Source of the DNA: an uncultured Alphaproteobacteria bacterium
GTDB lineage: Bacteria; Pseudomonadota; Alphaproteobacteria; Rs-D84
Direction of reading: 5' to 3'
DNA: 43,907 nt
NCBI GenBank assembly: GCA_944389235.1
Contig: CALXLO010000007.1
Coordinates: 1 to 43,907 of the forward strand
A program made the translations under genes and the position numbers. The notes beneath the pieces were generated by a model that saw only the letters and a list, made by a program, of their open reading frames with translations, was not told where the DNA came from and searched no databases. This document shows, piece after piece, positions 1 to 43,907 of the stretch. Every line of letters starts with the position of its first letter. The stretch's first letter is position 1.

Positions 1-8
1 AAAGTGGA

Positions 9-1484
9 ATGCAGGCGGTTGTTTTAGCCAGAGTTTCAACAAAAGAGCAAGAAGAGGGGCATAGTTTATCTGCCCAGCTGAACCGGTTATACGATTATTG
101 TAATCGCCGCGGATTAGATATAATTCAGGAATTTACCATCGTGGAAAGTTCCACCCGCGGTGAAAGGCCAGAATTTCAAAAACTGATTGCATTCATTAAA
201 AAGCAACCCCACAAAGTTGCTTTGGTTTGTGATAAAGTTGATAGATTACAGCGGTCTTTCCGCGAAGTTCCTATATTGGAAAATTTACGAAAGTCAGATA
301 AATTGGTATTGCACTTCATCAGCGAGAATCAAATTCTGGATTCCAATGCTAACAATTCCCAGATTATGGCATATCAAATATTCGTAATGATGGCTGAAAA
401 CTATACCAATTGCATATCAGATAATGTAAAGCGGTCATTTGAAAAGAAACTGAAAGACGGGACAATATTGGCGGCGGCACCTGTTGGGTATTTGAATACA
501 ACCATAGATGGTGTAAAAACAGTCATCATAGATCCTGAACGGGGCTATAAAGTTCGCCAGCTGTTCCAACAATATGCATCAGATGTAATATCCATTCGCG
601 ATATGGTTGAATATGCCAAGTCAATTGGATTAAAATACAAAAATGGAAATTATTTATCCCGCAGTCAAATACACAACATTTTACACAATCCATTTTATTA
701 TGGATATATGCGGGTCAAAGGAAAACTGTACCCACACATATACGAACCATTAATAACCAAAGATTTATTTAATCGCTGTAATAAAATCAGCATAAAACGG
801 CACGGCCAAACCCAGGCCAAGGCCAAAAAGAAATTCTTGTTATCTGGCATAGTTCGTTGTGCCCATTGTGGCAATTTGTTCAGCCCGTATTTATCCAAAG
901 GCAAATACCCCTTTTTACAGCCACCAACCAATAAACCATGTGTTCATCATAATATCTCTGTCCGATTGGTGATGGATGTTTTATATGACATATTCAAATC
1001 TTTACACCTGGGTGATGAATTGCCGGATGTAATCAGATTAATTAACGATAAAAAACAGATGGAGCTGTCCAATCGGGATAAAATATTGTTGGAATTAAAT
1101 GAAATGGAATTAAAAATAACGGACAAGAAAAATAGATTATTGGATTTATATCTGTCCCGCGGAATAGAAGAAGATGAATACAAACGGATAACGGCTGAAT
1201 TGGACAATGAACAGAGCACCATCACCAGCCGGCGGTTGAATCTGGATAACAGTATCAGTACATTTTATGATAATTTGGCCAGGATGATAAAAATCGCAGA
1301 TTCCTGCTATTTTTTAATAAAAAGTTCGAGGTTTTCTCAAAAACGGCAAATAATAAAACTGTTGACCTCGAACTGTTTAGTTGATGGAAAAAATGTAGTA
1401 ATAACAATAAAAAAGCCCTTTGCTCAAATGCTTGAAACAAAGGGTTGTCTATCTTGGCTCGGGCAACTGGACTCGAACCAGTGA
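9..1484 (+). CDS. large serine recombinase of a mobile element
   Basis: Predicted 491-residue site-specific recombinase. The N-terminal resolvase domain has the ARVS catalytic motif (Ser at about residue 10). It is followed by a recombinase domain (about 150-270), a zinc-ribbon region with a CAHC motif near residue 286 and another Cys near 312, and a coiled-coil segment (about 350-420). Family knowledge: these enzymes integrate or excise phages and conjugative elements using a covalent serine-DNA intermediate. The start is uncertain because the frame stays open to the window edge 8 bases upstream. The last ten codons read through the 3' part of tRNA-Asn on the other strand and give a tail ending LDSNQ, typical of translated tRNA sequence. 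This suggests that the gene end was joined to the tRNA by integration or rearrangement. Confidence 0.85.
   Translation: MQAVVLARVSTKEQEEGHSLSAQLNRLYDYCNRRGLDIIQEFTIVESSTRGERPEFQKLIAFIKKQPHKVALVCDKVDRLQRSFREVPILENLRKSDKLVLHFISENQILDSNANNSQIMAYQIFVMMAENYTNCISDNVKRSFEKKLKDGTILAAAPVGYLNTTIDGVKTVIIDPERGYKVRQLFQQYASDVISIRDMVEYAKSIGLKYKNGNYLSRSQIHNILHNPFYYGYMRVKGKLYPHIYEPLITKDLFNRCNKISIKRHGQTQAKAKKKFLLSGIVRCAHCGNLFSPYLSKGKYPFLQPPTNKPCVHHNISVRLVMDVLYDIFKSLHLGDELPDVIRLINDKKQMELSNRDKILLELNEMELKITDKKNRLLDLYLSRGIEEDEYKRITAELDNEQSTITSRRLNLDNSISTFYDNLARMIKIADSCYFLIKSSRFSQKRQIIKLLTSNCLVDGKNVVITIKKPFAQMLETKGCLSWLGQLDSNQ
1405..1444 (-). terminator. intrinsic terminator of tRNA-Asn
   Basis: On the minus strand CCCTTTG (1444-1438) pairs with CAAAGGG (1422-1416), followed by C and a T run broken by single bases. 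It lies about 10 bases past the tRNA 3' end and inside the last codons of the recombinase on the other strand. Confidence 0.75.
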
Positions 1485-1530
1485 CATACGGATTAACAGT
1501 CCGTTGTTCTACCGACTGAACTATGCCCGA
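1455..1530 (-). tRNA. tRNA-Asn (anticodon GTT)
   Basis: Complete cloverleaf of 76 nt including an encoded CCA. The acceptor stem is TCGGGCA/TGCCCGA with discriminator G. The anticodon loop CTGTTAA gives GTT, and the T-arm has TTCGAGT. The 3' half overlaps the end of the convergent recombinase gene, so this tRNA is a plausible attachment site for the element to its left. Confidence 0.96.
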
Positions 1531-1541
1531 ACAGCCCGCAT

Positions 1542-1570
1542 ATCATATAATCTTTTTTATCCCATTTCAA
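1542..1570 (-). promoter_or_regulatory. tRNA-Asn promoter
   Basis: Minus-strand TTGAAA (1570-1565), a 17-base spacer, and TATGAT (1547-1542), ending 11 bases before the tRNA 5' end. Confidence 0.65.
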
Positions 1571-1585
1571 GTCTTTTTTTAATTA

Positions 1586-1614
1586 TTGCGATTAATAGTT
1601 TTTAGTGCTATATT
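1586..1614 (+). promoter_or_regulatory. fabI promoter
   Basis: TTGCGA (1586-1591), a 17-base spacer, and TATATT (1609-1614). It gives a leader of about 27 nt carrying the ribosome binding site GAGGA before the fabI ATG. Confidence 0.6.
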
Positions 1615-1647
1615 TTTACCCGTCCAATAAAACATAGAGGAAGCAAA

Positions 1648-2466
1648 ATGTTATTAAAAGGAAAAAAGATTTTAATTACTGGGGTCGCAAACGATTGGTC
1701 TATGGCATGGGCCATCGCCCGCCGCGCACACGAAGAAGGCGCAGAAATTGCTATGCCGTATGCTATGCCAAATTTGGAAAAACGCGTTCGTCCACTGGCG
1801 GAATCTATCGGTGCAAAATTTGTCCAAGAATGCAATGTTCAAAATGATGAACAGATGGATGCTTTGTTCAATAATATAGAACGCGAATGGGGCAAGCTGG
1901 ACGGAATGTTGCACGCCATTGCGTTTTCTGACAAGAACGAACTGACCGGTCGCTATGCAGATACAACGCGCGCGAACTTTAATAATACAATGGATGTTTC
2001 AGTATATTCATTGGTTGATTTAACGCGTCGTGCGTCTAAATTAATGACCGACGGCGGCAGCATTATAACCCTGACATACTATGGTGGTGAAAAATCTGTG
2101 CCGAACTATAATGTTATGGGTGTGGCCAAGTCTGCGCTGGACAGCAGTGTTCGCTATTTAGCATCTGATTTAGGTCGCGACAAGATTCGCATTAATGCAA
2201 TCAGTGCTGGTCCAATTATGACATTGGCATCATCTGGGGTTGGCGGCATGAAGTCTATGCTGCGTTTGAATGCAGAACAAACACCATTGCGCCGCAATAT
2301 GACATTAGATGATGTATCTGGTGCCGCGATTTATTTGTTCAGTGATTTGTCCAGCGCGGTTACAGGCGAAGTGCATCATGTTGATTGCGGATATTCAACA
2401 ACCGGCATGATACCAAATGATTTGAAAGATGTTTTACTGCATGGCTTGGACCAGCAAGATAAGTAA
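1648..2466 (+). CDS. fabI: enoyl-ACP reductase FabI
   Basis: 272-residue short-chain dehydrogenase that reduces trans-2-enoyl-ACP with NAD(P)H in the last step of each fatty-acid elongation cycle. The N-terminal nucleotide-binding motif ITGVANDWSMAWAIA is the FabI form of the Rossmann loop. The active-site pair is Tyr154-x6-Lys161, with the additional FabI tyrosine at 144. Length and motif spacing match the family (E. coli FabI Tyr146, Tyr156, Lys163). The ATG has a good GAGGA site 8 bases upstream and its own promoter. A terminator follows the stop, so it is probably monocistronic. Confidence 0.95.
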   Translation: MLLKGKKILITGVANDWSMAWAIARRAHEEGAEIAMPYAMPNLEKRVRPLAESIGAKFVQECNVQNDEQMDALFNNIEREWGKLDGMLHAIAFSDKNELTGRYADTTRANFNNTMDVSVYSLVDLTRRASKLMTDGGSIITLTYYGGEKSVPNYNVMGVAKSALDSSVRYLASDLGRDKIRINAISAGPIMTLASSGVGGMKSMLRLNAEQTPLRRNMTLDDVSGAAIYLFSDLSSAVTGEVHHVDCGYSTTGMIPNDLKDVLLHGLDQQDK

Positions 2467-4575
<2,109 letters not shown>

Positions 4576-4577
4576 TA

Positions 4578-5954
4578 TTAATAGCGATATATTTTTGCAT
4601 TATCGCCCAACAAATCTCCTAATGTAAATTTACCTCCTTTACCATCTATAAAGTATGTCTCGGCAGACATATAACAGTCGGATATGCTGCCCGAACCCTC
4701 ATCAGATGTTGAACCACCGGGGCAATCATATGTTTTATTATCATAACAATAATGTCCAGCGGGGCATATTTCTGTTTGGGCATATAACACACGGCCCATT
4801 TGTTGATCATTTTCGGGAAAGGTTATGTTATCATCGGGTTGATATGTTCCACAACCTGTTCCTGTGCCGTCATTCAGAACACATATATATCCTGTAATCA
4901 ATTCACCATCTTCAAACCAGTCTGGATTATAAGCTTTTGCGAGTCGGGAGCTATTTGTTACATCATATGTCGCGTCCGCAGTGCGACTTAGCGCGGAACC
5001 AGGCATGGTTTTTTCATACCAAATATGAAAATCATTTATAGTATATTGTGCATACAAGTCGGGTTCATCCAGCCATAGTTCCGCTTCTAAATTCGTATCA
5101 ACCAGTGAACCGTCGGCTTTGAATACTTGGTCGCCACCCTCGGACTTAGTATAATAACCATTGAATACATAATATGGTGCAGATGGCTGTAAACTGCTGT
5201 TGGCCAGCTTAGTATTTGACGAATGCCCTTTGATTAAACCTGTGCCAAATTTAAATGTAATATCATAGTTTGTATAGTCTTTCCCGCCATAGCTGGGCAA
5301 ATAATCATACGGATTATTTGTGTTTAATCGAATTGAATATTCTATACCTTCACAGAGATCTCCTTTACCGCCGTTTTGTATTGCATTCTTGTATGCTTCT
5401 TGTATATTGTCGCCGTTTCCAACAAAAGTCCATTTGTGTTTCCCATTGTATCCATTACCACATGGTGTACATTTGTTACCTTCACCCGAATAATATTCAC
5501 CTATTGCACATGTGAATATCCATGGGCATCCGTATTCTTTCTTATGGCCGGTTAATTGACATCCTGGTGATAAAGGACAATTTGTTGTTTTCGCACCTGT
5601 TATTTGTTCTTGGGTCGTAACTAATTCAGCACCTACTGGGGCATGGCACTCGCCATCACAGCTTAGGCCAGCCTCTTGCAGATCAGAATAGTGGCCTGCA
5701 TAGCAATTATAACATTTCCCTGTATCCTGTTCGCCAGTCGCCTGCTGTTTATAACATCCCCCACCTGTGCATGTAAAATTTACCCAAGGGCATGGTAAAT
5801 TTTCTTCACCAGGGGCAGGCATCCATCCTATACAACCTGGGGAACAAACCAATAAATCCTCTGGGTTTTCTGGATTTATTATACCCACAGCAAATACATT
5901 ATTGTAAAAAAATATGCTAATTATTGCCACACTCAGGCACAAAGATGCCTTCAT
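4578..5954 (-). CDS. secreted cysteine-rich protein with InlB-like repeat
   Basis: 458 residues with a signal peptide (hydrophobic to about residue 20, FFYNNVFA). Two related N-terminal segments, PCPWVNFTC and GCPWIFTC, indicate an internal duplication. The middle (about 235-310) resembles the Listeria-Bacteroides/InlB B-repeat: FKFGTG, FNGYYT, GGDQVF, ending LYAQY. The C-terminal part has a CPAGHYC...CPGGS cysteine module. Such proteins are usually exported and exposed; the exact role is unknown. The ATG at 5954 has a CAGGAG site, whereas an upstream ATG at 6005 would start inside a hairpin. It follows two lipoprotein genes on the same strand. Confidence 0.8.
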   Translation of the reverse strand: MKASLCLSVAIISIFFYNNVFAVGIINPENPEDLLVCSPGCIGWMPAPGEENLPCPWVNFTCTGGGCYKQQATGEQDTGKCYNCYAGHYSDLQEAGLSCDGECHAPVGAELVTTQEQITGAKTTNCPLSPGCQLTGHKKEYGCPWIFTCAIGEYYSGEGNKCTPCGNGYNGKHKWTFVGNGDNIQEAYKNAIQNGGKGDLCEGIEYSIRLNTNNPYDYLPSYGGKDYTNYDITFKFGTGLIKGHSSNTKLANSSLQPSAPYYVFNGYYTKSEGGDQVFKADGSLVDTNLEAELWLDEPDLYAQYTINDFHIWYEKTMPGSALSRTADATYDVTNSSRLAKAYNPDWFEDGELITGYICVLNDGTGTGCGTYQPDDNITFPENDQQMGRVLYAQTEICPAGHYCYDNKTYDCPGGSTSDEGSGSISDCYMSAETYFIDGKGGKFTLGDLLGDNAKIYRY

Positions 5955-5977
5955 ATTCCCACTCCTGATATTTAATT

Positions 5978-6004
5978 TGTGGGAATACAAAGCGTATTCC
6001 CACA
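5978..6004 (-). promoter_or_regulatory. 11-bp hairpin in the leader of the cysteine-rich gene
   Basis: TGTGGGAATAC pairs with GTATTCCCACA around a 5-base loop between the lipoprotein stop and the next gene. There is no clear T run, so it is a weak terminator at best. GTGGGAATA recurs next to the downstream ribosome binding site and could pair with the same strand. Confidence 0.5.
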
Positions 6005-6011
6005 ATGGTAT

Positions 6012-6479
6012 TTAATGTTGTTTTTGCGATGTTGATTTTACCGTCCAACCATTTTGCACCAGCCATAAGCTGTCTGATTGTAATAATGATCCCGGATAAA
6101 ATTGAACATCACCTTTGCCACGAATTTTTGGCGAATAATCCAGCGCACTTTGTAATCCAGGACGCAAATCCATCAGTATATTTGATGCCTGCATCGAGCC
6201 CCAATTGCCAGATGGAACCAGGTATATGTTTTTTACATCCGGATGATCAACATAGTATTTTACCAAATCACTGGGCATATATTCATAATCGTTTTCATTA
6301 TGATATAATTTTACAAAAATTGTTGAAGAACGATAGTAATCAAAATATAAGTCAACTTCACTTGGGGCCGGTTCGTATGGTGATGGTTTTTCACATGATG
6401 TTACAACACTGGCACCCGCCAAACCTAATATTGGCAATATTTTTTTCAAATTATATGGAATGATTTTTTTGAACTTCAT
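6012..6479 (-). CDS. small lipoprotein, paralogue of its upstream neighbour
   Basis: 155 residues of unknown function. The signal ILPILGLAGASVVTSC has a lipobox-like VTSC, so it is likely lipid-anchored. The C-terminal region (KIRGKGDVQF, SDSLWLVQNGWTV) closely matches the protein encoded just upstream, so the two genes are a tandem duplication that diverged mainly in the middle. AAGGGGG lies 5 bases before the ATG. I recognise no named domain. Confidence 0.75.
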   Translation of the reverse strand: MKFKKIIPYNLKKILPILGLAGASVVTSCEKPSPYEPAPSEVDLYFDYYRSSTIFVKLYHNENDYEYMPSDLVKYYVDHPDVKNIYLVPSGNWGSMQASNILMDLRPGLQSALDYSPKIRGKGDVQFYPGSLLQSDSLWLVQNGWTVKSTSQKQH

Positions 6480-6513
6480 AACATCCCCCTTAATTTTTTA
6501 TAATGTTTTTTAT

Positions 6514-6954
6514 TTAATGTTGTTGTTGATTAATCGTCCATCCGTTTTTAATAAACCACAGACTGTCCGATTCGTTGATGCCTGATTTGAAATCAAAATC
6601 ACCCCGACCGCGTATTTTTTGCGATTTGTTTAACAGTGGTTCCAGATATTGATTGCGTAAATCGGAAATAGTTTGTTTACTGTATGTTGGCCACAAAGTT
6701 CCGGTTGGAACGATATATATGGTATCAATATAATCTTGGGCTAAATAAGTTTCCAGTCCAGAAAATGTATATATTTGATTCCATTCCCACATAGCATCCA
6801 GTGGGTATCCTGATTGTAATTTATATTCAATCACTGTCTTTGGGCGTTCAATCGGTTCAATTTTTTCACATGATGATACAACACTGGCCCCCGCCAACCC
6901 CAGTATTGGTAATATATGCGATAATTTATATTGATTGTTTGTTTTGATGCGCAT
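6514..6954 (-). CDS. small lipoprotein, tandem paralogue
   Basis: 146 residues of unknown function. The N-terminus carries ILPILGLAGASVVSSC, nearly identical to the next gene, and the C-terminus carries KIRGRGDFDF and SDSLWFIKNGWTI. Both proteins contain a predicted beta/alpha middle with an IYIVPTG or IYLVPSG segment. A strong AAAGGAG site precedes the ATG. It probably shares a transcript with the small reading frame upstream and the paralogue downstream. Confidence 0.75.
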   Translation of the reverse strand: MRIKTNNQYKLSHILPILGLAGASVVSSCEKIEPIERPKTVIEYKLQSGYPLDAMWEWNQIYTFSGLETYLAQDYIDTIYIVPTGTLWPTYSKQTISDLRNQYLEPLLNKSQKIRGRGDFDFKSGINESDSLWFIKNGWTINQQQH

Positions 6955-6971
6955 AGGTCTACTCCTTTGGT

Positions 6972-7103
6972 TTATTTAACCTGCGGAAAATATAAATATT
7001 GCGCAAAACGAAATGGTTGATTTTTTAGTGCATATTGCACCGGATGAAAAATATTCCCACTCGTCCGCCATATTTTATTTACCGCCGTGTGTAATTGGCG
7101 CAT
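6972..7103 (-). CDS. candidate 43-residue small protein, first in the lipoprotein operon
   Basis: A short reading frame begins MRQLHTAVNKIWRTSGN and ends YFPQVK, just before the ribosome binding site of the first lipoprotein. The codons look like those of neighbouring genes. A TTGCCT-N17-TATAAT promoter lies 18 bases upstream, and the ribosome binding site is weak (CCAAGA). It has no signal peptide and is basic and aromatic. It may be a real small protein, a leader peptide or chance; I do not recognise it. Confidence 0.4.
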   Translation of the reverse strand: MRQLHTAVNKIWRTSGNIFHPVQYALKNQPFRFAQYLYFPQVK

Positions 7104-7121
7104 TCTTGGCGTTACAAAGTG

Positions 7122-7150
7122 ATTATAGGTGCTTTTTTCTGAATAGGCAA
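7122..7150 (-). promoter_or_regulatory. promoter of the small-ORF/lipoprotein operon
   Basis: Minus-strand TTGCCT (7150-7145), a 17-base spacer, and exact TATAAT (7127-7122). Confidence 0.6.
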
Positions 7151-7199
7151 GATTTTTTTGTGCCCCAGTAAACTGTGGCGCGGCGGGTATTTTTTATGA

Positions 7200-7205
7200 T
7201 ATAAT
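7200..7205 (+). promoter_or_regulatory. -10 box of a leaderless promoter for the PBP gene
   Basis: TATAAT followed by exactly 7 bases and the ATG at 7213. No ribosome binding site fits and no strong -35 is visible. Confidence 0.6.
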
Positions 7206-7212
7206 TCCATAT

Positions 7213-9003
7213 ATGAAAAGTAATACTAATCTTAATTCACGCAATTTACAAAATCGCGCACGCAGTGGGCGTGCAAAATCGCCATCGCGCGGAATGCGGT
7301 TGTTTGTATGGTGTGTAAATTTAATTATGTTGGTGTTGGTTGGTGTTGCAATCTATGTTGTCATTGTCTTTTTACAAATGCCGTCATTAGACGCAATTTT
7401 ACATGAAACGCGACCGGCGGCGGTTGTTTTCTTGGATAAAAGCGGTAATGAAATTCGGTCGTCAAATCGCATAATGGGAACCCCTGTATCAGTTGAAACT
7501 TTGCCACCACATGTGTGGCAGGCGATTGTCGCCATAGAAGACAAGCGATTTTTTGAACATGGACCAATAGAAGTTCGTGCAATTATTCGTGCAATGGTTT
7601 CTAATCTGGCACACGGGCGTTTGGCGGCAGGGGGGTCTACTATTACCCAGCAGACGGCAAAAAACATATTTTTATCGCGTGAAAAAAAGATTTCTCGTAA
7701 AGTCCAAGAATTAATTTTGTCTTATTGGTTGGAAAACAGATTTGATAAAAATCAAATATTAGATTTATATATGAACCGGGTATCGTTGGTTGGCGGCATG
7801 CGCGGTATTGATGCGGCTGCGCGCGTGATGTTTCAAACGCCGGCAAATAAAATGTCTATTGCCCAGGCGGCACAAATCGCGGCAATGTTAAAGGCACCGA
7901 CCGCATACAGTCCACTGGCAAATCCAGAAAAAAACATCGCCCGCGCACGCGTTATTTTGCAAGAAATGGTGCGTCAAGGATATATTTCTTTGAACCAAGC
8001 GCGTATTGCAGCACGCGAATTGGCACCTGCTGCGCCGGCACCGAATACAAATATATATCGTTATTGGACTGACTTTGTGTTGGATGAAGTGCGTTCTATA
8101 ATTGGGGCATTTGATTCTGATATGTATGTGTATACAACGCTGGATATGGATTTACAGGATAAAATTGCCGCAATTTTACCGCGGCATGTTGGTGCATATC
8201 AGGGGGCGGCGGTCGCAATGACAACAGATGGTGCAATTCGTGCGATGGTCGGCGGCACAGATTATCAAGAAAGTCAATATAATCGTGCATTGGCACTGCG
8301 GCAACCCGGCAGTTCGTTTAAGCCGATTGTATATTTGGTTGCGCTGGAAAACGGTATGACACCAGACAGTTATGTAAATGATTCACCGTTTACAATTGGG
8401 GATTATTCGCCCAAAAATTATAACAATAAATATTATGGTGATATAACACTGGCAACAGCGTTTGCAAAATCTGTTAATTCTGTACCGGTAAAATTAACAG
8501 AAACATTTGGTATTGATTCTGTTCTGAATATGGCAGGACGCTTGGGGGTGGGCAATAAACTGCGTCGTGAATATTCAACTGTGTTGGGTGCATCTGAAAT
8601 GTCGCTGTTAGATTTAACAACAGTATATGCAGTTATTTGGAACAATGGGTATTCTGTGCGACCATATACAATTACAAAAATCACAGACCCGCATGGCAAT
8701 ATAATTTATGAACGCAATCCATCAGATGCGTTGCAAATCTTGATGCCACAGACGGTGGATTATATGACCCAGTTGCTGGCAGATGTTGTAAAAATCAGTG
8801 GTACTGGGCATCGGGCAATGGCGCATGGGGTATTAGGTGGCAAAACAGGAACCAGTAATGATAATCGTGATGCGTGGTTTATCGGCGCAAAAAATAACTT
8901 GGTTATTGGTGTTTGGACTGGTAATGACGATTTTACCCCAATGTCATCAAAAATTACAGGTGGCACAATTCCTGCAACCATTTTCCATGAAATTGTGAAA
9001 TAA
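7213..9003 (+). CDS. class A penicillin-binding protein (glycosyltransferase/transpeptidase)
   Basis: 596-residue bifunctional peptidoglycan synthase. It has a cytoplasmic basic tail, one membrane segment (about 31-53), then a GT51 domain with EDKRFFEHG (catalytic Glu109) and GGSTITQQTAKN. The transpeptidase domain has SSFK (Ser367), SVN (420-422) and KTGT (544-547). All key residues are present. It is shorter than typical PBP1A (no long insertion between the domains). The transcript is predicted to be leaderless. The stop is followed after 5 bases by a truncated ABC ATPase sequence, suggesting that a rearrangement occurred just past this gene. Confidence 0.92.
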   Translation: MKSNTNLNSRNLQNRARSGRAKSPSRGMRLFVWCVNLIMLVLVGVAIYVVIVFLQMPSLDAILHETRPAAVVFLDKSGNEIRSSNRIMGTPVSVETLPPHVWQAIVAIEDKRFFEHGPIEVRAIIRAMVSNLAHGRLAAGGSTITQQTAKNIFLSREKKISRKVQELILSYWLENRFDKNQILDLYMNRVSLVGGMRGIDAAARVMFQTPANKMSIAQAAQIAAMLKAPTAYSPLANPEKNIARARVILQEMVRQGYISLNQARIAARELAPAAPAPNTNIYRYWTDFVLDEVRSIIGAFDSDMYVYTTLDMDLQDKIAAILPRHVGAYQGAAVAMTTDGAIRAMVGGTDYQESQYNRALALRQPGSSFKPIVYLVALENGMTPDSYVNDSPFTIGDYSPKNYNNKYYGDITLATAFAKSVNSVPVKLTETFGIDSVLNMAGRLGVGNKLRREYSTVLGASEMSLLDLTTVYAVIWNNGYSVRPYTITKITDPHGNIIYERNPSDALQILMPQTVDYMTQLLADVVKISGTGHRAMAHGVLGGKTGTSNDNRDAWFIGAKNNLVIGVWTGNDDFTPMSSKITGGTIPATIFHEIVK

Positions 9004-9008
9004 ATCGC

Positions 9009-9581
9009 TTGAACGATCAAATTTTAATTGATGGGCAAGATATCAAGACTATAACCCAGGATTCTTTGCGTCGCAGTATCGCATTTATTCCCCAAGAACC
9101 GACATTGTTCAATCGCACAATTCGTGAAAATATTGAATACGGCAAACCGGGTGCCACGGACAAGCAGATTCGTGATGCGGCGCATCGTGCGGCGGCACAT
9201 GATTTTATCATGGGAACTGAAAAGAAATATGATTCCATGGTTGGCGACCGTGGTATAAAATTATCCGGCGGTCAGAAACAACGCATAGCAATCGCACGGG
9301 CTTTCTTAAAAGATGCACCAATTTTGGTCTTGGACGAGGCTACATCCGCACTGGACAGTGAAACGGAAATTGCAATTCAAAAATCTTTTGATGAATTGGC
9401 GCGTGGGCGCACAACCGTCGCCATTGCGCACAGATTGTCAACGCTGCGTAATATGACGAAAATTGTCGTGTTGCAAAATGGCCAGATAATAGAGCAGGGA
9501 ACACACAATCAATTACTGCGGCGGCGCGGGGAATATGCGCGGTTGTGGAAACTGCAATCTGGTGGTTTTTTACAGGAATAA
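9009..9581 (+). pseudogene. 5'-truncated ABC exporter ATPase fragment (MsbA/LapB type)
   Basis: Only the later part of an ABC exporter nucleotide-binding domain remains. It begins at the strand ILIDGQDI that normally follows Walker A, then has the Q-loop (IPQEPTLFNRTIRENI), signature LSGGQKQR, Walker B LVLDEATSALD and H-loop AIAHRLSTL. The Walker A motif and the whole transmembrane domain are missing, so ATP hydrolysis and transport are not expected. The only usable start is a TTG 5 bases after the PBP stop. The reading frame is intact to its natural end, so it is either a recent truncation or a domain retained for another reason. Confidence 0.85.
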
Positions 9582-9623
9582 AATAACCGATAAAATCTGT
9601 TTTTATTAGCATTGATTTTATGA

Positions 9624-9629
9624 TATAAT
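9624..9629 (+). promoter_or_regulatory. -10 box of a leaderless promoter for the outer-membrane gene
   Basis: TATAAT, then 7 bases (ACAGGGT), then ATG at 9637. AGGG is too close to the ATG to act as a normal ribosome binding site. Confidence 0.6.
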
Positions 9630-9636
9630 ACAGGGT

Positions 9637-10617
9637 ATGAAATGTAGGAACCTGTTGTTTTTATCACTGTTGTCTTGCTTGGCGGCTGTGCCGGCGCGCG
9701 CAAATTGGGAATATGCGGGAATTTATGTTGGCGATGGTACTTATATGGATGACGGCAGTCGTTTTACCATGTCTGTTCGCGGGGGGGCATCTTTTGGATA
9801 TGGCAGTATAAAAAACAACATTGGTGAATTAACCCCGTTATATTATATTAATGATACCCAGACAGAAATAATGCCGTATTTGGCGTATGAACAATGTCGC
9901 GCCAGTGGCGAATGCAGTAATTTTAGCCCGGCTGGGTATATAAACCTGGGAAATTTGCCCGCAACCCAGAATTTTGAAGCATTTGCATTCGCAGCAGGGG
10001 CCAGTGTCGGTTGGACTTTACCGAATGCTGCCCAATGGCGGATTGAGGCTGGCTGGGACCACATCGCGCAATCGGAATATAATTCTTCGCCGTTTGTTCG
10101 CGGCATGGCGGAATTATTCAGTGGTGCGGCGGCGGGCATCAGTGCAGAAATTTCCAGTGGCGCTGTTCAATCAACAGTTGCAACAGATATCATCAGCGTG
10201 ATGGCGTTTTATGATTTTTATGATGGTATTCAAAAGCCTATGCGTACGGTTATACCGTATGTCGGATTTGGTGTCGGGTATGCAGATATCAAGACGGTGT
10301 TAAATATGTCTGACCCGTATGGTGATTTGTCGTCTGTATACGAATTGGGACAATATGGTGAACGGGCATCAGAACTGGATGCGGTGTCATTTTATCGTTC
10401 GGAAACAAATTCTTCGAATGTTGCAGCATTGGCGGCATTAGGATTGTCGTATGGCATAACGCAATCAATATTTTTTGATTTTGGTGCGCGGGTTGCCTAT
10501 GTGCCTAAAATCAGATGGACTTTAAGCAACAGCGATGGTACATTGCATCGCGATTGGTTCAGCACAAATGGTACGATATATGCCAATATAATGCTGGGGG
10601 TGCGGTTTGAATTTTAA
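9637..10617 (+). CDS. outer-membrane beta-barrel protein
   Basis: 326 residues with a signal peptide ending near PARA-NWEY. The body is rich in alternating hydrophobic strands, with glycine- and aromatic-rich turns such as VIPYVGFGVGYADI and FFDFGARVAYVP. It ends GVRFEF, a C-terminal phenylalanine typical of barrels recognised by the BAM complex. It resembles opacity/Omp25-type surface proteins, but I cannot name it. It has its own leaderless promoter and its own terminator. Confidence 0.75.
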   Translation: MKCRNLLFLSLLSCLAAVPARANWEYAGIYVGDGTYMDDGSRFTMSVRGGASFGYGSIKNNIGELTPLYYINDTQTEIMPYLAYEQCRASGECSNFSPAGYINLGNLPATQNFEAFAFAAGASVGWTLPNAAQWRIEAGWDHIAQSEYNSSPFVRGMAELFSGAAAGISAEISSGAVQSTVATDIISVMAFYDFYDGIQKPMRTVIPYVGFGVGYADIKTVLNMSDPYGDLSSVYELGQYGERASELDAVSFYRSETNSSNVAALAALGLSYGITQSIFFDFGARVAYVPKIRWTLSNSDGTLHRDWFSTNGTIYANIMLGVRFEF

Positions 10618-10630
10618 TGGTAATAAAACT

Positions 10631-10656
10631 TGCCCGTATATTACGGGCATTTTTTA
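10631..10656 (+). terminator. intrinsic terminator of the outer-membrane gene
   Basis: TGCCCGTA (10631-10638) pairs with TACGGGCA (10642-10649) around a TAT loop, followed by six Ts. Confidence 0.88.
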
Positions 10657-10676
10657 TTACCAATGTTTTATAAAGC

Positions 10677-10904
10677 AAAATAAAAACCACCATTTTCATT
10701 TTGGTGGTCAGGAGGTTGAGAACAATCAACAGAATTGTGTCGCGTATTCTTTGGTTATTTCGCGAACCCTCCTGACCTAAGTATCGTATGTTCAGGAGCT
10801 TGTTTTTCGTCGTAAAATTAAAATCGGCGTTGACCACCAATTTTTAATATTCAGACGCTGTTGAACGGGTTCCCACACCCTGTGTCGGCGCACATAGACC
10901 GGCA
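10677..10904 (-). ncRNA. structured RNA copy 1 (unrecognised family), free-standing
   Basis: Predicted transcript of about 228 nt in the convergent gap after comM. In transcript order: hairpin Pa (10904-10883), hairpin Pb (GGGT...ACCC, 10880-10867), long hairpin Pc (10858-10808), strand C CTCCTGA (10798-10792), strand B GGTCAGGAGGGTT (10777-10765), two small hairpins, strand A AACCTCCTGACC (10717-10706), and terminator ACCACC-loop-GGTGGT plus T run (10708-10677). B can pair with C or with A. A shares its last three bases with the terminator. Copies 2 and 3 (near 26.7 and 32.7 kb) have the same layout. No gene lies downstream on this strand, which favours a free sRNA or an orphaned leader. Confidence 0.75.
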
Positions 10905-10909
10905 TGACT

Positions 10910-10938
10910 ATCTTAGCGTTATGATTTTGGTATTGCAA
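10910..10938 (-). promoter_or_regulatory. promoter of structured RNA copy 1
   Basis: Minus-strand TTGCAA (10938-10933), a 17-base spacer, and TAAGAT (10915-10910), 5-7 bases before the first hairpin. Confidence 0.6.
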
Positions 10939-10964
10939 GACGAAAGTGTAAAAATTTTTTAGGC

Positions 10965-12482
10965 TTATATTCCATACTTGCCACGATTTATGGGGCGATA
11001 TGATAAAGCCTCGGTCAAATCGGGCATTTCAATGTTTTCAGCACCGCGCAAGTCAGCAATTGTTCGTGCAATACGGCGTATACGGTTATATCCGCGGGCA
11101 GACATTCCCATTTTTTGTGCGGCATCATTCAAAAATTTTGTTAGTTCATCAGATAACGGTGCGGCTGTATCCAGTGCGGAACCGTCCAGGTGCGCGTTTG
11201 GTATTCCTTGGCGTGCAATTTGCCGCGCGCGTGCGGCAACAACGCGTGCACGAATTTGTGCACTGGTTTCTGTTGGTGTGTCAGAATTGTTATTCATATC
11301 CCACGGATTTACAGGGTCAACATCAACATGCAAATCAATTCTGTCCAGCAGTGGACCAGATATTTTATTCTGATACGCTTCGGCACAGCGCGGTGCGCGC
11401 GAACAAGACAATGCTGCATTTCCCAAATGACCACATGGACACGGATTCATGGCGGCGATTAATTGAAAACGCGCCGGATATGTCGCAGTGCGCTTTGCAC
11501 GCGAAATCATTATTTTGCCAGCCTCCATCGGTTGTCGCAATATTTCCAGTGTTGAACGATTAAATTCCGGTAATTCGTCCAAGAACAATACGCCATTATG
11601 TGCCAATGATATTTCACCAGGTCGTGCGTCTGCGCCACCACCGGCCAATGATACCGCGCTGGATGTATGATGAACACTGCGAAATGGTCGTGTTGTAATC
11701 AGTGTTTGACCATTCAGTTGCCCGGCAATAGAATATATTATTGATGTTTCCAGAATTTCATCTGGGGTCATTTCTGGTAAAATTGTCGGCAGTCGTGATG
11801 CCAGCATTGTTTTCCCAGACCCCGGCGGTCCAACCATCAGCATTGCATGTCCACCGGCCGCAGCGATTTCCAATGCGCGTTTTGCCGCGGCTTGACCGTG
11901 TACTTCGGCCATATCTATGTTTTGTATTGTTGTGGTGGTATGGGGTGCTACTTGGGGTACGGGTAAAATTTGACTGCCTTTGAAATGGTTTATTAATTCC
12001 AGTACATGAAACGGTGCCAATATGTTTGTATGACCCGCCCATCGTGCTTCGGTTCCTTGGGTGCCGGGGCATATTATGCCCATGTTATGCGCATTTGCCC
12101 AAACACTGGTTGGTAAAACACCGTCTGTTTTAACAATGGCACCGTTCAGACCAACTTCGCCAATTATTACATATTTGCTTAATTCGTTTTCTGGCAACAC
12201 ACCAATTGCGCACAGTATCCCACATAGTATCGGCAGGTCAAAGTGTGAACCAGATTTTTCAACATCGGCTGGCGACAGGTTTACAGTTAATCGCTTTGGC
12301 GGTAAAGATAAATTTAACGCAGACAAAACATTTCTGATTCTTTCCGCAGATTCTTTGACCGCGCGGTCTGCCAGTCCGATTATATTAAATTCTGGGCGCG
12401 CAAGACCAGTTGACAGTTGAACTTGGACATCAATTGGTGTTGCGTCCATTCCATTAAATATGATTGAATTCAAAGAAATCAT
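10965..12482 (-). CDS. comM: Mg-chelatase-like AAA+ protein ComM/YifB
   Basis: 505 residues. It has an N-terminal Lon-like ChlI fold (about 20-145), an AAA+ domain with Walker A GPPGSGKT (about 218) and Walker B LFLDELPEF, and a C-terminal Mg-chelatase domain with a cysteine cluster (NPCPCGHLGN, CSRAPRC). Family knowledge: ComM is a helicase that promotes branch migration during integration of transformed DNA. Upstream on this strand are TTGAAT-N17-TAATAT and then 6 bases to the ATG, so a leaderless mRNA is likely. The gene is divergent from lepB. Confidence 0.93.
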   Translation of the reverse strand: MISLNSIIFNGMDATPIDVQVQLSTGLARPEFNIIGLADRAVKESAERIRNVLSALNLSLPPKRLTVNLSPADVEKSGSHFDLPILCGILCAIGVLPENELSKYVIIGEVGLNGAIVKTDGVLPTSVWANAHNMGIICPGTQGTEARWAGHTNILAPFHVLELINHFKGSQILPVPQVAPHTTTTIQNIDMAEVHGQAAAKRALEIAAAGGHAMLMVGPPGSGKTMLASRLPTILPEMTPDEILETSIIYSIAGQLNGQTLITTRPFRSVHHTSSAVSLAGGGADARPGEISLAHNGVLFLDELPEFNRSTLEILRQPMEAGKIMISRAKRTATYPARFQLIAAMNPCPCGHLGNAALSCSRAPRCAEAYQNKISGPLLDRIDLHVDVDPVNPWDMNNNSDTPTETSAQIRARVVAARARQIARQGIPNAHLDGSALDTAAPLSDELTKFLNDAAQKMGMSARGYNRIRRIARTIADLRGAENIEMPDLTEALSYRPINRGKYGI

Positions 12483-12552
12483 ATTCGCATATTAAAACTT
12501 GCGCAAAATCAATTCAAGTTATAAAATGTCCCGAACAAAGGGGATAAAAATC

Positions 12553-13440
12553 ATGCCAGCCAAAAAAAAGACAAATGTTGCACGCGATTGGTTCAATACT
12601 ATATTTTATGGCGTGTTGATTGCAATTGCGTTTCGCAGTTTCTTGCTAGAACCATTTAATATACCATCTGGGTCAATGATACCGACACTGCATGTTGGCG
12701 ACCATATTTTTGTTGAAAAGTGGCCGTATGGATATTCGCGGTATTCTTTCCCGTTTGGGTCGTGGCATTTGTGGAATGGGCGTTTCTGGGGGCACGAACC
12801 AGATGTTGGTGATGTTATTGTTTTTCGTAATCCAATTAATGAATCGCAAGATTATGTCAAGCGTCTGATTGGGAAACCGGGTGATACAGTTCAAATGATT
12901 GCGGGTCGGTTGTATATAAATGGTGAAATGGTGCCGCGTGAAAATCCGCGCCCGTATGTTGTGGCAAACTTACCAAAATCTTTGCGCAGTGCGGGGTATT
13001 ATATACCTGAAAAAAAGATGAAAATAGACGGTAATAAAATATGGGTTGATAACAAGCCTGCGGATTTTAATTACACAATTGAATACAAAGATGATAAATT
13101 TTGTCGTGCAAACGAATGGGCGTGTGGCGTATTCGAAGCAACTGAATATACAGAAACATTACCAAACGGTGTTCAGCATAGCATCATAGAAATGTCTGAT
13201 AATGCGCGTTTTGATGATACTATGTTGTTTACAGTACCGGAAAATCATTATTTCTTTATGGGCGATAATCGCGATAACAGTGGCGACAGTCGTGCAGATA
13301 TTGGTTATGTCCCGCGTGATAATGTCTTGGGGCCGGTGTGGTTTATATGGTATTCGCATAATTATTATTCACCAATGTTGGCATTTTGGAACTGGGGTAA
13401 AAAAATGCGTTGGGACAGATTTGGAATGGGGATAGACTAA
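12553..13440 (+). CDS. lepB: signal peptidase I LepB
   Basis: 295-residue membrane-anchored protease that cleaves signal peptides of exported proteins at the periplasmic face. One membrane segment (about 14-34) precedes box B PSGSMIPT (nucleophile Ser) and YVKRLIGKPGD (general-base Lys); box E is MGDNRDNSGDSR. A non-conserved insertion of about 100 residues sits between the last two boxes, as in many Gram-negative enzymes. I chose the ATG at 12553 because AGGGG lies 9 bases upstream; earlier in-frame starts lack a site. It forms a unit with rnc and secG, a common alphaproteobacterial order for lepB-rnc. Confidence 0.94.
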   Translation: MPAKKKTNVARDWFNTIFYGVLIAIAFRSFLLEPFNIPSGSMIPTLHVGDHIFVEKWPYGYSRYSFPFGSWHLWNGRFWGHEPDVGDVIVFRNPINESQDYVKRLIGKPGDTVQMIAGRLYINGEMVPRENPRPYVVANLPKSLRSAGYYIPEKKMKIDGNKIWVDNKPADFNYTIEYKDDKFCRANEWACGVFEATEYTETLPNGVQHSIIEMSDNARFDDTMLFTVPENHYFFMGDNRDNSGDSRADIGYVPRDNVLGPVWFIWYSHNYYSPMLAFWNWGKKMRWDRFGMGID

Positions 13441-13441
13441 A

Positions 13442-14089
13442 TTGATAAAACTAAATTATACTTTCAAAAATCCAGAACTGTTGGATTTAGCGTTAACGCA
13501 AAGTGGCGCAAATGCCCAGTGTAATAACGAACGACTGGAATTTGTAGGCGACCGTGTGTTGGGATTGGCGGTTGCCGGATTGCTGTATGATATGTTTCCA
13601 TCAGAAAGCGAAGGCGAATTAGCGCGGCGGCACGCTATGTTGGTGTCGACAGAAACACTGGCGCATGTTGCCGCGATTTTAGGTGTTGATAAATGTGTGC
13701 GTCATGGTCATATTACAGCAGGGCGGAATCAGCATATTTTTGCCGACGCGACCGAGGCTGTATTTGGTGCCATATTTATTGACGGTGGTTTTGATGCAGC
13801 ATGTAAAGTTATTGTTGATATTTGGCGTGATTTAGCGGCCGCAGATGTTATTGCCCCCAAAGATGCAAAAACTGCGCTGCAAGAATTGGTACAAAAATCA
13901 GATGGCGGCGCATTACCTGTATATGAATATCTAGAACCGGTCGGCGCGTCGCACAGTCCGGTGTTTAATGTGCGGGTATCTGCGATGGGGCATACCGCAA
14001 CGGCATGTGGCGCATCCAAGAAAGCGGCCAGTACCGCCGCCGCCGAAGAATTGTTGAAAATCCTTGCAATTTCAGGGCAGGGCATATAA
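13442..14089 (+). CDS. rnc: ribonuclease III
   Basis: 215-residue double-strand RNase that processes rRNA precursors and structured RNAs. The signature NERLEFVGDRVLGL holds the metal-binding Glu and Asp; the second acidic set is in FADATEAVFGAIF. A dsRNA-binding domain occupies about 145-212 (DAKTALQELVQ... to KKAASTAAAEELL). The start is TTG at 13442, one base after the lepB stop, with GGGGATAG just upstream inside lepB, so translation is probably coupled. Its presence matters for the long stems of the structured RNAs in this window. Confidence 0.93.
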   Translation: MIKLNYTFKNPELLDLALTQSGANAQCNNERLEFVGDRVLGLAVAGLLYDMFPSESEGELARRHAMLVSTETLAHVAAILGVDKCVRHGHITAGRNQHIFADATEAVFGAIFIDGGFDAACKVIVDIWRDLAAADVIAPKDAKTALQELVQKSDGGALPVYEYLEPVGASHSPVFNVRVSAMGHTATACGASKKAASTAAAEELLKILAISGQGI

Positions 14090-14121
14090 AATTAATCGCA
14101 AATAAACAAAGGGTTTTATAT

Positions 14122-14472
14122 ATGTTTACTATATTATTGGTTTTATTAATAATTGTCGCGATATTGATGATAGGCATTATTTTGTTGCAAAAATCCGAAG
14201 GCAGCGGTATGTCCGGTTCGTCTGCGGCATCTATGTTTGGTGGTGCGCTGACCGGTGCGGCGGCGGGTAATTTCTTGACCCGTGCGACAGCGATTTTGGC
14301 AACTTTGTTTTTTGTTTTATGTGCGGCATTGGCATTAGTGTCATCAAAGTCTGATATGGCATCACAACAAAGTAATTTACGCCAAGAATTAATTGAACAA
14401 ACAGCGGCAGATACAACATTGCCGACAACAAACATAACCCCAGATGGTGCATCAGACGCAATCCCAGAATAA
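14122..14472 (+). CDS. secG: preprotein translocase subunit SecG
   Basis: 116 residues with the SecG pattern: first membrane helix TILLVLLIIVAILMIGIILLQ, the loop KSEGSGMSGSSAASMFGG, then a second helix TRATAILATLFFVLCAALAL. SecG assists SecYE in protein export. An AAAGGG site lies 8 bases before the chosen ATG; an upstream in-frame start would overlap rnc. A bidirectional terminator follows. Confidence 0.92.
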   Translation: MFTILLVLLIIVAILMIGIILLQKSEGSGMSGSSAASMFGGALTGAAAGNFLTRATAILATLFFVLCAALALVSSKSDMASQQSNLRQELIEQTAADTTLPTTNITPDGASDAIPE

Positions 14473-14523
14473 TAATATCTGTTTGTCGGATAAAACAATC
14501 GTGTGTCAAGCACGGTAAATACA

Positions 14524-14560
14524 GAAAAAAATATCCTGCATTTTGCAGGATATTTTTTAT
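14524..14560. terminator. bidirectional intrinsic terminator
   Basis: ATATCCTGCA (14531-14540) pairs with TGCAGGATAT (14544-14553), flanked by A and T runs. It separates secG from the convergent small membrane gene. Confidence 0.88.
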
Positions 14561-14563
14561 AAT

Positions 14564-14833
14564 TTATTTTTTAGATGATTTCTTTTTTGCAGGTTTCTTG
14601 GCTGTGGGCTTTTTCACAGTTGCGGAAACGGTCTTTTTACCAGAAAATTCATTCTTAAATTCTTTGTACAGCATCATGATGCAAACATACGCAATCAATG
14701 CGCTGAATGCTGTTATTAATCCATATATTAACCCGTCCGAGAAAAATGCAAAAAATATAACCGCAACAATTAATACGATTGTATACCCCAGGTTTTTACC
14801 GAAAACCCTTAAAATTCTTTCAAAAGTGTTCAT
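14564..14833 (-). CDS. small membrane protein with lysine-rich tail
   Basis: 89 residues of unknown function. Two adjacent hydrophobic helices (about 15-31 and 34-56) are followed by a basic tail of KKPTAKKPAKK type. The tail could touch nucleic acid or acidic lipids; this is inference. An AAAAGGA site precedes the ATG. Terminators on both sides make it a single-gene unit. Confidence 0.7.
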   Translation of the reverse strand: MNTFERILRVFGKNLGYTIVLIVAVIFFAFFSDGLIYGLITAFSALIAYVCIMMLYKEFKNEFSGKKTVSATVKKPTAKKPAKKKSSKK

Positions 14834-14894
14834 ATTTTGTCCTTTTGGTTGAACGGATATATTATATCATATTTTGCATAAAAAATCCATAAAA

Positions 14895-14926
14895 AACAGA
14901 CTGCTAAAAAACAGTCTGTTTTATTT
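14895..14926. terminator. intrinsic terminator, usable on both strands
   Basis: AACAGACTG (14895-14903) pairs with CAGTCTGTT (14912-14920), with T runs on both strands. It ends the bactofilin-like gene on the minus strand. Confidence 0.8.
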
Positions 14927-14963
14927 TCACAGGGAGTATGAAAATTATCTTTGTCAGAATATT

Positions 14964-15734
14964 TTATAATATTACCTGACCACCAATGCGCGCTGTGCGT
15001 GGAATTGGTCCAAATGAAGAACGCGGGCTGACATAAATATTACCACGAACGGTAAAGTCGCCACAAAATTGCAACATTCCGACATCGCGCAAGAATAAAT
15101 TACCGTCTATCTGCATGTTGCATGGTAATGTATATTTTCCCATGTTTTGTAAATACAGGTTGCCGTGAACCGTGTCGCCATCGTGCAACATTGTTGCTGC
15201 GCCACGACTGTCAACAATGACATCGCCGTACATAGTTTTACCAATGCGCGCTGTTTGACATTTTGCAACATGGTCTGGACGAACATGGGCGACATTAATT
15301 GGTGCGTCAATCAATTTGCGCGTTTTTGCATCGTGTTGCAACGGCAGACTGGGCACTGTACGCGGGCGTACAATACGCTGAATATTTGTTTCAGAAATAT
15401 TTACTTGGGTGTTTGTTATGCTTGAAACTTCATTTTGTGCAACCAGTACAACATCGGATTTGTTATACCCAGTCAGATTGATAATTAATATAGAAAACAA
15501 TACAATTATGGCACATAACAAGGTTATATTTGCTAAACCAACCAAATTAATGCCGCAAATCCATGACCATGCGCGTTTTGCAGCACGACCAATTGCACGA
15601 AACGGTACGCATATCGCGTTCCAAACGCGCGGCCAAAACGATGATTTTTTTGCCGTTTGTGTTTTATTTGTGCGACGGCGTTTTTTTTGCTCTACGCGTT
15701 TAGCGGCAATTTTCATTTTTAATTTTTTGAACAT
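14964..15734 (-). CDS. membrane-anchored bactofilin-like protein
   Basis: 256 residues. A very basic N-terminus (residues 1-35) leads to a membrane segment (about 65-88, VGLANITLLCAIIVLFSILIIN), then a spacer. A C-terminal region (about 160-255) has short repeated strands of the form GDVIV, GNLYLQN, GNLFLRD, GNIYVSP, like the right-handed beta-helix of bactofilins. Bactofilins polymerise into cell-shape and envelope scaffolds. Canonical ones are soluble and smaller, so the link is structural inference. An AGAGG site lies before the ATG, and the promoter upstream carries three tandem TTGACA boxes. Confidence 0.6.
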   Translation of the reverse strand: MFKKLKMKIAAKRVEQKKRRRTNKTQTAKKSSFWPRVWNAICVPFRAIGRAAKRAWSWICGINLVGLANITLLCAIIVLFSILIINLTGYNKSDVVLVAQNEVSSITNTQVNISETNIQRIVRPRTVPSLPLQHDAKTRKLIDAPINVAHVRPDHVAKCQTARIGKTMYGDVIVDSRGAATMLHDGDTVHGNLYLQNMGKYTLPCNMQIDGNLFLRDVGMLQFCGDFTVRGNIYVSPRSSFGPIPRTARIGGQVIL

Positions 15735-15770
15735 TACATAACCTCTTGATTGGTTGTTATCTTTGTATTT

Positions 15771-15822
15771 ATTATGGTCTAAAAATAATATTTGTCAAGT
15801 ATTTTGTCAATATTTTTGTCAA
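15771..15822 (-). promoter_or_regulatory. promoter with three tandem TTGACA boxes 12 bases apart
   Basis: On the minus strand TTGACA occurs at 15822-15817, 15810-15805 and 15798-15793, each 12 bases from the next and followed by A-rich spacers. The last box pairs with CATAAT (15776-15771) over a 16-base spacer and would drive the bactofilin-like gene. Confidence 0.6.
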
Positions 15823-15848
15823 TGTGCTTTTTGTGGGACAGTTTGAAT

Positions 15849-15878
15849 TTGACGGGGCAGTGTGTTTTGTTATATGAT
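15849..15878 (+). promoter_or_regulatory. leaderless promoter of the lipoprotein hydrolase
   Basis: TTGACG (15849-15854), an 18-base spacer, and TATGAT (15873-15878), then 7 bases to the ATG at 15886. Confidence 0.6.
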
Positions 15879-15885
15879 TATTTGT

Positions 15886-16617
15886 ATGTCGCGTTTTGCG
15901 CTGATGTTATTATTTCTATTATCTGGGTGTGTGGCAGATTGGCGCGCGCCTGATGATTTTATATATCGCCCGATTAAGACAGAATTTTTTGATATCGCGT
16001 CTTGGCAACACATAACAGATGATACCAGTCCAATCCATATTTACATAGAAGGTGATGGTCATTCTTTTAATGCAGATGGCGTGCCCACAGATGACCCGAC
16101 ACCGCATGATACCGTTTTGCGTGATATGGCGATGTCTGATAATTCGGCAAATGTTGTATATCTGGCGCGGCCATGTCAATTTATAATGTCGCCGTCGTGT
16201 ACGCAATCTGATTGGACAGATGGGCGGTTTTCTGCACGGGTTATAGATTCCATGGCTGATGCTGTTGCGTCTGTGGCGGACAATCGGCAAATTATATTAA
16301 TCGGTTATTCGGGTGGGGCAATGGTTTCTGGGTTAATAATAAATAATAATCCGGATTTAGATGTTATCCAGTGGATAACAATTGCAGGGGTTTTGAATCA
16401 TACCGCATGGACAGAATATTTTGGTGATTCACCGCTGACAAAATCATTAAATATGGATGTTGTACCAGATGTTCCGCAAATCCATTATGTCGGTTCAGAT
16501 GATGCCGTTGTCCCACCAGATTTGATTCAGATTCCAAGTATTGCAGATAATAGAATTATCGTTCCAAATGCGGTACATGGCGATTTTGGTGATTTAAGAT
16601 TAGATTTTATATATTGA
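15886..16617 (+). CDS. lipoprotein alpha/beta hydrolase
   Basis: 243 residues with lipoprotein signal MSRFALMLLFLLSGC. The alpha/beta hydrolase features are the HIYIEGDGHSF strand near the oxyanion region, nucleophile elbow IGYSGGA, a late Asp in VGSDDAVVP, and His in NAVHGDF. It probably hydrolyses an ester in the envelope; the substrate is unknown. I chose this ATG because TATGAT sits exactly 7 bases before it. A GTG at 15862 would spoil the signal peptide. Confidence 0.75.
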   Translation: MSRFALMLLFLLSGCVADWRAPDDFIYRPIKTEFFDIASWQHITDDTSPIHIYIEGDGHSFNADGVPTDDPTPHDTVLRDMAMSDNSANVVYLARPCQFIMSPSCTQSDWTDGRFSARVIDSMADAVASVADNRQIILIGYSGGAMVSGLIINNNPDLDVIQWITIAGVLNHTAWTEYFGDSPLTKSLNMDVVPDVPQIHYVGSDDAVVPPDLIQIPSIADNRIIVPNAVHGDFGDLRLDFIY

Positions 16618-16652
16618 CAAAATAAATAAAAAGTATTAAATAAAGGGATGTT

Positions 16653-17420
16653 ATGAACAATATAAATGTTTTACCGATTTTCAATCAAGCGGCCCCTGGA
16701 ATATGGGAAGATTTCTTGCGAATTCGTGCATTTGCAATGCGGCATATTTATAATCATCATGTATCGCATGCAGAAACTGTTGCGCTGCGTAATGAATATG
16801 AATTAAATTGGCGGCGACGCGGTTTTAACTTTGCGTTTGGCGCATACGACGGTACTGATTTAATTGGATTTGTTAACGGCGATTGTTGCGACCGTGTTGC
16901 GACAATTCGCGGACTGTATGTATTGCCGGAATGTATGTCGAAACATGTTGGTTCAACATTATTAAAGTCTGCGGAAAATACAGGTGCAATTGCGGCGCGT
17001 GAACTGGATTTAGTGTCTTTGCTGAAATCGCGCGGTTTTTATGAACATAACGGTTATACCCCAATCATGCACGGCAGCAATCGGTACAGCAAAAAAATTC
17101 GTAATCGTGTGCAGTGCAAGACAGTGCCGGTATTTTATTCTATACCGTCGTTTACGCGGGCATGTCGTCAAATATCTGTGTTTAATAAAACAGAATTTAA
17201 CCCAGGTATGATAAATCAAGAACATACGCCGATGTTTGCATATCTAGATGTCGATTCAATCCCCCAGGGTTTCGCATTCACAGATGATGCAACGACATCG
17301 CGTGCGTATGTTGCCCAGCATCAACCAACAGATTTTATTGCTAAACGCCTGCATCGCGCATGCAATGCGTGGATTGCGGCATATAAACAAATTAATAATA
17401 AAACAAATGGTTCCAGATAA
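16653..17420 (+). CDS. GNAT-family acetyltransferase with C-terminal extension
   Basis: 255 residues. The N-terminal half (about 10-140) has GNAT features: a LIGFVNG beta strand, IRGLYVLPECMSKHVGSTLL (acetyl-CoA loop region) and SRGFYEHNGYTP near the domain end. The region between the CoA helix and the last strand is unusually short. The C-terminal 110 residues are not recognisable. The substrate is unknown. An AAAGGGA site precedes the ATG. It overlaps the next gene by 14 bases, so the two are translated together. Confidence 0.7.
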   Translation: MNNINVLPIFNQAAPGIWEDFLRIRAFAMRHIYNHHVSHAETVALRNEYELNWRRRGFNFAFGAYDGTDLIGFVNGDCCDRVATIRGLYVLPECMSKHVGSTLLKSAENTGAIAARELDLVSLLKSRGFYEHNGYTPIMHGSNRYSKKIRNRVQCKTVPVFYSIPSFTRACRQISVFNKTEFNPGMINQEHTPMFAYLDVDSIPQGFAFTDDATTSRAYVAQHQPTDFIAKRLHRACNAWIAAYKQINNKTNGSR

Positions 17421-17838
17421 AATCCCAGATACTGTCCCAGGACGCATAGAATATTTATCACACTGTACCAGTGCGGAATGGGAATCGTTGTGCAAGGGGT
17501 GTGGATTGTGTTGTCTGTGTAAATATGCTTTGCGTGATGGTGTCTGTTATTCGCGCATGGCGTGTAATTGGCTGGATTTGAAAACGCATCATTGTACAAT
17601 ATACGCACATCGTAATGAAATGCCGTTTTGTAATAAGATTTCTGTGGATATGATATTACATGACGGGGTATTGCCAGATACATGCGGATATCGTGAGTTT
17701 ATTTTTGGTAAATCGAACAAAAAAATCAGCGTTGATTTTTCTGATGTGATACATTTACAAGATGCGTACACCAAGAAAATAGAATTTATAAAAATGTTGA
17801 TACCAGAATCAATAAATTGGTGCGGTCGTCAAAGATAA
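17407..17838 (+). CDS. YkgJ/YcgN-type cysteine-cluster protein
   Basis: 143 residues of the UPF0260/YkgJ group, which is thought to bind zinc or an iron-sulfur cluster. The signature is CKGCGLCCLCKY, followed by C in GVCYSRMAC and CTIYAHRNEMPFC and a late CGY. The length is close to E. coli YcgN. I chose the ATG at 17407, whose protein MVPDKIPDTV... begins like the family; upstream in-frame codons lie within the previous gene. A strong terminator follows. Confidence 0.8.
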   Translation: MVPDKIPDTVPGRIEYLSHCTSAEWESLCKGCGLCCLCKYALRDGVCYSRMACNWLDLKTHHCTIYAHRNEMPFCNKISVDMILHDGVLPDTCGYREFIFGKSNKKISVDFSDVIHLQDAYTKKIEFIKMLIPESINWCGRQR

Positions 17839-17850
17839 GAATTAATTATA

Positions 17851-17880
17851 AAACCCCGCAATTTTATATGCGGGGTTTAT
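17851..17880. terminator. bidirectional intrinsic terminator
   Basis: AAACCCCGCA (17851-17860) pairs with TGCGGGGTTT (17869-17878), with T-rich tails on both strands. It separates the YkgJ gene from groEL. Confidence 0.9.
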
Positions 17881-17896
17881 TATTTTAAGTAATGAT

Positions 17897-19513
17897 TTAC
17901 ATCATTCCCGGCATACCGCCACCCATTGGCTGGGCTGGTTTTTCTTCGGGAATTTCAGACATCACCGCGCCGGTTGTTAATAACACGCCTGCGGTACTGG
18001 CAGCTGCCTGGATTGCTGTTTTTACAACTTTGGCTGGGTCAATAATACCGGCCGCCATCATGTCGACATATTCACCGGTTTGTGCGTTGTATCCAAAATT
18101 ATAGTCTTTGGATTCACAGACCTTGCCAACGACGATTTCGCCAGATACACCAGCGTTTTCTGCAATTTGTGCACATGGTGCAACCAACGCACGACGGACA
18201 ATATCAATGCCAACATTTTGGTCAGTGTTTTCGCCGCTTAATTTATCTAATGCGTGTGATGCACGAACCAGTGCGATACCGCCACCAGCAACGATTCCTT
18301 CGGCAACAGCGGCGCGTGTTGCAGCCAACGCATCATCAACGCGGTCTTTCTTTTCTTTGACTTCTACTTCGGTCATACCGCCAACTTTGATAACTGCGAC
18401 ACCGCCAACCAATTTAGCCAAGCGTTCTGCCAATTTTTCTTTGTCATAGTCGCTGGTGCTGGTTGACATCAGTTTACGAATTTCGTCTGCGCGTGCATTA
18501 ATTGCAGCCTTGTCGCCGCCACCTTGGGCCAGTAAAGTAGAATCTTTGCTGACGACAACTTTTTTGGCAGTACCCAGAACATCAGGTGTGATATTTTCAA
18601 ATGTCATGCCCATATCATCAGATATCACTGTTGCACCACAAACTGCGGCGATATCTTTCAGCATTTCTTTGCGTCTGTCGCCGAAACCAGGGGCTTTGAC
18701 AGCGCAAACCTTTAATCCGCCACGCAATTTGTTCAATACCAATGTTGCCAATGCTTCGGATTCAACATCTTCGGCGATAATTAACAACGGGCGACCTGAT
18801 TGTGCGATTGGTTCCAGTATTGGTAATAACGCTTGCAGACCGGTTATTTTCTTTTCCGAAACCAATACTTGTGCGCCATCTAATTCTGCCAACATTTTTT
18901 CGCTGTTGGTTACAAAGTACGGGGACATAAAGCCCTGGTCAAATTGCATACCTTCGACGACATCAATTTCTGTTTCCAGACCTTTGGCTTCTTCAACAGT
19001 GATAACACCTTCTTTGCCGACTTTTTCCATCGCACCGGCGATTTTTTCACCGATATCACGGTCAGAATTTGCAGAAATTGTTGCGACCTGGGCGATTTCA
19101 GCACTATCTTTGACCGGGCGCGCATGTTTTTCAATATCTGCAACAACCGCCGCGGTTGCCATATCTATACCGCGTTTTACATCCATTGGATTCATACCTG
19201 CGGCGATTACACGGCGACCTTCGCGAATAATTTTCTGTGCCAGTACAGTTGCTGTTGTTGTGCCGTCCCCTGCATCATCACCAGCCTTTTTGGCAACTTC
19301 TTGAATCATGCGTGCGCCAATGTTTTCTTGCGGGTCTTTCAAAGATACTGCCTTGGCCACGGTAACACCGTCTTTGGTCGCGACCGGTGCGCCGTATGAT
19401 TTATCAATAACGACTGTGCGACCCTTGGGGCCCATAGTAATTTTTACAGCATTGGCCAATGTGTCAACGCCGGATGCTAATTTATCTGTATCAAAAACGA
19501 TTTCTTTTGCCAT
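17897..19513 (-). CDS. groEL: chaperonin GroEL
   Basis: 538-residue 60-kDa chaperonin that folds proteins in an ATP-driven double ring with GroES. Conserved features include [15 protein letters not shown], the ATP-site [12 protein letters not shown], and the C-terminal GGGMPGMM tail. The protein is complete. There are adjacent in-frame ATGs at 19516 and 19513; the second is chosen because AAAGGA lies 7 bases upstream and MAKEI is the usual GroEL start. It lies 18 bases after groES, forming the standard groESL operon. Confidence 0.97.
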
Positions 19514-19531
19514 CATCAAGTCCTTTGTTTT

Positions 19532-19819
19532 TTATTTCAAGATTCCTAAGATATCTGTTTCTTTTATTAACACATAATCTTTTCCATCAATTTTAACTTC
19601 GTTTGCAGAAGATGCCCATTTTGCAAATAATACGACATCATCAACCTTTACCGACATTGGAACACGGTCATCGCCATCGTATGCGCCATCGCCGATTGCA
19701 ATTACGCGCCCGCGTGATGGTTTTTCTTTGGCATTATCTGGGATTATTATTCCACCAGCTGTTTTGTTTTCTTCTTCTATCCGTTCCAACAGGACATAAT
19801 TATGTAGTGGTTTGAACAT
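19532..19819 (-). CDS. groES: co-chaperonin GroES
   Basis: 95-residue lid of the GroEL chamber. It starts FKPLHNYVLLERIEEE, has the mobile loop TAGGIIIPDNAKEKPSRG, and ends VLIKETDILGILK. AAGGAG lies before the ATG. First gene of the groESL operon. Upstream are TTGAAA (19882-19877) and TATATT (19860-19855), which could be a sigma-70 or heat-shock-type promoter. No CIRCE element is present, but an imperfect inverted repeat covers the promoter. Confidence 0.97.
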   Translation of the reverse strand: MFKPLHNYVLLERIEEENKTAGGIIIPDNAKEKPSRGRVIAIGDGAYDGDDRVPMSVKVDDVVLFAKWASSANEVKIDGKDYVLIKETDILGILK

Positions 19820-19853
19820 TTTATTCTCCTTGGTGTTTTCTGTTTCTGGGCAT

Positions 19854-19909
19854 AAATATAGTGCGATATAACACGATTTCAAGGCTTGATTTTATATCGG
19901 CACTATAAT
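19854..19909. repeat. imperfect inverted repeat over the groES/HIT divergent promoters
   Basis: Left arm 19854-19871 (AAATATAGTGCGATATAA) and right arm 19892-19909 (TTATATCGGCACTATAAT) are inverted copies that differ mainly by one inserted base, with a 20-base centre. The left arm covers the groES -10 region and the right arm contains the TATAAT facing the HIT gene. It is a candidate operator. Confidence 0.55.
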
Positions 19910-19952
19910 ATGCTGGCAATAGCCAAACAATGGGAATCAAAGGGGTAGATAT

Positions 19953-20300
19953 ATGTATGATAAAAATAATGTATTTGCAAAAATAATCCGTGATGAAATT
20001 CCGTCGCGCCGCGTATACGAAGATGAATTTGCCGTGGCGTTTTATGATATCAGTCCGCGCGCCAAGACGCATATATTGGTTGTGCCACGGGGGGAATATA
20101 CAGATATTTATGATTTTACTGCAAATGCCCCATCAGATATTCAAACTGGGTTTTGGCGCGCAGTGCGCAACACTGTTGATGCGATGAATTTGCGTGAAAA
20201 TTTCCGTATTGTTGCGAATACCGGTCCGGGTGCTGGACAAAGTGTGTTTCATTTTCATGTACATATAATGTGCGATGAACGGTTCAAATCAGACTTTTAA
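19953..20300 (+). CDS. HIT-family nucleotide-binding protein
   Basis: 115 residues of the histidine-triad group, which hydrolyses nucleoside phosphoramidates or similar substrates. The catalytic triad is in GQSVFHFHVHIM, and the N-terminal FAKIIRDEIPSRRVYED is typical. An AAAGGGG site lies before the ATG, in contrast to the many leaderless genes here. TATAAT at 19904-19909 is the likely -10. It overlaps the next gene by 26 bases. Confidence 0.92.
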   Translation: MYDKNNVFAKIIRDEIPSRRVYEDEFAVAFYDISPRAKTHILVVPRGEYTDIYDFTANAPSDIQTGFWRAVRNTVDAMNLRENFRIVANTGPGAGQSVFHFHVHIMCDERFKSDF

Positions 20301-20508
20301 GTTGCGTGTTATCCCACGCGCCCGCAGAAATCAGATAATTGTTGCAGACGATGGAACATTGCGGGTTTATACAACTGCTGCGCCAACAGATGGCGCGGCA
20401 AACGATGCGGTAATAAAAATGCTGGCCAGACATTTTGATGTGCCTAAATCCAGCATAAAAATTATTCGTGGTGCCCAGTCGCGTGATAAAGTTGTTCAAT
20501 TATTGTAA
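20275..20508 (+). CDS. DUF167/YggU-family protein
   Basis: 77 residues matching the YggU family in layout: FKLRVIPRARRNQI, then TAAPTDGAANDAVIKMLARHFDVPKSSIKIIRGAQSRDKVV. The function of the family is unknown. It starts inside the HIT gene and ends 13 bases past the stop of the convergent LOG gene, so it overlaps a neighbour at each end. Confidence 0.85.
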   Translation: MNGSNQTFKLRVIPRARRNQIIVADDGTLRVYTTAAPTDGAANDAVIKMLARHFDVPKSSIKIIRGAQSRDKVVQLL

Positions 20509-21053
20509 TTTAATATTTGGTCAAACAAATCACTTGGGGTTGCGGCACCATGAATATTATAGTCGTGTACACTTTCAATAAAACCGCAATCGTGCATGTG
20601 TATAAACAGTCGCACAAACGGAATCCAAAAACCGGCGGTGTTCAAAAAAAACAACGGTTTATTAGATTCACCAATTTGTTGCATTGTCATTATATCTGTT
20701 AATTCATTCAGCGTACCAATGCCGCCCGGTAATATTATAAACGCGTCTGATAATTCAAACATTTTTTGTTTTCGTTCATTAACCCCGTCAACAATTTTGA
20801 TATCAATTCCGTCATGTACAGGTTCTTGTTTTTCAATAACATTATTCGTTGAAACGCCGATAATATGTCCGCCATTTTCAATCGCTGCGGTGGCAACCGT
20901 TCCCATCAGTCCGACATCGCCACCGCCAAAAACCATACGAATTTGATTATCTGCTAAAAATTTTCCAATTTTTGTCGCGTCGCGCGCATATTGTGGGTTC
21001 GCCCCCATTTGATGCCCACAGTATACAGCAATAGATTTCAAGTGTGATGTCAT
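20496..21053 (-). CDS. LOG-family protein (lysine decarboxylase-like Rossmann fold)
   Basis: 185 residues with the LOG signature: GGGDVGLMG near residue 43 and PGGIGTLNELTD near residue 108. Characterised relatives cleave nucleotide 5'-monophosphates (cytokinin ribotides in plants, purine NMPs in bacteria). AAAGGGA precedes the ATG, and TATAAT (21086-21081) gives a leader of about 20 nt. It is divergent from tilS. Confidence 0.88.
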   Translation of the reverse strand: MTSHLKSIAVYCGHQMGANPQYARDATKIGKFLADNQIRMVFGGGDVGLMGTVATAAIENGGHIIGVSTNNVIEKQEPVHDGIDIKIVDGVNERKQKMFELSDAFIILPGGIGTLNELTDIMTMQQIGESNKPLFFLNTAGFWIPFVRLFIHMHDCGFIESVHDYNIHGAATPSDLFDQILNYNN

Positions 21054-21104
21054 TTTTATCTTTTCCCTTTATTTTTGCGAATTATAGCATAAAATGTCGT
21101 TGTT

Positions 21105-22121
21105 ATGAATCAAAACTTTATTGATTTTATGCGCCAGTTCACTGGTTGTCGTTTGGCAGTTGCGGTCAGTGGTGGGGTTGATTCTGTGTGCTTGCTGTGT
21201 TGGCTGGCGCAAATCAGTGCGGATGTTGTGTGTTTGCATGTAAATCATGGTTTGCGCGCAAATGCAGAAATCGAAACGCAATATGTGCGTGATTTATGCG
21301 CGCAATTGAACATCCCGTGTCAGATTTTTTACTGGACAGATGACAAGCCTGTTTCAGGACTAGAAGCCGCCGCCCGTACTGCGCGATATAAATTTATGAC
21401 AGATTTTTGTCGTGATAATAATATTGATGCGCTGTTAACTGCACATCAGGCAGATGACCAAATTGAAACTTTTTTGATGAATCTGGGGCGGGGCAGTGGT
21501 TTATACGGATTGGCGGCAATGCGTTCAATTACATATCGTGATGGTATTAAAATTGTGCGACCATTACTGGGGGTTCCGCGGTCAGAACTGAAAAAATATT
21601 GTGATGAAAATAATATTAAATATTTTACAGATGAAATGAATGCAGACCCGCACTATACGCGTGTGCGCATTCGGCAAAATCGCCATTTGTTGTCAGATAG
21701 TTTGGGTATTTCTGACGCACGCATTTTATTGGCGGTACAGAATTTAGGTCGTGTGCGTGATGCGCTGGACGAACAGATTGCAGATATGACGCGTACAGTT
21801 GTTGAAAATCGTCGTGCTGTGTTTATGGCATCTTTTCTATTTGACCAATCCCCCGATATTAGATTAAAGTTGCTGGGGACGCTAATTCAACAAATTGGGG
21901 GGGACGAATATCAGCCACGCTTGCATTCTTTGTCAAATGCACTAAATAAATTGCAGCACGATTGTAAAATTACATTGGGGCATTGCACTTTACGGCGCTT
22001 GGGTGATAAGATTTTAATCGTTCCCGAAGGGTCAAAAACAACATTTAGGACAAGATATGGAAAATCAAAATCAACAAACAAATCAAACAAGTCAGACAAA
22101 TCGAAACAACAAGAAAAGTAA
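21105..22121 (+). CDS. tilS: tRNA(Ile)-lysidine synthase TilS
   Basis: 338 residues. TilS adds lysine to C34 of tRNA-Ile(CAU) so that it reads AUA, and is essential in most bacteria. The N-terminal N-type ATP pyrophosphatase motif is AVSGGVDSVCL (about 20-30), with conserved LTAHQADDQIETFLMNLGRGSG and RVRIRQN. No good ribosome binding site is seen; TAAAAT lies 9 bases before the ATG, so it may be leaderless. The last 22 codons (a Ser/Lys-rich tail) overlap the ftsH start in another frame by 65 bases. Confidence 0.92.
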   Translation: MNQNFIDFMRQFTGCRLAVAVSGGVDSVCLLCWLAQISADVVCLHVNHGLRANAEIETQYVRDLCAQLNIPCQIFYWTDDKPVSGLEAAARTARYKFMTDFCRDNNIDALLTAHQADDQIETFLMNLGRGSGLYGLAAMRSITYRDGIKIVRPLLGVPRSELKKYCDENNIKYFTDEMNADPHYTRVRIRQNRHLLSDSLGISDARILLAVQNLGRVRDALDEQIADMTRTVVENRRAVFMASFLFDQSPDIRLKLLGTLIQQIGGDEYQPRLHSLSNALNKLQHDCKITLGHCTLRRLGDKILIVPEGSKTTFRTRYGKSKSTNKSNKSDKSKQQEK

Positions 22122-23985
22122 ATTTTTTCGTCGTGGCGATTCTGGAAATTGGTTTTTAATTGTCTTTTTGGCAATTTTCTTTGCGGTTGTGGCAAATACA
22201 TTTTTCAGAAATAACGCGCCCCAAATTTTACCTAATGGTCAGCCTGTGCCTGCGCCAGTTGAATTGACTTTTTCAGATGTATTAAAACGCAGTGCGGAAA
22301 TTCAAACAATGGACATTCGTGGCAACAGTGCGTCTGGTGTTTTGACAGATGGTACGCCATATACAGCGACAATAACCTATGACCCAGAATTATTAAGTCA
22401 GATTTCACAAAATGGTGCCCAGGTTTCAATAGATGCGTCAAAAACATGGGTTGATTATCTGGGGACATGGGTTCCAATTTTAATGGGGCTGTTTTTTATA
22501 TGGTGGATTTTCCGTGGTTTCAAGGGTGGTGCCGGTGGATTAAGCCGTGCACTGACACAGCAAAATCCGACAAAAATTACAACCGGCAAAACAAAAACGA
22601 CATTCCAAGATGTTGCCGGCATTGATTCTGAAAAACAAGAACTAATGGAAATTGTTGATTTCCTGAAAAATAAAGAAAAGTTCCAGGCAGTTGGTGCGCG
22701 CGTACCGCGTGGTATATTATTGTCTGGGGAACCTGGGACTGGGAAAACGCTGTTGGCGCGTGCGATTGCTGGTGAAGCAAATGTGCCGTTCTTTGCCGCG
22801 TCAGGCAGTGATTTTTCCGGCATAATTGTTGGTTTGGGGGTCGCCAAAATCAAAGAAATATTTGATATGGCGAAAAAGAACGCGCCATGTATATTATTTA
22901 TTGATGAAATTGATGCCATTGGTCAGCGACGCAGTACACATTCGTATAACGACCAGGACCGTGAACAGACACTAAATCAATTGCTGATTGAAATGGACGG
23001 ATTTTCAAATGATACCGGTATTATAGTTATCGGTGCGACAAATCGTTCTGATATGCTGGACCCGGCGTTATTGCGTCCCGGTCGCTTTGACCGCCAGGTT
23101 TATATAGAACTGCCGGATTTGGCGGGTCGTCGCGAAATATTAGATTTATATGCGAAAAAGGTCAAAGTTTCACCAGATGTAAATCTGCAAGATTTAGCGC
23201 GCGGAACAACCGGTTTTTCAGGCGCAGATTTGGAAAATCTGTTAAACGAAGCTGCATTGTTGGCTGTACGCAATGGTCGGACAGAAATTGCCCCCGCAGA
23301 TGTAGAAGAAGCGCGCGATAAAATATTAATGGGCCCGCGCAAGATTCGCAAGATGCGCCCCGAAGACATCAAATTAACGGCATATCACGAAGCAGGGCAT
23401 GCGTTTGTCAGTGTTATGTATGCTGATGTTACAGACCCGATACACAAGGCAACGATTATTCCGCGTGGGCGTGCGCTGGGGATGGTTCAGCACTTGCCAA
23501 TTGATGACAAGGTTTCAATGACTATATCCGAAGTGCGTGCGAACTTGGCGGTTGCACTTGCGGGTCGTTGCGCCGAAGAAATATTCTTTGGTCCAGATAA
23601 AATAACAACCGGCGCAGAAAGCGATATTGCCATGGCAACGCGTTTGGCACGATATTCTATAACAACGGCGGGGCTGTCGCCAAAAATCGGATTGGCGGCA
23701 ATCAACCAGGTTAATAATTTTGGTAATCGTACTGCATTAGAAAACGCATCTGAAAAAACAGCAGAACTGGTTGATGCCGAAGTGCGCGCATGGTTGGACG
23801 ATGCACATGCAAATGCTGCCAAAATCTTGGCCAAGAACAAAGATACTGTTCGCAAATTGGCCGAAGAATTACTGGCGCGTGAAACATTAACTGGTGAAGA
23901 AATCAAAGAAATTGTGCATGGTAAAGCAACAACATCTGCGCGCAAAACAACCAAGACAACGCGTAAAAATGCAAAAAACAAATAA
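22057..23985 (+). CDS. ftsH: ATP-dependent zinc metalloprotease FtsH
   Basis: 642-residue membrane protease for quality control of membrane and regulatory proteins. It has two membrane segments (about 31-50 and 137-153), Walker A GEPGTGKT (224-231), Walker B LFIDEID, the second region of homology NRSDMLDPALLRPGRFDR, zinc motif HEAGH (444-448) and third ligand region GAESDIAMATRLARYS. One oddity is the pore loop: SDFSGIIVGLGVAK has Ile where the family has the substrate-gripping Phe of FVG. The start overlaps the end of tilS by 65 bases; the asparagine/glutamine-rich N-terminus is unusual. Confidence 0.94.
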   Translation: MENQNQQTNQTSQTNRNNKKSKFFRRGDSGNWFLIVFLAIFFAVVANTFFRNNAPQILPNGQPVPAPVELTFSDVLKRSAEIQTMDIRGNSASGVLTDGTPYTATITYDPELLSQISQNGAQVSIDASKTWVDYLGTWVPILMGLFFIWWIFRGFKGGAGGLSRALTQQNPTKITTGKTKTTFQDVAGIDSEKQELMEIVDFLKNKEKFQAVGARVPRGILLSGEPGTGKTLLARAIAGEANVPFFAASGSDFSGIIVGLGVAKIKEIFDMAKKNAPCILFIDEIDAIGQRRSTHSYNDQDREQTLNQLLIEMDGFSNDTGIIVIGATNRSDMLDPALLRPGRFDRQVYIELPDLAGRREILDLYAKKVKVSPDVNLQDLARGTTGFSGADLENLLNEAALLAVRNGRTEIAPADVEEARDKILMGPRKIRKMRPEDIKLTAYHEAGHAFVSVMYADVTDPIHKATIIPRGRALGMVQHLPIDDKVSMTISEVRANLAVALAGRCAEEIFFGPDKITTGAESDIAMATRLARYSITTAGLSPKIGLAAINQVNNFGNRTALENASEKTAELVDAEVRAWLDDAHANAAKILAKNKDTVRKLAEELLARETLTGEEIKEIVHGKATTSARKTTKTTRKNAKNK

Positions 23986-24625
23986 CGAACCACAGTTTGA
24001 AATACTGCGTATGCCCCCAGAAAACACCAATTCTGTTTTGGTGTCTGTTGGGGACGACGCGGTTATATTTGACCCATGGGGTCATGCAGACGCATGGTCA
24101 AAATTATTAGAATCACGCGGGCTGAATTTACGCGCAATTTATGCAACGCATGGGCACAGCGACCATATTTCCGCGGCACCAGCGTTGGCAGAAAAATATA
24201 ATATTCAGTGGTTTTTGAATCATGCTGACCATGATTTAGTATTGTGGGGAAATCCGCTGCTGGATTTTTTTCAAATTCCACATATTGAACCGGATTATCG
24301 CCGTCCATCAGATATTGCTGGTGGTCATACAGACATCTTGTCGGGTGTATCAATGGATGTTATTGAAACGCCCGGTCATTCTGCGGGTGGTCTGTCATAT
24401 TATTTCCCAGATTTTGGGATTTTATTAGCAGGTGATACATTGTTTCGCGACAGTGTTGGCCGCTGTGATTTGCCGGGTGGCGATGAATCTGTGTTGCGTC
24501 AATCTGTGGCAAAGATATATGCCATGAATTTGCCAGATGAAATCTATGTCGTTCATGGACACGGGCTGGATTCAACAATCGGTATATTGAAAAAACAAAA
24601 CCCGTTTTTTAAGTCTGGGGATTAA
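23969..24625 (+). CDS. glyoxalase II-like metallo-beta-lactamase-fold hydrolase
   Basis: 218 residues with the metal motif THGHSDH, then TPGHSAGG, ...LLAGDTLFRDSVGRCDLPGG and a terminal VVHGHG. These are the binuclear-metal ligands of the MBL fold, closest to hydroxyacylglutathione hydrolases. It lacks the C-terminal glutathione-binding domain of full GloB, so the substrate is uncertain. It overlaps the ftsH stop by 17 bases and ends 6 bases from a convergent gene. Confidence 0.88.
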   Translation: MQKTNNEPQFEILRMPPENTNSVLVSVGDDAVIFDPWGHADAWSKLLESRGLNLRAIYATHGHSDHISAAPALAEKYNIQWFLNHADHDLVLWGNPLLDFFQIPHIEPDYRRPSDIAGGHTDILSGVSMDVIETPGHSAGGLSYYFPDFGILLAGDTLFRDSVGRCDLPGGDESVLRQSVAKIYAMNLPDEIYVVHGHGLDSTIGILKKQNPFFKSGD

Positions 24626-24631
24626 TAACAT

Positions 24632-25396
24632 TTAACCCCAATAACACTTTGATATATATGTGTATGTCCCGCTGGTATCACTGCCACTTGTAACATAGCA
24701 ACCAGATATACTGGTGTTGCTGCCGGCATCACTGGTCCCAGGACTGGTGCAGGGCGAACAATTGGTACCACTGCCATAATAGCCGTTTTTACATCTGTAT
24801 TGTGTTGTATAACTGCACGAGCACAAATTGCTGTTCCAATTTGCGATTCTTCTCGATTGATATGTTGCGCCGGAAACATCTGTCCATGAACCGTCGACAC
24901 ATGATGCAGGCTTGTTGCAATCTTTGCATTCTGTATATGGAAACGGACCACATCCTGGGACTGTAATATTTCTGGTTTCTTTTTTCCATCCACTTTGACA
25001 TGTTGTGCAAGAATTAAATCCATATGTCCCGCCAGAACCGGTATAACATGTTAAACTGGCGATGGTACATCCATTAAGTGTCGCACTGTTTAATAATGTG
25101 TAATTAACACATGCCGTGACGGCGCATGATGCCCCGCCGCCAATATTACCACTGCCGCTGCCGCTGCCACTGCCACCGCCGCCGCCAACAACAGAACTAC
25201 CGGTGTCGTTTCCATCGCCAAGGCATCTTATACAGCATGTTGCGTCTATGGAATAATCGTATGCTTCGCATTCGGTGCCGCGACAGTCTTTGCAACGGCT
25301 GTCGTTGACAAGTGCAACAGATTGTCTGGGGAACATTGCAGCAATACATACCACCAGCAATATGCACGCATTCAAACGACCGTTTAGATTCGGCAC
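24632..25396 (-). CDS. secreted cysteine-rich protein, Gly-rich linker family
   Basis: 254 residues of unknown function. The signal peptide is NACILLVVCIAAMFPRQSVA. The cysteine head CKDCRGTEC...CCIRC is followed by a glycine/serine linker (about residues 65-85), paired cysteines, and the C-terminal module CKNGYYG...C..C...GCYVTSGSDTSGTYTYISKCYWG shared with two other genes here. The start is taken as GTG at 25396; TTG a few codons later is possible. The GTG lies inside a 14-base direct repeat of the leader terminator strand, suggesting control at the start codon. The disulfide-rich layout suits an extracytoplasmic protein. Confidence 0.72.
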   Translation of the reverse strand: MPNLNGRLNACILLVVCIAAMFPRQSVALVNDSRCKDCRGTECEAYDYSIDATCCIRCLGDGNDTGSSVVGGGGGSGSGSGSGNIGGGASCAVTACVNYTLLNSATLNGCTIASLTCYTGSGGTYGFNSCTTCQSGWKKETRNITVPGCGPFPYTECKDCNKPASCVDGSWTDVSGATYQSRRIANWNSNLCSCSYTTQYRCKNGYYGSGTNCSPCTSPGTSDAGSNTSISGCYVTSGSDTSGTYTYISKCYWG

Positions 25397-25440
25397 AAAG
25401 AGTGGGGATAAAACATGCAGAAATCTGCCATTTTTATAAA

Positions 25441-25558
25441 TAAAAAATTGCCTAATCTAAACGGTGGTTTAGATTCGGCATAAACTTTTATGCTAAATCC
25501 CGCACAAATGCAGGATTTTTTACATTTTTATAGTATACAATTTCTTGCTTTATTGCAA
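25441..25558 (-). promoter_or_regulatory. promoter, structured leader and terminator before a cysteine-rich gene
   Basis: Minus-strand TTGCAA (25558-25553), a 17-base spacer, and TACTAT (25535-25530). The leader then forms a hairpin at 25518-25495, a small hairpin at 25493-25478 and a terminator: TGCCGAATCTAAAC (25480-25467) pairs with GTTTAGATTAGGCA (25462-25449), followed by ATTTTTTA. An identical copy of the first strand spans the GTG start at 25395-25382 and could compete for pairing. Confidence 0.65.
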
Positions 25559-25561
25559 TAC

Positions 25562-25609
25562 AAAAAAAACCCAAGATGCGTTCTGTATCGCCAAAGTCGT
25601 GCACTGGGT
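25562..25609 (-). terminator. intrinsic terminator after the second cysteine-rich gene
   Basis: Minus-strand ACCCA...TGGGT, with inner TGC/GCA pairs, followed by eight Ts (25569-25562). The roughly 70 bases between the stop codon (25680) and this hairpin hold nothing I recognise. Confidence 0.65.
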
Positions 25610-25679
25610 GGGGAAATCGCCATCTGTCGTGTGAAAAAATTTCTGTTATTTGAATTTATTTTTGAACCGAATGAATGTT

Positions 25680-26549
25680 TTAATTACTGTAATGACATTT
25701 ATCGTCATATATCCATGTACCTGTGCTGTCTGTACCTTCGATGCCGGATGGTAAATAACATTCTGTAATATCAACCGTACCTGGATTTTGTCCGCCGCCG
25801 CCGATCATATTACCAGCTACGCCGCCCGGACCAGCGGTTGTTTGCGTTCCAGACGAATGTGTCGGGCACGGTGTACAATATGCGGTTATTGTTGCGTTTT
25901 GATTAATCCCAGATATTTTGGGTGTACCATAATATCCGGTTGGACAACGCACTTGGTCAGGTATTACAATCATGCATTTATTGCCGGTGCATGTGCGGTA
26001 TGTGCGTCGTTGTACAGCATTATCGCCATTTTCGACCAATGTCCATGCATCAGGCAGACATGTTGAAGAATCGCATTCGCCGCCACCCGGACTGGGGGCG
26101 GTATAGTTATACAGACATTGGTAAAATGTTATTTGGTTGCAACCTTGGATTACAAATTTTACACGGGAATAGCCTGATTTACATGATGTTGCAGATTTTT
26201 TATAATATTTTATATTGTTTATATCAAAACATACATTATTGTATCCATCAGTGCCGGCATCACCCGCGACCGCGGCAGAACCTGTATCTTGGTATTCTAT
26301 GCGGTCTGATATATCGGGGCATGTTGTATATGTGGTGCACACATACCCGCTGCCGCCGCCACCAGTACCAGAACCACCATCACCACATTTGCGACAACAT
26401 GTACTGGTAATCAGGTCTTCACACCTCATGCAACCGCTGATGCATTCTATTACTTGGTCCCAATCAATTCCTGTGTATTCATCGCCACTGGCGGCAAACG
26501 ACATTTGCGGTGTGATTATTAATGCGATTAACAATATAAAATATTTCAT
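25680..26549 (-). CDS. secreted cysteine-rich protein downstream of structured RNA copy 2
   Basis: 289 residues, function unknown. The signal peptide is KYFILLIALIITPQMSFAA. The head is CISGCMRCEDLITSTCCRKC, followed by a glycine linker and several paired cysteines, then CPTGYYG, a Gly-rich stretch and the C-terminal module ECYLPSGIEGTDSTGTWIYDDKCHYSN. The same head and tail patterns occur in the genes at 24.6 and 32.8 kb. I chose the ATG at 26549 because it begins the signal peptide and follows GTGGGA. The start lies 22 bases past the T run of structured RNA copy 2, so any readthrough would make that RNA its leader. Confidence 0.75.
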   Translation of the reverse strand: MKYFILLIALIITPQMSFAASGDEYTGIDWDQVIECISGCMRCEDLITSTCCRKCGDGGSGTGGGGSGYVCTTYTTCPDISDRIEYQDTGSAAVAGDAGTDGYNNVCFDINNIKYYKKSATSCKSGYSRVKFVIQGCNQITFYQCLYNYTAPSPGGGECDSSTCLPDAWTLVENGDNAVQRRTYRTCTGNKCMIVIPDQVRCPTGYYGTPKISGINQNATITAYCTPCPTHSSGTQTTAGPGGVAGNMIGGGGQNPGTVDITECYLPSGIEGTDSTGTWIYDDKCHYSN

Positions 26550-26570
26550 GATTTTTATTCCCACTGTTTT

Positions 26571-26784
26571 AATAAAAACCACCGGAAAAAATTTCAGGTG
26601 GTCAGGAGGTTGGAAACAATCACATGAATTGCGTTGTGTATTTTATATTCCACAACCCTCCTGACCGGAATCAGGAGGTTTTTCATCGCAATAATTAAAA
26701 TTGGCGCTTTTATACGCGCCACCAATTATTATTCCGACGCATGTGTAGAGATTTCCAAGTCTCATTGATGGAACACCCATCAAC
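26571..26784 (-). ncRNA. structured RNA copy 2 (unrecognised family), upstream of a cysteine-rich gene
   Basis: Predicted transcript of about 214 nt. Order: Pa TTGATGG/CCATCAA (26783-26765), Pb GAGA...TCTC with loop CTTGGAAA (26763-26748), long Pc (26739-26684), strand C AACCTCCTGA (26680-26671), strand B GGTCAGGAGGGTT (26666-26654), two small hairpins, strand A AACCTCCTGACC (26611-26600), and terminator ACCACC/GGTGGT (26602-26578) plus T run. C:B and B:A are mutually exclusive, and A shares three bases with the terminator stem. Copy 1 matches it in sequence through Pc and the stem; copy 3 matches in layout with compensatory changes. The cysteine-rich gene starts 22 bases downstream. Confidence 0.8.
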
Positions 26785-26790
26785 ATTTTA

Positions 26791-26819
26791 ATTATATACT
26801 GTGTAAAACATAAATACAA
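26791..26819 (-). promoter_or_regulatory. promoter of structured RNA copy 2
   Basis: Minus-strand TTGTAT (26819-26814), a 17-base spacer, and TATAAT (26796-26791), 7 bases before the first hairpin. It begins two bases past the prmC stop codon, so the RNA has its own start and is not just a 3' end of prmC. Confidence 0.68.
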
Positions 26820-26821
26820 GA

Positions 26822-27595
26822 TTAAACTGATGGCGTAAATATCAGTACGCGTTCGATTCCGGCCAGGTCTTTGTCAGCGTGTTCAAATCGCCATCCGTGT
26901 TTTATAAATATTTCACGAACACAATCGCCCATTCCGGCACCGATTTCCAGATATAATTTTCCATCGTCTGCAATCCAATTATGTGCATTTTGGGCGATTT
27001 TTTCATACGCATATAATCCATTATGTCGCGCGTACAGTGCACTTTTAGGGTCGTGTTTTGCGCCACGGGTAACACGCGTATCGCCGTATGCAATATATGG
27101 CGGATTTGATACAATTACATCAAACCGTTCAGTTATCATATTGGGCAAATTAAAATTTCCGCGTTTTACGCGAATACGATCGGCCAGCCCCAGTTCTGAT
27201 ATATTTTTTCGCGCGACGCGTCGTGCGCCAATTGCGCGTTCAACCGCCACACCACGCGCGTTGGGAATGTTTTTTATAATTGCTGCGATTATGCAACCGG
27301 TACCTGTGCCTAAATCCAGGATACGCGGCGCAGAATTTTTATAATCTGCAATTACTGATTCGACCAATGTTTCTGTATCTGGTCGCGGGTCCAGTGTATA
27401 ACGGTTTGTATAAAATTTCAGACCATAGAACCATTTTTGATGTATTATCTTGGCCACCGGCACACCACGGCGCAAAGCACGCGCCATACGCCAAATTTTT
27501 ATTTTTGAAATTTTTGGCGTGTTTTCAATGATTACCCGCGCTGCACGCAGTCCGCCGGCATCACGCAAGGTTTCAAATGCTTGATTTGTGGTCAT
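26822..27595 (-). CDS. prmC: release-factor glutamine methyltransferase PrmC
   Basis: 257 residues. PrmC methylates the GGQ glutamine of RF1 and RF2. Features are an N-terminal helical domain, the PRPDTETLVE motif, AdoMet-binding LDLGTGTGCIIAA and catalytic SNPPYIAY. Longer upstream in-frame codons are rejected because TATAAT (27607-27602) ends 6 bases before this ATG, giving a leaderless mRNA that matches the family start. The same -10 palindrome serves the divergent M23 gene. Confidence 0.93.
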   Translation of the reverse strand: MTTNQAFETLRDAGGLRAARVIIENTPKISKIKIWRMARALRRGVPVAKIIHQKWFYGLKFYTNRYTLDPRPDTETLVESVIADYKNSAPRILDLGTGTGCIIAAIIKNIPNARGVAVERAIGARRVARKNISELGLADRIRVKRGNFNLPNMITERFDVIVSNPPYIAYGDTRVTRGAKHDPKSALYARHNGLYAYEKIAQNAHNWIADDGKLYLEIGAGMGDCVREIFIKHGWRFEHADKDLAGIERVLIFTPSV

Positions 27596-27630
27596 GAAAC
27601 AATTATAATCCGACACATGAAAAAAGCAAA
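27581..27630. promoter_or_regulatory. shared palindromic -10 for two divergent leaderless genes
   Basis: ATTATAAT (27602-27609) reads the same on both strands. Rightward: TTGATT (27581-27586), 17 bases, TATAAT (27604-27609), 7 bases, ATG at 27617. Leftward: TATAAT (27607-27602), 6 bases, prmC ATG at 27595, with a possible TTGCTT about 16 bases upstream. The two start codons are separated by only 21 bases. Confidence 0.65.
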
Positions 27631-28873
27631 AAATATTCTGAATATGCGCAATCTGGTGCATGTTGTTATTATCGTGGCGGCGTTTTTGGCGGGCATTGCA
27701 GCGGCATTGGTCATTGCTAAAAATTCTGGGGTCGGTATACATAATGATTCGGATTCGCATACAGTGGTTGTTGATGTTGCCTCTGGCGACACTTTGACCA
27801 GTCTGTTAACTGACCAGGGCTTTACCACTGCGGATGTGTTGGTAATTGCAGATGTCTTAAAAGATGGCGCAGATATATCCAGCCTGCGCGCGGAACGCGA
27901 CAAGATTGAATTTATCAGACCTGAACCAGACGCAGATGTATCTCAAATTGTAATAATTCCATCGCCATGGCGACGCGTTGAATTGACATGCAATGATGCG
28001 GGTGATTGGGAATGTAAAACTGTTGATATAGAACGCGACACGCGCGCAGTATATCGTACAGGTGAAATAATGGACGGGGACAGTTTTTATCTGGCGGGTG
28101 CACGCGCGGGCATCCCAGACGGCATTTTGGCCGAAGTGTATGATTTATTAGCGTTTGAAATGGACTTTGAACGCGATGTTCGTGCCGGCCAGCATTTTTC
28201 CGTGTTGTATGAAGAAAATTTTTCTGATGGTAAAAAGATAGATAATGGTCGTGTGTTGGCGGTTCAGTTTCAGGCGCTGCGTGGTAATGTGCAGATGTAC
28301 CGTTTTCGCAAAGATGATGGCAAAACCGGTTATTATGATGAAAACGGCAACGGCGCAATAAAATCATTAAAGCGCACACCAATAAATAATGCCCGTATAA
28401 CCAGCAGTTTTTCTAACAGTCGTAAACACCCAGTATTGGGCTATACCCGTGCACACAAAGGGGTTGATTTCCGGGCATCGACCGGTACACCAATTCCTGC
28501 GGCGGGCGCTGGACGCGTTGTTGCGCGGGGTTATAACAGTGGGCATGGAAATTATATTAAAATTCGTCATAATTCATCGTTTGAAACATTGTATGCACAC
28601 ATGTCGCGTTTTGCCAAGGGCGTTGTTGTTGGCACAAATGTTAAACAGGGTCAAACAATCGGGTATGTCGGTTCAACAGGCCTGTCAACTGGACCGCATT
28701 TGCATTATGAAATAATCAAAGACGGTCGACATGTTAACCCAATGACAGTAAAATTACCGGCAATCAGCAATCTGGGGCGGGCAGACAAAGAACGCTTTTT
28801 AGAATATCGCCGGGTTTTAGATGACGGCATAAAACAATTGGCGCAACATCCAGATTGGTTTATCCAGATGTAA
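27617..28873 (+). CDS. M23 metallopeptidase, murein endopeptidase-like
   Basis: 418 residues. A membrane anchor (about 14-34) is followed by a LysM/OapA-like region (about 46-110, VASGDTLTSLLTDQGF), a mixed domain, and a C-terminal LytM/M23 domain (about 265-375) with HKGVDFRA and HLHYE zinc motifs and the intermediate LYAHMS. The family cleaves peptidoglycan cross-links during growth and division, or activates amidases when degenerate; here the zinc ligands are present. The protein faces the periplasm. The mRNA is predicted to be leaderless, divergent from prmC. Confidence 0.9.
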   Translation: MKKAKNILNMRNLVHVVIIVAAFLAGIAAALVIAKNSGVGIHNDSDSHTVVVDVASGDTLTSLLTDQGFTTADVLVIADVLKDGADISSLRAERDKIEFIRPEPDADVSQIVIIPSPWRRVELTCNDAGDWECKTVDIERDTRAVYRTGEIMDGDSFYLAGARAGIPDGILAEVYDLLAFEMDFERDVRAGQHFSVLYEENFSDGKKIDNGRVLAVQFQALRGNVQMYRFRKDDGKTGYYDENGNGAIKSLKRTPINNARITSSFSNSRKHPVLGYTRAHKGVDFRASTGTPIPAAGAGRVVARGYNSGHGNYIKIRHNSSFETLYAHMSRFAKGVVVGTNVKQGQTIGYVGSTGLSTGPHLHYEIIKDGRHVNPMTVKLPAISNLGRADKERFLEYRRVLDDGIKQLAQHPDWFIQM

Positions 28874-28876
28874 AAA

Positions 28877-28905
28877 AAAACGCCTGTTCAGGCGTTTTTT
28901 TGTTT
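28877..28905. terminator. bidirectional intrinsic terminator
   Basis: AAAACGCCTG (28877-28886) pairs with CAGGCGTTTT (28889-28898), with A and T runs on both sides. It serves the M23 gene and the convergent cysteine-rich gene. Confidence 0.9.
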
Positions 28906-29732
28906 TATACACCAGATGGTCTGCGGCTGTCCGAATTAATTTTACAACCAGTTAGAATTTCACTTTCTGACATTGTATTTGTCCCATTGCTGAATAACTT
29001 TACACATTCTTGGAATAATGTGTTTGATGTACAGGCATAGCATGTTTCCATCGCGCTGCGGGAATATTTGGGCCAATATGATTTATCAACGCATCTGCGT
29101 GAAGTTTTATCAAACAATTGTGAACCCGGGTCGCATTTGACGCATACATCGCCACTGATGCCCTGGAAATTTGTTGTTTCGCAATCTATACAACTGTTTG
29201 ATGATGTGCTGGCAAATGCCTTGGGGGCAACGCAATATTCAACACAAACATTATTACGCCATAACTTGTTTTGCAGTTCGCACGATTGGGCATCGGATAG
29301 CGTTGATTCTGATGCGGCATTGCTGCCATCGGATGCGACAGAACAATCACCCGTGACATCGCCGCAAACATTTGTTGTTTTAACATAAGTGCAAGTACCC
29401 GCAGCAGTTGATTTTGTTGCTGTTTCTGATGTTGACCATGGTGTACTGGTGCTGGTGGTTGTAAAGCGACCATGGGCACTTGCAGACCCGCCACAACACC
29501 AATAACGGGTGCCATTCCTGTCAAAATAATCACCGTTGTATAAATAATTTTTTTTATGAAAGCCTTTAACTTTTTTATCGCTGCATTTTTCTGGAGCTTT
29601 GCCACAAAACCAAAAAGTATTCGTACCCTTGGTATCAACATAGCAACCATTTGCCGAATCTTGCAAAAAATCGGCGTATGCGTTCGCTGCAAATAATGTT
29701 GCGACTGCGACAGATAATAATATTTTTTTCAT
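28905..29732 (-). CDS. secreted cysteine-rich protein
   Basis: 275 residues of unknown function. Clear signal peptide KKILLSVAVATLFAANAYA. Over twenty cysteines occur in pairs (YWCCGG, CVEYC, CIDCETT, CVKC, CYAC), with a Ser/Thr-rich linker near 90-115. It is related in style to the other cysteine-rich genes here but lacks their CY...C terminal module. The ATG at 29732 is chosen because the signal peptide starts there and AAAGCGGGAA lies upstream; an earlier in-frame start would translate tRNA-Arg. Confidence 0.75.
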   Translation of the reverse strand: MKKILLSVAVATLFAANAYADFLQDSANGCYVDTKGTNTFWFCGKAPEKCSDKKVKGFHKKNYLYNGDYFDRNGTRYWCCGGSASAHGRFTTTSTSTPWSTSETATKSTAAGTCTYVKTTNVCGDVTGDCSVASDGSNAASESTLSDAQSCELQNKLWRNNVCVEYCVAPKAFASTSSNSCIDCETTNFQGISGDVCVKCDPGSQLFDKTSRRCVDKSYWPKYSRSAMETCYACTSNTLFQECVKLFSNGTNTMSESEILTGCKINSDSRRPSGV

Positions 29733-29766
29733 AAAATGTTCCCGCTTTCCAAAATTATTTATATAT

Positions 29767-29795
29767 ATTTTATTAAAAAAAGTGATGCGTTGCAA
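29767..29795 (-). promoter_or_regulatory. promoter of the cysteine-rich gene at 29 kb
   Basis: Minus-strand TTGCAA (29795-29790), a 17-base spacer, and TAAAAT (29772-29767), with a conventional leader of about 28 nt. Confidence 0.6.
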
Positions 29796-29814
29796 TGTAT
29801 TATTTTTTATCAGG

Positions 29815-29844
29815 TAAAAAATCAAACCGCCGTTTCCGGCGGTT
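29815..29844 (-). terminator. intrinsic terminator of tRNA-Arg
   Basis: Minus-strand AACCGCC and GGCGGTT around GGAAAC, followed by TGATTTTTT. Confidence 0.85.
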
Positions 29845-29851
29845 AAATTCC

Positions 29852-29928
29852 TGGCGCGCCCAGAAGGATTCGAACCCTCAACCTTCTGATCCGTAGTCAG
29901 ATGCTCTATCCAATTGAGCCATGGGCGC
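29852..29928 (-). tRNA. tRNA-Arg (anticodon ACG)
   Basis: 77-nt cloverleaf with encoded CCA. Acceptor GCGCCCA/TGGGCGC, anticodon loop CTACGGA, T-arm TTCGAAT. The A34 is normally edited to inosine so that it reads CGU, CGC and CGA. An upstream minus-strand TTGCAA-N16-TAAAAT is a likely promoter. Confidence 0.96.
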
Positions 29929-29981
29929 AACGGTCTTATATTTTATACTGTTTTATTCAGATTGCAAGAAAAATTATATGC

Positions 29982-30926
29982 TTATTTATTACCGGCCATT
30001 GATTCCAGACGCGCAATTCGTTTTTCAACCGGCGGATGGGTCGCCATCAGCGAACTGGTAAATTCGCGCGGACCGCCAGGATTCGCAATGCACACTGCCG
30101 ACATAGATTTTACCTTATCCAGGCATTCCACGCGCGCATCAGTTGTAATCTTGCGCAGTGCAGATGCCAATGCCCCCGGATTTCGTGTAATTTGGGCACC
30201 TGTGGCATCGGCGGCATATTCGCGGTTGCGCGATATTGCCATACGCAATATCGGGGTTATCAGCACATTAAATACTGTAAATGCCAACCATACCATTAAT
30301 AACACTGCGCCAGTGGTGTTTTTGTTGTCTTCGTTATTGCCGCCGCCACCGAACATTGCCAATCTTAAAATCATATCTGCGGCAAAAACACTGACCCCGA
30401 CACCAGTTATCAGCAGCATATCCAGCCGTATATCGCGGTTGCCAATATGCGCCATTTCATGTGCAATTACGCCTTCTAGTTCCAGTTTGTTTAACTTTTT
30501 TATAATTCCGCGGGTCAGTGCCACAGACGCATCGCGTGGGCTGCGCCCTGTGGCAAATGCGTTCATAGAATCGTCATCTATGATATATACCCGTGGTCGT
30601 GGCAGTCCCGCCGCCATGGCGACATTTTCAACCGCATGGAATATTTCACGGTTTTCGGAATCTGTGTCAAATATTTCATGTGCATGTGCCGAATTTAGCA
30701 TCATTGAATCCCCAAATGCCCATGATATAACCAACCATACTGCGCATGCGATAAATGTTGGAATCGCAACATTTATTGCGGTTTGCAGTGCTTGGTCTGC
30801 GGGTACAACAATCCATGTAAATAAAAATATCAGCGCAATAAATATCAACGGAAAGCATATTACTAAAATCGCAGTCTTTATATTATTGCTGCGAATATGG
30901 TCATATACAGTTTTGATTCTGGTCAT
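29982..30926 (-). CDS. htpX: membrane zinc protease HtpX
   Basis: 314-residue M48 protease that helps FtsH remove damaged membrane proteins. It has two N-terminal membrane segments (about 18-40 and 48-70), a zinc motif HEMAH (156-160) and third ligand Glu in NREYAAD, with two more membrane segments between. CAGGA lies 10 bases upstream of the ATG, and TATAAT (30971-30966) gives a leader of about 35 nt. The divergent autotransporter-like gene uses an overlapping -10 region. Confidence 0.94.
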   Translation of the reverse strand: MTRIKTVYDHIRSNNIKTAILVICFPLIFIALIFLFTWIVVPADQALQTAINVAIPTFIACAVWLVISWAFGDSMMLNSAHAHEIFDTDSENREIFHAVENVAMAAGLPRPRVYIIDDDSMNAFATGRSPRDASVALTRGIIKKLNKLELEGVIAHEMAHIGNRDIRLDMLLITGVGVSVFAADMILRLAMFGGGGNNEDNKNTTGAVLLMVWLAFTVFNVLITPILRMAISRNREYAADATGAQITRNPGALASALRKITTDARVECLDKVKSMSAVCIANPGGPREFTSSLMATHPPVEKRIARLESMAGNK

Positions 30927-30991
30927 AGTAAATGGTTCCTGTTAAATTTTGGTCATTTGGCACATATTATAAACAAAAAACAGGGCAAGTC

Positions 30992-32152
30992 ATGAAAAAT
31001 ATTTTATATGCATTCTTGTTATTGTTTTGCTGGGGCGCATACGCTGCGCCAACATCAAATGATTATAGTAATTTGTTCGGGGCGGCAAAATATTTGGATG
31101 ATGCAGCAGTTGCGTGGGGTAATGTAATTTCTGGGTTTGGATTGGGCGGTAATGTCGCAGCGTATGTTCAAGATGTGCGCTATGACGATATTGCGGCGTT
31201 TACAAATGCGATATCTGTATTAGGCTTTAATAATACCACAATGGCATTATATGAAACAAATAATCATCTGGACCGGGCGTTTTCTGTTGTTTCAATGCCA
31301 TTGATTGGACGGCGTGATGGTTGTGTCGCAGGGCGGTTAAGTTGCGATAATTCACGAACATTGGTCTTGGATGGTCAAGTCTTTGGTTCTTTTGCAAATT
31401 ATGATTCAAATGAAAATGCAGAATTTAATACGCGTAATACGGGTGTATCAATCAATGCCAAGATGTTTGTCGCAGATGGATTGTTATTCGGCGCATCATA
31501 TACGCGTACAATGACAGATACACACGATAACCGCGTTTATACAGATGCCACCGGCAACAGCATTACTTTATTTGGTGAATATTTATCGCAATCAGGATTT
31601 TTTATTAATATGGGCTTGAATGCCGGTCATATCAGTTGGGCAGCAGATAAATTAATTGCACTTATTGCCGACAGCAGTGTATATGATACAGATTTTTTTG
31701 CCGGGCAAATAAATTCAGGTATGCGAATCTTGCGCGGTCGCATATCTATAATTCCGCAAATTAGCATGCGGTATGCCCACATTATGACAGATAATTATAT
31801 CGATTCTGTTGCCCAAGAATTTAGCGATTGGCGATACGATACAATGACAGCGATGGCAGGCATAGATGTCGGATATGATTTCGTTGGGTCTGATTTTGTT
31901 GTGCGCCCCGCGATTCATATTGGTGGTGGGTACGATGTAATCAGCGACGGTACAGACAACATAAATGTGCGTCTGGTTGGTAATCAATCTTATAATATAC
32001 CAATTAATGCCCCCGCACGCAGCGCGTTTAATGGGGCACTTGGCGTAATGTTTTACAGCCCTTATTTTAATGCGGGTATAAATTATAATTTGGATGTTCG
32101 CAGTGGATACATAGCACATACAATTGGGGCAATGTTAAAAATCGGGTTCTGA
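30992..32152 (+). CDS. outer-membrane autotransporter-type beta-barrel protein
   Basis: 386 residues with signal peptide KNILYAFLLLFCWGAYA. From about residue 130 the pattern fits an autotransporter beta-domain: GVSINAKMFVADGLLFGASYTRT, ITLFGEYLSQSGFFINMGLN, alternating strands, and a final GAMLKIGF with C-terminal Phe. The passenger part is short, so it may be a barrel-only surface protein. GGGCAAG precedes the ATG. The 3' end overlaps the convergent Smr gene by 18 bases. Confidence 0.72.
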   Translation: MKNILYAFLLLFCWGAYAAPTSNDYSNLFGAAKYLDDAAVAWGNVISGFGLGGNVAAYVQDVRYDDIAAFTNAISVLGFNNTTMALYETNNHLDRAFSVVSMPLIGRRDGCVAGRLSCDNSRTLVLDGQVFGSFANYDSNENAEFNTRNTGVSINAKMFVADGLLFGASYTRTMTDTHDNRVYTDATGNSITLFGEYLSQSGFFINMGLNAGHISWAADKLIALIADSSVYDTDFFAGQINSGMRILRGRISIIPQISMRYAHIMTDNYIDSVAQEFSDWRYDTMTAMAGIDVGYDFVGSDFVVRPAIHIGGGYDVISDGTDNINVRLVGNQSYNIPINAPARSAFNGALGVMFYSPYFNAGINYNLDVRSGYIAHTIGAMLKIGF

Positions 32153-32515
32153 TTTTTTGCGAAATTTAACATCAAAGCTGCCGTTGTTAATGGGACGAAC
32201 AGATATAATATATGGGCTAAGCACACTGTCATTTGCCCACTGTTGAAATTTTATTTTTAATATGCCGCTGGCACCGGTAATAATTGTTGCGTTGCGTACC
32301 CCAGATTTTGCAAGTTCCATAATTTTATTCCATGCTTGTTCTTCGGTTTTATAATGTAAATCCAGTACGATGCGTTCTGGTATTGGTGGATTTTGTGATG
32401 GTATTAGTTGACCCAATCGTAATTCTGTGCGAACAACATGTCGTGTGCGCGTTTCATCCGGTTGAAAATCCGTATCAATCATTTTTGCAATATCTGAATC
32501 AGATAAGTGTTTCAT
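32135..32515 (-). CDS. Smr-domain protein with altered motifs
   Basis: 126 residues. The C-terminal 75 residues resemble the Smr domain (LDLHYKTEEQAWNKIMEL, then ATIITGASGILKIKFQQWA). Canonical Smr has LDLHGxT and TGxG; here these are LDLHYKT and TGAS, so the nuclease-linked residues are partly changed. Smr proteins act on nucleic acids, including ribosome-associated mRNA cleavage. TATACT (32529-32524) lies 8 bases before this ATG with no ribosome binding site, so the mRNA may be leaderless. Confidence 0.7.
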   Translation of the reverse strand: MKHLSDSDIAKMIDTDFQPDETRTRHVVRTELRLGQLIPSQNPPIPERIVLDLHYKTEEQAWNKIMELAKSGVRNATIITGASGILKIKFQQWANDSVLSPYIISVRPINNGSFDVKFRKKSEPDF

Positions 32516-32542
32516 AATATAAAAGTATAATAAAAAAATTAA

Positions 32543-32571
32543 TTGATACCAGTATAAAAAGTCAGTAATAT
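32543..32571 (+). promoter_or_regulatory. promoter of structured RNA copy 3
   Basis: TTGATA (32543-32548), a 17-base spacer, and TAATAT (32566-32571), 7 bases before the first hairpin. Confidence 0.68.
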
Positions 32572-32578
32572 TCAAGAT

Positions 32579-32806
32579 GAATCCATATTGAGATATGTGG
32601 GTTCGGGACTTAGAAAATCCCTTATACCTTCGGTGTGGAAAACACATCGTTAACATCAGGGCACATATTGTGCCGGTCCCGACAATTTGGTCGGGATGCT
32701 GTGGTTTATACAACAAGGGGCACGCGCCCTTAAAATCCACAGGATCATCAAGGTATATGATTTTTCTAACATCCCGACCACCGAAAAAGGTGGTTTTTGT
32801 TTTTTG
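32579..32806 (+). ncRNA. structured RNA copy 3 (unrecognised family), upstream of a cysteine-rich gene
   Basis: Predicted transcript of about 228 nt. Order: Pa (32579-32604), Pb GGGA...TCCC with loop CTTAGAAAA (32605-32621), a diverged Pc region with hairpin GGCACA/TGTGCC (32660-32674), strand C TCCCGAC (32677-32683), strand B GGTCGGGATG (32689-32698), hairpin CTGTGG/CCACAG (32699-32742), hairpin ATCAT/ATGAT (32744-32761), strand A CATCCCGACC (32770-32779), and terminator ACCACC/GGTGGT (32777-32794) with a long T run. B:A is a perfect 10-bp stem. Compared with copies 1 and 2, two of its pairs changed on both sides (A-U to G-C, G-C to U-A). The next gene starts 19 bases after the T run. Confidence 0.8.
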
Positions 32807-32824
32807 AATCAAAAAGGGAATGAA

Positions 32825-33178
32825 ATGAAAAATCCGTATCTGTTATTGTTATCATTTGCATCGTTGCTGGTATGTTCAGATGGATGGGCGGTTTTGCTGT
32901 GTGAAAATTGTACCGATGCGCACGGCATGTGCCTGCGTACCGGCCCCAGTTGTTGTGCGCCATGTAATACCGGCGGTGTAGTTATACCAACAAAATGTGG
33001 AATTGGTTATTATGGTACATATCCAAATTGTACAAAATGTCCAGCCGGTCCGAATGGTGAACCGACAACATCGCTGGGCACATCGCTTACGGTTTCTGGG
33101 TGTTATATAGAAATTGGAACAGATTTTGAAGACGGTACGGGTTATGGTGAATATGTGAAAATGTGTCATCCTTTTTGA
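32825..33178 (+). CDS. small secreted cysteine-rich protein downstream of structured RNA copy 3
   Basis: 117 residues, function unknown. The signal peptide is NPYLLLLSFASLLVCSDGWA. The head is CENC...CLRTGPSCCAPC, followed by a short glycine segment, CGIGYYGTYPNCTKCP and the C-terminal module GCYIEIGTDFEDGTGYGEYVKMCHPF. This is the shortest, nearly minimal form of the family seen at 24.6 and 25.7 kb. AAAAAGGGA lies before the ATG. An in-frame extension upstream would run through the structured RNA and is rejected. Confidence 0.78.
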   Translation: MKNPYLLLLSFASLLVCSDGWAVLLCENCTDAHGMCLRTGPSCCAPCNTGGVVIPTKCGIGYYGTYPNCTKCPAGPNGEPTTSLGTSLTVSGCYIEIGTDFEDGTGYGEYVKMCHPF

Positions 33179-33223
33179 GTTATAAAATGCGTTTATATAA
33201 TGTATCAGCATTTACAAATAAAA

Positions 33224-33252
33224 AAACACCCCGAAATATCCGGGGTGTTTTA
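33224..33252. terminator. bidirectional intrinsic terminator
   Basis: AAACACCCCG (33224-33233) pairs with CGGGGTGTTT (33241-33250), between the cysteine-rich gene and rlpA. Confidence 0.9.
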
Positions 33253-33267
33253 TCAAAGACGGTCTTG

Positions 33268-34182
33268 TTAAATACTGTCTGCGTTTATCCAGCGACCGTT
33301 TCTTAACAGACCCGGTGCCATGCCTTCATTGCTGCGCAGGGCATCAATAACACTGCGTGCCTGGGATGCATCCAGATTGATTATACGAACTTTGAACATG
33401 TCGCCTTCTTGGATAACGACCGCATCACCATATTTTTTCATTCTGGCCGCCAGTGCATCTGCACTATCTTGGGCATAGAACGCCGCCAACTGTACACTGT
33501 ATTCACCAGCAGTAATCACCGGGGCGGTTGCCGTGGCATCTGGTGCCGTTGTTGTTGTAACAACTGTTGTCGTTGTTGTTTCCACAGGCTGAACAGTATG
33601 TGTTGTCTGGGTTGTAGTTGTTGCGCCAATTGTTGCATTTTTAACTGCAATAGATTCATCGGCTAATACTTGAACTTGGACTTTGGTTTGACCGTTCATC
33701 CCAATGCGTTGTGCCGCCGCCGGGGACAAGTCCATAATACGCGTATTTACAAATGGTCCACGGTTGTTTACACGAACGACCACAGATTGTCCATTATCCA
33801 GATTTGTAACACGTGCGATTGTTGGTAATGGCAATGTTTTACTGGTTGCGACCATTTGGTCCATATTAAAGACTTCGCCATTGCTGGTTTTTGTTCCGTT
33901 TAATTCAGATGGAATAATTCCGGCAATACCAGTTTGGTTATATGTTAAATCTTCTACGGGGATGTACTGGACATCTTCGACCTTGTACGCACTGCCGACA
34001 TAGTATTTTGGTGCCGGTGCCAACAGATATGTGTTATTCAGCGATTCATCAGTTGTTATCAGTGTTTCTTCGCCAAAACCGTCGGCCGCATAGCCGTTAA
34101 CGGTGCTGGTATCAGTTGTGCTAAGGTCTGTACAACCGGCCATAACCGCTGTCAGAACAGCCAAAGAAATTATTTTTTTCAT
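33268..34182 (-). CDS. rlpA: RlpA-like lipoprotein with DPBB and SPOR domains
   Basis: 304 residues. Lipoprotein signal KKIISLAVLTAVMAGC. The middle (about 80-185) is a double-psi beta-barrel with TKTSNGEVFNMDQMVATSKTLPLPTIARVTNL and RVNNRGPFVNTRIMDLSPAAA, the lytic transglycosylase region of RlpA. A Thr-rich linker (about 195-225) leads to a C-terminal SPOR domain (about 228-300) that binds denuded septal glycan. The role is peptidoglycan remodelling at division. The ATG at 34182 follows AAGGAG that lies in the arm of an 8-bp hairpin. It is downstream of murJ on the same strand. Confidence 0.85.
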   Translation of the reverse strand: MKKIISLAVLTAVMAGCTDLSTTDTSTVNGYAADGFGEETLITTDESLNNTYLLAPAPKYYVGSAYKVEDVQYIPVEDLTYNQTGIAGIIPSELNGTKTSNGEVFNMDQMVATSKTLPLPTIARVTNLDNGQSVVVRVNNRGPFVNTRIMDLSPAAAQRIGMNGQTKVQVQVLADESIAVKNATIGATTTTQTTHTVQPVETTTTTVVTTTTAPDATATAPVITAGEYSVQLAAFYAQDSADALAARMKKYGDAVVIQEGDMFKVRIINLDASQARSVIDALRSNEGMAPGLLRNGRWINADSI

Positions 34183-34191
34183 TATGGGACT

Positions 34192-34211
34192 CCTTACATT
34201 CTTATGTAAGG
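34192..34211 (-). promoter_or_regulatory. hairpin holding the rlpA ribosome binding site
   Basis: CCTTACAT and ATGTAAGG form an 8-bp stem with an AAGA loop on the minus strand. The second arm supplies the AAGG of AAGGAG, so folding would partly hide the site. No T run follows. Confidence 0.5.
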
Positions 34212-34242
34212 ATTCTATCATATAAAAAGTCTGCTTTCAACT

Positions 34243-35712
34243 TTATTTTGACTCTATTTTTTTATTTATCAGGTATGCAAGTGGTAAATATATAACCGCA
34301 AAACCGCCAATTGTAAACAGCATTGCAAACAGGCTGTTAACAGGCACCATCCATAATACCGCCCCCATTGCCACCGCCAATATGATAAACGCAATAATTG
34401 CATATATTGTGCGGCGTTCTGTGTGTATTAAACCGCGGCGGCGACATGCGCGTCCCAACAGATAGTTTTTCAAATAACCACTGACCACAACGCCAATTGG
34501 TATCGCCAAGTATCCAACAAAATGAAATGCCCCCAGATAGATTGCAATTGCCACAATTAATGAAATTATGCTGGTTTTAACGGGGGTACGAACATCTTGA
34601 CTGGCGTACAGGGTACGGCTGTATATCTGGCTTATCATCATCGCAGGCAGGGCAAAGACCTGAATCATCATTGCTAATGCGACTGCGTGGGTTGATTCGT
34701 GTGTCCATGCGCCATATTCAAACAAGTACTGGATTATTGGTTCCGCCATTACAAACAGACCAACAACACATGGAACAATCAACATCATCGATTGACGCAT
34801 AGATGAATTTTGCTGAATATAAACACTGCGCATGTTTTTTTCAGCCATTGCGTTTGATATAGACGACATCAGCACTGTCCCAACCGACAGACCAATCAAT
34901 GCAAATGGAAACTGAATCATTCGGTCCGAATAATACAGCCATGATACTGCGCCACTTTGGAAACTGGCAACCAGGGTGCCAACAATGATTGTAATTTGAT
35001 AAAAACCATTCCCAACGATACTGATACCCAGTCGCTTGAACATGCTTTTTATCGCTGGGGTCCACCGTGGTACAATTAATCGCAATCCAAAATGCTTACT
35101 GCGAATCCTGTGCCACAAGATTGCAAATTGGATAACGCCAGACAAAACAACTGTAAATGCCATGATATACAGCACTGTTGTCGGTGCAAAAAACGCCGCC
35201 AGCAACATTGCGCATATCAGCATTACATTTAACAGCACGGGCATAAACGCGACCAGCATAAATCGTGAAAACGCGTTTAATATTGCCGATAAAAATGCCG
35301 ACCCACATATAAATATGACATACCAGAACATTATTCTGGAAATTGTGGTGGTTAATTCAATTTTGCCGGGCTCATCGGCAAATCCTGGGGCCAAAATCCA
35401 TACAATCAGCGGCATAAAGATTTCAAATAAAATTGTTATGCCCAGCAATGCCACCATTAACCATGAAAATACATTTTTGGCAAAATTTTCATCTTTATTT
35501 TTGCTGGTATACATCGGGATAAAGATAGAAGATAATGCACCTTCGCCCAGCAAGTCGCGAAACAGATTCGGTAATTTGAACGATGCCAAGAATATATCAG
35601 ACAATCGTCCTGCGCCAAAAACATGCGCAACCATTAAATCGCGCAAGAACCCGAACAGGCGGCTGATTCCTGTCATAACACCAACGCCGAAAATATGTTT
35701 GCCTAGTCTCAT
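34243..35712 (-). CDS. murJ: lipid II flippase MurJ
   Basis: 489-residue integral membrane protein of the MOP superfamily that moves lipid II across the inner membrane. About 13-14 hydrophobic segments are visible, with the typical N-terminus GVMTGISRLFGFLRDLMVAHVFGAG, LPNLFRDLLGEGALSSIFIP and conserved charged loops. The start is ATG at 35712, not GTG at 35730: TATAAT (35725-35720) ends exactly 7 bases before it, and MRLGKHIFG is a usual start. The gene lies next to rlpA, and divergent bamD shares the promoter core. Confidence 0.92.
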   Translation of the reverse strand: MRLGKHIFGVGVMTGISRLFGFLRDLMVAHVFGAGRLSDIFLASFKLPNLFRDLLGEGALSSIFIPMYTSKNKDENFAKNVFSWLMVALLGITILFEIFMPLIVWILAPGFADEPGKIELTTTISRIMFWYVIFICGSAFLSAILNAFSRFMLVAFMPVLLNVMLICAMLLAAFFAPTTVLYIMAFTVVLSGVIQFAILWHRIRSKHFGLRLIVPRWTPAIKSMFKRLGISIVGNGFYQITIIVGTLVASFQSGAVSWLYYSDRMIQFPFALIGLSVGTVLMSSISNAMAEKNMRSVYIQQNSSMRQSMMLIVPCVVGLFVMAEPIIQYLFEYGAWTHESTHAVALAMMIQVFALPAMMISQIYSRTLYASQDVRTPVKTSIISLIVAIAIYLGAFHFVGYLAIPIGVVVSGYLKNYLLGRACRRRGLIHTERRTIYAIIAFIILAVAMGAVLWMVPVNSLFAMLFTIGGFAVIYLPLAYLINKKIESK

Positions 35713-35749
35713 GGTTTGGATTATACTCACGAATATAAAATAAAATCAA
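35699..35749. promoter_or_regulatory. overlapping divergent promoters of murJ and bamD
   Basis: Rightward: TTGCCT (35699-35704), 17 bases, TATACT (35722-35727), then a leader with GCAGGA before bamD. Leftward: TTGATT (35749-35744), 18 bases, TATAAT (35725-35720), then the leaderless murJ ATG. The two -10 boxes overlap by four bases. Confidence 0.6.
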
Positions 35750-35758
35750 GGCAGGAAT

Positions 35759-36523
35759 ATGTACATAAAAAAATTTTTAATATTAATTGCGACAACTGCG
35801 CTGGCGGCGTGTGCTGGGACAGATAATGAAATCGTCCCCCAGCGACCGTTAAACGAAATTTATAAAAATGCGTATGCTGAATTTAATGATGAAAACTATG
35901 AAACAGCCGCATCAGAATTTTTACAGGCCGAAAATCAATATCCATCCAGCCAATGGGCCGCAGATGCGTTGGTTATGGCGGCGTATTCACAATATATGGA
36001 TGGTGATTTTGCCGGTGCAATTTTGACAGCGGACAGATTTATGCGGTTTCATCCTGGTCATCGTGATGTGCCATATATGTTATATCTGCGCGGCATGTGC
36101 TATTATCGCCAGGTCAGCGATGTTCGTCGCGAACCGGGTATGTCGGCGTATGCACTGCAACAGTTCCAGCAACTGGTTGACCGATTCCCGAAATCTGAAT
36201 ACGCTAAAAACGCAGAAAACAAGATTTTAATATTAAAAAATTATATCGCAGGCAAGGTTATGTATTCTGCACGGGCAGACATGGCGCGCGAAAATTGGCC
36301 CAGTGCGATTTCACGCTTGCAATCTGTTTTAACAGATGCCCAAGACACCGTCATGACACCCGAGGCATTATATCGCCTGACGGAATGTTATACGGCAATT
36401 GGTTTGCCAGAACAAGCGTATGGATATGCAGAAATGTTGCGCTTGAATTTTCCGGATAACGAATGGTCAAAAAAACTTGATGCACGCCCGTCGGACTTTG
36501 AATCTGGTAAACAAGCAAATTAA
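35759..36523 (+). CDS. bamD: outer-membrane assembly lipoprotein BamD
   Basis: 254 residues. Lipoprotein signal KKFLILIATTALAAC. The rest is TPR-like helices of the YfiO/BamD type: RPLNEIYKNAYAEFNDENYETAASEFLQAENQYPSSQWAADALVM, DRFMRFHPGHRDVPYMLYLRGMCYY, and more. BamD is an essential part of the BAM complex that inserts the barrel proteins seen in this window. GCAGGA precedes the ATG. The stop is 4 bases from the convergent dcd stop, with no terminator between. Confidence 0.9.
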   Translation: MYIKKFLILIATTALAACAGTDNEIVPQRPLNEIYKNAYAEFNDENYETAASEFLQAENQYPSSQWAADALVMAAYSQYMDGDFAGAILTADRFMRFHPGHRDVPYMLYLRGMCYYRQVSDVRREPGMSAYALQQFQQLVDRFPKSEYAKNAENKILILKNYIAGKVMYSARADMARENWPSAISRLQSVLTDAQDTVMTPEALYRLTECYTAIGLPEQAYGYAEMLRLNFPDNEWSKKLDARPSDFESGKQAN

Positions 36524-36527
36524 TTAA

Positions 36528-37247
36528 TTATCTTTGCCGGTTGCGTATTTCTTCTATGGGGATTATTGCGGCTGGTGTTGGCCCCATTTGACCGTTATAA
36601 TGACTGGCGCGGTTTTCGTTATACGGTTTGCGCGCGCCGGTAAATTCTTCGTAATAAATTTGACCTATGCGCATATCAGGATACACAACTGTGGGATATA
36701 AAACCTTGATTTCCAGTGTCCATTGCCCACAAAAGCCGTCGTCGCCACGGCCGGCTGTATGATGATTCAATATAAAATTGCGTCCGACTGATGATTTGCC
36801 ATCTATATATGGAAACAAATTATATGTTTCTGTGTATTCAACTGTATGCCCCAGATAACCAATGTCTGGGGATAAAATCAACCCGTCGCGCGGTATTTCA
36901 ATATCTGTTGTTTTATGTGATTCTGAATCACACGGATCCAGCAAGAATCTTGGGTTGCGTGGGTCATATTTTTCTGGGTATTTACGATATTCTAAATACG
37001 CACTGTAATCCCAAAACCAATCACGCATAGAATATATGCGCCCGCGGTGATATTCTATTGCAGGCAGCATTCCATACGGTAAAGTTTTTGTATAAATCTT
37101 TAATTGATTCCCCAGATGTAAATCATAACTGTTGCTGCCCATGCATTGATTATCAAAAGGTGTTATTATTATATCTGGTTTTGCGCCGGGATTATTTGGG
37201 TTTTCTTGGCGCATGCGTCGTAGTATTTCTGGACCTGTCAGTTGCAT
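36528..37247 (-). CDS. dcd: dCTP deaminase (Dcd/dUTPase fold)
   Basis: 239 residues. The trimeric dUTPase-like signature is GKSSVGRNFILNHHTAGRGDDGFCGQWTLEI, and MRIGQIYYEEF is also typical. Dcd converts dCTP to dUTP to supply thymidylate synthesis. It is longer than the usual 190-residue enzyme because of an insert near 60-115 (IEYHRGRIYSMRDWFWDY...). I chose the ATG at 37247 with AAGG 9 bases upstream, since the protein then starts like the family. Confidence 0.85.
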   Translation of the reverse strand: MQLTGPEILRRMRQENPNNPGAKPDIIITPFDNQCMGSNSYDLHLGNQLKIYTKTLPYGMLPAIEYHRGRIYSMRDWFWDYSAYLEYRKYPEKYDPRNPRFLLDPCDSESHKTTDIEIPRDGLILSPDIGYLGHTVEYTETYNLFPYIDGKSSVGRNFILNHHTAGRGDDGFCGQWTLEIKVLYPTVVYPDMRIGQIYYEEFTGARKPYNENRASHYNGQMGPTPAAIIPIEEIRNRQR

Positions 37248-37352
37248 TATATTATGCCTTGTGGTTGACTCTCTTGGGGTAAACTGTACAATGTTGATAC
37301 AGATTTGCAAGATTTTTATTCACTTTTGCATTTGGTGTGCTATTGTTGTGGC

Positions 37353-38246
37353 ATGGAAAAAACATATTCTGGTTTTGTGGCCATCGTTGGCCCGACGAAT
37401 GCTGGTAAAAGCACCCTGATTAATCAAATTATGGGGCGCAAAGTGTCTATTGTTTCGCACAAAGTGCAAACGACACGAACAAACCTGCGTGCAATTAAAA
37501 TGGTGGGCAATCGACAATTAATATTTGTCGATACACCTGGCATTTTTCGACCGGCGCGTCGGCTAGACAGGGCGATGGTTGGTGCGGCGATGGATGCAAC
37601 CGGGGACGCAGATGCGGTTTTGTTGGTAATTGATGCACAAAAGGGTATAACCGATACAGTGTGTGGATTGGTTGAAAAAATACGCGACCACAAAAACCTG
37701 TTTGTTGCATTGAACAAGGTTGATGCAGTATCTAAACCGGCGTTATTGCCGATAACTGCCGAAATAAATGAATTGGCGCACCCGCGTGATATATTTATGA
37801 TTTCTGCGCTGAAAAACGATGGGGTGGATGAAATGTTGCGTGCGCTGGCAACTGTTATGCCGGCGGGACCATATTTGTTTGACCCGCATGATTCGACAGA
37901 TGTGCCAGATAATTTATATCTGGCGGAATTAACGCGTGAAAAGATTTATAAATATATTCACCAAGAATTGCCATATCACATTAATGTAATGACTGAACGG
38001 GTGGATGTTGATAACGATGGTGTCTTGGACATATATCAAAAAATCGCTGTTCAAAATGAAGCCCATAAAAAGATAATAATCGGACGGGGCGGGACGCAAT
38101 TAAAGAAAATCGGTACCGCTGCCCGACATGATATACAAAATCAATGGGGTGTAAATGCGCGCCTGCATTTATTTGTGCGTGTTGAACCAAATTGGGAAGA
38201 TGTTGCTGAAAATTATATTGACCAAGGATTAGAGTTTAAGAAATGA
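37353..38246 (+). CDS. era: GTPase Era
   Basis: 297 residues, essential for 16S rRNA 3'-end maturation and 30S assembly. G1 is GPTNAGKST, G3 DTPG and G4 NKVD, followed by a C-terminal KH domain with GRGGTQLKKIG. Length agrees with E. coli Era (301). The start follows TGCTATTGT (extended -10) by 6 bases with no ribosome binding site, so it is another probable leaderless start. It overlaps the next lipoprotein gene by 4 bases (ATGA). Confidence 0.95.
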   Translation: MEKTYSGFVAIVGPTNAGKSTLINQIMGRKVSIVSHKVQTTRTNLRAIKMVGNRQLIFVDTPGIFRPARRLDRAMVGAAMDATGDADAVLLVIDAQKGITDTVCGLVEKIRDHKNLFVALNKVDAVSKPALLPITAEINELAHPRDIFMISALKNDGVDEMLRALATVMPAGPYLFDPHDSTDVPDNLYLAELTREKIYKYIHQELPYHINVMTERVDVDNDGVLDIYQKIAVQNEAHKKIIIGRGGTQLKKIGTAARHDIQNQWGVNARLHLFVRVEPNWEDVAENYIDQGLEFKK

Positions 38247-38629
38247 AAATAAAATATAAAATTATGATGACGGCGTTATGTACAATACCTGTGATATCCG
38301 GATGCAATACAGAACATAGTTATATAGTTATCAGTAAAAAAAATAATCGTATCGTGTTATCTGATACAGAGTCTGTTGAAAAGCCTTTACATTTTATGAA
38401 TTTTAACAATATATGTGATGGTATGGAATATTATAAATACATTGATATTGGCGATACATTGTTGATGACGCGAAAATTGCCGGTCAAGAGTAAATTTATA
38501 AAACATTATGTTTGGACCAGAAATGGTAATATGCCGCGCGTATCTAAAATTAATGGGCAAACATTAAATATTATACAAAAAACGGCTATGCGCGACAGTT
38601 TAATGCGTGAAATACAAAAGATAAAATAA
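38243..38629 (+). CDS. small lipoprotein between era and queA
   Basis: 128 residues, unrecognised. Lipoprotein signal KIKYKIMMTALCTIPVISGC. The mature part is basic with no cysteine pairs. It overlaps the era stop and ends 2 bases before queA, so it is in the same transcript, but its content is unrelated to RNA modification and it may be a lineage-specific insertion. Confidence 0.7.
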   Translation: MKIKYKIMMTALCTIPVISGCNTEHSYIVISKKNNRIVLSDTESVEKPLHFMNFNNICDGMEYYKYIDIGDTLLMTRKLPVKSKFIKHYVWTRNGNMPRVSKINGQTLNIIQKTAMRDSLMREIQKIK

Positions 38630-38631
38630 CA

Positions 38632-39681
38632 ATGCTGCACACATCTGATTTTGATTTTGAATTGCCAACAGAATTAATTGCGTCGCACCCACTGCAACAA
38701 CGCGATGCATCACGCATGTTGGTGGTAAATGGGAATACTTTGTCCGATAAGCATATTCGGGATTTCGTGGACTATTTACAGCCCGGTGATGTTGTTGTGT
38801 TTAATAATTCGCGCGTAATTCCGGCGCGATTTGATGCAACTGATTCACACGGCGCATTGCACGAAATCACATTGCATACCGCAGAAAATGACAAGGTCTG
38901 GTGGGGGCTGTGTAAAAAGTTTAATAAAATACCAATTGGTGAAATATTAACATTAACCGATGGCACAACTGCGCGCGTATTAAATAAAAACGACGACAGC
39001 GGTTTGGAATTGGAATTTAATTGTGATAATGTTTTTGCGGTGCTGGATTCTGTCGGCAAAATGCCATTGCCACCATATATGAAGCGCGATGCAGAAGTCG
39101 CTGACCGTGAACGCTATCAAACAGTATATGCGGACCCATTGGGGTCAATGGCGGCACCAACTGCCGGTTTGCACTTTACGCCAGAACTGATGGATGCAAT
39201 TACACAGCGTGGTGCAAAAATTGTAAAGATAACTTTGCATGTCGGTGCAGGTACTTGGATGCCGGTAAAGACAGAAAACTTGAACGAACATAAAATGCAC
39301 AGTGAATGGTGCTGTATCACACCCGAGCAGGCCGATATAATAAACGCTGCTAAACGCGTAATTGCGGTTGGAACAACATCTATGCGTACATTGGAAAGTG
39401 CGGCAACAGACAACAGCATGTTGTCGCCAGATGCGCGTGCGTCGCGTGTTGTGCCGATTTGTCGTAATACGGATATTTTTATAACACCGGGGTATAAATT
39501 TCGTGCGGTTGATGTATTGCTGACGAACTTTCATTTACCAAAATCAACGCTGTTTATGTTGGTATCGGCATTTGCGGGACTGGATGAAATGAAAACTGCA
39601 TACGCGCATGCGGTGGCGGAAAAATACAGATTCTTTTCGTATGGTGATTGTTGCCTGTTATTCAAAAAGGAGAATGCGTAA
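38632..39681 (+). CDS. queA: tRNA preQ1(34) ribosyltransferase-isomerase QueA
   Basis: 349 residues. QueA transfers the ribosyl part of AdoMet to preQ1 in tRNA to give epoxyqueuosine. Motifs are DFDFELPTELIASHPLQQRDASRMLV at the start, VFNNSRVIPAR, and PTAGLHFTPELMDA. Length matches the family. It starts 2 bases after the previous stop without a clear ribosome binding site, so translation is coupled. It overlaps tgt by 1 base (TAATG). Confidence 0.95.
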   Translation: MLHTSDFDFELPTELIASHPLQQRDASRMLVVNGNTLSDKHIRDFVDYLQPGDVVVFNNSRVIPARFDATDSHGALHEITLHTAENDKVWWGLCKKFNKIPIGEILTLTDGTTARVLNKNDDSGLELEFNCDNVFAVLDSVGKMPLPPYMKRDAEVADRERYQTVYADPLGSMAAPTAGLHFTPELMDAITQRGAKIVKITLHVGAGTWMPVKTENLNEHKMHSEWCCITPEQADIINAAKRVIAVGTTSMRTLESAATDNSMLSPDARASRVVPICRNTDIFITPGYKFRAVDVLLTNFHLPKSTLFMLVSAFAGLDEMKTAYAHAVAEKYRFFSYGDCCLLFKKENA

Positions 39682-40793
39682 TGTCATTAAAGTTTACATT
39701 ATTGGCAACAGATGGGGGCGCGCGTCGCGGTATGGTGGAAACAGCGCATGGCACATTTCAAACACCTGCGTTTATGGCGGTGGGCACAGCTGCCACGGTC
39801 AAGGCATTGACCATGGATATGGTTGCTGCAACTGGGACCGAAGTTATATTGGGTAATACTTATCATCTGATGATGCGTCCTGGGGGGGATTTGGTCGAGA
39901 AAATGGGCGGCTTGCATAAATTCAGTGGCTGGCATGGTCCGATATTAACCGACAGTGGCGGGTTTCAGGTTATGTCATTGTCTAATTTAGTAAAAATGCG
40001 TGAAGATGGTGTTGAATTTACATCGCATATTGATGGCGGGGTAAAGCATTTCTTGCGCCCCGAAGATTCTGTACACATTCAACATCAACTGGATTCAAAT
40101 ATAACGATGGCATTGGATGAATGTTTGCATTTGCCTGCGCCGCGTGAACGCGTTGAAAAAAATGTTGATATGGTTGCACGCTGGGCACGCCGCAGTCGCG
40201 ATGCGTTTATTGACCGTTCGGGTTATGGTATATTCGGTATTGTCCAAGGAGCAGATTTCCCGGACCTGCGTAAAAAATCGGCTAAACAATTAACAGATAT
40301 TGGGTTTGATGGGTATGCGGTCGGCGGTTTGGCGGTCGGCGAACCCCAAGAAGTTATGTTTGATATGATTGCGATAACAACGCCATTATTGCCAACCGAT
40401 AAGCCGCGATATTTAATGGGCGTTGGAACACCACTGGATATATTAGGGGCGGTTGAACGCGGAATTGATATGTTTGATTGTGTTATGCCGACGCGTGCCG
40501 GTCGCACTGCCCAGGCGTTTACCAGGCTTGGCACATTGAATATGAAAAATGCGCGTTTTCGTGATGATGCGTCGCCAATTGATGATAAATGCGGATGTCC
40601 AGCGTGCAAATTATCACGCGCATATATACATCATTTAATCAAGTGCAATGAAATACTGGGGGCAACATTGTTGACGCAGCATAATTTGTGGTTCTACCAA
40701 GATTTAATGCGTGATATTCGTTTGTCCATAGAAACAGGATGCTTTGCACAATTCAAACAAGATTTTATTGCAAAATATACAGGTGAAGAATAA
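39681..40793 (+). CDS. tgt: queuine tRNA-ribosyltransferase Tgt
   Basis: 370 residues. Tgt exchanges G34 for preQ1 in GUN tRNAs (Asp, Asn, His, Tyr), so it acts just before QueA and on the tRNA-Asn of this window. Motifs are ILTDSGGFQVMSL, GIVQGADFPDLR, the nucleophile region FDCVMPTRAGRTAQAFT and zinc-site CGCPACKLSRAYIHHL. AAGGAG lies 8 bases before the chosen ATG. The stop overlaps the next ATG by 1 base. Confidence 0.96.
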   Translation: MSLKFTLLATDGGARRGMVETAHGTFQTPAFMAVGTAATVKALTMDMVAATGTEVILGNTYHLMMRPGGDLVEKMGGLHKFSGWHGPILTDSGGFQVMSLSNLVKMREDGVEFTSHIDGGVKHFLRPEDSVHIQHQLDSNITMALDECLHLPAPRERVEKNVDMVARWARRSRDAFIDRSGYGIFGIVQGADFPDLRKKSAKQLTDIGFDGYAVGGLAVGEPQEVMFDMIAITTPLLPTDKPRYLMGVGTPLDILGAVERGIDMFDCVMPTRAGRTAQAFTRLGTLNMKNARFRDDASPIDDKCGCPACKLSRAYIHHLIKCNEILGATLLTQHNLWFYQDLMRDIRLSIETGCFAQFKQDFIAKYTGEE

Positions 40794-41113
40794 TGAACGA
40801 TATTAAAATTAATAATATTCCCGGTGCACCAAAATTAGTATTAAGTGCAAATGATAAATTGTACCTGGCCACCGCGACAAAATCTGTGGACAAGTTGACA
40901 TTTGTTTACACATTGGCGTGTCTGCGTCGTGGCAATCGGTATGAATTGAATCCAACAACAGAAATTGCAACATTTGATAATGCGCATGATGCGATGATTT
41001 ATCATAAAGCGGTACAGCAGGTTATGGATTTTCAGCAAAAAATGGTTGGTCCCCAGAAAATCAAAGAAATCTTGACCGATGATATTTCGGCGTTTAATCA
41101 AAATGTGCGATAA
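40793..41113 (+). CDS. conserved-looking hypothetical protein after tgt
   Basis: 106 residues, no known domain seen. Mixed alpha/beta, with no signal peptide or membrane segment. It begins on the last base of the tgt stop codon, so it is translationally coupled to tgt. Confidence 0.65.
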   Translation: MNDIKINNIPGAPKLVLSANDKLYLATATKSVDKLTFVYTLACLRRGNRYELNPTTEIATFDNAHDAMIYHKAVQQVMDFQQKMVGPQKIKEILTDDISAFNQNVR

Positions 41114-41173
41114 AATCAGTTGAAATAAATTCCTGGATTTTATAAAACTGAAATTATAACCAAGGAGGTTCCT

Positions 41174-42205
41174 ATGCCCAGAAAGAAAAAAGAAGTTGCT
41201 GTTATTGACCAAGGCGGTGCAAAAACAGTCAAGAAAAAGAAATCATTTATTACGCGTGTAAAAATTATATTCGCGGTTGTATCGGTCGTATGGATTGCAG
41301 CGGTTATATCTGTGCCGTTATGGGTCAAGAATACTTATTCCCAGCCGATAAAAAAATCAATTGTTGTATCAATGTTTTTTGACTTGCAACGAAATATAGT
41401 TGAACAATATGAACGGTTGCTGGACGGTATCAAGGGTGCCATTAACCTGCAAGAACCGGTTGCGTTTGCTGTGGACAAGGTTCGTATGGTTGGCGATGCG
41501 GTCGATGTTGTAACAGATACCACAGCCAAGGCCAAAGATGTAACCGCAGATGCCAGTGCTGCCACAGAAAAAGTCAGTGAAACGACCGAAAAGGTTGGCA
41601 AGTTGGCGGGCTTGGCAAATATGTTTGGTATTGATACCAGTGGTGTGAATAAAGCATTGGACGAAGTTAACCAGGGTGTAGACCAAGTAAATGCTGGTAT
41701 TGACAAGGCAAACGAAACAATTGCCCAGGTGGATAATACTGCCGAAATGGTAAACCAAAAACTGGATGAAATAGAATCACAGTTAACCAGCGCGTTGCAG
41801 ATTCAAATAGATGAAGTAATTGACGGTGTAATCAAATCGCAGTTAGATAAAAATACTGGTGGTTTGGGAACAACATTGTTAACTAACTATGGTATTGAAC
41901 ATGTGTATCCATGGCGGCCGTCGTCTTGGCCTGTTGCGACCCAGATTTATGATGATTTGGCGCAGTCAGATGTTGATGTTATTACAATTATAACAGATAC
42001 TGTTGATGACTATTTCAATTATGTCGCGTGGGGCTTGGTAATTGCAGTATGGGTTTTGGGGTTATGGATATGGCACGCCATGTTCAAAAAGACCAAGTCT
42101 GTTATTGCGCCGTTTATTGTATGTCCGCGGTGTGGTCATACATTTGCTGATAAACGGACAGCGTACGGATTTTTGCAAATATTCCAACCATGGAAATGGC
42201 TGTAA
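41174..42205 (+). CDS. inner-membrane coiled-coil protein with C-terminal zinc ribbon
   Basis: 343 residues. A basic N-terminus leads to a membrane helix (about 33-53), a long periplasmic coiled coil rich in V, D, K and T heptads (about 100-225), a second membrane helix (about 277-303), then a cytoplasmic CPRCGHTF zinc-ribbon-like end. The function is unknown; the shape suggests a spacer or sensor across the periplasm. It has the strongest ribosome binding site in the window (AAGGAGG). The 60 bases before it hold a possible weak promoter (TTGAAA, TATAAA). Confidence 0.7.
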   Translation: MPRKKKEVAVIDQGGAKTVKKKKSFITRVKIIFAVVSVVWIAAVISVPLWVKNTYSQPIKKSIVVSMFFDLQRNIVEQYERLLDGIKGAINLQEPVAFAVDKVRMVGDAVDVVTDTTAKAKDVTADASAATEKVSETTEKVGKLAGLANMFGIDTSGVNKALDEVNQGVDQVNAGIDKANETIAQVDNTAEMVNQKLDEIESQLTSALQIQIDEVIDGVIKSQLDKNTGGLGTTLLTNYGIEHVYPWRPSSWPVATQIYDDLAQSDVDVITIITDTVDDYFNYVAWGLVIAVWVLGLWIWHAMFKKTKSVIAPFIVCPRCGHTFADKRTAYGFLQIFQPWKWL

Positions 42206-42466
42206 ATGGTTTGGGAATCATGCAAAGTTTCTGGTGATAGTGTCGGCGCGCCTGTCAAAGTAAAAATGACAGGCGTGCGATATTTGTTGGTTGCGCTGGG
42301 GTTGCTGGTGGCATCTGGTGCATCGGTCGGTATAACATGCGCATTAAAAGACGCAAATGATTTGAAACGCCAAGAACTGGAAATACAAAAACAGCGTTTG
42401 GATTTAGCGCGTCGGCAATATACGCTGGATTCATTGCAATATATTGCGTCGCAGAAAACACGATAA
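42206..42466 (+). CDS. small membrane-anchored protein
   Basis: 86 residues, unrecognised. One membrane helix (about 25-47, VRYLLVALGLLVASGASVGI) is followed by a charged coiled-coil tail (LKRQELEIQKQRLDLARRQYTLDSLQ). It begins directly after the previous stop codon and so is coupled to it, which suggests a joint role. Confidence 0.6.
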   Translation: MVWESCKVSGDSVGAPVKVKMTGVRYLLVALGLLVASGASVGITCALKDANDLKRQELEIQKQRLDLARRQYTLDSLQYIASQKTR

Positions 42467-42474
42467 AAAATAAC

Positions 42475-42503
42475 TTGCAATATAGAAAAAGATATGTCAA
42501 AAT
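42475..42503 (+). promoter_or_regulatory. tRNA-Gly promoter
   Basis: TTGCAA (42475-42480), a 17-base spacer, and CAAAAT (42498-42503), 11 bases before the tRNA. Confidence 0.55.
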
Positions 42504-42514
42504 ACCTGCGCAGT

Positions 42515-42591
42515 GCGAGCGTAGCTCAGTTGGCTAGAGCGCAACCTTGCCAAGGTTGAGGTCGAGGGTTCGAGCCCCTTTGCTCGCACCA
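42515..42591 (+). tRNA. tRNA-Gly (anticodon GCC)
   Basis: 77-nt cloverleaf with encoded CCA. Acceptor GCGAGCG/TGCTCGC, anticodon loop TTGCCAA, T-arm TTCGAGC. Confidence 0.96.
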
Positions 42592-42600
42592 AAGTTTTAT

Positions 42601-42628
42601 AAAAATCCACCGATAGTGGATTTTTTAT
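42601..42628 (+). terminator. intrinsic terminator of tRNA-Gly
   Basis: AAAAATCCAC (42601-42610) pairs with GTGGATTTTT (42616-42625) around CGATA, followed by T residues. The next 100 bases hold nothing I recognise. Confidence 0.9.
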
Positions 42629-42723
42629 TTGTAAAATTTATGCCCAGATGTCTGAATACGCAAAAGCCGCCCAGGCGCGCTGTGTGTTATAAATATGACA
42701 AAGTACATCTGACCGTAACATTA

Positions 42724-42749
42724 TTTCAAAAAACCGCCAATGGCGGTTT
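42724..42749 (-). terminator. intrinsic terminator of the OmpA-domain gene
   Basis: AAACCGCC (42731-42738) and GGCGGTTT (42742-42749) form a stem. On the minus strand it is followed by TTTTTTG. Confidence 0.85.
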
Positions 42750-42769
42750 AATATTATTATAAAACATTT

Positions 42770-43888
42770 TTATTTGTCGGTGCGTGTTGTTGCACAGGTC
42801 TGCAAATTATCGGGATTTTCGCCGTTAAAGAATATATAAACATCTAATTTTCTGTCTAATTTTCTGGATTCGTTATCTTTACCGGTGGCGCAATCATCGC
42901 CCGCAGATTTTGTTTTAATCGTCGCGCCGCTTGGTAATGTCCACTTATTTGTTATATATTCTTTGACAGATTCTGCGCGTGCAGCGGCCAATTGGTTATT
43001 GTTGCAAATTTTTTGTGTCGCACACAGTGGTTTGGATTGGATAATTTTTTGATTATCTGTGTGTGCAACTAATATAATTTGAAAGTTTGTTTCATTTGTG
43101 GTTTTTTCTTGCAGGATTTTAATCGCGTTATCCAAATTTTCTGTGTTATTCACATTTATTTTACCACTGTCAAACATATTGCCATTATACAGGGTAAATA
43201 CTGGGGTTGGGGCAGTGTCTATTATTTCGTCTGGCATACATTGCATTTCATATGACAACCATGGATTACCATTGTTGCATGTACAAGTATTCAGTACATC
43301 GTCCCATACGCCTTGGGTTTCACATGCGTTTTGTTCAGCAGAAATTTGTTCTGGAATTTCTGGTTCTGGCGATTTTTCAGGTTCTGTTATTGGCGCGTTA
43401 ACAACTGCTTCTTCTTTGGATTTTTGTTCAATTGGTTGTAATTCTATGGTGATAGATTGGCGCAATGCGTTATATTTTGCGATTATTTCATCAGACATTT
43501 CTTGCGGTTTATCACCGACATAATTTGTCAAAATGTTTCCGGCAATTCCGACCAGCGCGCCGGCACCGGCAATCATTGCACCCGTTTTTAATTGTGATGC
43601 AGTATCTGATTTTTGTGCCGCCCATTCCGCAGCGTCGGCACTGGTTGAATCTGACAGTGCGCGTGATAAAGATGTAAATACACCATCGGTTTTGCCGATA
43701 GATTCATTATCATATAGTCCTGATTCTGACGCATCAGATATAATTTGTGATTCTAACCCAGGGGTCAGTTCTAATGCGGTTTTGCGCGCCTGCAAGTCGG
43801 CCGCCAGTGCGATATATTCTTGGCGCAGGTTTAACAGCAAGCCCGCAATTTGCCCAGATTTCCTTGGGTTGCAGCGTGTAAGACCCAT
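42770..43888 (-). CDS. OmpA-domain envelope protein, probably frameshifted near the contig edge
   Basis: 372 residues from the first in-frame ATG. A helical region leads to a membrane segment (about 102-124, TGAMIAGAGALVGIAGNILTN), a Pro/Glu-rich linker, a cysteine segment (CETQGVWDDVLNTCTC) and a C-terminal OmpA/MotB-like domain (about 230-360). That domain has VAHTDN, NNQLAAARAESVKEYI and SRKLDRKLDVYI, which normally bind peptidoglycan. The first 20 residues look unnatural. The adjacent frame reads EKVADLWVLHAATQGNLGKLRAC up to a stop and would join at about 43834 after a -1 shift, so the true start probably lies outside the window. Confidence 0.72.
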   Translation of the reverse strand: MGLTRCNPRKSGQIAGLLLNLRQEYIALAADLQARKTALELTPGLESQIISDASESGLYDNESIGKTDGVFTSLSRALSDSTSADAAEWAAQKSDTASQLKTGAMIAGAGALVGIAGNILTNYVGDKPQEMSDEIIAKYNALRQSITIELQPIEQKSKEEAVVNAPITEPEKSPEPEIPEQISAEQNACETQGVWDDVLNTCTCNNGNPWLSYEMQCMPDEIIDTAPTPVFTLYNGNMFDSGKINVNNTENLDNAIKILQEKTTNETNFQIILVAHTDNQKIIQSKPLCATQKICNNNQLAAARAESVKEYITNKWTLPSGATIKTKSAGDDCATGKDNESRKLDRKLDVYIFFNGENPDNLQTCATTRTDK

Positions 43889-43907
43889 AAATCAGCCACT
43901 TTTTCGC

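Follow-up and report, generated by a model that had tools for sequence, protein, structure and literature searches.

Multicopy C4-type RNAs with private two-part codes and alternative terminator folds as candidate gene leaders in the order of Candidatus Enterousia

The window analysed here, meaning the whole stretch of 43,907 nt, carries three copies of a structured RNA that is well supported as a variant of the C4-type RNAs. The reading that best accounts for these RNAs, with a probability of roughly 0.6, is that they are privately addressed C4-type transcription attenuators, each copy forming the leader of a bacterial gene.

A preliminary description of the window had proposed three homologous structured RNAs with promoter and terminator, and these were found at the places, in the order and on the strands it gave. 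Copies 1–3 have in common, and in the same order, a promoter, hairpins Pa, Pb and P3, more hairpins, several strands and a terminator. The proposed TTGnnn promoter was present in all three copies, with a spacer between -35 and -10 of exactly 17 bp in each. Folding energies compared with dinucleotide shuffles gave z = -8.1, -3.2 and -7.3 for the three copies, and 0/200 shuffles were as good in each case. An Rfam scan at the three loci returned no family at its gathering score, and the statement that the RNAs are not 6S, SRP, tmRNA, RNase P or T-box RNAs held. A known riboswitch class was rejected, as nothing in the window reached a gathering score; weak matches to STnc430, BSnc120, rnk and others, mostly on other stretches, were far below threshold and were dropped. 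The parts of copy 2, all on the minus strand, are:

26814-26819, minus: -35 element TTGTAT, read from the sequence, with a 17-bp spacer
26791-26796, minus: -10 element TATAAT, read from the sequence
26765-26784, minus: hairpin Pa, equivalent of the first hairpin of phage P1 c4-a1b1
26748-26763, minus: hairpin Pb, with an 8-nt loop showing A1 (a1 TTGGAAA, 26752-26758; sequence, covariation)
26740-26745, minus: strand B1 (b1 CACATG), pairing with B3 at 26621-26626
26684-26739, minus: hairpin P3 (fold, 60-copy alignment)
26657-26678, minus: hairpin P4 (D5':D3'), competitor of the C4 stem (fold, alignment, subtype comparison)
26600-26666, minus: C4-like core (structure on the alignment, match to Rfam sRNA-Xcc1)
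26656-26666, minus: D3' of the core
26634-26655, minus: P5 of the core
26617-26631, minus: P6 of the core, with loop B3 CATGTG
26610-26616, minus: strand A3 of the core, TTTCCAA
26600-26609, minus: D' of the core, CCTCCTGACC
26574-26603, minus: intrinsic terminator GACCACC..GGTGGTTTTT, its GACC common with the C4 stem (sequence, alignment helix)
25680-26549, minus: cargo gene for a secreted Cys-rich protein of 289 aa with a signal peptide (no Pfam/NCBIfam family)

Copy 1 is an orphan with no gene downstream and lies convergent with an OMP-like gene. Its parts and those of copy 3 are:

10910-10938, minus: copy 1 promoter TTGCAA-17-TAAGAT (-35 at 10933-10938, -10 at 10910-10915; sequence)
10867-10903, minus: copy 1 Pa and Pb, A1 TGGGAAC at 10869-10875 (sequence)
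10858-10863, minus: copy 1 B1 CAACAG (pairing test, sequence)
10769-10857, minus: copy 1 P3 (10808-10857) and P4 (10769-10798; fold, sequence)
10706-10777, minus: copy 1 C4-like core, with A3 GTTCTCA (10717-10723), B3 CTGTTG (10727-10732) and D' (10706-10715)
10682-10709, minus: copy 1 terminator (sequence)
32543-32571, plus: copy 3 promoter TTGATA-17-TAATAT (-35 at 32543-32548, -10 at 32566-32571; sequence)
32580-32621, plus: copy 3 Pa and Pb, A1 TTAGAAAA at 32610-32617 (sequence)
32623-32630, plus: copy 3 B1 TATACCTT (sequence)
32631-32698, plus: copy 3 P3 hairpins and P4 (32675-32698; fold, sequence)
32689-32779, plus: copy 3 C4-like core with a diverged D triple, D3' GGTCGGGATG and D' CATCCCGACC (covariance model match, 42.1 bits)
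within 32689-32779, plus: P5, P6 with loop B3 AAGGTATA, and A3 TTTTCTAA of the copy 3 core
32776-32799, plus: copy 3 terminator (sequence)
32825-33178, plus: copy 3 cargo gene for a secreted Cys-rich protein of 117 aa

The count of three dispersed copies did not stand, as the RNA is an order-wide, multicopy leader RNA. Covariance model R1, built from 60 Enterousia copies with copy 3 left out of training, detected 26 copies at E < 0.002 in the own genome of the window (823 kb), 34 at E < 0.001 in a second genome (a single contig of ~1 Mb), and, counting no more than 12 per genome, matches in 182 of the 201 genomes belonging to the order of Candidatus Enterousia (order Rs-D84, with reduced genomes; PMC12306168). 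Copy 3, described earlier as a diverged homologue, was found at 42.1 bits (E = 3.6e-10), and since it was absent from training it is a true homologue. BLASTN with copy 2 recovered further copies in the own genome, and 22 of the 59 searched genomes, all of the same genus, gave matches. An IUPAC pattern scan of GTDB contigs gave at least 119 stretches, nearly all from gut Alphaproteobacteria and some of them named Candidatus Enterousia. One contig labelled Prevotella (L193, JAMPCO010000047.1) also carries an RNA of the Enterousia type, probably through a binning error. The search of related genomes and Rfam proposed earlier thus yielded homologues across the order and no Rfam family at its gathering score, but also sub-threshold relatives among the sRNA-Xcc1 RNAs.

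In 132 copies, the Pb loop strand A1 has a complementary strand, A3, that lies immediately 5' of the terminator region, and the P6 loop is complementary to B1. These copies hold 36 different A1 and 77 different P6 sequences, and each strand pairs better with its own partner than with a swapped one (16.92 v 11.27 for helix A and 15.65 v 10.67 for helix B; 0/2000 permutations as high for either helix). In the alignment of 60 copies, helix A is 100% paired with no broken cell, five of its six pairs are changed on both sides, and up to 43 sequences are doubly changed at one pair. For helix B the paired fraction is 93.9%, likewise with 5/6 pairs changed on both sides. The covariation score of this alignment was 0.400, compared with 0.161 when shuffled and at most 0.073 when slid. 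Pb, P3, P5 and the terminator covary as well, and a structure with P1, P5 and P6 plus Pb and P3 has 96.3% of its cells paired and 82 doubly changed cells (25 in shuffled alignments). Pairing of a1 with a' and of b1 with b' is thereby demonstrated at the level of covariation, which would also be expected from pairing in cis alone. Massive compensation in helices A and B confirms the earlier view of a conserved RNA fold rather than a DNA repeat. The main stem on which that view was based is real and shows compensatory change, but it consists of two helices, A and B.

The preliminary description overlooked that strand D3' can pair in two alternative ways, with D5' or with the strand immediately 5' of the terminator. 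In subtype I, D' (CCTCCTGACC) can pair with D3' (GGTCAGGAGG), giving the C4 stem P1; in hairpin P4, the partner of D3' is D5' instead. At least five subtypes can be told apart by their D sequences in the own genome (e.g., GGTTGGAG, GCAGGAG and GGTCGGG), and D5', D3' and D' change together across them. A set of 49 copies from two genomes includes 18 different D3' sequences; in this set D3':D' pairs 8.78 of 9 positions (6.27 when swapped) and D5':D3' pairs 6.94 of 7 (5.73 when swapped), the own-partner values being somewhat inflated because D' and D5' were picked as best complements. The C4 stem is 98.8% paired and its sole variable pair is compensated; as the strands hardly vary within subtype I, support for the P4 and P1 stems comes from the comparison between subtypes and from two compensated sequences. 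The last four bases of D', GACC, double as the first four of the terminator arm GACCACC/GGTGGT, and because of this overlap P4 with the terminator and the D3':D' stem are mutually exclusive. The existence of two alternative folds is supported by these comparisons, and in structure and position the arrangement is that of an attenuator, in which the gene is preceded by an intrinsic terminator and by a conserved antiterminator that excludes it.

Nested fold prediction for 117 copies, with energies that leave out pseudoknots, gave A/B self-pairing, P4 and the terminator as the default. With a1b1 free, the C4 stem lagged by 5.7 kcal/mol immediately ahead of terminator synthesis and by 11.6 kcal/mol once the terminator was present. 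When A1 and B1 were masked, the C4 stem became the pre-terminator optimum in 90% of the 117 copies, compared with 3% unmasked, 2% when a neighbouring stretch of equal length was masked and 6% with a random stretch; masking A1 alone gave 56% and B1 alone 42%. These results point to a1b1 occupancy as the natural input of the switch. Masking of a1b1 in the full-length RNA still leaves the terminator fold ahead of the C4 fold by 3.6 kcal/mol, which calls for a kinetic choice, made during transcription.

The surroundings of the copies fit a leader. A TATAAT-type -10 element lies 40-41 nt from the A1 end in 96 of 118 copies (spacer 17 in 76), and 117 of 125 copies are followed by a gene on the same strand, at a median of 50 nt after GACC, so near the terminator that there is no room for another promoter. 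Downstream proteins begin with a signal-peptide-like sequence in 93% of cases, as against 28% of control ORFs. The cargo includes secreted proteins (Cys-rich, VTKC) and, as judged by eye from the sequences, OMP-like proteins, HTH regulators and an HU-like gene; the Cys-rich secreted cargo matched no Pfam or NCBIfam family above cut-off. A secreted VTKC.L..STTC family of ~145 aa has many paralogues behind these RNAs (e.g., L253, 1053-1475, minus), and its AlphaFold model is confident (pLDDT 84.8), with no fold match in the PDB better than E = 2.5. Three modules of RNA plus HU-like gene (L210, L212 and L216; G000 C5:465-620, C5:26801-26961 and C9:46-195) have near-identical gene starts and different A and B codes. 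Two orphan copies from two genomes (L052, plus strand, ~2263-2471; L191, minus strand, 2878-3085) have the same A/B code and lie ~290 nt upstream of a histidyl-tRNA-synthetase-like gene.

In the mechanism proposed, RNA polymerase would start just upstream of Pa and make a1 in the Pb loop, b1, P3 and P4, then the C4-like core with b' in the P6 loop and a', and finally the terminator shortly before the start codon. With a1b1 free, the computed folds favour self-pairing and termination, which would leave the gene off and release a short RNA; with a1b1 occupied, the transcript is computed to reach the C4 fold ahead of terminator synthesis, and readthrough upon occupancy is the predicted sign of regulation. 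Since no partners of a1b1 other than C4-type a'/b' strands are known, the proposal is that a C4-type RNA that carries the same address acts in trans, perhaps after trimming by RNase P before GGU as in P1, and promotes the C4 fold and readthrough. Both this trans step and the direction of regulation are what we infer from the computed folds and the known partners.

It is rather unlikely that the RNAs are purely trans-acting C4-type sRNAs, in which case the 210-nt terminated RNA, or a core processed from it, would silence distant mRNAs via a' and b', while the downstream gene would be expressed only by leakage or be an unrelated neighbour. C4 of phage P1 does act in trans, and copies without a gene exist, namely copy 1 of the window and the two orphans that share one code. 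The code of copy 1 (10678-10883, minus) occurs at exactly three other places in its own genome (L229, L230 and L233; G000 C6:22468-22693, C3:64380-64565 and C2:115341-115474), where a1b1 is intact and the C4 core has decayed; one of them lies upstream of a gene for a secreted 385-aa protein, and the three loci may be trans targets or fossils. The tight spacing of gene and terminator speaks against such sRNAs, and a target of the a2b2 type is absent at the adjacent start: comparison of own and swapped downstream regions detected no a2 (A 13.12 v 12.53, 147/2000) and no b2 (B 12.54 v 13.04, 1891/2000) at the cargo starts, whereas the positive control, sRNA-Xcc1 loci, revealed b2 (B 17.95 v 13.40, 0/2000). 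The conserved exclusion between P4, P1 and the terminator would also be useless in a pure sRNA.

Among the intact copies of the own genome (19) and the second genome (30), 0 of 606 same-genome pairs have both codes in common and 14 have the A code alone in common, counts to be read with the reservation that metagenome assemblies may merge exact duplicates. With each locus carrying its own A+B code, each gene would be addressed separately; the recurring code of copy 1 stands as the single exception in the own genome. Same-genome copies at 80-90% backbone identity have B codes that are only 47% alike, close to the 37-40% of unrelated copies, and of close copies (at least 85%) both codes are kept in 8 of 25 pairs between genomes and in 0 of 11 within (Fisher p = 0.076); an excess of private codes over the expectation from divergence is only suggestive.

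These codes also bear on a second alternative, less probable still, in which a metabolite, the ribosome or a protein decides between P4 with the terminator and the C4 fold. A terminator with a mutually exclusive antiterminator is the classical design of such a riboswitch or protein-binding attenuator, but conservation of aptamer-like positions is highest in the C4 fold, and the codes differ between copies of one genome; variation is greatest in a1 and b1, which control the switch and which a ligand common to all copies could not read. A mobile or recombining DNA element (integron-cassette-like or a duplicated repeat) with an incidental RNA fold is highly improbable, for although sRNA-Xcc1 is known from integron cassettes (PMC12444791) and the modules of RNA and HU-like gene are duplicated, the copies have their own promoter at a fixed distance, a U-tract terminator and compensatory changes in most helices.

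Attenuation by privately addressed C4-type leaders suggests a way for bacteria with reduced genomes to control a large repertoire of secreted proteins gene by gene. A more far-reaching proposal, put forward tentatively, is that in these host-associated bacteria the codes have been driven apart after duplication and that each secreted-protein gene is turned on only when a trans C4-type RNA of its own code meets the nascent leader, giving 20-35 orthogonal addresses genome-wide that derive from a phage immunity RNA. If true, orthogonal addresses without cross-talk between paralogues would allow independent or bistable expression of surface proteins. With over a hundred two-part addresses sharing one RNA scaffold, the copies also form a natural collection in which the specificity and evolution of RNA-RNA recognition are directly testable. 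C4 has so far been a curiosity of phage immunity and sRNA-Xcc1 an orphan integron sRNA; the present analysis joins both, and adds a cellular C4-type version at one copy per ~30 kb in genomes of ~1 Mb or less throughout a whole order of gut bacteria.

The annotation of phage P1 (AF234172) places a1 in an 8-nt loop, followed by b1, C4 (77 nt, GGU...CCACC), a2, b2, icd and ant. Rfam c4-a1b1 models the same 8-nt-loop hairpin, and RF01695 and RF03163 score 68.8 and 51.0 bits in phage P1, the C4 of which was folded for comparison. The order of parts in C4 of P1/P7 (RF01695; c4-a1b1, RF03163; c4-2, RF02944; clan CL00128) is that of the Enterousia RNAs: a hairpin, a second hairpin with a1 in its 8-nt loop, b1, one or more hairpins, and a core starting with GGU that has three stems, b' in the loop of the third, a' between the third stem and the closing strand, and a CCACC end. 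The upstream a1 and b1 of the Enterousia RNAs are complementary to a' and b', and GG(U) stands at the 5' end of D3'. This equality of layout places the window RNA with the C4-type systems. The Enterousia RNAs differ from C4 in having no a2b2 at the start codon and no icd/ant antirepressor, in a terminator that overlaps the closing strand, in P4 competing with the core, and in being chromosomal and multicopy, at 26-35 per genome. RF01695, RF02944 and RF03163 gave no match at gathering threshold in the window or selected loci, and RF01695 was found in 0/59 genomes of the genus and in none of the control genomes. The lack of a2b2, of an antirepressor and of a sufficient covariance model score puts these RNAs outside the C4 family proper. 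Model R1 gave no match in the phage P1 c4 region; what links the RNAs to P1 is therefore their anatomy and a bridge through sRNA-Xcc1.

This bridge is reciprocal. RF02221 (sRNA-Xcc1), present in 53 of 299 Proteobacteria, matches the Enterousia D3':D' stem, P5, P6 and ACC end over its full length with 30.6-42.0 bits, the best score (42.0 bits, L045) not reaching the gathering score of 53 bits. Conversely R1, trained on Enterousia only, finds 5/30 sRNA-Xcc1 loci at E <= 0.0012 over the whole length, the best being L059 (45.4 bits, E = 3.6e-12). The sRNA-Xcc1 loci likewise have an upstream Pb hairpin with A1 in its loop, and B1; unlike the Enterousia copies, with their terminator and P4, they have b2 around the start codon of the next gene, and the neighbouring genes are often antirepressor-like. 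The family described at first as new-looking therefore has no Rfam family at threshold, but relatives exist. The sRNA-Xcc1 loci of the 299 Proteobacteria (L059-L088) themselves resemble C4-type antisense RNAs, and Rfam lists them outside CL00128; at one of them (L066) a sub-threshold c4-2 RNA (2890-2958, minus, 34.8 bits) lies 1.3 kb from the sRNA-Xcc1 RNA. The Group 1 C4-like sRNAs of A. baumannii are described as phage-derived, with many per genome, a variable a' and a GGW 5' end, and differ from the Enterousia RNAs in that no terminator-switch leaders before secreted-protein genes are reported for them (PMC5320573).

Competition between a terminator and a paired leader connects the Enterousia RNAs to a further system. 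In the repC attenuator of plasmid pT181, an antisense RNA from the opposite strand pairs with the leader and decides whether the terminator forms. Leader pairing would set the terminator in Enterousia as well, but there the target and antisense strands lie in one transcript.
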